A program made the translations under genes and the position numbers. From contig MWEZ01000005.1 of NCBI GenBank assembly GCA_002071335.1, forward strand, positions 1 to 40,528: a DNA stretch of 40,528 bases, given 5' to 3'. This stretch comes from Verrucomicrobia bacterium ADurb.Bin018. GTDB taxonomy: Bacteria > Verrucomicrobiota > Kiritimatiellia > CAIQIC01 > Lenti-01. This document shows positions 1-40,528 of this stretch, one piece after another (the stretch's first letter is position 1; each line of letters begins with the position of its first letter). Below the pieces are notes generated by a model, which ran no database searches, had not been told where the DNA came from, and saw only the letters and a program-made list of their open reading frames with translations.

Positions 1-75
1 TGAAGATCGGCGGGGTTCTTCGCGGCGTTCTGCCGCGCTCTTCCGCCCTGCGGGTTTCGGGTGGGGGCGCGCGCG
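1..75. repeat. Left arm of 75-bp island-flanking inverted repeat
   Basis: Positions 1-75 are the exact reverse complement of 9005-9079: base i pairs with 9080-i. The match breaks at 76/9004. It may continue to the left of the window, because 9080 could also pair. The two arms enclose the AT-richer six-gene block. The arms are GC-rich and have no coding signal. Confidence 0.9.
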
Positions 76-771
76 GGAATGCGGTACGCGGCAGCTCGCC
101 GCGAGCCCAACCCCGCCTCCGATCCGCGCTCGGGCTACGCCCTCGCTTACGCGCGTCGTTCAAATCCGCCTGACGGCGGATTTCCAACGCCGCTTGTCCG
201 TCCGCGCCTTTCCAGGCCATTTTTCGGGCTCATTTCGGCGCTTTGGGGGCTAAAAATGCCCCCCGCGCCTGCATTTCACCCAAAAAATGGCCTCAAAAGG
301 CGCTGCAAGGCCGCCTGCAACTCGCCCCGAGTGTCCCGCTACGCGTGAAACTCGGGGCCACTTGCTTAACGGCGGCCTAGCCTGCCAGGCGCGGACTCTG
401 GACCGCGCCCGGCACCGTCCCGACCGCGCAGACGCGTTCGGGACTGGGGTCGCGCCTGACGGCGCTCCGCGGCATGGTCTCTCAATCCTCTAGGAATTTT
501 TAACAGCCCCCCGATTAAATCCGCTCCGCCCGCAACGCCCCCTTCGCACCTAAGAGCGCGAGGATCCCCGACCTCGGGGCCAGAAAAACGGCCGCGCCAC
601 TACGCCGCACCCGAGGCGGGCGCGGCTGAGGGCGCTGACCGCCTGCGGCGGTCGCCGTTTTTCCCGGCCCCTCAGTCGGTCGCGCTCTACGGTGCTCAAG
701 GGGCGCCGCGTGCTCCGCTCAACAGCCCCGGAGACAGCCCGAACCCTCCAGAAAACAGCCCTAAAACCGAG
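76..771. other. GC-rich stretch without genes
   Basis: About 700 bp of GC-rich DNA. Open frames exist on both strands, but they are short, Arg/Pro/Ala-rich, overlap one another and lack ribosome binding sites, so I call no gene. One hairpin is visible at 637-653 (GACCGCC, TGC loop, GGCGGTC), followed nine bases later by five T. It resembles a weak terminator on the plus strand, but no plus-strand gene precedes it. Confidence 0.6.
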
Positions 772-958
772 TTTTCCACAGTGTGGACAAAGTTTTTCCA
801 TTGTGTGGAAAACTGGCGAAAAGTTTTTCCATTGTGTGGAAAAATCGCCAAAACTTTTTTCCATTGTATGGAAAATATGGCCCGTTTTTTCCACAGTGTG
901 GAAAATATTTTTCCATAGCGTGGAAAAATCCCGAGAAAGTTTTCCATACTGTGGAAAA
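772..958. repeat. Seven-copy helically phased palindrome array (TTTTCCA-N5-TGGAAAA)
   Basis: Seven imperfect palindromes share a CCA-N5-TGG core flanked by T and A runs. Core centres are at 781, 803, 834, 866, 896, 918 and 949, so successive spacings are 22, 31, 32, 30, 22 and 31 bp. These are close to two or three turns of B-DNA, which places every site on the same face. The central five bases vary (CAGTG, TTGTG, TTGTA, TAGCG, TACTG), while the arms and spacing are kept. This suggests cooperative binding of a dimeric protein, as at iterons, parS-like sites or multi-operator promoters. The array lies just past the 3' end of the minus-strand island operon. Confidence 0.85.
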
Positions 959-1021
959 CCACGGCGCCAGGACGGTCAGAACAATGTCGGGATAATCATT
1001 TTTATTAGAGTTTCGGGGTGT

Positions 1022-1855
1022 TCACCTTGCATGTGAAAGGCCGAGCTCTTCAAATACAAGATTTGGAGGCTGTTCAAACGACCACCGAAAACTAATTCGA
1101 GCGCGATCCTTTTTTTCTTCTTTTTCTGTTAGAAATACCATTCTTGCGCCTGGATATTTCTCTCGGACCTCTTGGGTCAGCCTCCAATAAAACGCATCAA
1201 TATCTTTCAACTCTGGATAAAAATATTTTACAACAAATGCAGCATAATCGATCCGAAGTCTTTGGAAATATTCTTCCGTAAGACTAATTAAGTCCAGATC
1301 CCCATGCTCTGCGGTCAGCCTAGATCTTTTCCAGCCGCTATACTCTTTAACAAGCTGGGCCGCGCTGTGTGTGATTGATATTGTTATGCTGTGTGTTGAC
1401 TCGTTGCGTGAACAATGTCCGATGGGCAGGGCAAAATGTTGTGCGTAATTTCTAAAATCCATAAAGAATGCCGACGCCCATGATGTCTCACAGAACTTAC
1501 TCAGGAAGCTTTTATACTCCGCAAGCTTTGTCTGGTCTTTTCTGTACCGCTGCTTATAGGACACTTCAAAGTGTTCGATTACTCCATATGCCGAAGAAAG
1601 GAAATTGAACATAAGTCGATCAAAGGTCAGGTGGTCATCTTCTTTGCGAGGACCAGGCGCAATAAACTTCCGTTGGTGGGCCGACCACTCTCTGTAGTTC
1701 AGCTCAAGGATTTGGAAAAGCTTCAGACGGTTTTGCGCCTCCGTGAACTTATCTCGTAATTCAATATCCTTTTGCACCTCTTCATCTGTGAGCGGTCGTA
1801 TCTCTTTGAGATTATTTCGCGCGTTGTCCCAGGCCGCTAGTTGTGGTGCGCTCAT
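1022..1855 (-). CDS. Unknown protein with HEPN-type R-N-x3-H motif
   Basis: A 277-residue, charged, largely helical protein with no signal peptide or membrane segment. I do not recognise the full-length family. Residues 135-140 read RNYAQH, preceded by a hydrophobic helix (WASAFFMDF) and followed by ALPIGH. This fits the R-x4-6-H active-site motif of HEPN ribonucleases, including the polar Asn after the Arg. HEPN proteins commonly act as RNases in toxin-antitoxin and abortive-infection systems, so an RNA-cleaving effector is my inference. ATG start at 1855 follows an AAGAGG-type ribosome binding site. It is the last gene of the island operon, 22 bp after the PIN gene. Confidence 0.7.
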   Translation of the reverse strand: MSAPQLAAWDNARNNLKEIRPLTDEEVQKDIELRDKFTEAQNRLKLFQILELNYREWSAHQRKFIAPGPRKEDDHLTFDRLMFNFLSSAYGVIEHFEVSYKQRYRKDQTKLAEYKSFLSKFCETSWASAFFMDFRNYAQHFALPIGHCSRNESTHSITISITHSAAQLVKEYSGWKRSRLTAEHGDLDLISLTEEYFQRLRIDYAAFVVKYFYPELKDIDAFYWRLTQEVREKYPGARMVFLTEKEEKKDRARISFRWSFEQPPNLVFEELGLSHAR

Positions 1856-1877
1856 AAATCCTCTTTATAGTATTACG

Positions 1878-2603
1878 CTAAGCATCTTGGCATTTACTAA
1901 TTTCACCCAAGGCCCAATTCCAATTTTTACACAGGATGGCGCCGCGTGAAATAAGTTCCTTGTCGATAGGGGGCTTAGGGTATTTGGGGCCGTCGAAGAA
2001 ATCCTCTGAATTTGATGTGAGTAATATTCTTTTGCGGCAGTTGGATCCCGTGGTGAGATTGTCGAACAGTTCCATCGTATGCTCATAGACAACACAATCT
2101 GCCACCTTGCCTTTTCTCGCCGGCGGAATGCAGGAAAGGGCTCGACTTGTTGCGCGCATTGACGGGGCATTTTCATTATGGAGCAATAAGCTAGTTGATA
2201 AAATCCGCTCGCTTACATCATAAAAATATTTTGCAGTCCTTTCCACGGGGAAAGAAAGGGATGGCATAACCTCTCCATGTGCGGCAGCCGCCGTTTTAAT
2301 ATTTTGATAAGCGCGCCCCGCTTCTGAAATGAAACCCTCTAACTCTGTTCGTGTGGCGGGAGCGTTTCTGTGCCACTCATCCGATACAGGTGGCGGGCAA
2401 ATAATCGTTACCTTTTGAGCGCTGACCAGCGCTTCAATCCTATATACTGCCGCAAGGGTCCGGGCGATGTCTTTTTCGTTAGTGGCTCGCATCGGAAGTC
2501 TAATAATGTCTATTAGTGCGCATGTATCACATACGAGTACATGTGACCCGTTAGCAGATATAATCTGCGCTGCGTCATGAATTGAAATTGGCGAGGGCGG
2601 CAT
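1878..2603 (-). CDS. PIN-domain ribonuclease-like protein
   Basis: A 241-residue cytoplasmic protein. The N-terminus carries a beta strand ending in the first PIN aspartate (HVLVCDTCALIDI, D26). A middle acidic residue follows (PPPVSDEWHRN, E76), then a conserved acidic helix (KVADCVVYE, D169 and E174) and a final strand LLTSNSEDF (D201). This order matches the metal-binding acid cluster of PIN nucleases, which cleave RNA. At 241 residues it is longer than VapC toxins (about 130) and closer to the larger stand-alone PIN-like proteins of defence loci. The ATG directly abuts the upstream stop (TAA then ATG, no gap), so it is probably translationally coupled to the preceding gene. Its substrate is unknown. 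Confidence 0.75.
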   Translation of the reverse strand: MPPSPISIHDAAQIISANGSHVLVCDTCALIDIIRLPMRATNEKDIARTLAAVYRIEALVSAQKVTIICPPPVSDEWHRNAPATRTELEGFISEAGRAYQNIKTAAAAHGEVMPSLSFPVERTAKYFYDVSERILSTSLLLHNENAPSMRATSRALSCIPPARKGKVADCVVYEHTMELFDNLTTGSNCRKRILLTSNSEDFFDGPKYPKPPIDKELISRGAILCKNWNWALGEISKCQDA

Positions 2604-3245
2604 TTATTTGCCGAGGTAATGCTTTAGCAAGCCCACCTCTTGTTCATACTCAATTGCCATTGCTTCTGCGGTATCTGCATCCCAACCATCCTCTTCAACA
2701 AGCAACCGGGCTAAACTAGAAGAATGAAGATTGTCATTATTTCTGACCACCGCGATGATAAACTCATACCATCGTTCTTTATCGTTAGGGTGAGAGGTGC
2801 CCGTTGATTTATTGGCAAGTGCGGAAAAAGTATGAAACTTCTTGGCGGTGTCAGGCGACACCCAGTTTTCAAGCGTAGCCTGCCCGGACGAGCGTATCAC
2901 GCGCAAATTCATTTTTTCAGCGACTGGCCTAATGCATTTATCATCAAATTCATCTAAAATATAATTGTACTGATCATGCTTTAGTTCGCTGACATCTCTA
3001 GGCACGATATTGGATACATACATGACACTTTCATCCCTTGCTACCAAAGCCACGAGCGCCGCGGGCCTTTCTCCCTCTGGCGTACAAACAAAATAATAGA
3101 ATTTGTCCTCGGTTGCCGACGGCGTATCTTCTTCCGCTTTTCTGTCGCGTATCCAGCCGGCGGGGAGTGTGCGCTCAAGACCAGCCAAGAATTCTTTGCG
3201 CATATTTGTGTCCACTTCAATTTCGAGATCCTTAAATACTTTCAC
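2604..3245 (-). CDS. Unknown protein coupled to PIN nuclease gene
   Basis: A 213-residue soluble protein I cannot place in a family. The N-terminal half is alpha/beta with strands such as FYYFVCTP and ALVALVARD. The C-terminal third (RWYEFIIAVVRNNDNL... EEDGWDADTAEAMAIEYEQEVGLLKHYL) is helical and acidic. It starts with GTG at 3245, preceded by an AGGGGA ribosome binding site about eight bases away. The stop codon touches the ATG of the PIN gene, and the restriction-modification gene ends 13 bp upstream. Tight coupling to a nuclease suggests a partner role (antitoxin, sensor or adaptor), but nothing in the sequence proves it. Confidence 0.65.
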   Translation of the reverse strand: MKVFKDLEIEVDTNMRKEFLAGLERTLPAGWIRDRKAEEDTPSATEDKFYYFVCTPEGERPAALVALVARDESVMYVSNIVPRDVSELKHDQYNYILDEFDDKCIRPVAEKMNLRVIRSSGQATLENWVSPDTAKKFHTFSALANKSTGTSHPNDKERWYEFIIAVVRNNDNLHSSSLARLLVEEDGWDADTAEAMAIEYEQEVGLLKHYLGK

Positions 3246-3258
3246 CGGATTCCCCTTT

Positions 3259-6030
3259 CTATTCTCTTATGGTCTGTCTTATCCGCGTCCGCTTCTTTGC
3301 CTTTTCGGGAAAAAGAGTGGTTCTGGATTGGTAAAGGGAGAAAAGAAATTCGAGGCGGGCGCGTTCGGTGTCAAAGGGGGCAGAGCGATAGGCGCGATCT
3401 ACGGCTCGGTCGAGCGAGGCGTGGGCTTTGGCAAGGCCGAGGGGCATGGTGACGGGATCGTAAAGGTCGGCGAGAGCGGCGCCGCTGGCCTGGTGTTTGG
3501 CGCGCTCATCCAAGACCGCTTGCGCGCAACGCTCGATTTCCGCGCGGCGCGCAGGTGTTTCTTGTGGCAGCACAAAAGTATGAAATACGGCCGGTGAATA
3601 GCTGTATCGGGATTCAAGTCTCCCTGCAACTTGACGCATCCATGCCATGTGCATGGCCGAAGTCAGAATCCCGAAAAGATAAGGCGTCGCATTGGGCAGA
3701 ACATATAGCTTGTTGCTGGCGATGATTGATTTGTCGTTATAGCCGATTGGAATGTAGAATCGCCGTTCGGATGATACTTCGGGGATGACCAAGTAATCGC
3801 TTTCAGGCTGGCGAATCTGCGTGAAGACGGCGGGTCGGCGGGCATCAGCCTGGACGGACTTGGTTGGACTCTTGGCGCGAAATTTGGCAACCGCGTTAAT
3901 CCGCTCCATGATTTCGGGCATTTGGCGAAGCTTGGCGGGCGGCGCATCCACAAGCCAAAGACAATATCTCTTGCCGTTGTTTATGAATTCGTCAGCGCCC
4001 ATGTATTGGCGGATGAATTCTGCGGCTTCTGGATATTTTCCAACTAGAACTTTCCGCTCATCTTCGCTGAAAATCAGATTCCCCCCATCGGTCGGCTGGC
4101 TGCCCTTTGAAAGGTCGGGATATTCGCTGTTCAAATTGTGCCCGCGCGACTGAATGAAGATGTCAAGCGCATCCACAAGATATGCGTTAATTCGCTTGGG
4201 GTTGCTAACAACCGGTTCTCCGCTTTCGTTTTCATAGGTGAAAAGGATTTTTCGCGGTCGGTCGTTTAGGGAAAATCCAACAACAACAACAGACACATGG
4301 GCCTTGCCTCTGGCTTCGCTTTCCCATGGAAAGGTATGGTGAGCAAAGTTGATTATTACTTTGTACTTCTCGAAAAGCATCTGCCACAACGGGGCGACGG
4401 TTTCGCCTTGGCAAATGGAATTCGTGGACACAAAGGCGCATTCAATGTCGGTTCCCTGTATATATTTTGCGGCGAGCTTGTACCAACAAGTGACAAAATC
4501 GAGTTTTCCCGTTTTGGGATCGTCGGCGAAAACGACTTTCATGTCGTCTTGCTGTTCGGGACTTCGCCATTGATGCCCGACAAAAGGGGGATTCCCCATG
4601 ACATAGGAACATTCTTTGGGCGGGAGAAGCTTGGCCCAGTCGGTGCGAAGGGCGTTGGCGTGGAGTATGGCTGCGGATTTCGTCAGAGGCAGGCGAATAA
4701 GCGGCTTGCCGAGCTTTTCGGCGAGGTCGCGGTTCATAAGGTGATCCATCAGCCACATTGCCACTTCGGCGATGCGGGCGGGCCATTCGTCGATTTCGAT
4801 GCCGAAAAACTGGTCCACATTTACGCGGGCGATGTGCGAGATGTCGAAAACGGTCTGTCCCTGATGGAGGGCGAAAAGGAGTTCGTTTTCGATGGCGCGG
4901 ATTTCGCGGTAGGAAATCACGAGGAAATTGCCGCACCCACACGCGGGATCCATGAATTTAAGCGAAGCGAGCTGGTCATGGAGCCGATTCAGCGCGGCGT
5001 GGTTTGTCCCTGCCTTTTTTAACTGTGCCTGCAAGTCGTCGAGAAACAGCGGCCGGATGACCTTTAGAATGTTGGCCTCGGAGGTGTAGTGGGCGCCGAT
5101 CTGGCGACGGGCGCGGGGTTCCATGACGCCTTGAAAAAGCGCACCGAAGACGGCGGGCGAGATGCGCGACCAGTCGAAACGGGTTGCCTCAAGTAGCGCC
5201 TCGCGCATGTTCGTGCTGAAGTGGGCGACAGTCAGCGGCGAGGCGAAAAGCCCCCCGTTTACATACGGGAGTCCAGCGAGGGATTCATCGAGAGTAGATT
5301 GCCGTTGGTCGCGCGGGGTGTTTAGCGTATCAAAGAACTCGGCAAGTCGAGACCCAAGGTCTTTGCCGTCGGGAGTCGAATCGTTTACGAGGTTGTCGAA
5401 TGCGCTTGCATCAAAGATGCCTGTGTCGTTCGCAAAAAGGCAAAAGAGCAGCCGAACGAGATACACTTGGCGCTGATGGTCGGGATAGCCCGCATCTTCC
5501 AGCGTGTCGCACAGGTTCGCCATAAGTTCGGCGGCCTTAATATTGACGGCTGGCTCCTCGGCGAAGGTATGCTGCTTATATCCGGCGATGAACGCAAAGT
5601 GTTTGATTTTGCGATGGAATTCCTTTAGCGGGAAGTCGGCGACAAGGCGCTCGTCGGCTTCAAGGTCATAAAGCTGTATGCGCGCAAAGTCGGTGACGAC
5701 GATATATTGCGGGACTTCGGCTTGGCGGCCTTCGCGGGTCAGGTCTTGGACATAGTCGAAGGCCTGGCCCTTGGCTTTTTCCAAGTCCCGCCCAGCGGAT
5801 TTATGCTCGGCAAGAAGACGGCCTTTCCAGAAAAGATCGATCCGGTTATAGGTCCCTTGGATAGACCGGACGGGCTCCTCGAAGCTGGCGACGGCGCGGC
5901 GGTTTAGGCCGAACACATTAAAGAAGGCGTCCCAAAATGACTTTGCCTCGGCGGTCTCTCGGGTTTCATCGGCCCACTCTCGGGAGAAGGCGACGGCGCG
6001 GGCCTTGATTTCATTCCAGCTCAACGGCAT
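3259..6030 (-). CDS. MmeI-like restriction-modification enzyme (nuclease-methyltransferase fusion)
   Basis: A 923-residue protein that joins cleavage and N6-adenine methylation in one chain, as in Type IIL (MmeI-family) enzymes. The N-terminal nuclease has D65-x9-E75-x-K77 (RIDLFWKG then LLAEHKSAG), the D-x9-ExK layout of MmeI. The methyltransferase core follows: motif X-like RRQIGAHYTSE (309-319), SAM-binding motif I DPACGCGNF (361-369) and catalytic motif IV NPPFVG (480-485). The remaining about 400 residues would be target recognition and coupling. Such enzymes need SAM and recognise asymmetric sites, methylating one strand. All catalytic motifs are intact. The gene begins 71 bp after the kinase gene and lacks a clear Shine-Dalgarno sequence. 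A TATAAC hexamer lies just upstream, so it may have its own promoter. Confidence 0.93.
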   Translation of the reverse strand: MPLSWNEIKARAVAFSREWADETRETAEAKSFWDAFFNVFGLNRRAVASFEEPVRSIQGTYNRIDLFWKGRLLAEHKSAGRDLEKAKGQAFDYVQDLTREGRQAEVPQYIVVTDFARIQLYDLEADERLVADFPLKEFHRKIKHFAFIAGYKQHTFAEEPAVNIKAAELMANLCDTLEDAGYPDHQRQVYLVRLLFCLFANDTGIFDASAFDNLVNDSTPDGKDLGSRLAEFFDTLNTPRDQRQSTLDESLAGLPYVNGGLFASPLTVAHFSTNMREALLEATRFDWSRISPAVFGALFQGVMEPRARRQIGAHYTSEANILKVIRPLFLDDLQAQLKKAGTNHAALNRLHDQLASLKFMDPACGCGNFLVISYREIRAIENELLFALHQGQTVFDISHIARVNVDQFFGIEIDEWPARIAEVAMWLMDHLMNRDLAEKLGKPLIRLPLTKSAAILHANALRTDWAKLLPPKECSYVMGNPPFVGHQWRSPEQQDDMKVVFADDPKTGKLDFVTCWYKLAAKYIQGTDIECAFVSTNSICQGETVAPLWQMLFEKYKVIINFAHHTFPWESEARGKAHVSVVVVGFSLNDRPRKILFTYENESGEPVVSNPKRINAYLVDALDIFIQSRGHNLNSEYPDLSKGSQPTDGGNLIFSEDERKVLVGKYPEAAEFIRQYMGADEFINNGKRYCLWLVDAPPAKLRQMPEIMERINAVAKFRAKSPTKSVQADARRPAVFTQIRQPESDYLVIPEVSSERRFYIPIGYNDKSIIASNKLYVLPNATPYLFGILTSAMHMAWMRQVAGRLESRYSYSPAVFHTFVLPQETPARRAEIERCAQAVLDERAKHQASGAALADLYDPVTMPLGLAKAHASLDRAVDRAYRSAPFDTERARLEFLFSLYQSRTTLFPEKAKKRTRIRQTIRE

Positions 6031-6101
6031 GGGAAGAAAAATATCAGGTTATAGGGGGTTTGCATAGGCTGTGTAGCAAGTCTTATCACAATGGGTATCG
6101 C

Positions 6102-8405
6102 TCAGGCAGAGGGCAGCCCATCCTCCGCGATTTTCTTTCGCGTAGACTTTTTATCCTCGGAAGATTTCTTCATGGTCTCGCCCATTTCTATATTTCCTAA
6201 AGCGCAGTAGACTTGCCCCATTTTCCAATCGGGCTCTGACCTCAGAGGCGCGAGTTGGGAGGCCTTTTGCATATTGTTAATTGCTTCATCATTCAGCCCA
6301 GCTAGATATTTCGCCAGCCCCCTGTAATACGGTACCAGCCAATTGCGGGGATGCTTTGCCTCAGCTTCCACGAATAGTGCTTCCGCTTCTTTGTGCCGGT
6401 TCATTCGCGCATATAGTTCTGCCAAGTAGCAATATTCTTCAACCTGTGTATTCTCTCTCCTGACTGCTTTCTCGAAATAATCGATTGATTGCGGCACCAC
6501 AATTCTTTTCCCGCTTTTATCAACAACCCATCCGTCAGCAATGGCCATCGCCATCGTACGATTGAGCATTATTGAATCATTAAGCTCAGGCATCCACTTT
6601 ATGCAATAGTCGACACACTCTTTATATGATCCTGTTTCCAACAATAATCGACCGATTTGACTTATCGCAAGTTGGCCGTGCACATTTCCCTTGCCGGCCA
6701 TATTTACCACCTCCTTAAATTCGTCGGCGGCATTTTCATATAGCTCTAGTTTCAATAATACTGAGGCTAATGTATATCTCGCGGACAGAAATCTGGGGTT
6801 CTGGTGTTTGGCTTCGGTCAAATACCTTAAAGCCATTTTCATATAGTCTGTATATTGGTTCCAATCTTGCTCGCCGTATTCATCTGCCAGACGAATCATG
6901 ACGGCCGCCGCCTCTTCAAGTGAGTGGACATTTCTTCCACCCTTAAGGCGGGCTTCCAGATAATGCAAAGCATCTGAAAGCTTGTTCTGGGATTGGAGAG
7001 CTATTACATAGTTTCCAAGTAGATCCTTGTCGGTTGGGCTCTTCTTAAGCCCGGCCGCGCATATTTGCTCGGCTGCAACCGAATCATGATTATGCAGTAA
7101 GGCCAATGAGTAGTTTACATAGTATTCTGCGGGAAGATCGTTCATTCTTGCGAGGGGCTCAAAGATATTTACAGCCTCTTTTGCCCTCATACATTTTACT
7201 AAACAAGTCGCATAGTTTAGGGCGATGGTGTGTCCCATATTCCACTTTGCGTCCGGGTTAGCAATTTCAGGATCATATAGTGGCGCAAGGATGTCTTTGG
7301 CCTTTCCCCATTGTCCGAGTGCGATCAAAGCCTCACACTCTTCAATGTATGGCATTATATTGACCAGATCGACTACTCCGCATGGAGCATTATCTTTTCT
7401 AATATCTACAGTCTTATGAAATTCACCGCGGCCAATTGCTGGCCGAAACTGGCGCATTTTAGGACTACTCTCTGAAATATCAATGCGCCGCTTGTTGGCA
7501 ACTCGGCCGACCTCCCCGAGAAGTTCCTCATAGTTCTGGAATCGCTCGTTTGGTTCTTTTAGCAGGCACCGCTCAATAATTCTTTCAAGTCCAAGATTTG
7601 TTCGGCGGAATAATCCAGCACCAAGTCCGGGCGCTTTGTCGCGCAGATGATGTGTTGCAATTTCCCCTACAGTTCGTCCCGTGAACGGCGGCTTCCCGCT
7701 TTCCAGTTCATACATAATACATCCAAGGCTATAAATATCCGAACGGAAATCGATTTCGTGTTGGCCGAGAATCTGCTCTGGCGATGCATAATATATGGTT
7801 CCGAGGAATGATCCCGCTTGCGTTGCCCCTGGACGATCGATATTCCCCGCCGTCATCGTTTCGTTAGTGCACTTACGCAATTGCCTTTCGACAAGCTTGG
7901 CAAGACCCCAGTCGGAAATATAGGCCAATCCTTTTTCGTCATGAAGGATGTTCTCTGGCTTAAGGTCTCGATGCACGGATTTATGTTTCTTCTCAACCCA
8001 GTCCAGGGTGTGCAACACGCGGGCAATCGCGCTATACACAAAAGCGGGGGAGCAATCGCCTGCGCGCATTCTGCTGCGGAGTGTTCCGCCTTGCATCCAC
8101 GGCGAGCAGAGGCAGGGTATTTCATTCAGCCGGGCTAAGCAGATGGCCTCCACCACGCCCGTCGATTCAGACAGCGTAAAACACAGCTTTAATTCATCAA
8201 TAAACCTTCGCCATGCCAGATCATTTTCCATTAACTCAGGCCGGATAAGCTTGACCGCATAAGCGGTTTCATTTTCGGAATGTACGATTTTCAGACAGGT
8301 TCCCATCCCCCCGGCCATGATGTCCGCAACGCGGAAATTAGGCGTGGCTGTCCCTGCTGCTCCTGACAATTCAGGTAATATAATATTATCGCCTATTTTC
8401 ACCAT
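6102..8405 (-). CDS. Ser/Thr protein kinase with C-terminal TPR domain
   Basis: A 767-residue cytoplasmic Hanks-type kinase. The sequence shows a glycine-rich loop (MAGGMGT, 30-36), the ATP lysine K52 (YAVKLI), the catalytic loop HRDLKPEN (145-152; D147), a metal-binding DWG in place of DFG (165-167) and an activation-segment SPE in place of APE (YYASPEQIL). Key residues are present, so the kinase should be active. From about residue 350 to 740 the protein is a run of TPR-like helical hairpins, typical of protein-protein sensing scaffolds. There is no transmembrane helix, unlike PknB-type receptors. It lies 11 bp after the HEPN-like gene, so the two are probably co-transcribed. The context suggests a phosphorylation-controlled defence or abortive-infection module. 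The kinase substrate cannot be read from the sequence. Confidence 0.93.
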   Translation of the reverse strand: MVKIGDNIILPELSGAAGTATPNFRVADIMAGGMGTCLKIVHSENETAYAVKLIRPELMENDLAWRRFIDELKLCFTLSESTGVVEAICLARLNEIPCLCSPWMQGGTLRSRMRAGDCSPAFVYSAIARVLHTLDWVEKKHKSVHRDLKPENILHDEKGLAYISDWGLAKLVERQLRKCTNETMTAGNIDRPGATQAGSFLGTIYYASPEQILGQHEIDFRSDIYSLGCIMYELESGKPPFTGRTVGEIATHHLRDKAPGLGAGLFRRTNLGLERIIERCLLKEPNERFQNYEELLGEVGRVANKRRIDISESSPKMRQFRPAIGRGEFHKTVDIRKDNAPCGVVDLVNIMPYIEECEALIALGQWGKAKDILAPLYDPEIANPDAKWNMGHTIALNYATCLVKCMRAKEAVNIFEPLARMNDLPAEYYVNYSLALLHNHDSVAAEQICAAGLKKSPTDKDLLGNYVIALQSQNKLSDALHYLEARLKGGRNVHSLEEAAAVMIRLADEYGEQDWNQYTDYMKMALRYLTEAKHQNPRFLSARYTLASVLLKLELYENAADEFKEVVNMAGKGNVHGQLAISQIGRLLLETGSYKECVDYCIKWMPELNDSIMLNRTMAMAIADGWVVDKSGKRIVVPQSIDYFEKAVRRENTQVEEYCYLAELYARMNRHKEAEALFVEAEAKHPRNWLVPYYRGLAKYLAGLNDEAINNMQKASQLAPLRSEPDWKMGQVYCALGNIEMGETMKKSSEDKKSTRKKIAEDGLPSA

Positions 8406-8416
8406 TCTTCTCTGGT

Positions 8417-8908
8417 TTAGTCGGGGATCGGTGGATTAGACGCGGTTGCGAAATACTTTTCAATTGCCACAATCAACCAATAGGCGTTGTCAGCCTCATT
8501 TTCGGCGATTTTAATCTCACCTCTATCATGGAATGCCTTTTCATGGACCAATTCTTTGCGGCATTTCCGGAGCCTCTCAACCGCATCTAGAATCGCCTCT
8601 TCAGTACAACCAAGAATCTCAAGCCCTTCTTTATAGCTAAAATCTCTATCATGCTTCTTGGCTTTCTGTGCGCCATTCTTGCGTACTATTTTCAGATGAA
8701 GAAAGGCGGTTAACCAAATGCTCGCAAATACTATGGTGACGAACGCCTGCTTAAGTGAGTTGCGCTCGGGATCGACAGATATGATCCACCCTTCGCTCCC
8801 ATCGCTCTTTGGCTTGCGGCCAGAGGCGATATATTTCTGCATTTTTCCGTGTGCATCCCGCGCAATGGCTTTATAGGTCTCAACATTCGTATTCAGTAGG
8901 CGGCTCAT
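8417..8908 (-). CDS. HEPN-like small protein, first gene of island operon
   Basis: A 163-residue, helix-rich protein. A hydrophobic helix (AFVTIVFASIWLTAFLHL, about 55-72) is followed by a basic stretch and a C-terminal helix pair with R117-x4-H122 (CRKELVHEK). That matches the general R-x4-6-H HEPN signature in the right place, although the residue after Arg is Lys rather than the usual Asn, Asp or His. HEPN proteins are RNases or RNA-binding partners. The ATG at 8908 has AAGGA close upstream. It is the promoter-proximal gene and lies 11 bp before the kinase gene, which makes it a plausible kinase target or effector. The fold assignment is moderate, the function inferred. Confidence 0.65.
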   Translation of the reverse strand: MSRLLNTNVETYKAIARDAHGKMQKYIASGRKPKSDGSEGWIISVDPERNSLKQAFVTIVFASIWLTAFLHLKIVRKNGAQKAKKHDRDFSYKEGLEILGCTEEAILDAVERLRKCRKELVHEKAFHDRGEIKIAENEADNAYWLIVAIEKYFATASNPPIPD

Positions 8909-9004
8909 TTTCCTTATGCACTCAGTCAGTTATCCCCGGCAGTTTCCGGCGTTTTTTCATTTTTGGCTAGAGTAAAAGCACAAGACAGTTAGAGAAAGTG
9001 AAGA
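8909..9004 (-). promoter_or_regulatory. Probable leader/promoter region of island operon
   Basis: This 96-bp AT-richer gap between the first island gene and the right inverted-repeat arm is the only place left for the operon promoter. Reading the minus strand there are weak hexamers (TTGTGC, and GATAAC nearer the gene), but none makes a convincing pair. I mark the region, not a specific promoter. Confidence 0.35.
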
Positions 9005-9079
9005 CGCGCGCGCCCCCACCCGAAACCCGCAGGGCGGAAGAGCGCGGCAGAACGCCGCGAAGAACCCCGCCGATCTTCA
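9005..9079. repeat. Right arm of 75-bp island-flanking inverted repeat
   Basis: Exact reverse complement of 1-75. It lies 97 bp upstream of the first island gene. Immediately outside it the sequence becomes very GC-rich. The two arms mark the likely edges of an acquired or invertible 9-kb block. Confidence 0.9.
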
Positions 9080-9556
9080 CGCCGAGGGCAACGCCCGAGG
9101 CGCAGGCGAGCGAGCGCCAGCGAGCGAGTTCCACCCGGAGCCCAGCCGTGGACGCCGCAGGCGTGACGGCGGGGCGAGGAATGGCCAGCCCCCGGCGCAG
9201 GCCGCGCCACGCCGCGCCAGCGGCGGGGCCGTGGCCGAAGCGGGGGCGGCCATCCCCCGAGCGAAGCGAAGCGGAGCGAGGGTCAGCGTAGCGGCGCGGA
9301 GCGCCGCGCGTAAGGGGGGAAGCCGCGCAAAGGGGGGCAGCGTAGCGGCGGCGCAAGGGGGGCTTGAGGAGGTCGCGGCAGAGGGGGGCAAGGAAGGCCG
9401 GGCTATGGGGGAAACGCGGCCAAGGGGGGAAGGCAAGGCCGCGCAAGGGGGGCTTGAGGTAGGCCGCGCAAAGGGGGGAAGGATTACGGGCTTTTATTTC
9501 CGGCAGTTCCTGGCATAGTCGGGGTCGAAGCTGGTTCTACAGTACAGGGCCAGCCG
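9080..9556. other. GC-rich non-coding stretch with G-run array
   Basis: There is no credible gene here. Frames on both strands are compositionally biased (Arg/Ala/Pro) and have no ribosome binding site. From 9314 to 9478 the plus strand carries eight runs of five or six G, starting at about 9314, 9332, 9357, 9383, 9407, 9424, 9447 and 9473, with GCGCAA often preceding them. The phrase GCGCAAGGGGGGCTTGAGG occurs twice (9351 and 9443). Confidence 0.6.
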
Positions 9557-9900
9557 CCACCATATAGTACGATTCGATTTTTGCGCGGGGGACAGCGCAG
9601 AAAATGCCGCGACAGCATTGAGCGGCGCGGGGTATTCCACTCGCAAGGCAGGCTCCCGCTCGGACACCTGAAACACGAACGCGGACGGGCATCCCTCGGC
9701 CCCAAACGCGGCGGCGACTTGGGCGGGATCGGCGGACGGATCGAAGGTCGCCCCCTCCGAAAAGGCCTGTGGAACGGGCTCGGTGCGCGGCCGGACCGGC
9801 GCGGGGCGTGCGGCAAGGCCGCCGCCCCGGCCCTCGGGCTCGGGTCCACCGGGCGGCAGATGGGCGCAGGTCAAATCCGCTGGGGTGCGGGTCCCGATGG
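9557..9900. repeat. Left 344-bp inverted repeat of recombinase element
   Basis: Base i matches the complement of base 21638-i in 11738-12081. I found no mismatch on reading both arms. The inner border follows GGTCCCGATGG at 9900 and the outer border is CCACC at 9557. A minus-strand frame crosses it, but the same peptide also appears as the tail of the recombinase reading frame, so I do not call a separate gene. Confidence 0.92.
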
Positions 9901-10029
9901 TCGCCGCTGCGCGGCGGTTGTCGCGTCGCAACCGGCCCACTTCGCGGCCTTTGGCGCTCGTTCCTCGCACGCGTCCGCGAGCGGTCCGCCTGCGCCGCGT
10001 TATTTTCTCATTATTTCCCCAACCCCGCC

Positions 10030-10059
10030 TTGACTCCCTCCCTCCCCAGGGCGTAGGGT
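10030..10059 (+). promoter_or_regulatory. Likely promoter of abrB-like/recombinase operon
   Basis: TTGACT (10030-10035) lies 18 bp before TAGGGT (10054-10059). It is a good -35 with a weak -10. The start codon at 10097 is 38 bp downstream, with AAAGGGGA as ribosome binding site. Confidence 0.45.
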
Positions 10060-10096
10060 TATGCCGTAAGTTAGATTTACGCGAAAGGGGAACCCG

Positions 10097-10333
10097 ATGC
10101 ACACGGACATCGCTTGTCTTTCCACCAAGGGGCAGTTTGTGATTCCGCGCCGTTTCCGCGAAATCCTAAAACTGACGGCGGGCTCAAAAATGGTGATGAT
10201 GACCGACGGCACACACCTGCTATTGAAGCCCATCGCCCGACCGGACACAAAAGCCTTCAAAGCCGTCATTGATGGCATGAAAGCATTGGAGCAGAAAGCC
10301 GCCGTGAAGAAGGCGAAAGGGGGCCGCAAATGA
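10097..10333 (+). CDS. AbrB/SpoVT-type DNA-binding protein
   Basis: A 78-residue protein with the swapped-hairpin AbrB/MazE fold near the N-terminus: LSTKGQFVIPRRFREILKL followed by KMVMMTDGTHLLLKPI. The C-terminus is a Lys/Ala-rich helix. Family members are small dimeric DNA-binding regulators or antitoxins. A strong ribosome binding site (AAAGGGG) precedes ATG 10097. Its stop overlaps the recombinase start in ATGA, so the pair is translationally coupled. It may repress the shared promoter or help the recombinase choose sites or direction; the sequence does not decide. The lack of an adjacent MazF/VapC toxin argues against a simple antitoxin role. Confidence 0.85.
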   Translation: MHTDIACLSTKGQFVIPRRFREILKLTAGSKMVMMTDGTHLLLKPIARPDTKAFKAVIDGMKALEQKAAVKKAKGGRK

Positions 10334-12090
10334 AATACTTTCTGTATGCGCGGAAGTCCACCGACGAGGACGACAAGCAACTGCTTTCCATCGAGGCGCA
10401 GCTTCAAGAGTTGCGCGAGTATGCCGCGCGGGAGCGGCTGGAAGTGGTCTGCGAATTTGTCGAGAAGCGGACGGCGAAGGAGCCCGGAAGGCCGATCTTC
10501 AATGATATGATTCGACGGGTGGAGAAAGGCGAAGCCGACGCGCTGCTGGCGTGGCATCCCGACCGCCTCGCGCGGAATTCGGTGGACGGCGGGCGGATCA
10601 TCTACCTGGTGGACACCGGCAAGCTGGCAGCCTTGAAGTTCCCGTCGTTCTGGTTCGAGAACACGCCGCAAGGGAAGTTCATGCTCTCTATCGCGTTCGG
10701 GCAGAGCAAGTACTATGTGGACAACCTGAGCGAGAATGTGCAACGAGGCATCCGGCAGAAAGTGCGCCTGGGCTGGTATCCGGGCCGCGCGCCCATCGGC
10801 TACGCGAATGAGCCGCGCCTGCGCACCATCGTGATCGACGAGAAAACGGCCCCGCTGGTCCGTAAGCTTTTCGAGTCCTACGCGAGTGGCGAGACGAGTT
10901 TTCAGGCGCTGGCGGACATGGCGAACCGGATGGGCTTGCTGACCTGCCGGGACAACACTTTCCGCAAGTCCTGGATGCGGGGCCTGCTGTCGAATCCGTT
11001 TTATATCGGCATGTTCCGGTTGAAGGGTGAACTCTACGAGGGGCAGCATGAGCCTTTGATTTCGCGCGAGTTGTTTGACCGCGTGCAGAAGATGCTCAAT
11101 CAGCGCAGCCGAGCACAGCAAAGCCCGCGCAAGGGCGATCCATGCTTTTTCACGGGGATGATCAAATGCGGCTCGTGCGGGAGCGGCATCACGGCGCAAC
11201 GGCAGAAGGGGCACCATTACTACAACTGCACGCGGCACTTTGGCCCTTGCGATTTGAAAAAGTACATCCGCGAGGAATCGCTATCCCTGGAAATCCACGC
11301 CGCGCTGAGCTACCGCACCTTGCCGGGCGAGGTGGCCGACTGGATTCTGGCCCAGGTTGATCAGTGGCAGGCCGAGGAGGCGCACCGTTCCGAAGGGTTG
11401 GCGGCGCAGCACGCGGCACGGCTCGACGACATCCAAGCGCGGCTGAATCGGCTGCTGGATGTGTACCTCGAAGGCACGGTGGACAAGGAGGAATACACGG
11501 CGCGGAAGGAAGCCTTTATCCGCGAGAAGGCTTCCTTGTCCGCCGACCTCGCCCAAATCAAGACCAATGGGGCGGGCTGGATTGAACCTTTGCGCGCCTT
11601 CGTTACCGACTGCAAAGAAATGGGTTCCGATTTGGCCGAGGCCGACGCTGAGGAATTGGCCCGTTTTGCGAAAAAGTCGGTATTGAATCTAAACATTGTG
11701 AAGCCGATTCGGGGCCGGAAGGACGGAAAACCCGTAGCCATCGGGACCCGCACCCCAGCGGATTTGACCTGCGCCCATCTGCCGCCCGGTGGACCCGAGC
11801 CCGAGGGCCGGGGCGGCGGCCTTGCCGCACGCCCCGCGCCGGTCCGGCCGCGCACCGAGCCCGTTCCACAGGCCTTTTCGGAGGGGGCGACCTTCGATCC
11901 GTCCGCCGATCCCGCCCAAGTCGCCGCCGCGTTTGGGGCCGAGGGATGCCCGTCCGCGTTCGTGTTTCAGGTGTCCGAGCGGGAGCCTGCCTTGCGAGTG
12001 GAATACCCCGCGCCGCTCAATGCTGTCGCGGCATTTTCTGCGCTGTCCCCCGCGCAAAAATCGAATCGTACTATATGGTGGGCGTTATAG
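10330..12090 (+). CDS. Large serine recombinase with tail running into the inverted repeat
   Basis: Open frame of 586 residues. The N-terminal resolvase domain has the catalytic serine S10 in YARKST and the arginine cluster PDRLARN. A recombinase domain follows (GWYPGRAPIGYAN...), then a zinc ribbon (CGSCGSG ... YYNCTRHFGPC) and a C-terminal coiled coil (about residues 355-420), as in phage-type integrases. Recognisable sequence ends near residue 470 (GRKDGKPVA). The last about 115 residues are encoded by the right inverted repeat and the frame stops inside tRNA-Val. This Pro/Gly/Ala-rich tail is probably not part of the ancestral enzyme. Inversion between the repeats would replace its last two residues (AL) with about 20 others. 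The ATG overlaps the abrB-like stop, with AAAGGGGG upstream. Confidence 0.92.
   Translation: MKYFLYARKSTDEDDKQLLSIEAQLQELREYAARERLEVVCEFVEKRTAKEPGRPIFNDMIRRVEKGEADALLAWHPDRLARNSVDGGRIIYLVDTGKLAALKFPSFWFENTPQGKFMLSIAFGQSKYYVDNLSENVQRGIRQKVRLGWYPGRAPIGYANEPRLRTIVIDEKTAPLVRKLFESYASGETSFQALADMANRMGLLTCRDNTFRKSWMRGLLSNPFYIGMFRLKGELYEGQHEPLISRELFDRVQKMLNQRSRAQQSPRKGDPCFFTGMIKCGSCGSGITAQRQKGHHYYNCTRHFGPCDLKKYIREESLSLEIHAALSYRTLPGEVADWILAQVDQWQAEEAHRSEGLAAQHAARLDDIQARLNRLLDVYLEGTVDKEEYTARKEAFIREKASLSADLAQIKTNGAGWIEPLRAFVTDCKEMGSDLAEADAEELARFAKKSVLNLNIVKPIRGRKDGKPVAIGTRTPADLTCAHLPPGGPEPEGRGGGLAARPAPVRPRTEPVPQAFSEGATFDPSADPAQVAAAFGAEGCPSAFVFQVSEREPALRVEYPAPLNAVAAFSALSPAQKSNRTIWWAL
11738..12081. repeat. 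Right 344-bp inverted repeat of recombinase element
   Basis: Reverse complement of 9557-9900. It begins within the recombinase reading frame and ends at 12081, six bases inside the 3' end of tRNA-Val. The tRNA CCA and discriminator therefore belong to both the gene and the repeat. Confidence 0.92.
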
Positions 12091-12152
12091 GACTCGAACC
12101 TATGACCTCGTGCATGTGAGGCACGCGCTCTAACCAACTGAGCTAAACGCCC
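12076..12152 (-). tRNA. tRNA-Val (anticodon CAC)
   Basis: On the minus strand the acceptor GGGCGTT pairs with AACGCCC, followed by discriminator A and an encoded CCA. The anticodon arm is CGTGC-CTCACAT-GCACG, giving anticodon CAC (codon GTG). The T-arm contains GGTTCGAGTCC. The gene is intact although the recombinase element abuts its 3' end. Confidence 0.95.
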
Positions 12153-12308
12153 TTCTCGAGAAAAGCACGGCAAGCATACGGGGTCGGGGGTAAAAGTCAA
12201 GCGGCGCGGCGTGAGAAAAGATGGGGTTGTGGCGAGTTTCGCTTGACCGGGCCGGGGCGCTGGCGCATAGTTTTGGGCAGGTTGCCGGACCATGGCAGGA
12301 GGTCGTTC

Positions 12309-12608
12309 ATGAAAAAACTGTTGATGATGTTGGGCTTGGCGGTGTTGATGTTGGGCCTGACGGGGTGCGAGGATTACGACAAGCAGCCGCTGGAGTTCGT
12401 CAACGCTTCCACCTATGAGGTCACGGTGCGTTCCTTGTCCACGGAATGGGGCGATTTTATCCTGCCGGTGGGAGCCAGCAAAAAGATGACGGGCATCCGC
12501 GATGTGGATTACACCTATTATCCGGAAACCCGCGTGAAACTGGGGTTCGCCTCGACGGATCGGTACATTGTGTTCGTGAACGAGAGCGCCGACCGGAAGA
12601 GTTGGTAA
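12309..12608 (+). CDS. Small lipoprotein of unknown function
   Basis: A 99-residue protein with a lipoprotein signal: MKK, a hydrophobic core and the lipobox LTGC, so Cys20 would be lipidated and the protein anchored in a membrane facing the periplasm. The mature part, about 80 residues, looks like a small beta-sandwich (FVNASTYEVTVRSLSTEWGDFILPVG). I recognise no family. The start is supported by a perfect AGGAGG six bases upstream, and a strong terminator follows 20 bp after the stop. It is monocistronic. Confidence 0.85.
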   Translation: MKKLLMMLGLAVLMLGLTGCEDYDKQPLEFVNASTYEVTVRSLSTEWGDFILPVGASKKMTGIRDVDYTYYPETRVKLGFASTDRYIVFVNESADRKSW

Positions 12609-12628
12609 ACGCCATTGAGAGAATCCTG

Positions 12629-12659
12629 CGCCCGCCGCTTGCCGGCGGGCGTTTTTTTT
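12629..12659 (+). terminator. Intrinsic terminator after lipoprotein gene
   Basis: CGCCCGCCG (12629-12637) pairs with CGGCGGGCG (12643-12651) around a five-base loop, followed by eight T. Confidence 0.93.
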
Positions 12660-13173
12660 GAACTTCGCGCACTCTAGTTGTTTCCGGTTGGATTGCTGGG
12701 CTGGAACGGTCGCAGACCTTCCAGCCATGCCCGGCGGGAAGGTTTCATTCTTCAACCATTCCCGCCCTACAAAAGCAGCCGGTTGGATTGTTGGGCTGCT
12801 TGGTTTGACGGTTTTGACCTGACCTCTGAACCCTGACCACTCCTACCGCGGTCACCGCCCGCGGCTACAGAAACAGCCATGACAGCCGAACAGGAAAACA
12901 AAAAACCCAGGAAAGCAGGAAAAATCATTGTCTGGATTGTTGCGTCTTTGTCGGCCGGAATGGCCAACACCTTTCCATCTCTCTCCTTCGCGTGCTTTGC
13001 ATCTCTGCGAGATTCATCTTCATTCCCAGCCCAAGCACAAAGCACCAAGAACCAAGTACCTCCGGCTTTTTTCCTGCTTGGTTTTTCCGATCCCGCCGCC
13101 GATACAACGGCGGCCTACATCAAATCCTGACGTCGTATTTGAGGCCAGGGTTGCATTCCCGGCGGGCATTTTT
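12660..13173. other. Intergenic region of scrambled repeat fragments
   Basis: About 510 bp without a gene. GGTTGGATTG(C/T)TGGGCTG occurs twice (12686 and 12781). A stretch near 12985-13015 (CGTGCTTTGCATCTCTGCGAG) resembles junk motifs that recur between genes. The hairpin at 13088-13122 has a second copy at 31597. Short frames here are not credible genes. Confidence 0.55.
13088..13122. repeat. Interspersed hairpin repeat, copy 1
   Basis: CGATCCCGCCGCCGATA, then CAACGGCGGC and after two variable bases ACATCA, is repeated at 31597-31631 with few differences. The core GCCGCC/GGCGGC arms form a hairpin with an eight-base loop. Both copies are intergenic, like REP-type elements. Confidence 0.7.
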
Positions 13174-13893
13174 TTATGGGCAGACTTGGCGGACGCGGTA
13201 GAACCGGGTGGGTCCGGAATGGTATGGGTTGGCCGGCATGACGAGCGGGCCATCGGTGCCATAGCGTTCGTCCTCGAAATACCAATCCAGAGTGTTGGTG
13301 GTCAGCCCGGGGGTGGATTCAAGGACATAACCACACTCGGCGAACGACACATCCAGATGAGCGGTGATCGTGCCGTTTTCGTACACGAACCGAGAAAACC
13401 GGGGAATCAGGGATTCCAACCGGGTAATGGCGATGCCATCCACCCCAACGTTGCCGGTGAATTTGTCCAGGTAATGGAAACGGATATAACGCGCGGTGGG
13501 GTCCACCGCGTGGGTGACGTGGTTCGAGGCGTTGGGCAATGCGGTGTAGTCTTGCAGCGTGGTCCAAGCCGTGCCATCCACGGATTGCTCCACCCGGAAG
13601 ATGCCGCCGGTGTACATATTGCCGCAAATCCAATAGCTGAGCGCGGCGGGGGGCTGCGCAAAGTGGATGGTGATGGCGCTGTTCGTGCTGGTGAACTTGG
13701 CAGCGCCGTCTTGGGCGGGATCGTAGCCGGGGATGTAATCCGGCCCCCCCAGCCCGCTGAACGCCCAGCCGTCAGGCGGGAATGCGAGATACCAAGGGCC
13801 GGTGTATGACGTGGGCAGCGTGGCTTGCCCGGCGGCGGTGTGAACCATGATCGCGAGTCCCAACGACAGCAGGATAATCGCGGCCGGCTTCAT
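13174..13893 (-). CDS. Secreted protein, possible carbohydrate-binding beta-sandwich
   Basis: A 239-residue protein with a Sec signal (MKPAAIILLSLGLAIMVHTAAGQA). I chose ATG 13893 over an upstream in-frame start because it begins the signal peptide and has AGGGGAG beside it. The stretch EQSVDGTAWTTLQDYTALPN...DPTARYIRFHYLDKF resembles discoidin (F5/8 type C) domains: a strand with SxDGxxW and a later RYIRFHY. The C-terminal part looks like a small repeat module (ISFAECGYVLESTPGLTTN-like, then FYRVRQ). Likely extracellular or cell-surface. It ends the operon begun by the UVR protein; 10 bp separate it from the LpxC-like gene. Confidence 0.75.
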   Translation of the reverse strand: MKPAAIILLSLGLAIMVHTAAGQATLPTSYTGPWYLAFPPDGWAFSGLGGPDYIPGYDPAQDGAAKFTSTNSAITIHFAQPPAALSYWICGNMYTGGIFRVEQSVDGTAWTTLQDYTALPNASNHVTHAVDPTARYIRFHYLDKFTGNVGVDGIAITRLESLIPRFSRFVYENGTITAHLDVSFAECGYVLESTPGLTTNTLDWYFEDERYGTDGPLVMPANPYHSGPTRFYRVRQVCP

Positions 13894-13903
13894 CTCCCCT
13901 GCC

Positions 13904-14944
13904 CTATTTTGCAGCAGCCAGCGGCTGCAGCAAGCCCTCCTGATAGAGGCGTTGCACCATTTCCACATCAAGGCCATGCCCGGATTTGTAGGAGATGATG
14001 TCGCCGACAAAAAGCCCTTCGTCAATCAAGGCGATGGCCGCCAGCAGATCAAGCGTGGCGCGGTGCCAGACGGCTTCCAGCGATTTGCCGTTATGCTTGA
14101 GCAGGGGCTTGTTCCAATAGCAGAAGCGCCCGGCGACCAGCAGGTTGTCCAGCGAATAGCCGAGGTTGCGGATGTCGGCAAAAAGCAGGCCGATGGTGCG
14201 GCAATAGAGCATTTTGAGCGCGGAAGAATTGGTGCGGGCGGTCGCGCCAAAGGCAAACCGCTCCGGGTCCACCGCAAAACGGATGCGCTGTTTGCCGATG
14301 GCGGTCTTGAAGTCCACGGCGGCATCAATGTTCAGCCGGGGGCAGGCCGGATCGGCGGGGGCCAGCGTGAGGAAACTGCCGCTGCCGCTGACCACCGTGA
14401 CGGGTTCGCGCACGGTCACCAGCGGTTGCGAGCGAGTTGTGGAGCGAGAACCGGCGCTGCGCAGGGCTTGCACCAGCTCCGTGCTGCCGCGATCAAACAG
14501 CGGCGGGTCGCCGGAATCAATTTTGATGAGCAGATTATCAATGCCGAGCCCCATGCGCAGGGCAATCATGTGTTCGGCCATGCGGATATAGTTGTGGGGG
14601 GAGCCGCTGCGCAGCACGATGTTGCTGACGACGTTGCCGGTGGTCCAGACGTTGCGGATGGAGCAGCGGACGGGGAGGCAATCGGGCAAATCGGTACGCT
14701 CGAACCACCAGCCTTCCATGTCGGTGGGGCAAAGGGTGAGGGTGCGGATGCTCTTGCCGAAAAACGTGCCGCGGCCGCGCACGGTGACTTCGCGTTCAGT
14801 GGTGGTCTGCATCCGGGGCGGCAACGGGGGCGGGGCTTCGGCCAGCATATCCCAATCCACGGCTTGGCGTTGCCAAGCGCGCGCACTTTTTTCCAAGGTG
14901 GCGGCCGCGCCACTGAGTAATCGGCCAACGGGGTTTTCGAGCAT
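13904..14944 (-). CDS. LpxC-family deacetylase homologue with altered active site
   Basis: A 346-residue protein related to UDP-3-O-acyl-N-acetylglucosamine deacetylase, the committed lipid A step. The family core is clear: LCPTDMEGWWFERTDLP, then AEHMIALRMGLGIDNLLIKID (E124 and H125, base and first zinc ligand), DPPLFDRGS, and the C-terminal YKSGHGLD (H323). The usual zinc and charge motif RHKxLDxxGD is changed. The sequence reads WHRATLDLLAA, so the His is one residue out of register, the Lys is missing, and the second Asp is Ala. It also has about 45 extra N-terminal residues. It may be a diverged enzyme or an inactive paralogue. The start lies 3 bp after the preceding stop, so it is clearly in an operon. 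Confidence 0.8.
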   Translation of the reverse strand: MLENPVGRLLSGAAATLEKSARAWQRQAVDWDMLAEAPPPLPPRMQTTTEREVTVRGRGTFFGKSIRTLTLCPTDMEGWWFERTDLPDCLPVRCSIRNVWTTGNVVSNIVLRSGSPHNYIRMAEHMIALRMGLGIDNLLIKIDSGDPPLFDRGSTELVQALRSAGSRSTTRSQPLVTVREPVTVVSGSGSFLTLAPADPACPRLNIDAAVDFKTAIGKQRIRFAVDPERFAFGATARTNSSALKMLYCRTIGLLFADIRNLGYSLDNLLVAGRFCYWNKPLLKHNGKSLEAVWHRATLDLLAAIALIDEGLFVGDIISYKSGHGLDVEMVQRLYQEGLLQPLAAAK

Positions 14945-14947
14945 GAA

Positions 14948-16648
14948 CTAGTTATCGTTTATTTGTCGCCACGTGACAAACCCTAAATCGTGCGCGAGGG
15001 CATTGGCGGCGGCCGTGGATTGGCGGGCGGCCCAAAGGACGGGGCGCGGACCGGCCAACGCATGTTGACGACGCATTTCAGCGGGATCCGCACTGGTGCA
15101 CACGAGCGCGTCGGCATACACTGTGGTGTAGGGCGCAAGCGTGCTGGTGTCTTCCACCAGCAGGCAGGTGTTGGCCTTGCGCAATAGGCAGGACAGCGAA
15201 GACACCCATTCCGCGGCTGCGTGGCCCAGCACCACGCCCGGCTTGGCGACGCCAGCGGGCCAGGCGGCGGGATAGTCGGCCATATAAAGACCGCGGGCGC
15301 TGCAATCAAGGTCATCGGCAAACGGCCCGAGGCGAATCCATACCGCGCCAGCCCGTTGGCGGTTGATGCTGGCCAACAGCGTTTGTCCGCGATTCTGCCC
15401 TAACTCCAGCAGGGCTTCCAAATCCGGGTCCGGGTTCACGGCGACTTGCGCGCCGTCGGGAATCAGCTCAACTAGCGGCTCGCCCGCGGCCGTATGCGCC
15501 ACGGAGAGATAGGCGCTGGCGGAATCGGCGGAATCGGCAAACAAGCTCGACATATTCAGTTGGAGAAACTGGAAAGCATCCTGTGCGTTGGCGAAGCCAC
15601 CGGGAAAGGTCAGGCGATGGCAGATAAGATCATAGGCCGGCAGCGCATCGGGGCCGGCCCGCAAGACGGCATCGGGTACCGGCACCGCGCCGCCCGTGCG
15701 AGCCAGTTTGGCCACGGCCTCCTGCGTCGCGGCGGCGACATCCGTGCTGGGCCAAGTTTCCGCCTCAAACGAGAAGGTGACCCGGCGCGGAAAATTACCG
15801 GTGGCCTTGGTGACGGCCAAGTCCATCTCGATGGCGGGCCCCTGCCCCGGAATGGCCACGACGCGTGAGCGGCGCGGTTCAGCCAAATCCGGGAACAGCC
15901 CGACAGCTTGGCCGTCGCTGACGCTCACCACGGCGGGCGGGTTCTCATCTTGCAGCACCGCCTTGCCCGGCGTGCCGGTCACCAAGCCCACGCGCAGACG
16001 GAACAAGCGGGTATCGCTTTTTTGCAGCATGATCCGGCCCTGCAGAATGCGTCGCCCGTTTTCGAGCGGAATGACCATCATGCTCCATTCAATGTCGTCG
16101 TCATCCAGAGTTCCACCGTAATATCGGGGATCATGGCGCGTGGGGAAACGCCCCCCTTCCCGGCCGCGGCGGGTCGGCTGCAAGGGCCAGCGTTGGCCGG
16201 TCTGGATGTCTTCGAGCTCCAGCACTGGGCGGACAACCAGCGACGGCAAAAAAAATGCCGGCTCCAGCGCGGGATCGTCGGAAAAAATAATGGTCCAGCG
16301 CCGGGAGCGAGCGGCTTCATCATAGCGCATGGATAGCGACCGCACGGCGCAAGGGCCAAAGGCGTTGCGTTCTTTCGGCAGTACGACGGTGGGCGGCGGC
16401 GCGAGGCGGGCATCAGCGATGGCCAGCCGTTCGGCACCGACGGACAGGGAATCGGCGTTGGCGGGCAAACGGCCCAACCATGCGCCATCTTGAAAGACCC
16501 AGCCGAGGGCTGGCGGCGCGATGTCGGCCGACGCGCCCGTAATGGCTCCCCAACTCCCCTCGCCCTGATAAAGGGCAGGCGCGCCATGCGCCACCGGAAT
16601 CACGAGGCCAATCGCCAGCGCCCATCCGATGGCCAGCCGGGCGTTCAA
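14948..16648 (-). CDS. Large secreted protein of unknown function
   Basis: A 566-residue protein with a clear signal peptide (MNARLAIGWALAIGLVIPVAHG, cleavage near GA-PA). No transmembrane segment follows. The N-terminal half is rich in beta strands (WTIIFSDDPALEPAFFLPSLVVRPVLELE). The C-terminal half contains alternating helices and strands (GAVWIRLGPFADDLDC, VVLGHAAAEWVSSLSCLLRKANTCLLVED), perhaps a degenerate barrel. I recognise no family or catalytic motif. Its ATG overlaps the stop of the UVR-motif gene by four bases and the LpxC-like gene starts 3 bp after its stop, so all three are probably made together. Confidence 0.75.
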   Translation of the reverse strand: MNARLAIGWALAIGLVIPVAHGAPALYQGEGSWGAITGASADIAPPALGWVFQDGAWLGRLPANADSLSVGAERLAIADARLAPPPTVVLPKERNAFGPCAVRSLSMRYDEAARSRRWTIIFSDDPALEPAFFLPSLVVRPVLELEDIQTGQRWPLQPTRRGREGGRFPTRHDPRYYGGTLDDDDIEWSMMVIPLENGRRILQGRIMLQKSDTRLFRLRVGLVTGTPGKAVLQDENPPAVVSVSDGQAVGLFPDLAEPRRSRVVAIPGQGPAIEMDLAVTKATGNFPRRVTFSFEAETWPSTDVAAATQEAVAKLARTGGAVPVPDAVLRAGPDALPAYDLICHRLTFPGGFANAQDAFQFLQLNMSSLFADSADSASAYLSVAHTAAGEPLVELIPDGAQVAVNPDPDLEALLELGQNRGQTLLASINRQRAGAVWIRLGPFADDLDCSARGLYMADYPAAWPAGVAKPGVVLGHAAAEWVSSLSCLLRKANTCLLVEDTSTLAPYTTVYADALVCTSADPAEMRRQHALAGPRPVLWAARQSTAAANALAHDLGFVTWRQINDN

Positions 16649-17463
16649 CTCCGGTTCTCCTTGCTCTCCGAGCGGCTGCGTTTTTTGTCGGGCGGGCGGG
16701 TGGCCAGCCCCTGCAAACGCTTGAGTTGATCGCGCAGGAAGGCGGCTTTTTCGTAGTTTTCCAGTTCCACGGCGCGGGCCAGTTCGGCGCGCAGATTTTC
16801 GGCCTCGCTCTTGGGGCGGCGGCGCTCGATATCGGCCAGCAACTCGCGCAGCGAGATTACTTCCGCCGGGGGCGGGGCCGGAGTGCCATCGGCATTTTGC
16901 GGCTCATAGTTTTCCGCAAAAAATTGTTCAATTTGGCGGATGCCATCTTTCACCGCGCGGGCCGCGCGGTCGAAACGGTCGCGGGACATGGCCACTTCCG
17001 CCACCGCCCGCGCCAGCATCATGCGCATATAGGGAAACAACTGGTTGAACTGCCAGGCGGTTTCGTCGTCGGCGGCGTAATCGCTCACGATGTCAATAAT
17101 ATCGAGATTGTGCTCGCAATCTTTGACGACGCTTTTGTGTTCGCCGAGGGCATAAAACGCCATGATGCGATAATAATACTGCATGGCCTCCAATTGCAGT
17201 TCGGCGCAGGCGTCGTTGTCCAGTTTGTAGGGGAGCTTTTCGTCGGGCGAACGCATTTCCTCTTCGATGTAGAAATCGCGCAGGGAGATGGCGCCGCGCG
17301 GGCAGGTGCCGTCCGGCCGCCCGGTGGGCTCCATCTGGAAAATCCCCAGATCCAGCCGCAATTGCAGCTTGCGCGAGCCGTCATCGGCCTCGATCCACCG
17401 GGCGCGTACTTCGCCCGGCTCGTAGGGCCAGCCGTCCACCAATCTGGAGATGTCTTTGCTCAT
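16645..17463 (-). CDS. UVR-motif protein with helical core
   Basis: A 272-residue cytoplasmic protein. Near the C-terminus is a UVR motif (LRAELARAVELENYEKAAFLRDQLKRL), the short helical hairpin by which UvrB, UvrC and McsA-type adaptors bind partners. The N-terminal about 65 residues (RWIEADDGSRKLQLRLDLGIFQMEPTGRPDG) form a beta-rich domain, and the middle is a TPR-like all-helical region. The protein ends in a Lys/Arg/Ser-rich tail. I chose ATG 17463 because the longer frame begins with TTG four codons earlier without a better ribosome binding site. It is not UvrB or UvrC; a scaffolding or regulatory role is inferred. First gene of a four-gene operon. Confidence 0.8.
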   Translation of the reverse strand: MSKDISRLVDGWPYEPGEVRARWIEADDGSRKLQLRLDLGIFQMEPTGRPDGTCPRGAISLRDFYIEEEMRSPDEKLPYKLDNDACAELQLEAMQYYYRIMAFYALGEHKSVVKDCEHNLDIIDIVSDYAADDETAWQFNQLFPYMRMMLARAVAEVAMSRDRFDRAARAVKDGIRQIEQFFAENYEPQNADGTPAPPPAEVISLRELLADIERRRPKSEAENLRAELARAVELENYEKAAFLRDQLKRLQGLATRPPDKKRSRSESKENRS

Positions 17464-17485
17464 GCTCTCAACCAATAATATATTG

Positions 17486-17519
17486 AAAAACTCCCCGGCC
17501 AGAAAAATCCGACCGGGGA
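17486..17519 (-). terminator. Terminator of the Cys-heptad protein gene
   Basis: On the minus strand TCCCCGG (17519-17513) pairs with CCGGGGA (17498-17492), followed by GTTTTT. It lies 26 bp past the stop at 17545. Confidence 0.8.
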
Positions 17520-17544
17520 TGCCTGACGGCTTGGGGAAGAATGC

Positions 17545-18090
17545 TTATTCAGCAGCTTCTACCGCCGCCGGGGCTTCGACGGCCTCAGCCGCTTTTTCCG
17601 CGGCCTTCTTGCCTTTGCGCTCAGCCTTTTTCACCGGAGCGTCGGCTTTCTTTTCAGCCTTTTTGCCCTTGCACTCGGCCTGCTTTTCGGCCTTTTTGGC
17701 CGCGCAATCCGCCTGCTTGGCCTTGCAGTCGGCCTTCTGCGCCGCGCAATCAGCCTTCTTGGCTTTGCAATCAGCCTTCGGGGCCTTGCCATCCGCCTGC
17801 TTCATGGGGCAATTCGGGTTCTTGCAGTTGGCATTGTCCTTGGTGCACTTGCACTCGCCCTTGGCCTTGCAGTCCGCCTTCTTGGCCTTGCAATCGGCTT
17901 TTTGAGCCTTGCAATCGGCCTTCTTGGCAGCGCAGTCGGCCTTGGCCTTTTCGGCGCAAGCCTTCTGGTCAACCTGCTGCTCCACGGCGGGCTGATCGGC
18001 GGCAGCCTTTTTGCCGAAAATCCACCACGCCTGCGAGCTCATGGCCGACGCGAAGACCACGGCCAATGCCATCATTGCTACTTTCTTCAT
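17545..18090 (-). CDS. Secreted Cys/Lys/Ala heptad-repeat protein
   Basis: A 181-residue protein with a Sec signal (MKKVAMMALAVVFASAMSSQA, cut before WW). The mature chain is almost wholly K, A, D, C, Q and E. Its unit is a heptad such as KKADCKA, with cysteines at 45, 53, 60, 67, 74, then a denser middle (80, 82, 89, 94), then 108, 115, 122, 129 and 140. Seven-residue spacing places Cys on one face of a helix, so metal binding or disulfide-linked bundles are plausible. I recognise no family. AGGAG lies nine bases before the ATG, and a good promoter and terminator bracket the gene, suggesting high, independent expression. Mature composition is cationic with an acidic end (EAVEAPAAVEAAE). Confidence 0.85.
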   Translation of the reverse strand: MKKVAMMALAVVFASAMSSQAWWIFGKKAAADQPAVEQQVDQKACAEKAKADCAAKKADCKAQKADCKAKKADCKAKGECKCTKDNANCKNPNCPMKQADGKAPKADCKAKKADCAAQKADCKAKQADCAAKKAEKQAECKGKKAEKKADAPVKKAERKGKKAAEKAAEAVEAPAAVEAAE

Positions 18091-18135
18091 TTCTAGTACT
18101 CCTATTGGTTTGGGTGATTATGACTAATCCCGCCG

Positions 18136-18163
18136 AATATACCCCGTTTTGGGCCGATCGCAA
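18136..18163 (-). promoter_or_regulatory. Sigma-70-type promoter of the Cys-heptad protein gene
   Basis: Minus strand TTGCGA (18163-18158), 16-bp spacer, TATATT (18141-18136). It sits 45 bp before ATG 18090, just past the aminotransferase stop. Confidence 0.65.
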
Positions 18164-18167
18164 CTGG

Positions 18168-19286
18168 TCAGCCGCGATAAAATTCGTCAATAACCTCCAC
18201 CACGCGCGCGGCCATGGCGTCGCTCAATTCCGGGTAAATTGGCAGCGCGAGGGTTTCCTTGGCCGCCCGCTCGCTTTCCGGGAAATCGCCGGCCTTGTAG
18301 CCCAGGTCGCGGAAGCATTCCTGCAAGTGCAGCGGCACGGGGTAATAGATTTCGGTGCCGATGTCGCGGCTGCGCAGGTGGGCAATTAGGCCATCGCGAT
18401 TTTGCGCGCGGATGACGAATTGGTTGTAGATGTGTCGGTTGGTCACTGCCGCCGGCAGTTGCACCTTGCCGGAGGTCAGCAACCCGGTTTGCGCGAACAA
18501 CTTCTGGTAGCGCGCGGCGTTCGCCTGCCGTCCGGCCGTCCAGCCATCCAGATACTTCAGCTTGATCGTCACCACTGCCGCTTGCAGGGCATCCAGCCGG
18601 AAATTGCCGCCCACCAGCTTGTGGTAATACTTCGGCTCTGAGCCATGGTTGCGCAGGATGGTTGCCCGGTGCGCCTTGGCCGGGTCTTGCATGGTCAACA
18701 TCCCGCCATCGCCAAAGCAGCCGAGATTCTTGGAGGGGAAGAACGAGAAGCAACCGTAATCGCCGATGCTGCCCGCCCGCCGCCCCTGCCATTCCGCGCC
18801 GATGGCCTGCGCCGCATCTTCAATCACCACCAGCTTGTGCTGCCGCGCCACGGCCATCACCGCATCCATGTCCGCCATTTGGCCGTAGAGGTGGACGGGG
18901 ATGATCGCCTTGGTCCGCGGAGTCACCGCATCCGCCAGTTTGCGGCCGTCAATGTTGAACGTCACGGGGTCAATATCCACAAAGCGGGTCTGCGCCCCAA
19001 GGCGGGCAATGGCCCCGACTGTCGCAAAAAAGGAATACGGCGTAGTAATCACCTCATCGCCGGGCCCGATCCCCTCCGCCATCAGCGCCACGATCAGCGC
19101 GTCGGACCCCGAGGTCATCCCCACCCCGTGCGCCGCGCCGCAATACGCTGCCACCGCGGCCTCGCACTCCTGCACCTTGGGGCCGAGGATAAAGGCCTGC
19201 GATTTGCATATCGCGAGGATTTCCGGTTCCACCTCGGCTTGGATTTGCGCGTATTGGGGTTTCAGATCTAGCAGCGGTACTTTCAT
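18168..19286 (-). CDS. DegT/DnrJ/EryC1/StrS-family sugar aminotransferase
   Basis: A 372-residue fold-type I PLP enzyme, the family that aminates keto-sugar nucleotides for lipopolysaccharide O-antigen, capsule or glycan synthesis. Visible marks are the N-terminal VPLLDLKPQY, the GSDALIVAL cofactor-phosphate region, EDAAQAIGAEW (D157 for the PLP ring nitrogen), the Schiff-base lysine K186 in SFFPSKNLGCFGDGG, and GGNFRLDALQAAV, also typical of the family. Full length and intact. The closest functional type may be a 3-keto or 4-keto sugar transaminase, but the substrate cannot be told from sequence. AGGGAG lies six bases before the ATG. No other sugar-nucleotide gene is adjacent, so it stands alone here. 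Confidence 0.93.
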   Translation of the reverse strand: MKVPLLDLKPQYAQIQAEVEPEILAICKSQAFILGPKVQECEAAVAAYCGAAHGVGMTSGSDALIVALMAEGIGPGDEVITTPYSFFATVGAIARLGAQTRFVDIDPVTFNIDGRKLADAVTPRTKAIIPVHLYGQMADMDAVMAVARQHKLVVIEDAAQAIGAEWQGRRAGSIGDYGCFSFFPSKNLGCFGDGGMLTMQDPAKAHRATILRNHGSEPKYYHKLVGGNFRLDALQAAVVTIKLKYLDGWTAGRQANAARYQKLFAQTGLLTSGKVQLPAAVTNRHIYNQFVIRAQNRDGLIAHLRSRDIGTEIYYPVPLHLQECFRDLGYKAGDFPESERAAKETLALPIYPELSDAMAARVVEVIDEFYRG

Positions 19287-19511
19287 GGTTTCTCCCTAGC
19301 CTGTGAATACTGGCCAGCCACTATGCCACGCCCCACCCCGCAAATCACGCAAAAACCGCGGCGCGGACATAACGCGGAAGCAGGAAGAAAGTGAACCGCA
19401 GAGCAAGAAAACAAAAAAATGAATTTTAACGCAAACGCCGCAAGAGACACCGCGGCCCGCAGGCATGCTCAACACATAGGCCGCTGGCAATGTGGTGGTG
19501 CAAGGTAAAGC
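19287..19511. other. Intergenic region with degenerate fragments
   Basis: A 225-bp stretch without a gene. A Lys/Asn-coding A-rich part near 19385-19430 (GAACCGCAGAGCAAG, AACGCAAACGCCGCAAGAGAC) has the same junk-like wording as other intergenic stretches in this window. No RNA gene is apparent. Confidence 0.5.
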
Positions 19512-19538
19512 AAACGGCCCGGTGGGGCCGGGCCGTTT
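19512..19538 (-). terminator. Terminator of the dual-GH13 gene
   Basis: An 11-bp perfect stem (AAACGGCCCGG with CCGGGCCGTTT) and five-base loop, 23 bp past the stop. The T-run on the minus strand is short (GTTTGCTTT), so it may be bidirectional or partly factor-assisted. Confidence 0.75.
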
Positions 19539-19561
19539 GAGTAGTCAGTTGGCAGGGGGAG

Positions 19562-22500
19562 TTAGTCCATGCCGACTGGCGGTTTGCCGAGGGTGATGAC
19601 ACGCGTCGGCACCTCATCCAGCACAAGAGTCGCATTGACCGTCGTGCTGCCCACCACCACATTCGTGACAAAGGACCAATTCCACTTGCCGTTCACGACC
19701 TGATCCGCCGCATAAATCGGCAGACTGGTCACGCCTTCGGGCAGGTCGGCAATTTCGGCAGTGAAACTCACCTGGCCGCCGCCACTGACGATGCTGTTGA
19801 TGGCCACGATCTCGATGGGCTCCACCTCACCGCCGCCACCGAGGATCGTGACAGTGAAGTTGGTGGTGGCAAAGGCATCGTTCCGCTGGTTCTGGGCGAT
19901 GAAGTAGAACGTGTGGCCGCCGGCATTCGTCGGGGTGAAGGCCAGTGTGGTGCCGGTATAGCTGTTCAGCAGGCCGGCCGGCGCATTGGTGAGCGTGACA
20001 ATGGGCTCGCCATCGCCGGTGGCCGTGACGGAAATGCTGACGGACTGCCCCACCGTCTTATTCGTGGGAATGGTACCAACTTGAATGACCGGCGGGGCGT
20101 AGGCCGTCACATCCACAAATTGCAGATATTGCACCACGGCGCCATTGGCCCAGACCTTGGCAGGATTGGCATTGGTGCCGTCCATGCCACCATCGAGGCC
20201 GATGTAGAAGTTGGTGATGATCTCCGAACCGGCCTTCGCCTCCGGCCAAATCAGCGCTGCCGGATCCGATGCCGCCAAATTGCGGATGTTATAGAGCCGG
20301 TCGGCGCGGTTTTCGAGTCCGAGCTTGTCGGCAAATGGGGAGAGATCATACACCTGTGCATTGCCGACCAAACCGCCATCGCCTTCATTCATGAACAGCA
20401 CGCTGGCAATGACGGCATCACGCACGTTGGGGTTGGCGCCCGGGGTCTCCCACTTGGCCACGGTCATCATGCGCGGATTATCGTTGAGGAACCAGCGGTT
20501 CTTGCTGCGCAACGCGGGACTCATCAAGCGTGCCTTGTTGATGCGGCCATAGAGTTCCGCCATCTTGCGTGATTCACGGAAGTCGCCGGACGGATAGCAC
20601 GGGTCATCCCACACATACATCTGGTTCCACTTCTTGAAGTGCGGGATCCACTTCCCGAAGTTCTGTTCGAAGAAGTAGAAGCCTTTCCACTTGTCGATGG
20701 TGTCGCCATCGGGGCCGCCATAGGGACTGATGGCGTGTTCCTGGCCGAGCAGGATCATCGGCACGCCGTCAATGGCGGAAACCATGGCGTAGCGGGAGGC
20801 GGTGGCCCATGGATCACCGAACGGCAGCGGCTCGTCGTGGCTGGACAGGTTCAGCAGGATGATGCCGTTGCCGTACAGCGTGCGGCGGTCTTCGAGCGCG
20901 GCTTGGAATGGCGCCGGCTCGCTCACCTTGTCCTGCGTGAAGCGGAAGACCATGTTTTCGTTCAGGATATCGAAATGGCGGTTCGAGCGCTTGCCGACCA
21001 GGCCGCCATCGAGTGATTCCGCCATGAAGAGGAAGTTCCACTTCTTGGAACGGGTGCGGTTGATGAGGTATTCCCAGAACTGGCTGGGCAGGCCTTGGGC
21101 GTAGTCGCAGCGCAAGCCGTCAATGCCGTAGTCATCCAGCAGGACGCCGTTGCCATCCTTCTGGCCGGGCTGGTTGGTGCCGGAGTGGCCGGTCTTCTTT
21201 AACCAGTATTCCGGATACGAAGCCATGTACTTCCACAGCAGCTTGGTGGCCGGCAGCATCTCGTTGTAATAGTACCGGTCGTCCTCGTTATACATCCGGC
21301 TGGTTTCCTCGGTGAGGTTGTAATCCGGCGGCACACGGTCATCCCAACGGACCATGGTGGAGTAATTGCCATAGAGCAGCTCCGCCACGTCATCCCACTT
21401 GCCGAAGTCCACGCGTTCCGGCGCCACGCCGATATCGTTGTCATGCGCGGTGTTGTAATAGGTGGCGGGCTTGGCATAGTTGGTCTTGGCGGAATACCAG
21501 TTGATGCCCAACTTGCCGGTGGTGGCGATGCGCTCGCTCGGAGCGAGCGCCGCGATGTTGCCGTAGGCATTGGTCAGCTCGGCGATTGCCGCTGCGCCGA
21601 GGCCGTTGGTGGCCAACGCGAGACCTTCGCCATAGATCGCATCCCAACTGGTGTGGTTCATCACGCCATCGAGCATGACGTTGACGGTGTTCACCGTGCG
21701 TTCATTTTCGGGCATGGTTTCGCCGCGGGCGCGGTCGCACAGGCGCACAAAGTTGGTGAACGCCGCCACCGCCGCCGATTCGGTCGCGCTGTCGGACATG
21801 TCCGGATTGACCGAGAAATAATTCTTGGTGCCGTAGGGGCTGCCCGGCCAGTAGCGATTCGAAGTGGCGGGGTCGTTTTCCACCCGGTCGCCACCGGAGG
21901 GGTGGATCGGCTGGAACCAGAGGCAGTTGATGTTCAGCTTGTTGAGATAGGCCAAGCTAAATTCGTCGTAAGCGCCGCTGCCGGCATTGAGCTTTTCTGA
22001 AAGCTTCTCAAAGGTACCCCGCCCCGACTGCGCGGTATTCGTAGCCTTGATGGTGAACACATTGAGTTCGTACATCGTTTGCTCAAGCGCCTTGCGCGGT
22101 GAAATCACCACAGCGTGATCGCGCCGCAGGGAGTTGTCAGGCCCTTCGGAGTACCACGTCCATTCGCCTTCGGCGGCGCCGGCGGCCAGGAAGCGCGCGG
22201 TAATGCGATAGGCTCCGCACTTGTTCACGGTGAGAGTCTTCTGCCACGCGCCACCCACCGCCGTCATCGGGATCGCCTGCCAGTAGCCGGCGCCAACGTT
22301 ATAGGTGTTTTCCGCCGTGATGGTGTTGCCGGCGGGCGGGATGATGCCATCCGGCCAGCCGTCGTTGTTCATGTCGGCATCGGCAAAGTCTCGGCGGCCG
22401 AGATTGGTGAACAACTCCACCTTCTGGGCGTTGGCGGGCGCCTTGTAACGCACGGTGATGGTGACGGTGTCCTGCGCGTCGGCTTCATTGATGAAGTACT

Positions 22501-25500
22501 TGGTGGTGGTGTAATCCGCCGCCAGCCAGCCGCTGTCATAATCGCGGGTGTTGCCGCGCACCTGCAGGTCATCCGCGCCTTCGGAATAGGGGCGGTATTC
22601 AAAGGTGGAGGAACCGCCGCCGGCGTTGTATTCCGCCTGCCGCCAGACGCCATTGGAACCCTTGGCGTAGATTTCATAGATCAGCACAGCCCGCTCGTTG
22701 AGCAGGTTGCTATCCGTGATGGTAGCCACCCAGCGCATGGCGTTGCCATTGGGGCTGGAATCCGGGATTTCGCCTTCGTAGGCCATGCTGACCTGATTGG
22801 TCAGCGCATTCCACGAGCGCGGGCTGCGGCCGGACTTCAGGATGCGCTTGAGGCCGCGCGCCTGCTTGGCGCCCTTGGCATCTTCGGCTACGCGGTAGCG
22901 CACCACGGCGGTATCGGCCCACTTCGCGCCGTCCTTGATGTAGCCGATCTTGGCGCCAATCTGCACGCTGTCCTCGCCGGCCACGGTGATATCGCCTCCA
23001 TGCCAGATATAGCCCGGTTCCTTGCCGGCATCATCCCGGATGCCCACTTCAAACGGAGTCGCCTGCGCGGCTGCCTCGCGCTTGAAGGTCTTGTACATGG
23101 CGGACTGGTCGGGGTCCATCGCCACAAACGTATTGGTTGGCGAGCCGTCGGTATAGGTGACCTCCAGATAATACTGGAAGACGCCGCCCTTCTTGTCGCC
23201 CGGCACCACTTGCGTACCGACCCAGTAGCGGTTGTCATCGCCATTGGTGTTGTTGGTCCAACTCAATGCCGTGCTGCTCCACGCGCCGCTGGTGCCCCAG
23301 CGGTAGTGCAGCGAGCCACCGTTCATGTCGCCCTGCGGATGGTAATTGCCGACATAGATTTCGATGGTCTCGCCCACGCCCGGGGTCACCGGATGGCGCA
23401 TATATTTGGCCTCAAACGGCTCGTTATTGGTCGGGCAGTGCCAGGCGTTACCCAGCGTGTAGCTCATACCCTCGGTGGCCGTCAGCACCAGGGTGGTATT
23501 GGTGATGGCTGCGCCACCGGCGGCATGGGCGGTGACGCGCAGCCGCCACGTGCCCGCGGCATACGCGGTCCACGTCCAATTCCAAGTCGCGCCCGCCACA
23601 TTCGACCACGACTGCACGTGCGAACCATTTAGCGCCGTCAATGACGCGCTCCAACTGGCCGCCGTGGCGTTCGTCAGCGAAAGCCCAAGCGTAAACGCCG
23701 TGCCGTTTTCGCCGATGCTGATGGAACGGCTGCCGGTGGCTTCGATCCGTGGCCGGCCGTCATCCTCGCGGGTGATCGTCACACTATCCTGCTTCTTTGT
23801 GCCCAGGCTCGCGGAAGTGATCTTCAGGTCGTTGAAGTAGAAGTTGTGGTCTTCGCCACCGTTAGCCGAGTAATGCCATGCATGAAAACGCGCGATAGTG
23901 CCTGAGAAGGAACCGGTGTACGTGCGCGCTGAACCGCCCAGAGGCGTGATGACAGCGCTGTAGGTACTGGCGGAAGTCAACGTGAATTCAATCGTCAGTC
24001 CGCCGCTGGTCCAGCCAATATCCGTCGCGCCACCGGTCATGGTGTAGGTGAAGTCGCCGCCGACAAAGTAAAACTCCCAGAGATTTTCCCCTGAGGCTGA
24101 TTGTAGGCCGATGCCGGTGCTGTGACCGCTATCAATGCTGCCGTTGTCAATGGAGATGGAGAAGGTGTCTCCTGCTCCAAGCGCCTGGCTGAACGGGCGG
24201 TACACTTCCGATGTGTTGTCCGAATGCGCCCACATCCCGAAAGCGGGTTTGGTGAGGTTGCATGTTTCATTCCCAACGGCAATGAAGTGGCCCGCATAGT
24301 CTTCGACACCGACAAGACTCCAGTTCCCAAATCCGGAGCCTTGGTTCGAATTGTGCGTCCAAGTCGCATAATTTGAGGCCTTGTCGGTGGCGTTGGTCGT
24401 GGTGGTCCCCGCCTCGTAGCCATAGACCGTGATGACGTTGGTTCCGACATTCAACGGGATGGCCGCACTCCAGTGGCCAGTCAGCTCAAATTGTGCGGTG
24501 TCGCCGGTTAAGGAGTTTGTCCAATAGAGGCCATCGGCGATGTTCGCACCGGCGGTGCCGGCCACAGTGGCACTGCTGGCCTGCGTGGTGTGGTTCGAGG
24601 TGCTGATCTCGATGTCCGCCGGCACAGCCGGCCAGTCCTTGATGACCACGGAGTAATCCTGTCCGCCATTGTTGGCGTAGAGGATGGACGCGCCATTGCT
24701 CGCCGCGATGTAGTACTTCATCACATAACCGGCCTCGAGGCCGTTGTTCACCGTATAGGTGAAGGTACTCAACACGTTGGTACCGTCGTTCGTGATGGTG
24801 TTGCCCCGCGTCATGGCGTAGGTCGGCCAATTCGTCGCCGGGCCGTCTTTCGGGTCAAAGATGTCATAGCCGACCCGTGCCGCCAGTGCGCTGATGTTGG
24901 TTCCCGGCGCGGTGCGCAGAATCACGGTCACCGTCACGCTGCCCTCCGGTTCCGGATTCACCGGGTTCGCGGCCACGCTGTGGAACGAGAAATTGACGGG
25001 TTCCGGTGCGGGATAAATCTGCATGGTGTAGTTGCCGCCGCCATTGTTATCCCAGAAGGTGTTGGTCACGCCGTCTTCCACCGTCTCGACGGCAATCACA
25101 TAATCGAGTCGGCCGGTCGTCAGGTTGCCGAGGTCGTAGTGGAACCAGTTGCCGCCGTTGGAATCCCATTCTTCATTGAGCTCCATCTCTACCTTCGGCC
25201 AAGCGCCGCTGGGATTGTTGAAGCCATAGACCAAGTACACCTTCTTGTTGGTGACGCTGGCGGGGCCGGCTTCCGTGTTAATGTATATGGTGTCGGCCGT
25301 CGTGGCAGTTTCGGTCGGGTAACCATAGGTGTTGCGCGCCCAAAGGCCCACCGGCGTGCCACCGCCGCCGCCGAATACGTCGTTGCTGTTGTCCACGAAA
25401 TTGGCGATGAAAATCTTGCTGCCCTTGCCCGGGATTTTGGTCGAGCCAAAGGCAATGTTGCCGTTGCCGGCGGAAGTGAAACTGGTGGGCCCCACCCCGT

Positions 25501-27175
25501 TTTCCTTAAATTCCGCGTTGCCCTTGCCGGCGTTGATGTCGCCCAGGTCCCGCTCGCCATCGGCGGTGTTGACGATCACCAGCGCCACCTCGTCGCCATA
25601 CCACTTGGTGAAGGCGTAGATGCCCTGCCCACCGCTGGTGCGGCGCTGCTCGAAGCCGCCACGCCGCAGCGCGCGGCTCTTGTTGCGCAACCCGTTGAGC
25701 CAGGAAATATGACCGTAGAGGCCGCGGTCCTTCGCCCACTGGCTGAACATGTCGCCACTGGCGTTGCCGGGCTGGAAGCCTTTGTCGAACATGCACTCGC
25801 GCTGCCAGTCGCCGTCATCGGGGTTGTCCCACGTGCGGTTGCTGCCATTGGGGTGGCCGCCCTGGTTGAACATGTGCTCCGTGCCGTAATAAATCAGCGG
25901 CACTGGCGGCGCCATGTAGAGGAACGTCATGGCTGGCTCCATGATCTTCTTGGCGGTGGCGGCATCGCCTCCGCCGAATGTGCAGGCAAAGCGGTCAACG
26001 TCGTGGTTGTCCAAAAACGCAATCACGTTTTCCTTGCCTTGGCCGTACTGGTTGATTGCGCCCATTTCCCAGCCAAGCTGATCCGAGCCCGCGCCGTAGC
26101 CGAAGACGTTTTTCATGGCCTGCATCAGCGGGAAATGCAGGGCCGAGTTGAAGCCGTAGCCATCCGCGCACCAGCTCGCCAGCGCGCCGTTGTCATAGCT
26201 GAACAGTTCGCCGAACATCAGGAAGTTGTTTTTGCCGCGCCACGCCGCATGGTCGCGAATGTTCTGCGCCCACGTCCGACACCAGTTGTAGGGCACGTGC
26301 TTGATGGCATCCACGCGGAAGCCGTCGCAGTCCGTGGCATCAATCAGGTTTTTGAACGCCTTGGCCAAAATAGACTGCACATCGGGATGCTCGGTGTTCA
26401 GGTCATCGGTGCCTTTGAATTGGCCGTTGATTTGTTCGGGGAAGCAGTCCCAGCAGTTGATCGTGCCGTTCGGGTGGAAATAGTTCAGGTTGTTGAAGGG
26501 CAGCGCGTGCTTGTTGCTTTCGTTCCACCAGCCGAAGGAACCGTGGCCGTTGGGCCAGTATTGCTTGTCATCATTTTCGTTGCCGGTGTTGATGCCGTTT
26601 TTGTCGCACATGTGGTTCGGCGCCACATCCAAAATCACATACATCCCGCGCGCGTGACAGTCGTCAATCAAGTCCTTGAGGTCCTGGAAGGTGCCCATGG
26701 CCGGGTCGCACTTGAAAAAGTTTTCAACGTGATACTGGTGGTAGGGCGTATAATTGGGATCCTTGCCCTGGTCATTTTGCTGCACGCCGGAAATCCAGAC
26801 CGCCGTCACGCCCATGCCGGCCAGATAATCCAGTTGGCCCTGCAAACCCTTCCAGTTGCCGCCGTGGTGGTAGTTGCGGTTGTAGGGATACGGCTTGCCG
26901 TCACACGTCCAACTCGGCTTGTAGCCCGCCAGGCGGTCCACGCCATCCGTCGCGAAGCGGTCGGTGAACAACTGGTAGATGTTTTTGTCGCGCCATTGCT
27001 CCGGGCTCGGCGTATAGGCATAGGAATTATTCCCCGCCGTGTCGCGCGACTTGAGCCCATACACGTCCGGCTGGTCGCCGTACCATGTCGAGGCAATCTC
27101 CTCGTTCGCCCCGGCTGTCGTCCAGGACAGCACCGCCATCGCACCCACCACACCCAACAACTTCATCCATTTCAT
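19562..27175 (-). CDS. Giant secreted alpha-amylase-type protein with two GH13 catalytic domains
   Basis: A 2,537-residue protein. ATG 27175 begins the signal peptide (MKWMKLLGVVGAMAVLSWTTAGA) and has GGCGAGGAG upstream; a longer frame lacks both. Domain A (about 55-600) is a GH13 barrel with DVAPNH (183-188), nucleophile D289 in GFRVD, acid E323 in FGELF and D392 in FLDNHD. The middle 1,100 residues are beta-sandwich modules resembling starch-binding and lectin-like domains. A second GH13 domain (about 1760-2250) keeps LDGVMNH, D2024 in GLRCD, E2053 in FMAES and D2114 in SSHDE. Ig-like strands close the C-terminus. Both sites look complete, so two alpha-glucan activities (for example endo-amylase plus debranching) are likely. 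No cell-wall anchor is seen. Confidence 0.93.
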   Translation of the reverse strand: MKWMKLLGVVGAMAVLSWTTAGANEEIASTWYGDQPDVYGLKSRDTAGNNSYAYTPSPEQWRDKNIYQLFTDRFATDGVDRLAGYKPSWTCDGKPYPYNRNYHHGGNWKGLQGQLDYLAGMGVTAVWISGVQQNDQGKDPNYTPYHQYHVENFFKCDPAMGTFQDLKDLIDDCHARGMYVILDVAPNHMCDKNGINTGNENDDKQYWPNGHGSFGWWNESNKHALPFNNLNYFHPNGTINCWDCFPEQINGQFKGTDDLNTEHPDVQSILAKAFKNLIDATDCDGFRVDAIKHVPYNWCRTWAQNIRDHAAWRGKNNFLMFGELFSYDNGALASWCADGYGFNSALHFPLMQAMKNVFGYGAGSDQLGWEMGAINQYGQGKENVIAFLDNHDVDRFACTFGGGDAATAKKIMEPAMTFLYMAPPVPLIYYGTEHMFNQGGHPNGSNRTWDNPDDGDWQRECMFDKGFQPGNASGDMFSQWAKDRGLYGHISWLNGLRNKSRALRRGGFEQRRTSGGQGIYAFTKWYGDEVALVIVNTADGERDLGDINAGKGNAEFKENGVGPTSFTSAGNGNIAFGSTKIPGKGSKIFIANFVDNSNDVFGGGGGTPVGLWARNTYGYPTETATTADTIYINTEAGPASVTNKKVYLVYGFNNPSGAWPKVEMELNEEWDSNGGNWFHYDLGNLTTGRLDYVIAVETVEDGVTNTFWDNNGGGNYTMQIYPAPEPVNFSFHSVAANPVNPEPEGSVTVTVILRTAPGTNISALAARVGYDIFDPKDGPATNWPTYAMTRGNTITNDGTNVLSTFTYTVNNGLEAGYVMKYYIAASNGASILYANNGGQDYSVVIKDWPAVPADIEISTSNHTTQASSATVAGTAGANIADGLYWTNSLTGDTAQFELTGHWSAAIPLNVGTNVITVYGYEAGTTTTNATDKASNYATWTHNSNQGSGFGNWSLVGVEDYAGHFIAVGNETCNLTKPAFGMWAHSDNTSEVYRPFSQALGAGDTFSISIDNGSIDSGHSTGIGLQSASGENLWEFYFVGGDFTYTMTGGATDIGWTSGGLTIEFTLTSASTYSAVITPLGGSARTYTGSFSGTIARFHAWHYSANGGEDHNFYFNDLKITSASLGTKKQDSVTITREDDGRPRIEATGSRSISIGENGTAFTLGLSLTNATAASWSASLTALNGSHVQSWSNVAGATWNWTWTAYAAGTWRLRVTAHAAGGAAITNTTLVLTATEGMSYTLGNAWHCPTNNEPFEAKYMRHPVTPGVGETIEIYVGNYHPQGDMNGGSLHYRWGTSGAWSSTALSWTNNTNGDDNRYWVGTQVVPGDKKGGVFQYYLEVTYTDGSPTNTFVAMDPDQSAMYKTFKREAAAQATPFEVGIRDDAGKEPGYIWHGGDITVAGEDSVQIGAKIGYIKDGAKWADTAVVRYRVAEDAKGAKQARGLKRILKSGRSPRSWNALTNQVSMAYEGEIPDSSPNGNAMRWVATITDSNLLNERAVLIYEIYAKGSNGVWRQAEYNAGGGSSTFEYRPYSEGADDLQVRGNTRDYDSGWLAADYTTTKYFINEADAQDTVTITVRYKAPANAQKVELFTNLGRRDFADADMNNDGWPDGIIPPAGNTITAENTYNVGAGYWQAIPMTAVGGAWQKTLTVNKCGAYRITARFLAAGAAEGEWTWYSEGPDNSLRRDHAVVISPRKALEQTMYELNVFTIKATNTAQSGRGTFEKLSEKLNAGSGAYDEFSLAYLNKLNINCLWFQPIHPSGGDRVENDPATSNRYWPGSPYGTKNYFSVNPDMSDSATESAAVAAFTNFVRLCDRARGETMPENERTVNTVNVMLDGVMNHTSWDAIYGEGLALATNGLGAAAIAELTNAYGNIAALAPSERIATTGKLGINWYSAKTNYAKPATYYNTAHDNDIGVAPERVDFGKWDDVAELLYGNYSTMVRWDDRVPPDYNLTEETSRMYNEDDRYYYNEMLPATKLLWKYMASYPEYWLKKTGHSGTNQPGQKDGNGVLLDDYGIDGLRCDYAQGLPSQFWEYLINRTRSKKWNFLFMAESLDGGLVGKRSNRHFDILNENMVFRFTQDKVSEPAPFQAALEDRRTLYGNGIILLNLSSHDEPLPFGDPWATASRYAMVSAIDGVPMILLGQEHAISPYGGPDGDTIDKWKGFYFFEQNFGKWIPHFKKWNQMYVWDDPCYPSGDFRESRKMAELYGRINKARLMSPALRSKNRWFLNDNPRMMTVAKWETPGANPNVRDAVIASVLFMNEGDGGLVGNAQVYDLSPFADKLGLENRADRLYNIRNLAASDPAALIWPEAKAGSEIITNFYIGLDGGMDGTNANPAKVWANGAVVQYLQFVDVTAYAPPVIQVGTIPTNKTVGQSVSISVTATGDGEPIVTLTNAPAGLLNSYTGTTLAFTPTNAGGHTFYFIAQNQRNDAFATTNFTVTILGGGGEVEPIEIVAINSIVSGGGQVSFTAEIADLPEGVTSLPIYAADQVVNGKWNWSFVTNVVVGSTTVNATLVLDEVPTRVITLGKPPVGMD

Positions 27176-27244
27176 GGCTCGCTCCTCGCCTTTTTTAAGC
27201 GGTCTTGAATTCGGCGTCACCCGGCAAAGCGTGACGCGCAAAAC

Positions 27245-27272
27245 GTTATACTTCCCATGCGCCCGAACACAA
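27245..27272 (-). promoter_or_regulatory. Likely promoter of the dual-GH13 gene
   Basis: Minus strand TTGTGT (27272-27267), 16-bp spacer, TATAAC (27250-27245), about 70 bp before ATG 27175. No plus-strand promoter for the divergent gene is as clear. Confidence 0.6.
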
Positions 27273-27435
27273 GCGCAAAGATACAACAACAACCCGCTAC
27301 CCGCCCCCCCATTCCGCAAAAATGCCCATCCCAGACGTGTTGTTGGTTGTTTCCCTCGCCCGGCTGGGGTAAAGTCGCCCCCCTAGAGTCAGAACAGCAA
27401 GGACACCAAGCACCCAACCCCATGGTCCCGACCGA

Positions 27436-29961
27436 ATGAATGCCCCCACCTTCCAACTGCCCGCCTTCGCCTTGCTCCGCCCCCTACCCAAGCCGGCCAT
27501 TCTTTGGAAAGATACCGCCATCTCCTATGCCGACTTGCTGACCCACTCAGCCGCGCTGGCCTCGCTCTATTTTTCCTCGCCCGGTGAGCGCGTGGTCATT
27601 TTCTCCGAAAACCGCCCCGAATGGGTCTCCGCCCTGCTGTCCATCTGGCGTAATCGCTGCGTGGTGGTGCCGGTGGACGCCTTCAGCCCTGCCGCTGAGC
27701 TGGCGTATATCCTCGGCCAAACCGAGCCCGTGGCCATCTTCTGTTCCGCCAAAACCACCCCCGTGGTGCAGGAAGCCCTCGGCACCCTCCCGGCCCTCAA
27801 CGCGCGCATGGTTTGCTTCGATAACGAAGACTTTCCCGCCATTCCCTCCGGCTGCGTCGCCGACACCCCCCTCATGGCTGGCGCGGAGGACACTCTCGCG
27901 GCCATCCTCTTCACCTCCGGCACCACCGGCGCGCCCAAGGGCGTCATGCTGACCTTCGGCAACATCAAGGTGAACCTCGAATCCGTTTGCGACCGCGTCC
28001 CCATCTTTACCCCGCAAACCCGCACCTTTGCCCTGCTCCCCGCGCATCATATTTTGCCGCTCGTCGGCTGCCTGCTCGCCCCCCTCTACTCCGGCGGCAC
28101 CATCATCCTCGCTCACTCCCTCGACCCCGCCGACATGGTCGGCACCATGCGCCGGCACCGCGCCACCCTGCTGATCGGCGTACCCCGCCTCTATGCCCTT
28201 TTCCGCAAGGCCATTCTCGACAACCTGTTCAAATCCCCCGTCGGCCGCCTGCTCTACCGCCTTTCCGCCCGCATTAACCGTCTGGGCGTCTCCCGCGTCC
28301 TCCTCTATCCCGTCCAAAAGAAGTTTGGCGGACGCCTCCGCCAAATGGTCTCCGGCGGCGCCCCCCTCGACCGCGATGTCGCCCGCGATATGACCATCAT
28401 GGGTTTTCAGGTTCTCGAAGGCTACGGCATGACCGAATGCGCCCCCATGATCACCTTCCCGCGCCCCTCAGCCGTGCGCCTTGGTTCCTGCGGCCAGCCC
28501 TGCCTGCCCGATTCCGTCCGCATCGAGGAAGGCGAAGTTCTCGTCCGTGGCCCTCACGTCTTCCCCGGCTATTGGCGCAACCCCGCCGCGACTGCCGAAG
28601 CCATTCAGGATGGCTGGCTCCACACCGGCGACCTCGGCTACCTCGACAACGAGAACTACCTCTTTATCACCGGCCGCAAAAAAGAAATCATCGTGTTGCC
28701 CAATGGTAAAAAGGTCAACCCCGCCGAACTGGAAGAAAAACTCCTCGCCCTCTCGCCCGACATCAAGGATGTCGCCGTCACGTTGCAAGATGATCTTCTC
28801 CACGCGCTCATCCAGCCTGTCCCCGGTTTCCTCGAAGGCGTCCCCAGCCAGCAGGCCGAACACTTCCGCTGGCAGCTTTTGCAGCCCTATAACCGCCTTG
28901 CCCCCCCCGCCAAGAAAATCACCCAGCTCACCATCGTCACCGCCGACCTCCCTAAAACCCGCCTCGGCAAACTCAAGCGCCACGAGCTCCCCCCCCTCGC
29001 CACCGGCACCTTCAGCAATGGCTCCGCCCCCGCCCCCAAGCCCGAAGACCTCGGCCCCGCCTACGAAGCCTTTGACCACTTCCTGCGCACCGAGCTCGAA
29101 TGCCCCCGCGTGGCCCCCACCGCCCATTGGGAAATGGACCTCGCCCTCGACTCCCTCGCCCGCCTCTCCGTGCTGGTGTTCATCGAAAAAACCTTCGGCA
29201 TCAAACTCCCCGAAACCGCTTTTCAGGATTATCCCACGGTGCTGGCCCTCGCGCGCCATGCCGACGAACAGCGTCTGTTCTTCCGTCAAGGCGGCGGCGG
29301 CTGGGATGCCCTCCTCAAGGCCCAGCCCGACGAAAAACCACTTGAGCTGCCCCGCTCCCGCTGGATCCACCCCTTCCTGAAAAACCTCTTCGGCACCCTC
29401 CTGCGCCTGCTGTTCCGCGTCCGCGCCGAAGGACGCCAGAACATCCCCGCGCAGGGCTCCTGCATCCTGGTGGCCAACCACCAGTCCTATATTGACGGTC
29501 TGTTCGTCTCCATGTTCCTCACCAACCGCTTCCTGCGCCGCACCTTCTATTACGCCAAGCGCAAGCACGTCAAAAAAGGACTGCTCACTTGGCTTGCCCG
29601 CAACAGCAACGTCATCGTGGTGGATGTCGGGCGCGATGTCCAAATCTCGCTGCAAATGATGGCTCAGGCCCTCCGCAGCGGCGGCAACTTGCTCATTTTC
29701 CCCGAAGGCACCCGCTCCCCGGATGGCCGTTTGGGCGACTTCAAGACCACCTTCGCCGCCCTCGCCAAGGAAGTGCAAGTCCCGGTTATCCCCGTTGCTA
29801 TCAATGGCGCCCACCAAGCCCTCGCCCGCGGCACCCGCCTCCCCCGCCTTGGCACCCGGGTCACCGTCCGCTTCCTCCCGCCCATCTCGCCGGAAAACTT
29901 CGACACCCACCAACTCACCGAAACCACTCGCACCGCCATCGCCCAAAACCTGCTCATCTAA
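27436..29961 (+). CDS. Acyl-activating enzyme / ACP / 1-acylglycerophosphate acyltransferase fusion (Aas-like)
   Basis: An 841-residue, three-part protein. Residues 1-530 are an AMP-forming acyl-CoA/acyl-ACP ligase with the P-loop LFTSGTTGAPKGVMLT (about 157-172), EGYGMTECAP and the TGDLGYLD motif. A phosphopantetheine carrier domain follows (attachment site S573 in LALDSLARL). Then a PlsC-type acyltransferase with NHQSYID (N681, H682 and D687) and FPEGTRS (755-761). Together they could activate a free fatty acid, hold it on the built-in ACP and transfer it to a lysophospholipid. This resembles E. coli Aas, but with the domain order ligase-ACP-acyltransferase and its own ACP. There is no obvious transmembrane segment. 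The start ATG 27436 lacks a strong ribosome binding site. Confidence 0.9.
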   Translation: MNAPTFQLPAFALLRPLPKPAILWKDTAISYADLLTHSAALASLYFSSPGERVVIFSENRPEWVSALLSIWRNRCVVVPVDAFSPAAELAYILGQTEPVAIFCSAKTTPVVQEALGTLPALNARMVCFDNEDFPAIPSGCVADTPLMAGAEDTLAAILFTSGTTGAPKGVMLTFGNIKVNLESVCDRVPIFTPQTRTFALLPAHHILPLVGCLLAPLYSGGTIILAHSLDPADMVGTMRRHRATLLIGVPRLYALFRKAILDNLFKSPVGRLLYRLSARINRLGVSRVLLYPVQKKFGGRLRQMVSGGAPLDRDVARDMTIMGFQVLEGYGMTECAPMITFPRPSAVRLGSCGQPCLPDSVRIEEGEVLVRGPHVFPGYWRNPAATAEAIQDGWLHTGDLGYLDNENYLFITGRKKEIIVLPNGKKVNPAELEEKLLALSPDIKDVAVTLQDDLLHALIQPVPGFLEGVPSQQAEHFRWQLLQPYNRLAPPAKKITQLTIVTADLPKTRLGKLKRHELPPLATGTFSNGSAPAPKPEDLGPAYEAFDHFLRTELECPRVAPTAHWEMDLALDSLARLSVLVFIEKTFGIKLPETAFQDYPTVLALARHADEQRLFFRQGGGGWDALLKAQPDEKPLELPRSRWIHPFLKNLFGTLLRLLFRVRAEGRQNIPAQGSCILVANHQSYIDGLFVSMFLTNRFLRRTFYYAKRKHVKKGLLTWLARNSNVIVVDVGRDVQISLQMMAQALRSGGNLLIFPEGTRSPDGRLGDFKTTFAALAKEVQVPVIPVAINGAHQALARGTRLPRLGTRVTVRFLPPISPENFDTHQLTETTRTAIAQNLLI

Positions 29962-29990
29962 CCAAACCCTAGAACCCACGGAAGGATCCC

Positions 29991-30533
29991 ATGACACTCC
30001 ACCGCCTGCCTGCCATTGCCATCGCCACCCTCGCCCTCGTCCTCGCCGCCACCGCCAGCGAATCCCTCGTGGTCCGCGGCTCCGGCATCCGCACCAAACC
30101 CATCCTGGGCGCGCTATACGAACTCACCCTCTACGTCCCCGAATCCCTTCAAGCCGCCGATGGCCCCGCCATCCTCGGCGCCGACCAACCCATGGCCTTC
30201 CACCTCACCCTCAAAAGCTCGCTCATTACCCGCAAGCGCTTTGTGGAAACCACCACCGAAGGCTTCGCCAAAGCCGCCGCCAGCGGTTACACCTCGCCCA
30301 ACACCCCCGCCTTCCTTGACCAATTCGCGAATACCGAATTCAAGAAGGGCGATACCGTCATCATGCGCTACGCCGATGGCGCCCTGACCACCCTTTACCG
30401 CACTGCTGGCGGCACCGAAACCCCGCTCGCCACCATCCCCGGCCTCGACCTCAAGCAAGCCCTCTTTGCCATCTGGCTCGGCGCCACCCCCGCCCAAGAA
30501 TCCCTCAAAACCTCTCTTCTCGCCACCCCGTAG
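29991..30533 (+). CDS. Chalcone-isomerase-like periplasmic protein
   Basis: A 180-residue protein with a signal peptide (MTLHRLPAIAIATLALVLAATA). The rest fits the bacterial chalcone-isomerase-like family: VVRGSGIRTKPILGALYELTLYVPES, then FKKGDTVIMRYADG and LKQALFAIWLGATPAQESLKTSLL. Family members bind fatty-acid-like ligands or have unknown roles; flavonoid isomerisation is not implied. GGAAGGA lies shortly before ATG. It starts 30 bp after the acyl-ligase fusion gene, so co-transcription is likely and a lipid link plausible. Confidence 0.88.
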   Translation: MTLHRLPAIAIATLALVLAATASESLVVRGSGIRTKPILGALYELTLYVPESLQAADGPAILGADQPMAFHLTLKSSLITRKRFVETTTEGFAKAAASGYTSPNTPAFLDQFANTEFKKGDTVIMRYADGALTTLYRTAGGTETPLATIPGLDLKQALFAIWLGATPAQESLKTSLLATP

Positions 30534-30596
30534 CTTCACACCAAAACAGCCCACCTTCCTCCCCTTTTCCATGCTTTCAGCCGTGTACCGCCGGCG

Positions 30597-30634
30597 TTGA
30601 AAAATGTTGCTTTCAATGTATCAATTGATACATT
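30597..30634 (+). promoter_or_regulatory. Toxin-antitoxin promoter with 20-bp palindromic operator
   Basis: AATGTATCAATTGATACATT (30615-30634) is a perfect palindrome ending six bases before the first gene. It overlaps the -10 of a candidate promoter, TTGAAA (30597-30602), 16 bp, TATCAA (30619-30624). A site like this usually serves autorepression by the antitoxin, here the HTH protein of the second gene. Confidence 0.75.
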
Positions 30635-30640
30635 CACGGC

Positions 30641-30985
30641 ATGAGTAAGTTACTCCTCATTCCCGCTGCTTGGCGTAACGCTGTGATTGCGATTCTGGAA
30701 TCGGGCGATAAAAATCGAATCATCAGCACAGAGACCGCTGACCGGGATTGGAACGCCGCGTTTCCTCATGCGTTCATGTTCGCGCGCCATCAAGCCATGG
30801 CGCAGGCTCTCCGGGCCGATATTCACGGCCGGCACATTGCTGATATGCGGCCAGCGTGCGATGCATACGAGTTTTGGTTCTTTTTCGACCAGAGTCGAGT
30901 GCTGGGTAAAATCGGCCTGCTCCCCAATGGTAAAATCATCATCATCTTCTCAAGCCACATCCCACGTAAAGGAGATTCCTTATGA
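30641..30985 (+). CDS. Putative RelE/HigB-like toxin of a two-gene module
   Basis: A 114-residue basic, cytoplasmic protein. Its C-terminal half, YEFWFFFDQSRVLGKIGLLPNGKIIIIFSSHIPRKGDSL, is a strand-turn-strand ending typical of small toxins found beside MqsA-type antitoxins; related proteins act on mRNA. The role is inferred mainly from order and partner: toxin first, then an HTH protein, as in HigBA and MqsRA. Its stop overlaps the antitoxin start by four bases. Expression likely depends on the palindromic operator upstream. The catalytic residues cannot be fixed by eye. Confidence 0.7.
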   Translation: MSKLLLIPAAWRNAVIAILESGDKNRIISTETADRDWNAAFPHAFMFARHQAMAQALRADIHGRHIADMRPACDAYEFWFFFDQSRVLGKIGLLPNGKIIIIFSSHIPRKGDSL

Positions 30986-31479
30986 AAAAAGCACCTGTCG
31001 CCGGCTGGGTACTGGTCACTTCCCGCCAGCCGGTCTATATCCCTGAAACCACAGGCGATGGCATCGCGGAAATTATCTGGAAAGATGTCCCTGCATGGAA
31101 GGATCCTAAAACCGGCGAGATTTTTCTTTCCGGTGAGGCTCGCGAACTGCTGGAATCCACCAAGGCGCGCTTTCTAGGCATCCTGTCCCCTGCACAAATT
31201 CGCGCCTTGCGCCGCTCAATCAAGGCCACCCAAAAAGGAATGGCCGAACTTCTGCAACTTGGCGAAAAAACATGGACGCGCTGGGAATCGGGCGCCGAAC
31301 GCCCCTCCCGCTCGATGAATGTCCTGCTCTGCGCCATTCGCGACGGCCGGATTGGAGTGGACTACCTGCGCTCTTTGGTGCCACCTGTTGTTGCGCGCCA
31401 CCACCCAGCACTCGCGGTTCCTGAACCCCAAATTGCGGAACCTGCGGCCAAATATCGCACCCGCTCCAAACGTAGATAA
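30982..31479 (+). CDS. MqsA-family antitoxin with HTH domain, no zinc cysteines
   Basis: A 165-residue protein. The N-terminal part (VYIPETTGDGIAEIIWKDVPAWKDPKTGEIFLSGEA) follows the MqsA/YgiT layout but lacks its zinc-binding cysteines. The C-terminal part is an Xre-like HTH (LSPAQIRALRRSIKATQKGMAELLQLGEKTWTRWESGAERP, about 72-112) with the RWESG signature of MqsA. The chain ends in a basic tail (KYRTRSKRR). It should neutralise the upstream toxin and bind the AATGTATCAATTGATACATT operator. The ATG overlaps the toxin stop. Confidence 0.85.
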   Translation: MKKAPVAGWVLVTSRQPVYIPETTGDGIAEIIWKDVPAWKDPKTGEIFLSGEARELLESTKARFLGILSPAQIRALRRSIKATQKGMAELLQLGEKTWTRWESGAERPSRSMNVLLCAIRDGRIGVDYLRSLVPPVVARHHPALAVPEPQIAEPAAKYRTRSKRR

Positions 31480-31596
31480 TCCCCTTCCCGCCTTGTGGCC
31501 ATGCTTGCGGCCTTTGGCGTCGCTGGCGTCGTTAGCGTTAAAAATTCTTCTCTCCTGCTTTTCTGAGTTTCCTACGTTCCTGTTGGGCTTTTGTTT

Positions 31597-31631
31597 CGAT
31601 CCCGCCGCCGATATAACGGCGGCTGACATCA
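31597..31631. repeat. Interspersed hairpin repeat, copy 2
   Basis: Matches 13088-13122 closely: CGATCCCGCCGCCGATA then TAACGGCGGC then ACATCA. It lies in the 190-bp gap between the toxin-antitoxin pair and the CHAP gene, which otherwise shows only junk-like sequence. Confidence 0.7.
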
Positions 31632-31670
31632 TGACCGCGCTGGCGGCCGTTTGCGTTGCATTTCGTTTTG

Positions 31671-32282
31671 CTATTCGGCTGTCGGCAAGCGCAGCCAACC
31701 GAGGACCCGGCGTTGTCCAATAAACCAACGCCCCTCGCGGATAGCCAAGGGATAGATCGCGCGGGTGCTGCCCCATGGACCCGGATTCTGCTGGGCGATC
31801 TCCACGCTGTTGCCTGTCACCGCCGCCACAATGGCCACGTGGCCATAGCGATTGAACAGCCATGGCCGCATCACCAACAAATCACCAGTCGCGGGTTTGG
31901 TGGCGCTGCCATTGGCAAACTGCGTCATGCCGCGCCGCGCGTTCCATTGGCCATCAGCCAGCCGCGGGTCGAAAAAATCTTTGGCATGACCATATGCATC
32001 TGGCATCCGGTGCCCGTGCCGCTCGTACAAGTAGCTCTTCACGAACTCAACGCATTGATAGCGGATGCCCAGATTATATCCATCCGGGGCCAGATTCCGG
32101 CCATGCGTCATGTGAATCCCGCCATTGTAATAAATGGCCACACCCTCCAAACGATCCAGCACATCCCCCGGCCGGTGACGAAAATTCAGATTGGCCCGGG
32201 TCGCCAGTGCATACGTTCCACCGGCTAAGACCACCAGCACCACCCAAAACCATGCTTTGCCTGACAGCAACATCAGGTTCAT
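31671..32282 (-). CDS. CHAP-domain amidase, membrane-anchored
   Basis: A 203-residue protein with an N-terminal uncleaved membrane helix (AWFWVVLVVLAGGTYAL, 10-26), then a CHAP domain, a papain-like amidase or endopeptidase that cuts peptidoglycan peptides. The catalytic Cys is probably C77 (IRYQCVEFVKSYL), His H148 (NRYGHVAIVAAV), with E161 or N166 as third member (SVEIAQQNPG). The protein likely faces the periplasm. Its ATG overlaps the stop of the upstream hydrolase gene by four bases, indicating coupled expression and a shared cell-wall role. Confidence 0.85.
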   Translation of the reverse strand: MNLMLLSGKAWFWVVLVVLAGGTYALATRANLNFRHRPGDVLDRLEGVAIYYNGGIHMTHGRNLAPDGYNLGIRYQCVEFVKSYLYERHGHRMPDAYGHAKDFFDPRLADGQWNARRGMTQFANGSATKPATGDLLVMRPWLFNRYGHVAIVAAVTGNSVEIAQQNPGPWGSTRAIYPLAIREGRWFIGQRRVLGWLRLPTAE

Positions 32283-33607
32283 TCTTTCTCCTGCATCAGG
32301 TGGCGGGCCATGGCCTGAAAGGCTGGCAGTGTGATGGGATCGTTCGCCGCATTGGCGGCAACCGGGTGGCTGGCCAGACGTACAATGACCACTTGCGCGC
32401 GCGGGTTGATGTAAAGCGCTTGGCCGTGAACGCCCCGGGCCATGAACGCGCCATCTTCATTGTGCATCACCCACCACATGGAGCGATAACTCCAACCCTG
32501 CAGCAAATCATAGCCAACCTTTGCGAACGCTTCCCGGTTGCCACCACGCCGGATGTCCGCGATGGCCTCCCGCGCCACAATCTGCTGCCCGTTGTAATAG
32601 CCGTCGTTGCGGATCATTTCGCCAAAGCGCGCCAAATCGCGCAATCCCACGTTCAGCCCGCCGCCGGCAAACGGGGTACCGGTGGCATCCACGGTCATAT
32701 ACGCATCCTGCTCCGCCCCCAATTTGCGCCAAATCCGCGTCTCCAAAAGTTGGGCAACGGACTGCCCGCTCACCCGCGCGAGAATCCAGCCCAACGCATC
32801 CGTGTTCGCGGTCCGGTAATGAAATGCCTCGCCATGCGTCCCTTCCGGCTGCACCGTTTGCAAAAACTCGTAGCATGACCTTGGACCGGTATAATCCGCC
32901 GGTTTCGGCAACGGATTGCCGGCGACCGCATGCGCCCAGACTTCCGCCTTGGGATCCGCGTAGTCCTCGCTGAACCGGATGCCCGTCGTCATATCCATGA
33001 CTTGGCGCACGGTGGCATCACCGAACGCGGATGCTTGCAGCTCCGGCACATAAGTGGCGACTTTCCGCTCCGGATCCAACTGGCCCTCGGCCACCAGCAA
33101 CGCCGCCAGCGTCCCCACAAAAGTCTTGGTGACCGACATGGCCGCATGCTGCCCTTCCGGGCGTAATACGCCGAAATATCGTTCATAAACCACCCGGCCT
33201 TCGTGCAACACGATGATGCCATCCGTGTAGTTGGCCGGCAGCGATTCTGCCCACGTCATCGTGCCGTCCCCGCCAAGCGGGCTGAAGGCCACATCATCCA
33301 GATCATCACGGAGCGCTTGCGGCAACAACACCGGCGCACCCAGCCCCCGCGACACATTGACGGTTGGCATCAGTTGGCGAAAGTTGGCGACGCTCCACCG
33401 GAGCGCGGGGAAGCGAAAATAACTGCCATCATCAAAGCGCACCATCCGGTCGGGCGGCGGCGGCGCGCCAACCATCCATCCCAAGCGCGCCGGATCGCTG
33501 GCCACGGCATCAGGATACTCTTGCGCGATGGTGTGACCGCCCGGCCAATGACAAGACGCCGTGCCCAAAACCATGCCCACTATAATCCAACAATACCCTC
33601 GTCTCAT
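32279..33607 (-). CDS. Beta-lactamase-fold serine hydrolase (NylB/EstB-like), probable lipoprotein
   Basis: A 442-residue protein of the class C beta-lactamase/penicillin-binding superfamily. The signal MRRGYCWIIVGMVLGTASC suggests lipidation at Cys19. The nucleophile motif is S158-V-T-K161 (AAMSVTKTFVGTLAALLVAEGQLD), the second motif includes YRTANTDALGWIL, and GVHG near the C-terminus (ARGVHGQALYINP) replaces the KTG motif. The pattern is closest to 6-aminohexanoate-oligomer hydrolases and related esterases, so peptide, amide or ester hydrolysis is likely; antibiotic hydrolysis should not be assumed. The gene precedes and overlaps the CHAP gene. Confidence 0.88.
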   Translation of the reverse strand: MRRGYCWIIVGMVLGTASCHWPGGHTIAQEYPDAVASDPARLGWMVGAPPPPDRMVRFDDGSYFRFPALRWSVANFRQLMPTVNVSRGLGAPVLLPQALRDDLDDVAFSPLGGDGTMTWAESLPANYTDGIIVLHEGRVVYERYFGVLRPEGQHAAMSVTKTFVGTLAALLVAEGQLDPERKVATYVPELQASAFGDATVRQVMDMTTGIRFSEDYADPKAEVWAHAVAGNPLPKPADYTGPRSCYEFLQTVQPEGTHGEAFHYRTANTDALGWILARVSGQSVAQLLETRIWRKLGAEQDAYMTVDATGTPFAGGGLNVGLRDLARFGEMIRNDGYYNGQQIVAREAIADIRRGGNREAFAKVGYDLLQGWSYRSMWWVMHNEDGAFMARGVHGQALYINPRAQVVIVRLASHPVAANAANDPITLPAFQAMARHLMQEKE

Positions 33608-33665
33608 TCACCCCTCCACACAACGCGCCGAGCGACGCAAATCAACAAATACCGCACGCTGCAGA

Positions 33666-34040
33666 TTAGAAATCCCAATAGCCGGTGCCGATGCGGGGGG
33701 TGGGGTTGCCGTGGCTGTCGGTGGTCCAACTGGGGTTGCCGACGCGGGGCACGGCGCGGCCACGGGAATCGGTGGTCCAGCCGGGATTGCCAATGCGCGG
33801 AACGGGATTACCCCGGCTATCGGTTGTCCATTCGCGGTTGCCAATGCGGGGCACCGCCCGCCCGTGGGAATCCGTAGTCCAGCCAGGATTGCCGATGCGG
33901 GGCACGACGCGACCATGGGCATCAGTTGTCCAGTTGGGATCCCCCACCCGCGGCTGGGCATTGCCAAACTGAGCATGGGCATTCAATATCAGGCCGCACA
34001 AGAACGCAACAACCCCGCCGATAACTATTTTATTTTTCAT
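33666..34040 (-). CDS. Secreted protein of 17-residue tandem repeats
   Basis: A 124-residue protein. ATG 34040 begins a signal peptide (MKNKIVIGGVVAFLCGLILNAHA); a longer frame would run through tRNA-Ser and is rejected. The mature part is five 17-residue repeats and a partial sixth, consensus P-R-(I/V)-G-(N/D)-x-x-W-T-T-D-(S/A)-(H/R)-G-(R/N)-x-(V/T). Each repeat carries one Trp, a WTTD turn and an Arg-Gly step. It probably folds as short beta hairpins, perhaps binding a ligand or polymer. I recognise no family. The DNA repeats (51 bp) are similar but not identical, so repeat number may vary between strains. Confidence 0.8.
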   Translation of the reverse strand: MKNKIVIGGVVAFLCGLILNAHAQFGNAQPRVGDPNWTTDAHGRVVPRIGNPGWTTDSHGRAVPRIGNREWTTDSRGNPVPRIGNPGWTTDSRGRAVPRVGNPSWTTDSHGNPTPRIGTGYWDF

Positions 34041-34090
34041 TATCAGTCTCCTGCCGTCGGCATGGCCAACATAAAAAAACAAAATAAAAA

Positions 34091-34181
34091 TGGCGGAGGG
34101 AGTGGGATTTGAACCCACGGGACGCTCATCACGCCCGTCCGATTTCGAGTCGGGTGCCTTAAGCCGCTCAGCCATCCCTCC
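34091..34181 (-). tRNA. tRNA-Ser (anticodon CGA)
   Basis: Minus-strand acceptor GGAGGGA pairs with TCCCTCC, then G and an encoded CCA. The anticodon loop CTCGAAA gives CGA (codon TCG). A long variable arm (ACGGGCGTGATGAGCGTCCCGT) and GGTTCAAATCC T-arm confirm a class II serine tRNA. Confidence 0.95.
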
Positions 34182-34267
34182 GCGGTGTTGCCTCCGGCGC
34201 AACCGGATGCGAACAGGCAAATGAATACTATACCCGCCCGCGGATTTCAACCGAATCCGCCGGGCAT

Positions 34268-34294
34268 AAAAAAGGCGCGGAGGTCGTCCGCGCC
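34268..34294 (-). terminator. Terminator after outer-membrane protein gene
   Basis: Minus strand GGCGCGGA, five-base loop, TCCGCGCC, then TTTTTT. It lies 16 bp past the stop at 34310. Confidence 0.93.
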
Positions 34295-34309
34295 GAGCCG
34301 CCGTGGCGG

Positions 34310-34852
34310 TTAGTAATAGAAGCGCATGCCGAGCCGCAGGCTCAGGTCCTTGTTGGTGGCTTCGAGGTCGTCATCATAGATGTCTTCGGTGGCGAGTTCG
34401 CCCACGAGCGACAACGTGATGGCCGTGGTGTCGGTCAGGAAGAACTTCACGCCACCTTCGCCGCCAAAGACCACCGCACTTTCCTTTTCATCGAACAGCT
34501 TGGCGTGGCGGTAGCTGATGGCGGCGCCGAGGAAGGGCACCAAATCCGTGCCGAACAGCGGCTTGTAGTTGCTCGACAGCGTGAAATTGTATTCCGCGTT
34601 CACGCCCAGCCCGAACTGGTGCATGGCGTCGTTGTTGAACACCACGCCCTGCACGCCCAGCGAAATCCGGTCCCAGAAGAAATACGCATATTTGGCGCTG
34701 GCTTCCAGCCGGGTGCCGACGGCGGTGGCAAAATCCAAATCGCCTTCCAAACCCAATTCGTTGGCGCCCTTGGTGACGAGGGCCGCGCCAAAGGCCAGCG
34801 GGGAAACGGCCAGCAACGTGGCCAACAGACTCAACCATGTCATCTTCTTCAT
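34310..34852 (-). CDS. Outer-membrane beta-barrel protein
   Basis: A 180-residue protein with signal peptide MKKMTWLSLLATLLAVSPLAFGA; ATG 34852 chosen because it starts the signal. The mature chain alternates amphipathic strands (YAYFFWDRISLGVQGVVF, FGLGVNAEYNFTLS, LVPFLGAAISYRHAKLF, GGVKFFLTDTTAITLSL) and ends LRLGMRFYY, with a terminal aromatic residue as needed for barrel insertion. Eight-stranded OmpW/OmpA-sized barrel, function unknown. It follows ftsZ by 87 bp and has its own terminator. A purine-rich AGGAG lies about 11 bp upstream. Confidence 0.82.
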   Translation of the reverse strand: MKKMTWLSLLATLLAVSPLAFGAALVTKGANELGLEGDLDFATAVGTRLEASAKYAYFFWDRISLGVQGVVFNNDAMHQFGLGVNAEYNFTLSSNYKPLFGTDLVPFLGAAISYRHAKLFDEKESAVVFGGEGGVKFFLTDTTAITLSLVGELATEDIYDDDLEATNKDLSLRLGMRFYY

Positions 34853-34939
34853 ATCTATTTTTTTCTCCTGTGTTTCAAGCCGGGGCACTCTTGCCGTTCC
34901 GGCAAATAAAAGCAAGCCTTTCCCGGCGAAGGCGCGCGG

Positions 34940-36133
34940 TCAGGTGGGGATGCGGATGTTGCGGCGGATATAGGTGGGGATGTCGAGATCCGCGCCATCG
35001 TGCAAGGTGGGTGAGACATTCTGGAAGCGGCCGCGGTCCGGGGCGGGCGCCAGCGGCAACTCGGATTGCCCCCGGCCCGCGCGGCGCCGTCCGGCGGGCT
35101 CGGCCGACGGGCCGGTATGGCCGGCTTCAATCACCAATGCGCCGGGTTTGGGCGGCGGCAGCCAATGTTCAACGGCCAGCACAATCAACGCGAGCCGCCC
35201 GGGCCAGTCATCCAGCACGGCCGCGCCCAGCGAGATGCGGGCGCCGGGACGTGACGAGGCAGTGATGCGTTCATGGATGGTGCTTAATTCCGCCAGCGAG
35301 AGGTCCGGGCCACCGATCACGCCCAAGATCATGGCGCCGGAGTTGGCCAGCACGCGGCCTTTATCCAGCATGGGACCGGCCAGCAGGTTTTGCAGGGCCT
35401 GTTCGGTTTTGCCGGCGCCGGCGCCCTCGCCATAGCCAAAGCAGCATTCGTTGCCGCTGTTTTCCACCAGCGTTTGCACGTCGGAGAAATCAAGGTTGAG
35501 CATGTTGTTCTGGGCCAGCAGGGTCCACAACCCGCGGATGCCCGCCACCATCATGCGGTCCACAAAGGCGAAGGCATCGGGCAGGGAGGTATCGGGCGGC
35601 AGCAGGGAATGGAGGCGCTGGTTGGGCAGGCATACCACGGCATCTGCATTGCGCTTGAGCGTGGCCAGGCCCTCCTGCGCCTGCTCTTGGCGGCGCGCGC
35701 CTTCAAAGGCAAACGGCAGGGTGACATAGGCCAGCACCAACAGGCCTTCCTCACGCGCGACGCGCGCCAGCACCGGCGCCGCGCCGGTGGCGGTGCCGCC
35801 GCCCAGCCCGGCCACCAGCAGCAGCAGGTCGTGCCCCGCCACCAGGTTGCGCAGCGCATCGAGGTCTTCGCTGGCGGCCAAGCGGCCCACTTCCACATCG
35901 CCACCGGTGCCCATGCCCTTGGTGACGTTTTTGCCGATGGCCAGTTTGAGGGCAACATCGCTTTGCGCCAGCGCGGGCGCGTCGGTATTGATGCCCGCCA
36001 CCAGCGGCGCGTCGGTCCAGCCGGCCAACGCGCGGCTGACCACGTTGCACGCGCCGCCACCGACGCCCACCACCAGAATACGGCAGCGGGGCGCGGGGGC
36101 CTGGGCTTGCGAATTCTCCGGTTGTGCGGTCAT
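34940..36133 (-). CDS. ftsZ: Cell division GTPase FtsZ
   Basis: A 397-residue tubulin homologue that forms the division ring. Marks are the N-terminal GVGGGACNVV, the tubulin signature GLGGGTATGAAP (commonly GGGTGTG; the second G of TGTG is Ala here), the T7 catalytic loop NLDFSDV and the C-terminal peptide LDIPTYIRR that binds FtsA. ATG 36133 is nine bases after AGAGAGG; a second ATG at 36142 abuts that site and is less likely. ftsA ends 16 bp upstream, so the two are co-transcribed. Confidence 0.95.
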   Translation of the reverse strand: MTAQPENSQAQAPAPRCRILVVGVGGGACNVVSRALAGWTDAPLVAGINTDAPALAQSDVALKLAIGKNVTKGMGTGGDVEVGRLAASEDLDALRNLVAGHDLLLLVAGLGGGTATGAAPVLARVAREEGLLVLAYVTLPFAFEGARRQEQAQEGLATLKRNADAVVCLPNQRLHSLLPPDTSLPDAFAFVDRMMVAGIRGLWTLLAQNNMLNLDFSDVQTLVENSGNECCFGYGEGAGAGKTEQALQNLLAGPMLDKGRVLANSGAMILGVIGGPDLSLAELSTIHERITASSRPGARISLGAAVLDDWPGRLALIVLAVEHWLPPPKPGALVIEAGHTGPSAEPAGRRRAGRGQSELPLAPAPDRGRFQNVSPTLHDGADLDIPTYIRRNIRIPT

Positions 36134-36149
36134 GATCGTCATCCTCTCT

Positions 36150-37346
36150 TCAGCCCACGCCGAACCAGCGGCCGATTTTCTTCCACACGCCGCCGGCCTG
36201 TTGCGCGGCATTGAGCGCATTGCGGTGGCCTTGCAGCACCGCGCCGATGCCGGTGGCATATTCCGGCAGGGCAAGGTTGGTGGTCAGGCCGCTCACGTTG
36301 CGCGGCACGCCGATGGTGCACGGCAGGCCGAACACCTTCTCGGCGAGGGTCGTCACGTTTTTGAGGTGCGCGCCGCCGCCGGTCAGCACCACGCCGCCGC
36401 TTAAAAACGACAACTGTGTGCGGGCCTTGAGGCGCTCGCGGATCAGGCCAAAGGTTTCCTCCATGCGCAGGTGCACAATGGACTGCATATCCATGCGCTT
36501 GAATTGGCGCGGCGGGCCGCCGGCTGCAGCCGGCAGCGGCTCCCAGCGGGTGCGGTCGGCGCCGCTGACCATGGCATCGGCATACTTGATTTTCAGCGCC
36601 TCGGCATCGGCGGTGGTCACCTGGAACGCGCGGGCGATATCGTTCGTCACGTGGTCGCCGCCGACGGCCAGCACGCCGGCATCGGCGATTTGGGCCTGCG
36701 CATAGACCACGTAATCGGTCGTGCCGCCGCCAAGGTCAATCAGCAGCGTGCCCTGCATTTTTTGTTCGGGGGTCAGCACGGCCTGGGCGGCGCACAGGCC
36801 GCTGAACAGCGTGCCCGCGAGGGAGAGTTTGAGCTCTTGAATCACGCGCACCAAGTTGAACATCCGCGAATGGACGCCATAGACAATGAGCACATTCACT
36901 TCCAGCGTGCGCCCCGCCATGCCCTCGGGCGTGACGCCGCGCAAACCGTCGAGCGTGTATTGCCCGATGATGCTGTGCAGGATTTCGCGGTCCGCCGGCA
37001 GGGTGACGGCCTTGGCCAGTTCGCGCACGCGCGCGGTATGCTCCGCGGTGATTTCGCCATCCACCTGGATTTCGGCATGGTTGGGCATGGCCTCGATTTG
37101 CGAACCGGACAGCGCCAGATACACATCGTGGATGGAAACATTGCTGGCCTCCTCGGCTTGGCGCAGCGCGGCTTCCACGCACGGGTGCAGGCTGTTGAAG
37201 TCCACCACTTCGCCCTTGCGCATGCCGCTGCTGGCGCAATCGCCCACGGCGGTAATAATGAGGCCTTCATCCTCGCGCGGCTCGCCCACAAACACGCGCA
37301 CGCGGCTCGTGCCAATCTCCAGCGCCACGATCGGTTCCAACTTCAT
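36150..37346 (-). CDS. ftsA: Cell division protein FtsA
   Basis: A 398-residue actin-fold ATPase that ties FtsZ to the membrane. It shows the N-terminal VALEIGTSRVRVFVGE, the phosphate-binding LLIDLGGGTTDYVVY and VVLTGGGAHLKN, and a C-terminal amphipathic helix (VWKKIGRWFGV) that inserts in the membrane. Start ATG 37346 follows AAGGAACGTGGAAG. ftsQ ends 28 bp upstream and ftsZ starts 16 bp downstream. Confidence 0.95.
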   Translation of the reverse strand: MKLEPIVALEIGTSRVRVFVGEPREDEGLIITAVGDCASSGMRKGEVVDFNSLHPCVEAALRQAEEASNVSIHDVYLALSGSQIEAMPNHAEIQVDGEITAEHTARVRELAKAVTLPADREILHSIIGQYTLDGLRGVTPEGMAGRTLEVNVLIVYGVHSRMFNLVRVIQELKLSLAGTLFSGLCAAQAVLTPEQKMQGTLLIDLGGGTTDYVVYAQAQIADAGVLAVGGDHVTNDIARAFQVTTADAEALKIKYADAMVSGADRTRWEPLPAAAGGPPRQFKRMDMQSIVHLRMEETFGLIRERLKARTQLSFLSGGVVLTGGGAHLKNVTTLAEKVFGLPCTIGVPRNVSGLTTNLALPEYATGIGAVLQGHRNALNAAQQAGGVWKKIGRWFGVG

Positions 37347-37374
37347 TCTTCCACGTTCCTTTCTCCGCGCGCCC

Positions 37375-38268
37375 CTACCACGCCGGCGCCGCGGCCGCGG
37401 CCGGCGGCGCGCCCGTGGCCGGGCGGCCCACAAAATTGCGGTCCACGGTCATGTCATACACTGCCAAATCCAGCCCGCGCCGCCGCGCTTCGATGCGCAT
37501 GGCGCGCAGCCGATCCAATTTTTCACGCAGCTTGTTCCGCGAGAGCAACACGGTTTCGCCGGTGGTCAGACCCACGGTCAGGCGGTCGGGGTGGCCCACT
37601 TCGATGGTGGCCACGGTGAGTTCCTGCCGCATGGCCACCAGATTGCAAATCTCGAGCACTTGCAGCGCCTCGGCCAGCATGGGGTCTTGCACCACATCGC
37701 CGGGCTTGAGGCCCTTATCGCGCACGCCGAGAATCACGGGCAAACTGGCGCGCACGCTGCTGGGCCCCAGCACATGGCCGGTCAGGTCCACCGCCAGCGG
37801 GCTGCCGGCATCCGAGCGCCCCAGCCGGGCCACGGCCACGCGCTCGCCCACTTCGATCAGCAGCGTATCCGGCAGCCGCCGGCCCACCTGCGCGCTGGCG
37901 ATCATGGCCTTGCCCAGCAGCGCCTCGCGGATGGTGTCCGGCTGCACCGCAAACAGGTTCTGGCCCTTGCTCACCTGCGCGGCATCCAGAATCTCCTGCA
38001 TGGTCAGCGCGCCATCGGTCGTCACTTCGATATCGCGGATCAGAAAAAACTCGTTTTCGGTGAACAGGATTTGCCACGCCGCCTGCCCGCCCCACCACAG
38101 CGCGGCACCGATGGCAGCCACGCCCAGCAGCGCGACCACGGCGGTGGTCACGCCCCGGCGCACGGCTTGCCGCCGGGCGCTGGAACGCGCTTTGCTCCGC
38201 AGTATGCTTTCGCGCGACTGGTTGCCCCGCCGCTTGGACTTCAATGCCGCCAACGTAAACCTCACCAT
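37375..38268 (-). CDS. ftsQ: Cell division protein FtsQ
   Basis: A 297-residue bitopic protein with a basic cytoplasmic N-terminus, one membrane helix (VTTAVVALLGVAAIGAALWW, about 40-59), a POTRA domain (FFLIRDIEVTTDGALTMQEILDAAQVSKGQNLFAV) and a FtsQ beta domain (LPDTLLIEVGERVAVARLG...). It links FtsA/FtsZ to septal synthesis. It ends in an Ala/Pro tail. There is no clear Shine-Dalgarno before ATG 38268. Its promoter must lie in the 600-bp palindrome-bearing region upstream, because a terminator closes the azoreductase gene. Confidence 0.93.
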   Translation of the reverse strand: MVRFTLAALKSKRRGNQSRESILRSKARSSARRQAVRRGVTTAVVALLGVAAIGAALWWGGQAAWQILFTENEFFLIRDIEVTTDGALTMQEILDAAQVSKGQNLFAVQPDTIREALLGKAMIASAQVGRRLPDTLLIEVGERVAVARLGRSDAGSPLAVDLTGHVLGPSSVRASLPVILGVRDKGLKPGDVVQDPMLAEALQVLEICNLVAMRQELTVATIEVGHPDRLTVGLTTGETVLLSRNKLREKLDRLRAMRIEARRRGLDLAVYDMTVDRNFVGRPATGAPPAAAAAPAW

Positions 38269-38560
38269 TTACCAAACAAACAGGCGCCTACTATGCCACA
38301 CCCCCACCCCCGCGAAAACTTTTTCTTTGCGCGCGCTACGGCCAAAAAGTTTCTTCGCCGATTGGGGTGACGGTGCTCGGGATCAGGTAGAGGTGCCTGA
38401 GCCGAGGACTGCCATGCATTGCCAACGAAGCGCCAGCAGAACTTGACCATAAATGATGTGGTTTTCAGAATCATCGCGCCGATGGTTTCTGGCACCTTTC
38501 AACGACCTACATGCGGGTCCGCACCGAGCGGATAAAAACACAAAACACCTCACGTCGGAT

Positions 38561-38588
38561 CCATCCAGAGTTTATAAACTCTGGATGG
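38561..38588. repeat. Perfect 28-bp palindrome, copy 1
   Basis: Half-site CCATCCAGAGTTTA followed by its exact complement TAAACTCTGGATGG, with no spacer. Identical copy at 38672-38699, 111 bp away centre to centre. In RNA it would form a 12-bp hairpin; in DNA it is a symmetric protein site or cruciform. Confidence 0.95.
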
Positions 38589-38626
38589 CACCTGCAAAAC
38601 AGCCGATTATAAATAGCCAATATTTT

Positions 38627-38644
38627 ATACATATTATAATGTAT
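38627..38644. repeat. Inverted repeat midway between the twin palindromes
   Basis: ATACAT, six bases, ATGTAT. Its centre (38635.5) lies within 6 bp of the midpoint between the two 28-bp palindromes (38630). Confidence 0.6.
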
Positions 38645-38671
38645 GAGAATGAGATAAGACTAATACGGAAA

Positions 38672-38699
38672 CCATCCAGAGTTTATAAACTCTGGATGG
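38672..38699. repeat. Perfect 28-bp palindrome, copy 2
   Basis: Same 28 bp as 38561-38588 with no mismatch. The flanking bases differ between the copies, so only the palindrome is duplicated. Confidence 0.95.
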
Positions 38700-38838
38700 C
38701 ATGTCAGAATCCGCAAAATAAAATGGGTTGATTTGATGCTGGCTGCAACCCCACGGTTTGACCGCAAAAAAGGGTCACATACAAGAGGGGGCTTCTGATC
38801 CATCACGATCCTCCCCAGTGCGGGCAAAACAACCGAAA

Positions 38839-38863
38839 GAAAAAGGCCGCCGGGGAGGCGGCC
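38839..38863 (-). terminator. Terminator of the ddl-azoreductase operon
   Basis: Minus strand GGCCGCC, five-base loop, GGCGGCC, then TTTTTC. It lies 20 bp past the stop at 38883. Confidence 0.92.
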
Positions 38864-38882
38864 TGCGCACGAGCGGGCGGCG

Positions 38883-39494
38883 TTAGAATTGCGCGGCGGC
38901 GGCTTGCGCTTTTTCGATGGCCGCGGCGAGGGTGGCGGCAGCCTTTTCGCGGCCCGCGCCCTGCCCTTGCGCGCCAATCAGCGTCACATTCGTGATGCCC
39001 ATGAAGCCGAGCTGGGTGGTCAGCATGGGCGTCAGGGTTTGCTGCGGCGGCTGGCCGTGGTCGTAGAGCATTCCGCTGGCGTAGCACACCACGACCTTCT
39101 TTTCCGGCACGAGCCCGATGGGCCCGTTGGCGGTATATTTGAAGGTCTTGCCAGCCACCATGATGGCGTCAATAAACGCCTTCAACTGCGGCGGCCCGTT
39201 GAAGTTCCACACCGGCGAGGCAATCACCACCAGATCGGCGGCGAGAAACATCGCGAGCAGCTCGCGCTGGCGGTCGCGCCGGCGCTCGATCTCGGCATTG
39301 GCTGGCGGCGCGCCAAAGAATGCCGGCAGCAGGAGGGCATCCAACTGCGGCACATCATCCTGAAAAACATTGATGGTGGTGACCTGCGCATCGGGATGCT
39401 TTTGCTGCAGGGCCGCCATGAAGGCGGCTTCGATTTTCAAGCTGGCCGATTGCTCCACCGGCTTCGGGTTGGCGATCACACGTAATACATTCAT
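38883..39494 (-). CDS. azoR: FMN-dependent NAD(P)H quinone/azo reductase (AzoR/AcpD family)
   Basis: A 203-residue flavodoxin-fold protein. The N-terminal FMN phosphate loop region reads ANPKPVEQSASLKI, followed by SPVWNFNGPPQLKAFIDAI and GKTFKYTANGPIGLVPEKKVVVCYASG, the family's most conserved segments. It reduces quinones or azo compounds with NAD(P)H as a dimer in the cytoplasm. ddl ends 7 bp upstream, so the two form one operon. Its position between ddl and ftsQ is unusual, as these two are normally adjacent. Confidence 0.92.
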   Translation of the reverse strand: MNVLRVIANPKPVEQSASLKIEAAFMAALQQKHPDAQVTTINVFQDDVPQLDALLLPAFFGAPPANAEIERRRDRQRELLAMFLAADLVVIASPVWNFNGPPQLKAFIDAIMVAGKTFKYTANGPIGLVPEKKVVVCYASGMLYDHGQPPQQTLTPMLTTQLGFMGITNVTLIGAQGQGAGREKAAATLAAAIEKAQAAAAQF

Positions 39495-39501
39495 AATCTA
39501 T

Positions 39502-40428
39502 TTATGCTCCTTTTTCTGTTGTGGCGGAGCAGTCTACCATATTCAGGATGATTTCGCAAAGTTCTTCAAAACTCCAGCCGTGGGCGCGCGCGGCATCGGG
39601 CAGCAGGCTGATCTCGGTGAGGCCAGGAATGTTGTTGAGTTCAAGCACATAGAAACGGCCATCGGAGCGCAGGCGAAAATCCACGCGCGCCATGCCGCGG
39701 CATCCTAGCGCACGGAACAGCGCCAGCGCGGCGTCGCGACACGCGGCGGCCAGCTCCGCCGGCAGCGGCGCGGGCACCACGTGCTTGGACACTCCCAGCG
39801 TATATTTGGCACGGTAATTAAAATTACCATCCGGTGCGATGATCTCCACCACCGGCAGCGCGACATCGCCCACCACGCCCACCGTCAGCTCGCGGCCGTC
39901 AATGAACTCCTCCACCAGCGCAATCTCGTCGAGGCGGTGTGCCAGCGCGATGGCTGCCGGCCACTCCTCTTCCTTGAACACGCGCGACACCCCCACGCTG
40001 GAACCTTGCCGCACCGGCTTGACCACCACCGGCAGCGGCAGCGTCCGCGGCTCCCCCGCGCGCAGCAACTCGTACGGCGGCGTCGGAATGCCCGCCTGCA
40101 CCATGATGGGCTTGCTTTGCGACTTGTCGAACGCGCGCGCGCACGCCTCGGGGCTGGAACCGGTATGCGGCACGCCCTGCGCCCGCAGCACGGCCTGAAC
40201 GCCGCCATCTTCGCCGAAGCGCCCGTGCATGGCCACAAACGCCACCTCGGTGCCCGCCGGCAGCACAAAGCGGCATTCCTTATCCACCTCCACTTCGCGC
40301 GCGTCATAGCCCCGCGCACGCAGTGCCTTCGCCACCGCCGCGCCCGACCTCAGCGAGACTTCCCGCTCCGACGACGGCCCGCCCAGCAGCACCGCCACCT
40401 GATTCCATTTTTTCTCTACGCCACTCAT
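39502..40428 (-). CDS. ddl: D-alanine--D-alanine ligase
   Basis: A 308-residue ATP-grasp enzyme making the D-Ala-D-Ala dipeptide for peptidoglycan. Visible marks are the N-terminal LLGGPSSEREVSLRSG, the VAMHGRFGEDGGVQ loop, KPVRQGSSVGVSRV for ATP binding, the omega-loop NYRAKYTLG (the Y residue marks D-Ala over D-Lac specificity) and the metal-binding ELNNIPGLTEISLLPDAA. AAGGA lies five bases before ATG 40428. Upstream genes (probably other mur genes) lie past the window edge. Confidence 0.95.
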   Translation of the reverse strand: MSGVEKKWNQVAVLLGGPSSEREVSLRSGAAVAKALRARGYDAREVEVDKECRFVLPAGTEVAFVAMHGRFGEDGGVQAVLRAQGVPHTGSSPEACARAFDKSQSKPIMVQAGIPTPPYELLRAGEPRTLPLPVVVKPVRQGSSVGVSRVFKEEEWPAAIALAHRLDEIALVEEFIDGRELTVGVVGDVALPVVEIIAPDGNFNYRAKYTLGVSKHVVPAPLPAELAAACRDAALALFRALGCRGMARVDFRLRSDGRFYVLELNNIPGLTEISLLPDAARAHGWSFEELCEIILNMVDCSATTEKGA

Positions 40429-40528
40429 GTTGTCCTTGGTTGCTCCGCCGGGTTTTCCACACTCTTATGAGAAGGCATGTCAAGAGGTCCGTTTTGACGG
40501 ACACCGCGTTGGCGAGTTCTTTGGGTCG
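40429..40528. other. Region upstream of ddl
   Basis: A 100-bp stretch to the window edge. No gene start or clear promoter can be confirmed; the neighbouring gene may begin beyond the edge. Confidence 0.4.

Follow-up and report, generated by a model that had tools for sequence, protein, structure and literature searches.

The inverted repeats beside a tRNA-Val gene in the window (the whole 40,528-nt stretch of Verrucomicrobia bacterium ADurb.Bin018 DNA analysed here) are best explained, with moderate confidence in the explanation as a whole, as parts of an integrated mobile element from a family of large serine recombinases for which tRNA 3' ends serve as attB, with an inverted attP retained inside the element. 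Elements of this kind are widespread in Patescibacteria, and are also present in Kiritimatiellae and other phyla.

Self-comparison of the window located two arms of 344 nt (termed r and r'), 100% complementary to each other and spaced 1837 nt apart, on either side of an AbrB-like gene and a serine recombinase gene (Table 1). A previous reading of the sequence alone (the sequence-only reading) had proposed that these perfect arms exist and that one of them includes the CCA of tRNA-Val, and both points were borne out: the right arm overlaps the last 6 nt (CCACCA) of the tRNA-Val(CAC) gene, and the same 6 nt are carried by the left arm, such that both arms end in CCACCA. When the 344-nt unit was searched for elsewhere in the genome, as that reading had suggested, only these two full copies were found. 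The reading frame of the recombinase extends across the right arm to a stop codon within the tRNA gene, and about 115 C-terminal residues of the protein are encoded by r' itself. Resolvase, Recombinase and zinc-ribbon domains are combined in this one protein, which is similar to the C-terminal domain of the A118 integrase and to SPbeta YokA; the A118 integrase is among its few solved relatives. The assignment of the AbrB-like protein is weak. A second perfect inverted pair, at 1–75 and 9005–9079 (100%), belongs to the same element, and is incomplete, since position 1 of the window coincides with the first base of contig 5 in this 429-contig genome.

Table 1. Coordinates in the window of the arms, junctions, genes and cargo of the element, with the evidence for each assignment.
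Feature	Position	Strand	Evidence or remark
r, inner inverted arm located 5' of the AbrB-like and recombinase genes	9557–9900	+	100% complementary to 11738–12081
r', inverted arm overlapping the tRNA-Val 3' end, encoding the C-terminal part of the recombinase	11738–12081	-	Inverted-repeat match, reading frame
tRNA-Val(CAC), putative attB half of the outer junction	12076–12152	-	ARAGORN, Rfam
T-loop box GTTCGA of tRNA-Val	complement of 12094–12099		
CCACCA, tRNA 3' end common to both arms, containing the putative core (tRNA positions 71–74)	12076–12081	-	Sequence, site comparison
Putative internal intact attP (c', core, r)	9530–9585	+	T-loop mimic GTTCTA at 9534–9539
c', second inverted arm, recombinase-side end of the cargo module	9005–9556	+	9005–9079 is the inverted copy of 1–75; outer part (beyond 9005–9079) assigned from the conserved c arm in L216
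c, inner end of the far arm of the cargo module	1–75	-	Remainder beyond contig start
AbrB/MazE-like small protein, 78 aa	10097–10333	+	Weak: TIGR01439, E = 6.5e-5 (below its cutoff); PF04014, E = 0.0015
Large serine recombinase, frame ending in the tRNA gene	10330–12090	+	PF00239, PF07508, PF13408
Cargo: MmeI-type (type IIG) restriction-modification enzyme	3259–6030	-	
Cargo: protein kinase-TPR protein resembling the PD-T4-6 defence family	6102–8405	-	
Cargo: PIN-like protein, weak	1878–2603	-	PF16289, E = 7e-4, below cutoff
Palindrome array TTTTCCA...TGGAAAA in the cargo near c	767–958	no strand	

Other repeats are found further along the window. A 28-nt perfect palindrome-like repeat occurs twice, at 38561–38588 and 38672–38699, with 83 nt between the copies, a 21-nt periodic repeat array (17653–17984) is located within the gene of a short, Lys/Ala/Cys-rich, secreted-looking protein, and a 41-nt repeat (13082–13122 and 31591–31631, 88% identical) is probably a dispersed intergenic repeat.

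Relatives of the recombinase are encoded at 80 loci in Kiritimatiellae, many Patescibacteria, Marinimicrobia, Omnitrophota, Deltaproteobacteria and other taxa, and 75 of these loci were examined for arms using a strict filter. In 58 of the 75, self-comparison revealed a recombinase flanked by near-perfect inverted arms, and arms outside the filter were present in several more loci (L007, L008, L009, L010 and L012). The r/r' arms have a median length of 98 nt and a median identity of 98.8%. The arm located 3' of the recombinase, r', overlaps the 3' end of a tRNA on the opposite strand, and the tRNAs concerned are many: an adjacent tRNA was recognised at 56 loci, with 16 amino-acid kinds represented. 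At all 56 the recombinase points toward the tRNA, and a flipped recombinase was never seen among the loci examined. In every case the internal site is found a short distance (40–430 nt) upstream of the recombinase.

Inverted arms are absent in 16 more distant serine recombinases from related genomes. For 6 of them, the gene likewise borders a tRNA 3' end, and its frame terminates at the tRNA or within it. Because distant armless relatives share both tRNA targeting and the orientation of the recombinase, these two traits look older than the arms, and the inverted second attP looks derived when compared with such repeat-free recombinases at tRNA ends. The distant recombinases at L098, L102, L103, L104, L108 and L111 are read toward the tRNA 3' end, stop at or in it, and have no inverted arms.

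The sequence-only reading had also suggested a search for empty tRNA-Val sites: 8 family genomes contain a tRNA-Val-like gene (91–95% identical to that of the window) without an arm, but no strict empty site was seen in the sequences examined, nor was a circle or a recombination product. The flanks of L220 match G022, G024 and G026, but the contigs end there or hold another element, and when the joined flanks of L205 were searched for within its genus, only their own halves were returned. No directionality factor was identified. A plasmid or phage origin was rejected, as plasmid records gave no match at E ≤ 1e-40, and the phage recombinases were only distant (≤28% identity among the matches listed), with no relative on a viral contig. 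At L223 (6894–6939, G007:C11), a 46-nt fragment of a tRNA-Val 3' half, 98% identical and with no full tRNA, is probably the attachment-site remnant of another element.

The junctions of the arms have the appearance of attachment sites. On the tRNA side of the outer junction in the window, the T-loop box GTTCGA is located 18 nt before the arm, and on the c' side of the internal junction a variant of the box, GTTCTA, is located 23 nt before the arm, a shift of 5 nt. Across the 51 loci compared, the shift of the box in c' relative to the tRNA is 5 nt in 33, 4 nt in 17 and 7 nt in 1 (a first, unrestricted regular expression gave a difference of 4–5 nt in 43 of 53 tRNA loci, and the search range was later restricted to remove wrong hits). 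About four bases, corresponding to tRNA positions 71–74, are shared among the sites of a given element. In the case of the A118/LI integrase, mutational tests showed that the distance from the crossover to the zinc-ribbon motif is 5 bp shorter in attB than in attP (PMC3783163), and a shift of 4 or 5 nt, in agreement with this rule for large serine recombinases, is found in 50 of the 51 loci. Since the box shift matches the A118/LI rule and the recombinase is kin to the A118 integrase, we take the tRNA–host junction to be attB and c–r to be attP, with attL at tRNA–r' and attR at c–host. On this assignment, c'–r within the integrated element reads as an intact attP that has been kept in inverted orientation. 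This differs from the classical single-attP layout, in which no attP is left after integration, as tRNA–r' and c–host are accompanied by the inner c'–r junction. Judged from these comparisons, it is very likely that an element, a tRNA target and an inner attP are all present together. The premise of the sequence-only reading that serine recombinases use short sites is still valid, as c'–r would be the functional site, with the long arms as additional sequence on its flanks.

A second inverted pair, c/c', encloses cargo in 19 loci and abuts the first pair, mostly with an overlap of 4–6 nt, and more such pairs were found in 20-kb stretches of long or complete contigs, such as L220. The layout of the element is accordingly tRNA, r', recombinase, r, c', cargo, c and host, and its outer ends are r' and c, which are not copies of each other. 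In the window, c' extends over approximately 9005–9556 and the cargo over 76–9004, and c itself is interrupted by the contig start. In L216 (G004:C62), which belongs to a different family genome, the homologous c arm reaches the same kind of junction. The span 9557–12081, to which the feature had originally been assigned, thus corresponds to the module of AbrB-like gene and recombinase that is framed by r and r', while the element extends past 9557 into the c/c' pair and the cargo. The suggestion of an undescribed element with long terminal repeats holds insofar as a long-repeat element is found at tRNA 3' ends family-wide, but the two arms are not both element ends: r' is the end on the tRNA side, the far end is c, with a different sequence, and r is internal. 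Whole composites are stacked at one tRNA in L195 (AP024682) and L020. A general reading as two independently stacked elements (a recombinase element and a separate cargo element) was rejected, because each pair has like ends (r/r' and c/c') and the junction is always attP-like. Copies of the c arm with 71–99% identity, some beside recombinase remnants, are found elsewhere in the genome that contains the window (G000, contigs C104, C43, C212, C138 and C224), and may represent further elements or relics.

The arms differ by ~5–30% between related elements, whereas the two copies within most elements are 95–100% identical. By sequence comparison, this is concerted evolution of the arms within elements, which supports the previous proposal of recent origin or active conversion. 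Concerted evolution can be unequal for the two pairs, as in L189, where the identity is 81% for r and 99.7% for c; the use of the arms as a clock for insertion age was rejected on account of this strong difference within one element.

Elements with similar arms and 76–90% similar recombinase DNA have different cargo genes, and most pairs share limited stretches near c'. The cargo ranges in size from 0.5 to 12 kb and can be a single gene of 0.5–1.2 kb. Restriction-modification genes (types I, II and IIG) are plentiful in the cargo, where Mrr, Vsr, Shedu-like and kinase proteins were also counted, and no relaxase is among the 25 most frequent cargo families listed. Palindromes of the form TTTTCCA...TGGAAAA near c, which resemble DnaA boxes, occur in the window and in L209 (787–945) and L216 (5848–5913), and were seen only in related elements.

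The cargo edges (the first and last ~100 nt) contain 13–37-nt inverted copies of fixed places in the element's own recombinase module, namely the leader, two neighbouring sites within the gene, and the ~28 nt that immediately precede r'. Such copies are present in 23 of 26 composites (L014, L020–L022, L025, L026, L031, L036, L037, L192, L195, L199 and L205 among the loci) and in none of the 26 cargo middles. They match the gene of their own element exactly although the genes differ between elements, and their order is permuted, with leader and gene end contiguous and r missing. These edge pieces are not explained by the two-module model, and count against it. In L078 (2424–3792) the edge copies are in direct orientation, unlike in other elements, and because of this the whole cargo module appears to have flipped between c and c'. 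Flipping of the inner part of the repeat, as envisaged in the sequence-only reading, is possible, yet the recombinase faces the tRNA wherever an adjacent tRNA was recognised, and the only flip observed is that of this one cargo module.

In the mechanism that we favour, the sequence shows a tRNA half-site with the T-loop box GTTCGA and the acceptor end, and an element half-site c that mimics the box 4–5 nt farther out, in line with the attP/attB rule; this T-loop mimicry would explain how one family is able to use nearly any tRNA. Of the integrated ends, r' reads as the attL half and c as the attR half, leaving the internal c'–r junction as an intact inverted attP. Recombination of attL with attR would excise a circle in which two inverted attP copies separate the recombinase from the cargo, and integration would normally proceed via the attP copy at the 3' end of the recombinase, such that the orientation would be fixed. 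The second attP would bound each module on both sides by the same half-site and flanking sequence, and recombination between the inverted arms would keep them identical and occasionally flip a module; the cargo would be exchanged and the recombinase retained. We propose this role of the second attP in cargo exchange tentatively. Somewhat more speculative is the wider notion of a two-module mobile system in bacteria, whose serine recombinase would recognise the universal T-arm of tRNAs and employ the additional inverted attP for exchanging, flipping or amplifying cargo, and it is with the same reserve that such a system might be likened to integron cassettes or the 2-micron circle as their serine-recombinase counterpart. 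Counting against the model, equal use of both attP copies predicts that half of the recombinases point away from the tRNA, and none was observed.

Other roles for the inverted arms can be envisaged. Inverted arms permit inversion, and the module flip in L078 is a documented case, which would suit an orientation switch: inversion across r/r' would place the recombinase under read-through from the tRNA and turn excision on, with the orientation toward the tRNA as the silent state. The uniform orientation would follow from a short-lived or deleterious opposite state; however, no flipped recombinase was seen, and the armless distant relatives have the same orientation, so that a switch is not needed to explain it, and we regard this role as unlikely. 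A little less likely is amplification in the manner of the 2-micron circle, where the excised circle would replicate and recombination between the inverted attP repeats would turn a fork around. The predicted circle has the appropriate topology (two unique regions and two inverted repeats with recombination sites), and the cargo of the window includes, near c, an array of palindromic DnaA-box-like TTTTCCACA, but this array was seen only in the window's close relatives, the cargo may be a single small gene without a replication gene, and recombination of attP with attP is not a usual reaction of serine integrases. Of similarly low probability is a function as operator, in which the recombinase would bind the internal attP before its own gene and repress itself, the site being inverted since a direct repeat would delete the gene. 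The constant position of the internal site and its fully retained attP signature are consistent with this, but c/c' around the cargo is left unexplained and the arms far exceed the length of a binding site.

Less probable again is a role in single-stranded DNA, for instance from transformation, in which r would pair with r' and c with c', enabling one strand to make a double-stranded attP, as in integron attC sites or the CTX phage. The arrangement of inverted pairs is exactly as needed, and a fixed orientation is typical of single-strand mechanisms. However, serine recombinases cut both strands, which would result in a broken chromosome with hairpin ends, and the orientation is equally fixed in the armless relatives. 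Long perfect inverted repeats flanking the recombinase might also point to a conventional transposon that bears long terminal inverted repeats and landed beside the tRNA, but this is very improbable given that the outer ends r' and c are not mutual copies, that the sites are always tRNA 3' ends, and that the enzyme is a serine recombinase. A DDE transposon or insertion sequence was likewise rejected, as the outer ends are not inverted copies of each other. An assembly artefact, raised in the sequence-only reading as a possible refutation, might be suspected from the fragmented 429-contig assembly and from the contigs of the nearest relatives, which break inside the arms (L007 and L008). It is scarcely credible, as dozens of assemblies made independently show the same architecture, among them megabase contigs and records titled complete genomes (AP024682 and CP011210).

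The integrated element with a retained attP resembles several known systems in part. The yeast 2-micron circle consists of two unique regions and two inverted repeats with a recombination site, with the recombinase in one region, a topology resembling that of the predicted circle, but it uses a tyrosine recombinase and is a eukaryotic replicon that is not integrated. Integrons and tycheposons have exchangeable gene cargo, and tycheposons also restore the tRNA 3' end. The present element is like them in its possibly exchangeable cargo and differs in recombinase class and attachment sites, theirs being tyrosine recombinases acting on other sites; assignment as an integron was rejected, as the enzyme is a serine recombinase rather than a tyrosine integrase. 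SCC elements, with their Ccr enzymes, also combine a serine recombinase with insertion at a gene 3' end, and CcrB and CcrA are the nearest NCBIfam models of the present recombinase. However, the insertion target of SCC is rlmH, while that of the present element is a tRNA, and assignment as an SCC element was rejected because the recombinase falls below the NCBIfam cutoffs for CcrA/B/C (score of 126.8 with the CcrB model, cutoff 900). The A118, Bxb1 and Tn4451 types (LSR prophages and integrative mobilizable elements) share the enzyme class, the attP/attB half-site logic and a short core common to all sites, but have a single attP and no inverted-repeat modules, whereas the present element appears to keep an inverted second attP inside. 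Reviewed serine-recombinase IMEs sit inside protein genes, with tRNA 3' ends listed for tyrosine enzymes (PMC5704250), unlike the present element, which targets the T-arm and acceptor end of a tRNA. The multi-targeting large serine recombinases described by Durrant et al. 2022 (PMC10083194) are likewise a case of one recombinase family with many target sites; the example targets there are short AT-rich motifs, and tRNA, inverted repeats and palindromes are absent from the text. No paper combining the features of the present element was found among the open-licence papers searched, where absence is not proof of novelty.

The element family is apparently widespread and undescribed, and its architecture, with a retained inverted attP and two inverted-repeat modules, is new as far as the literature was searched. 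It suggests a testable rule, namely that a T-loop box at attB spacing would allow one recombinase family to use almost any tRNA gene, and the same box in attP at a shift of 4–5 nt would be a natural confirmation of the attB/attP model. The hosts are bacteria with poorly known mobile elements, and the cargo includes restriction and other defence-like genes. Multi-site serine recombinases with a definable tRNA target may also be of interest as integration tools.
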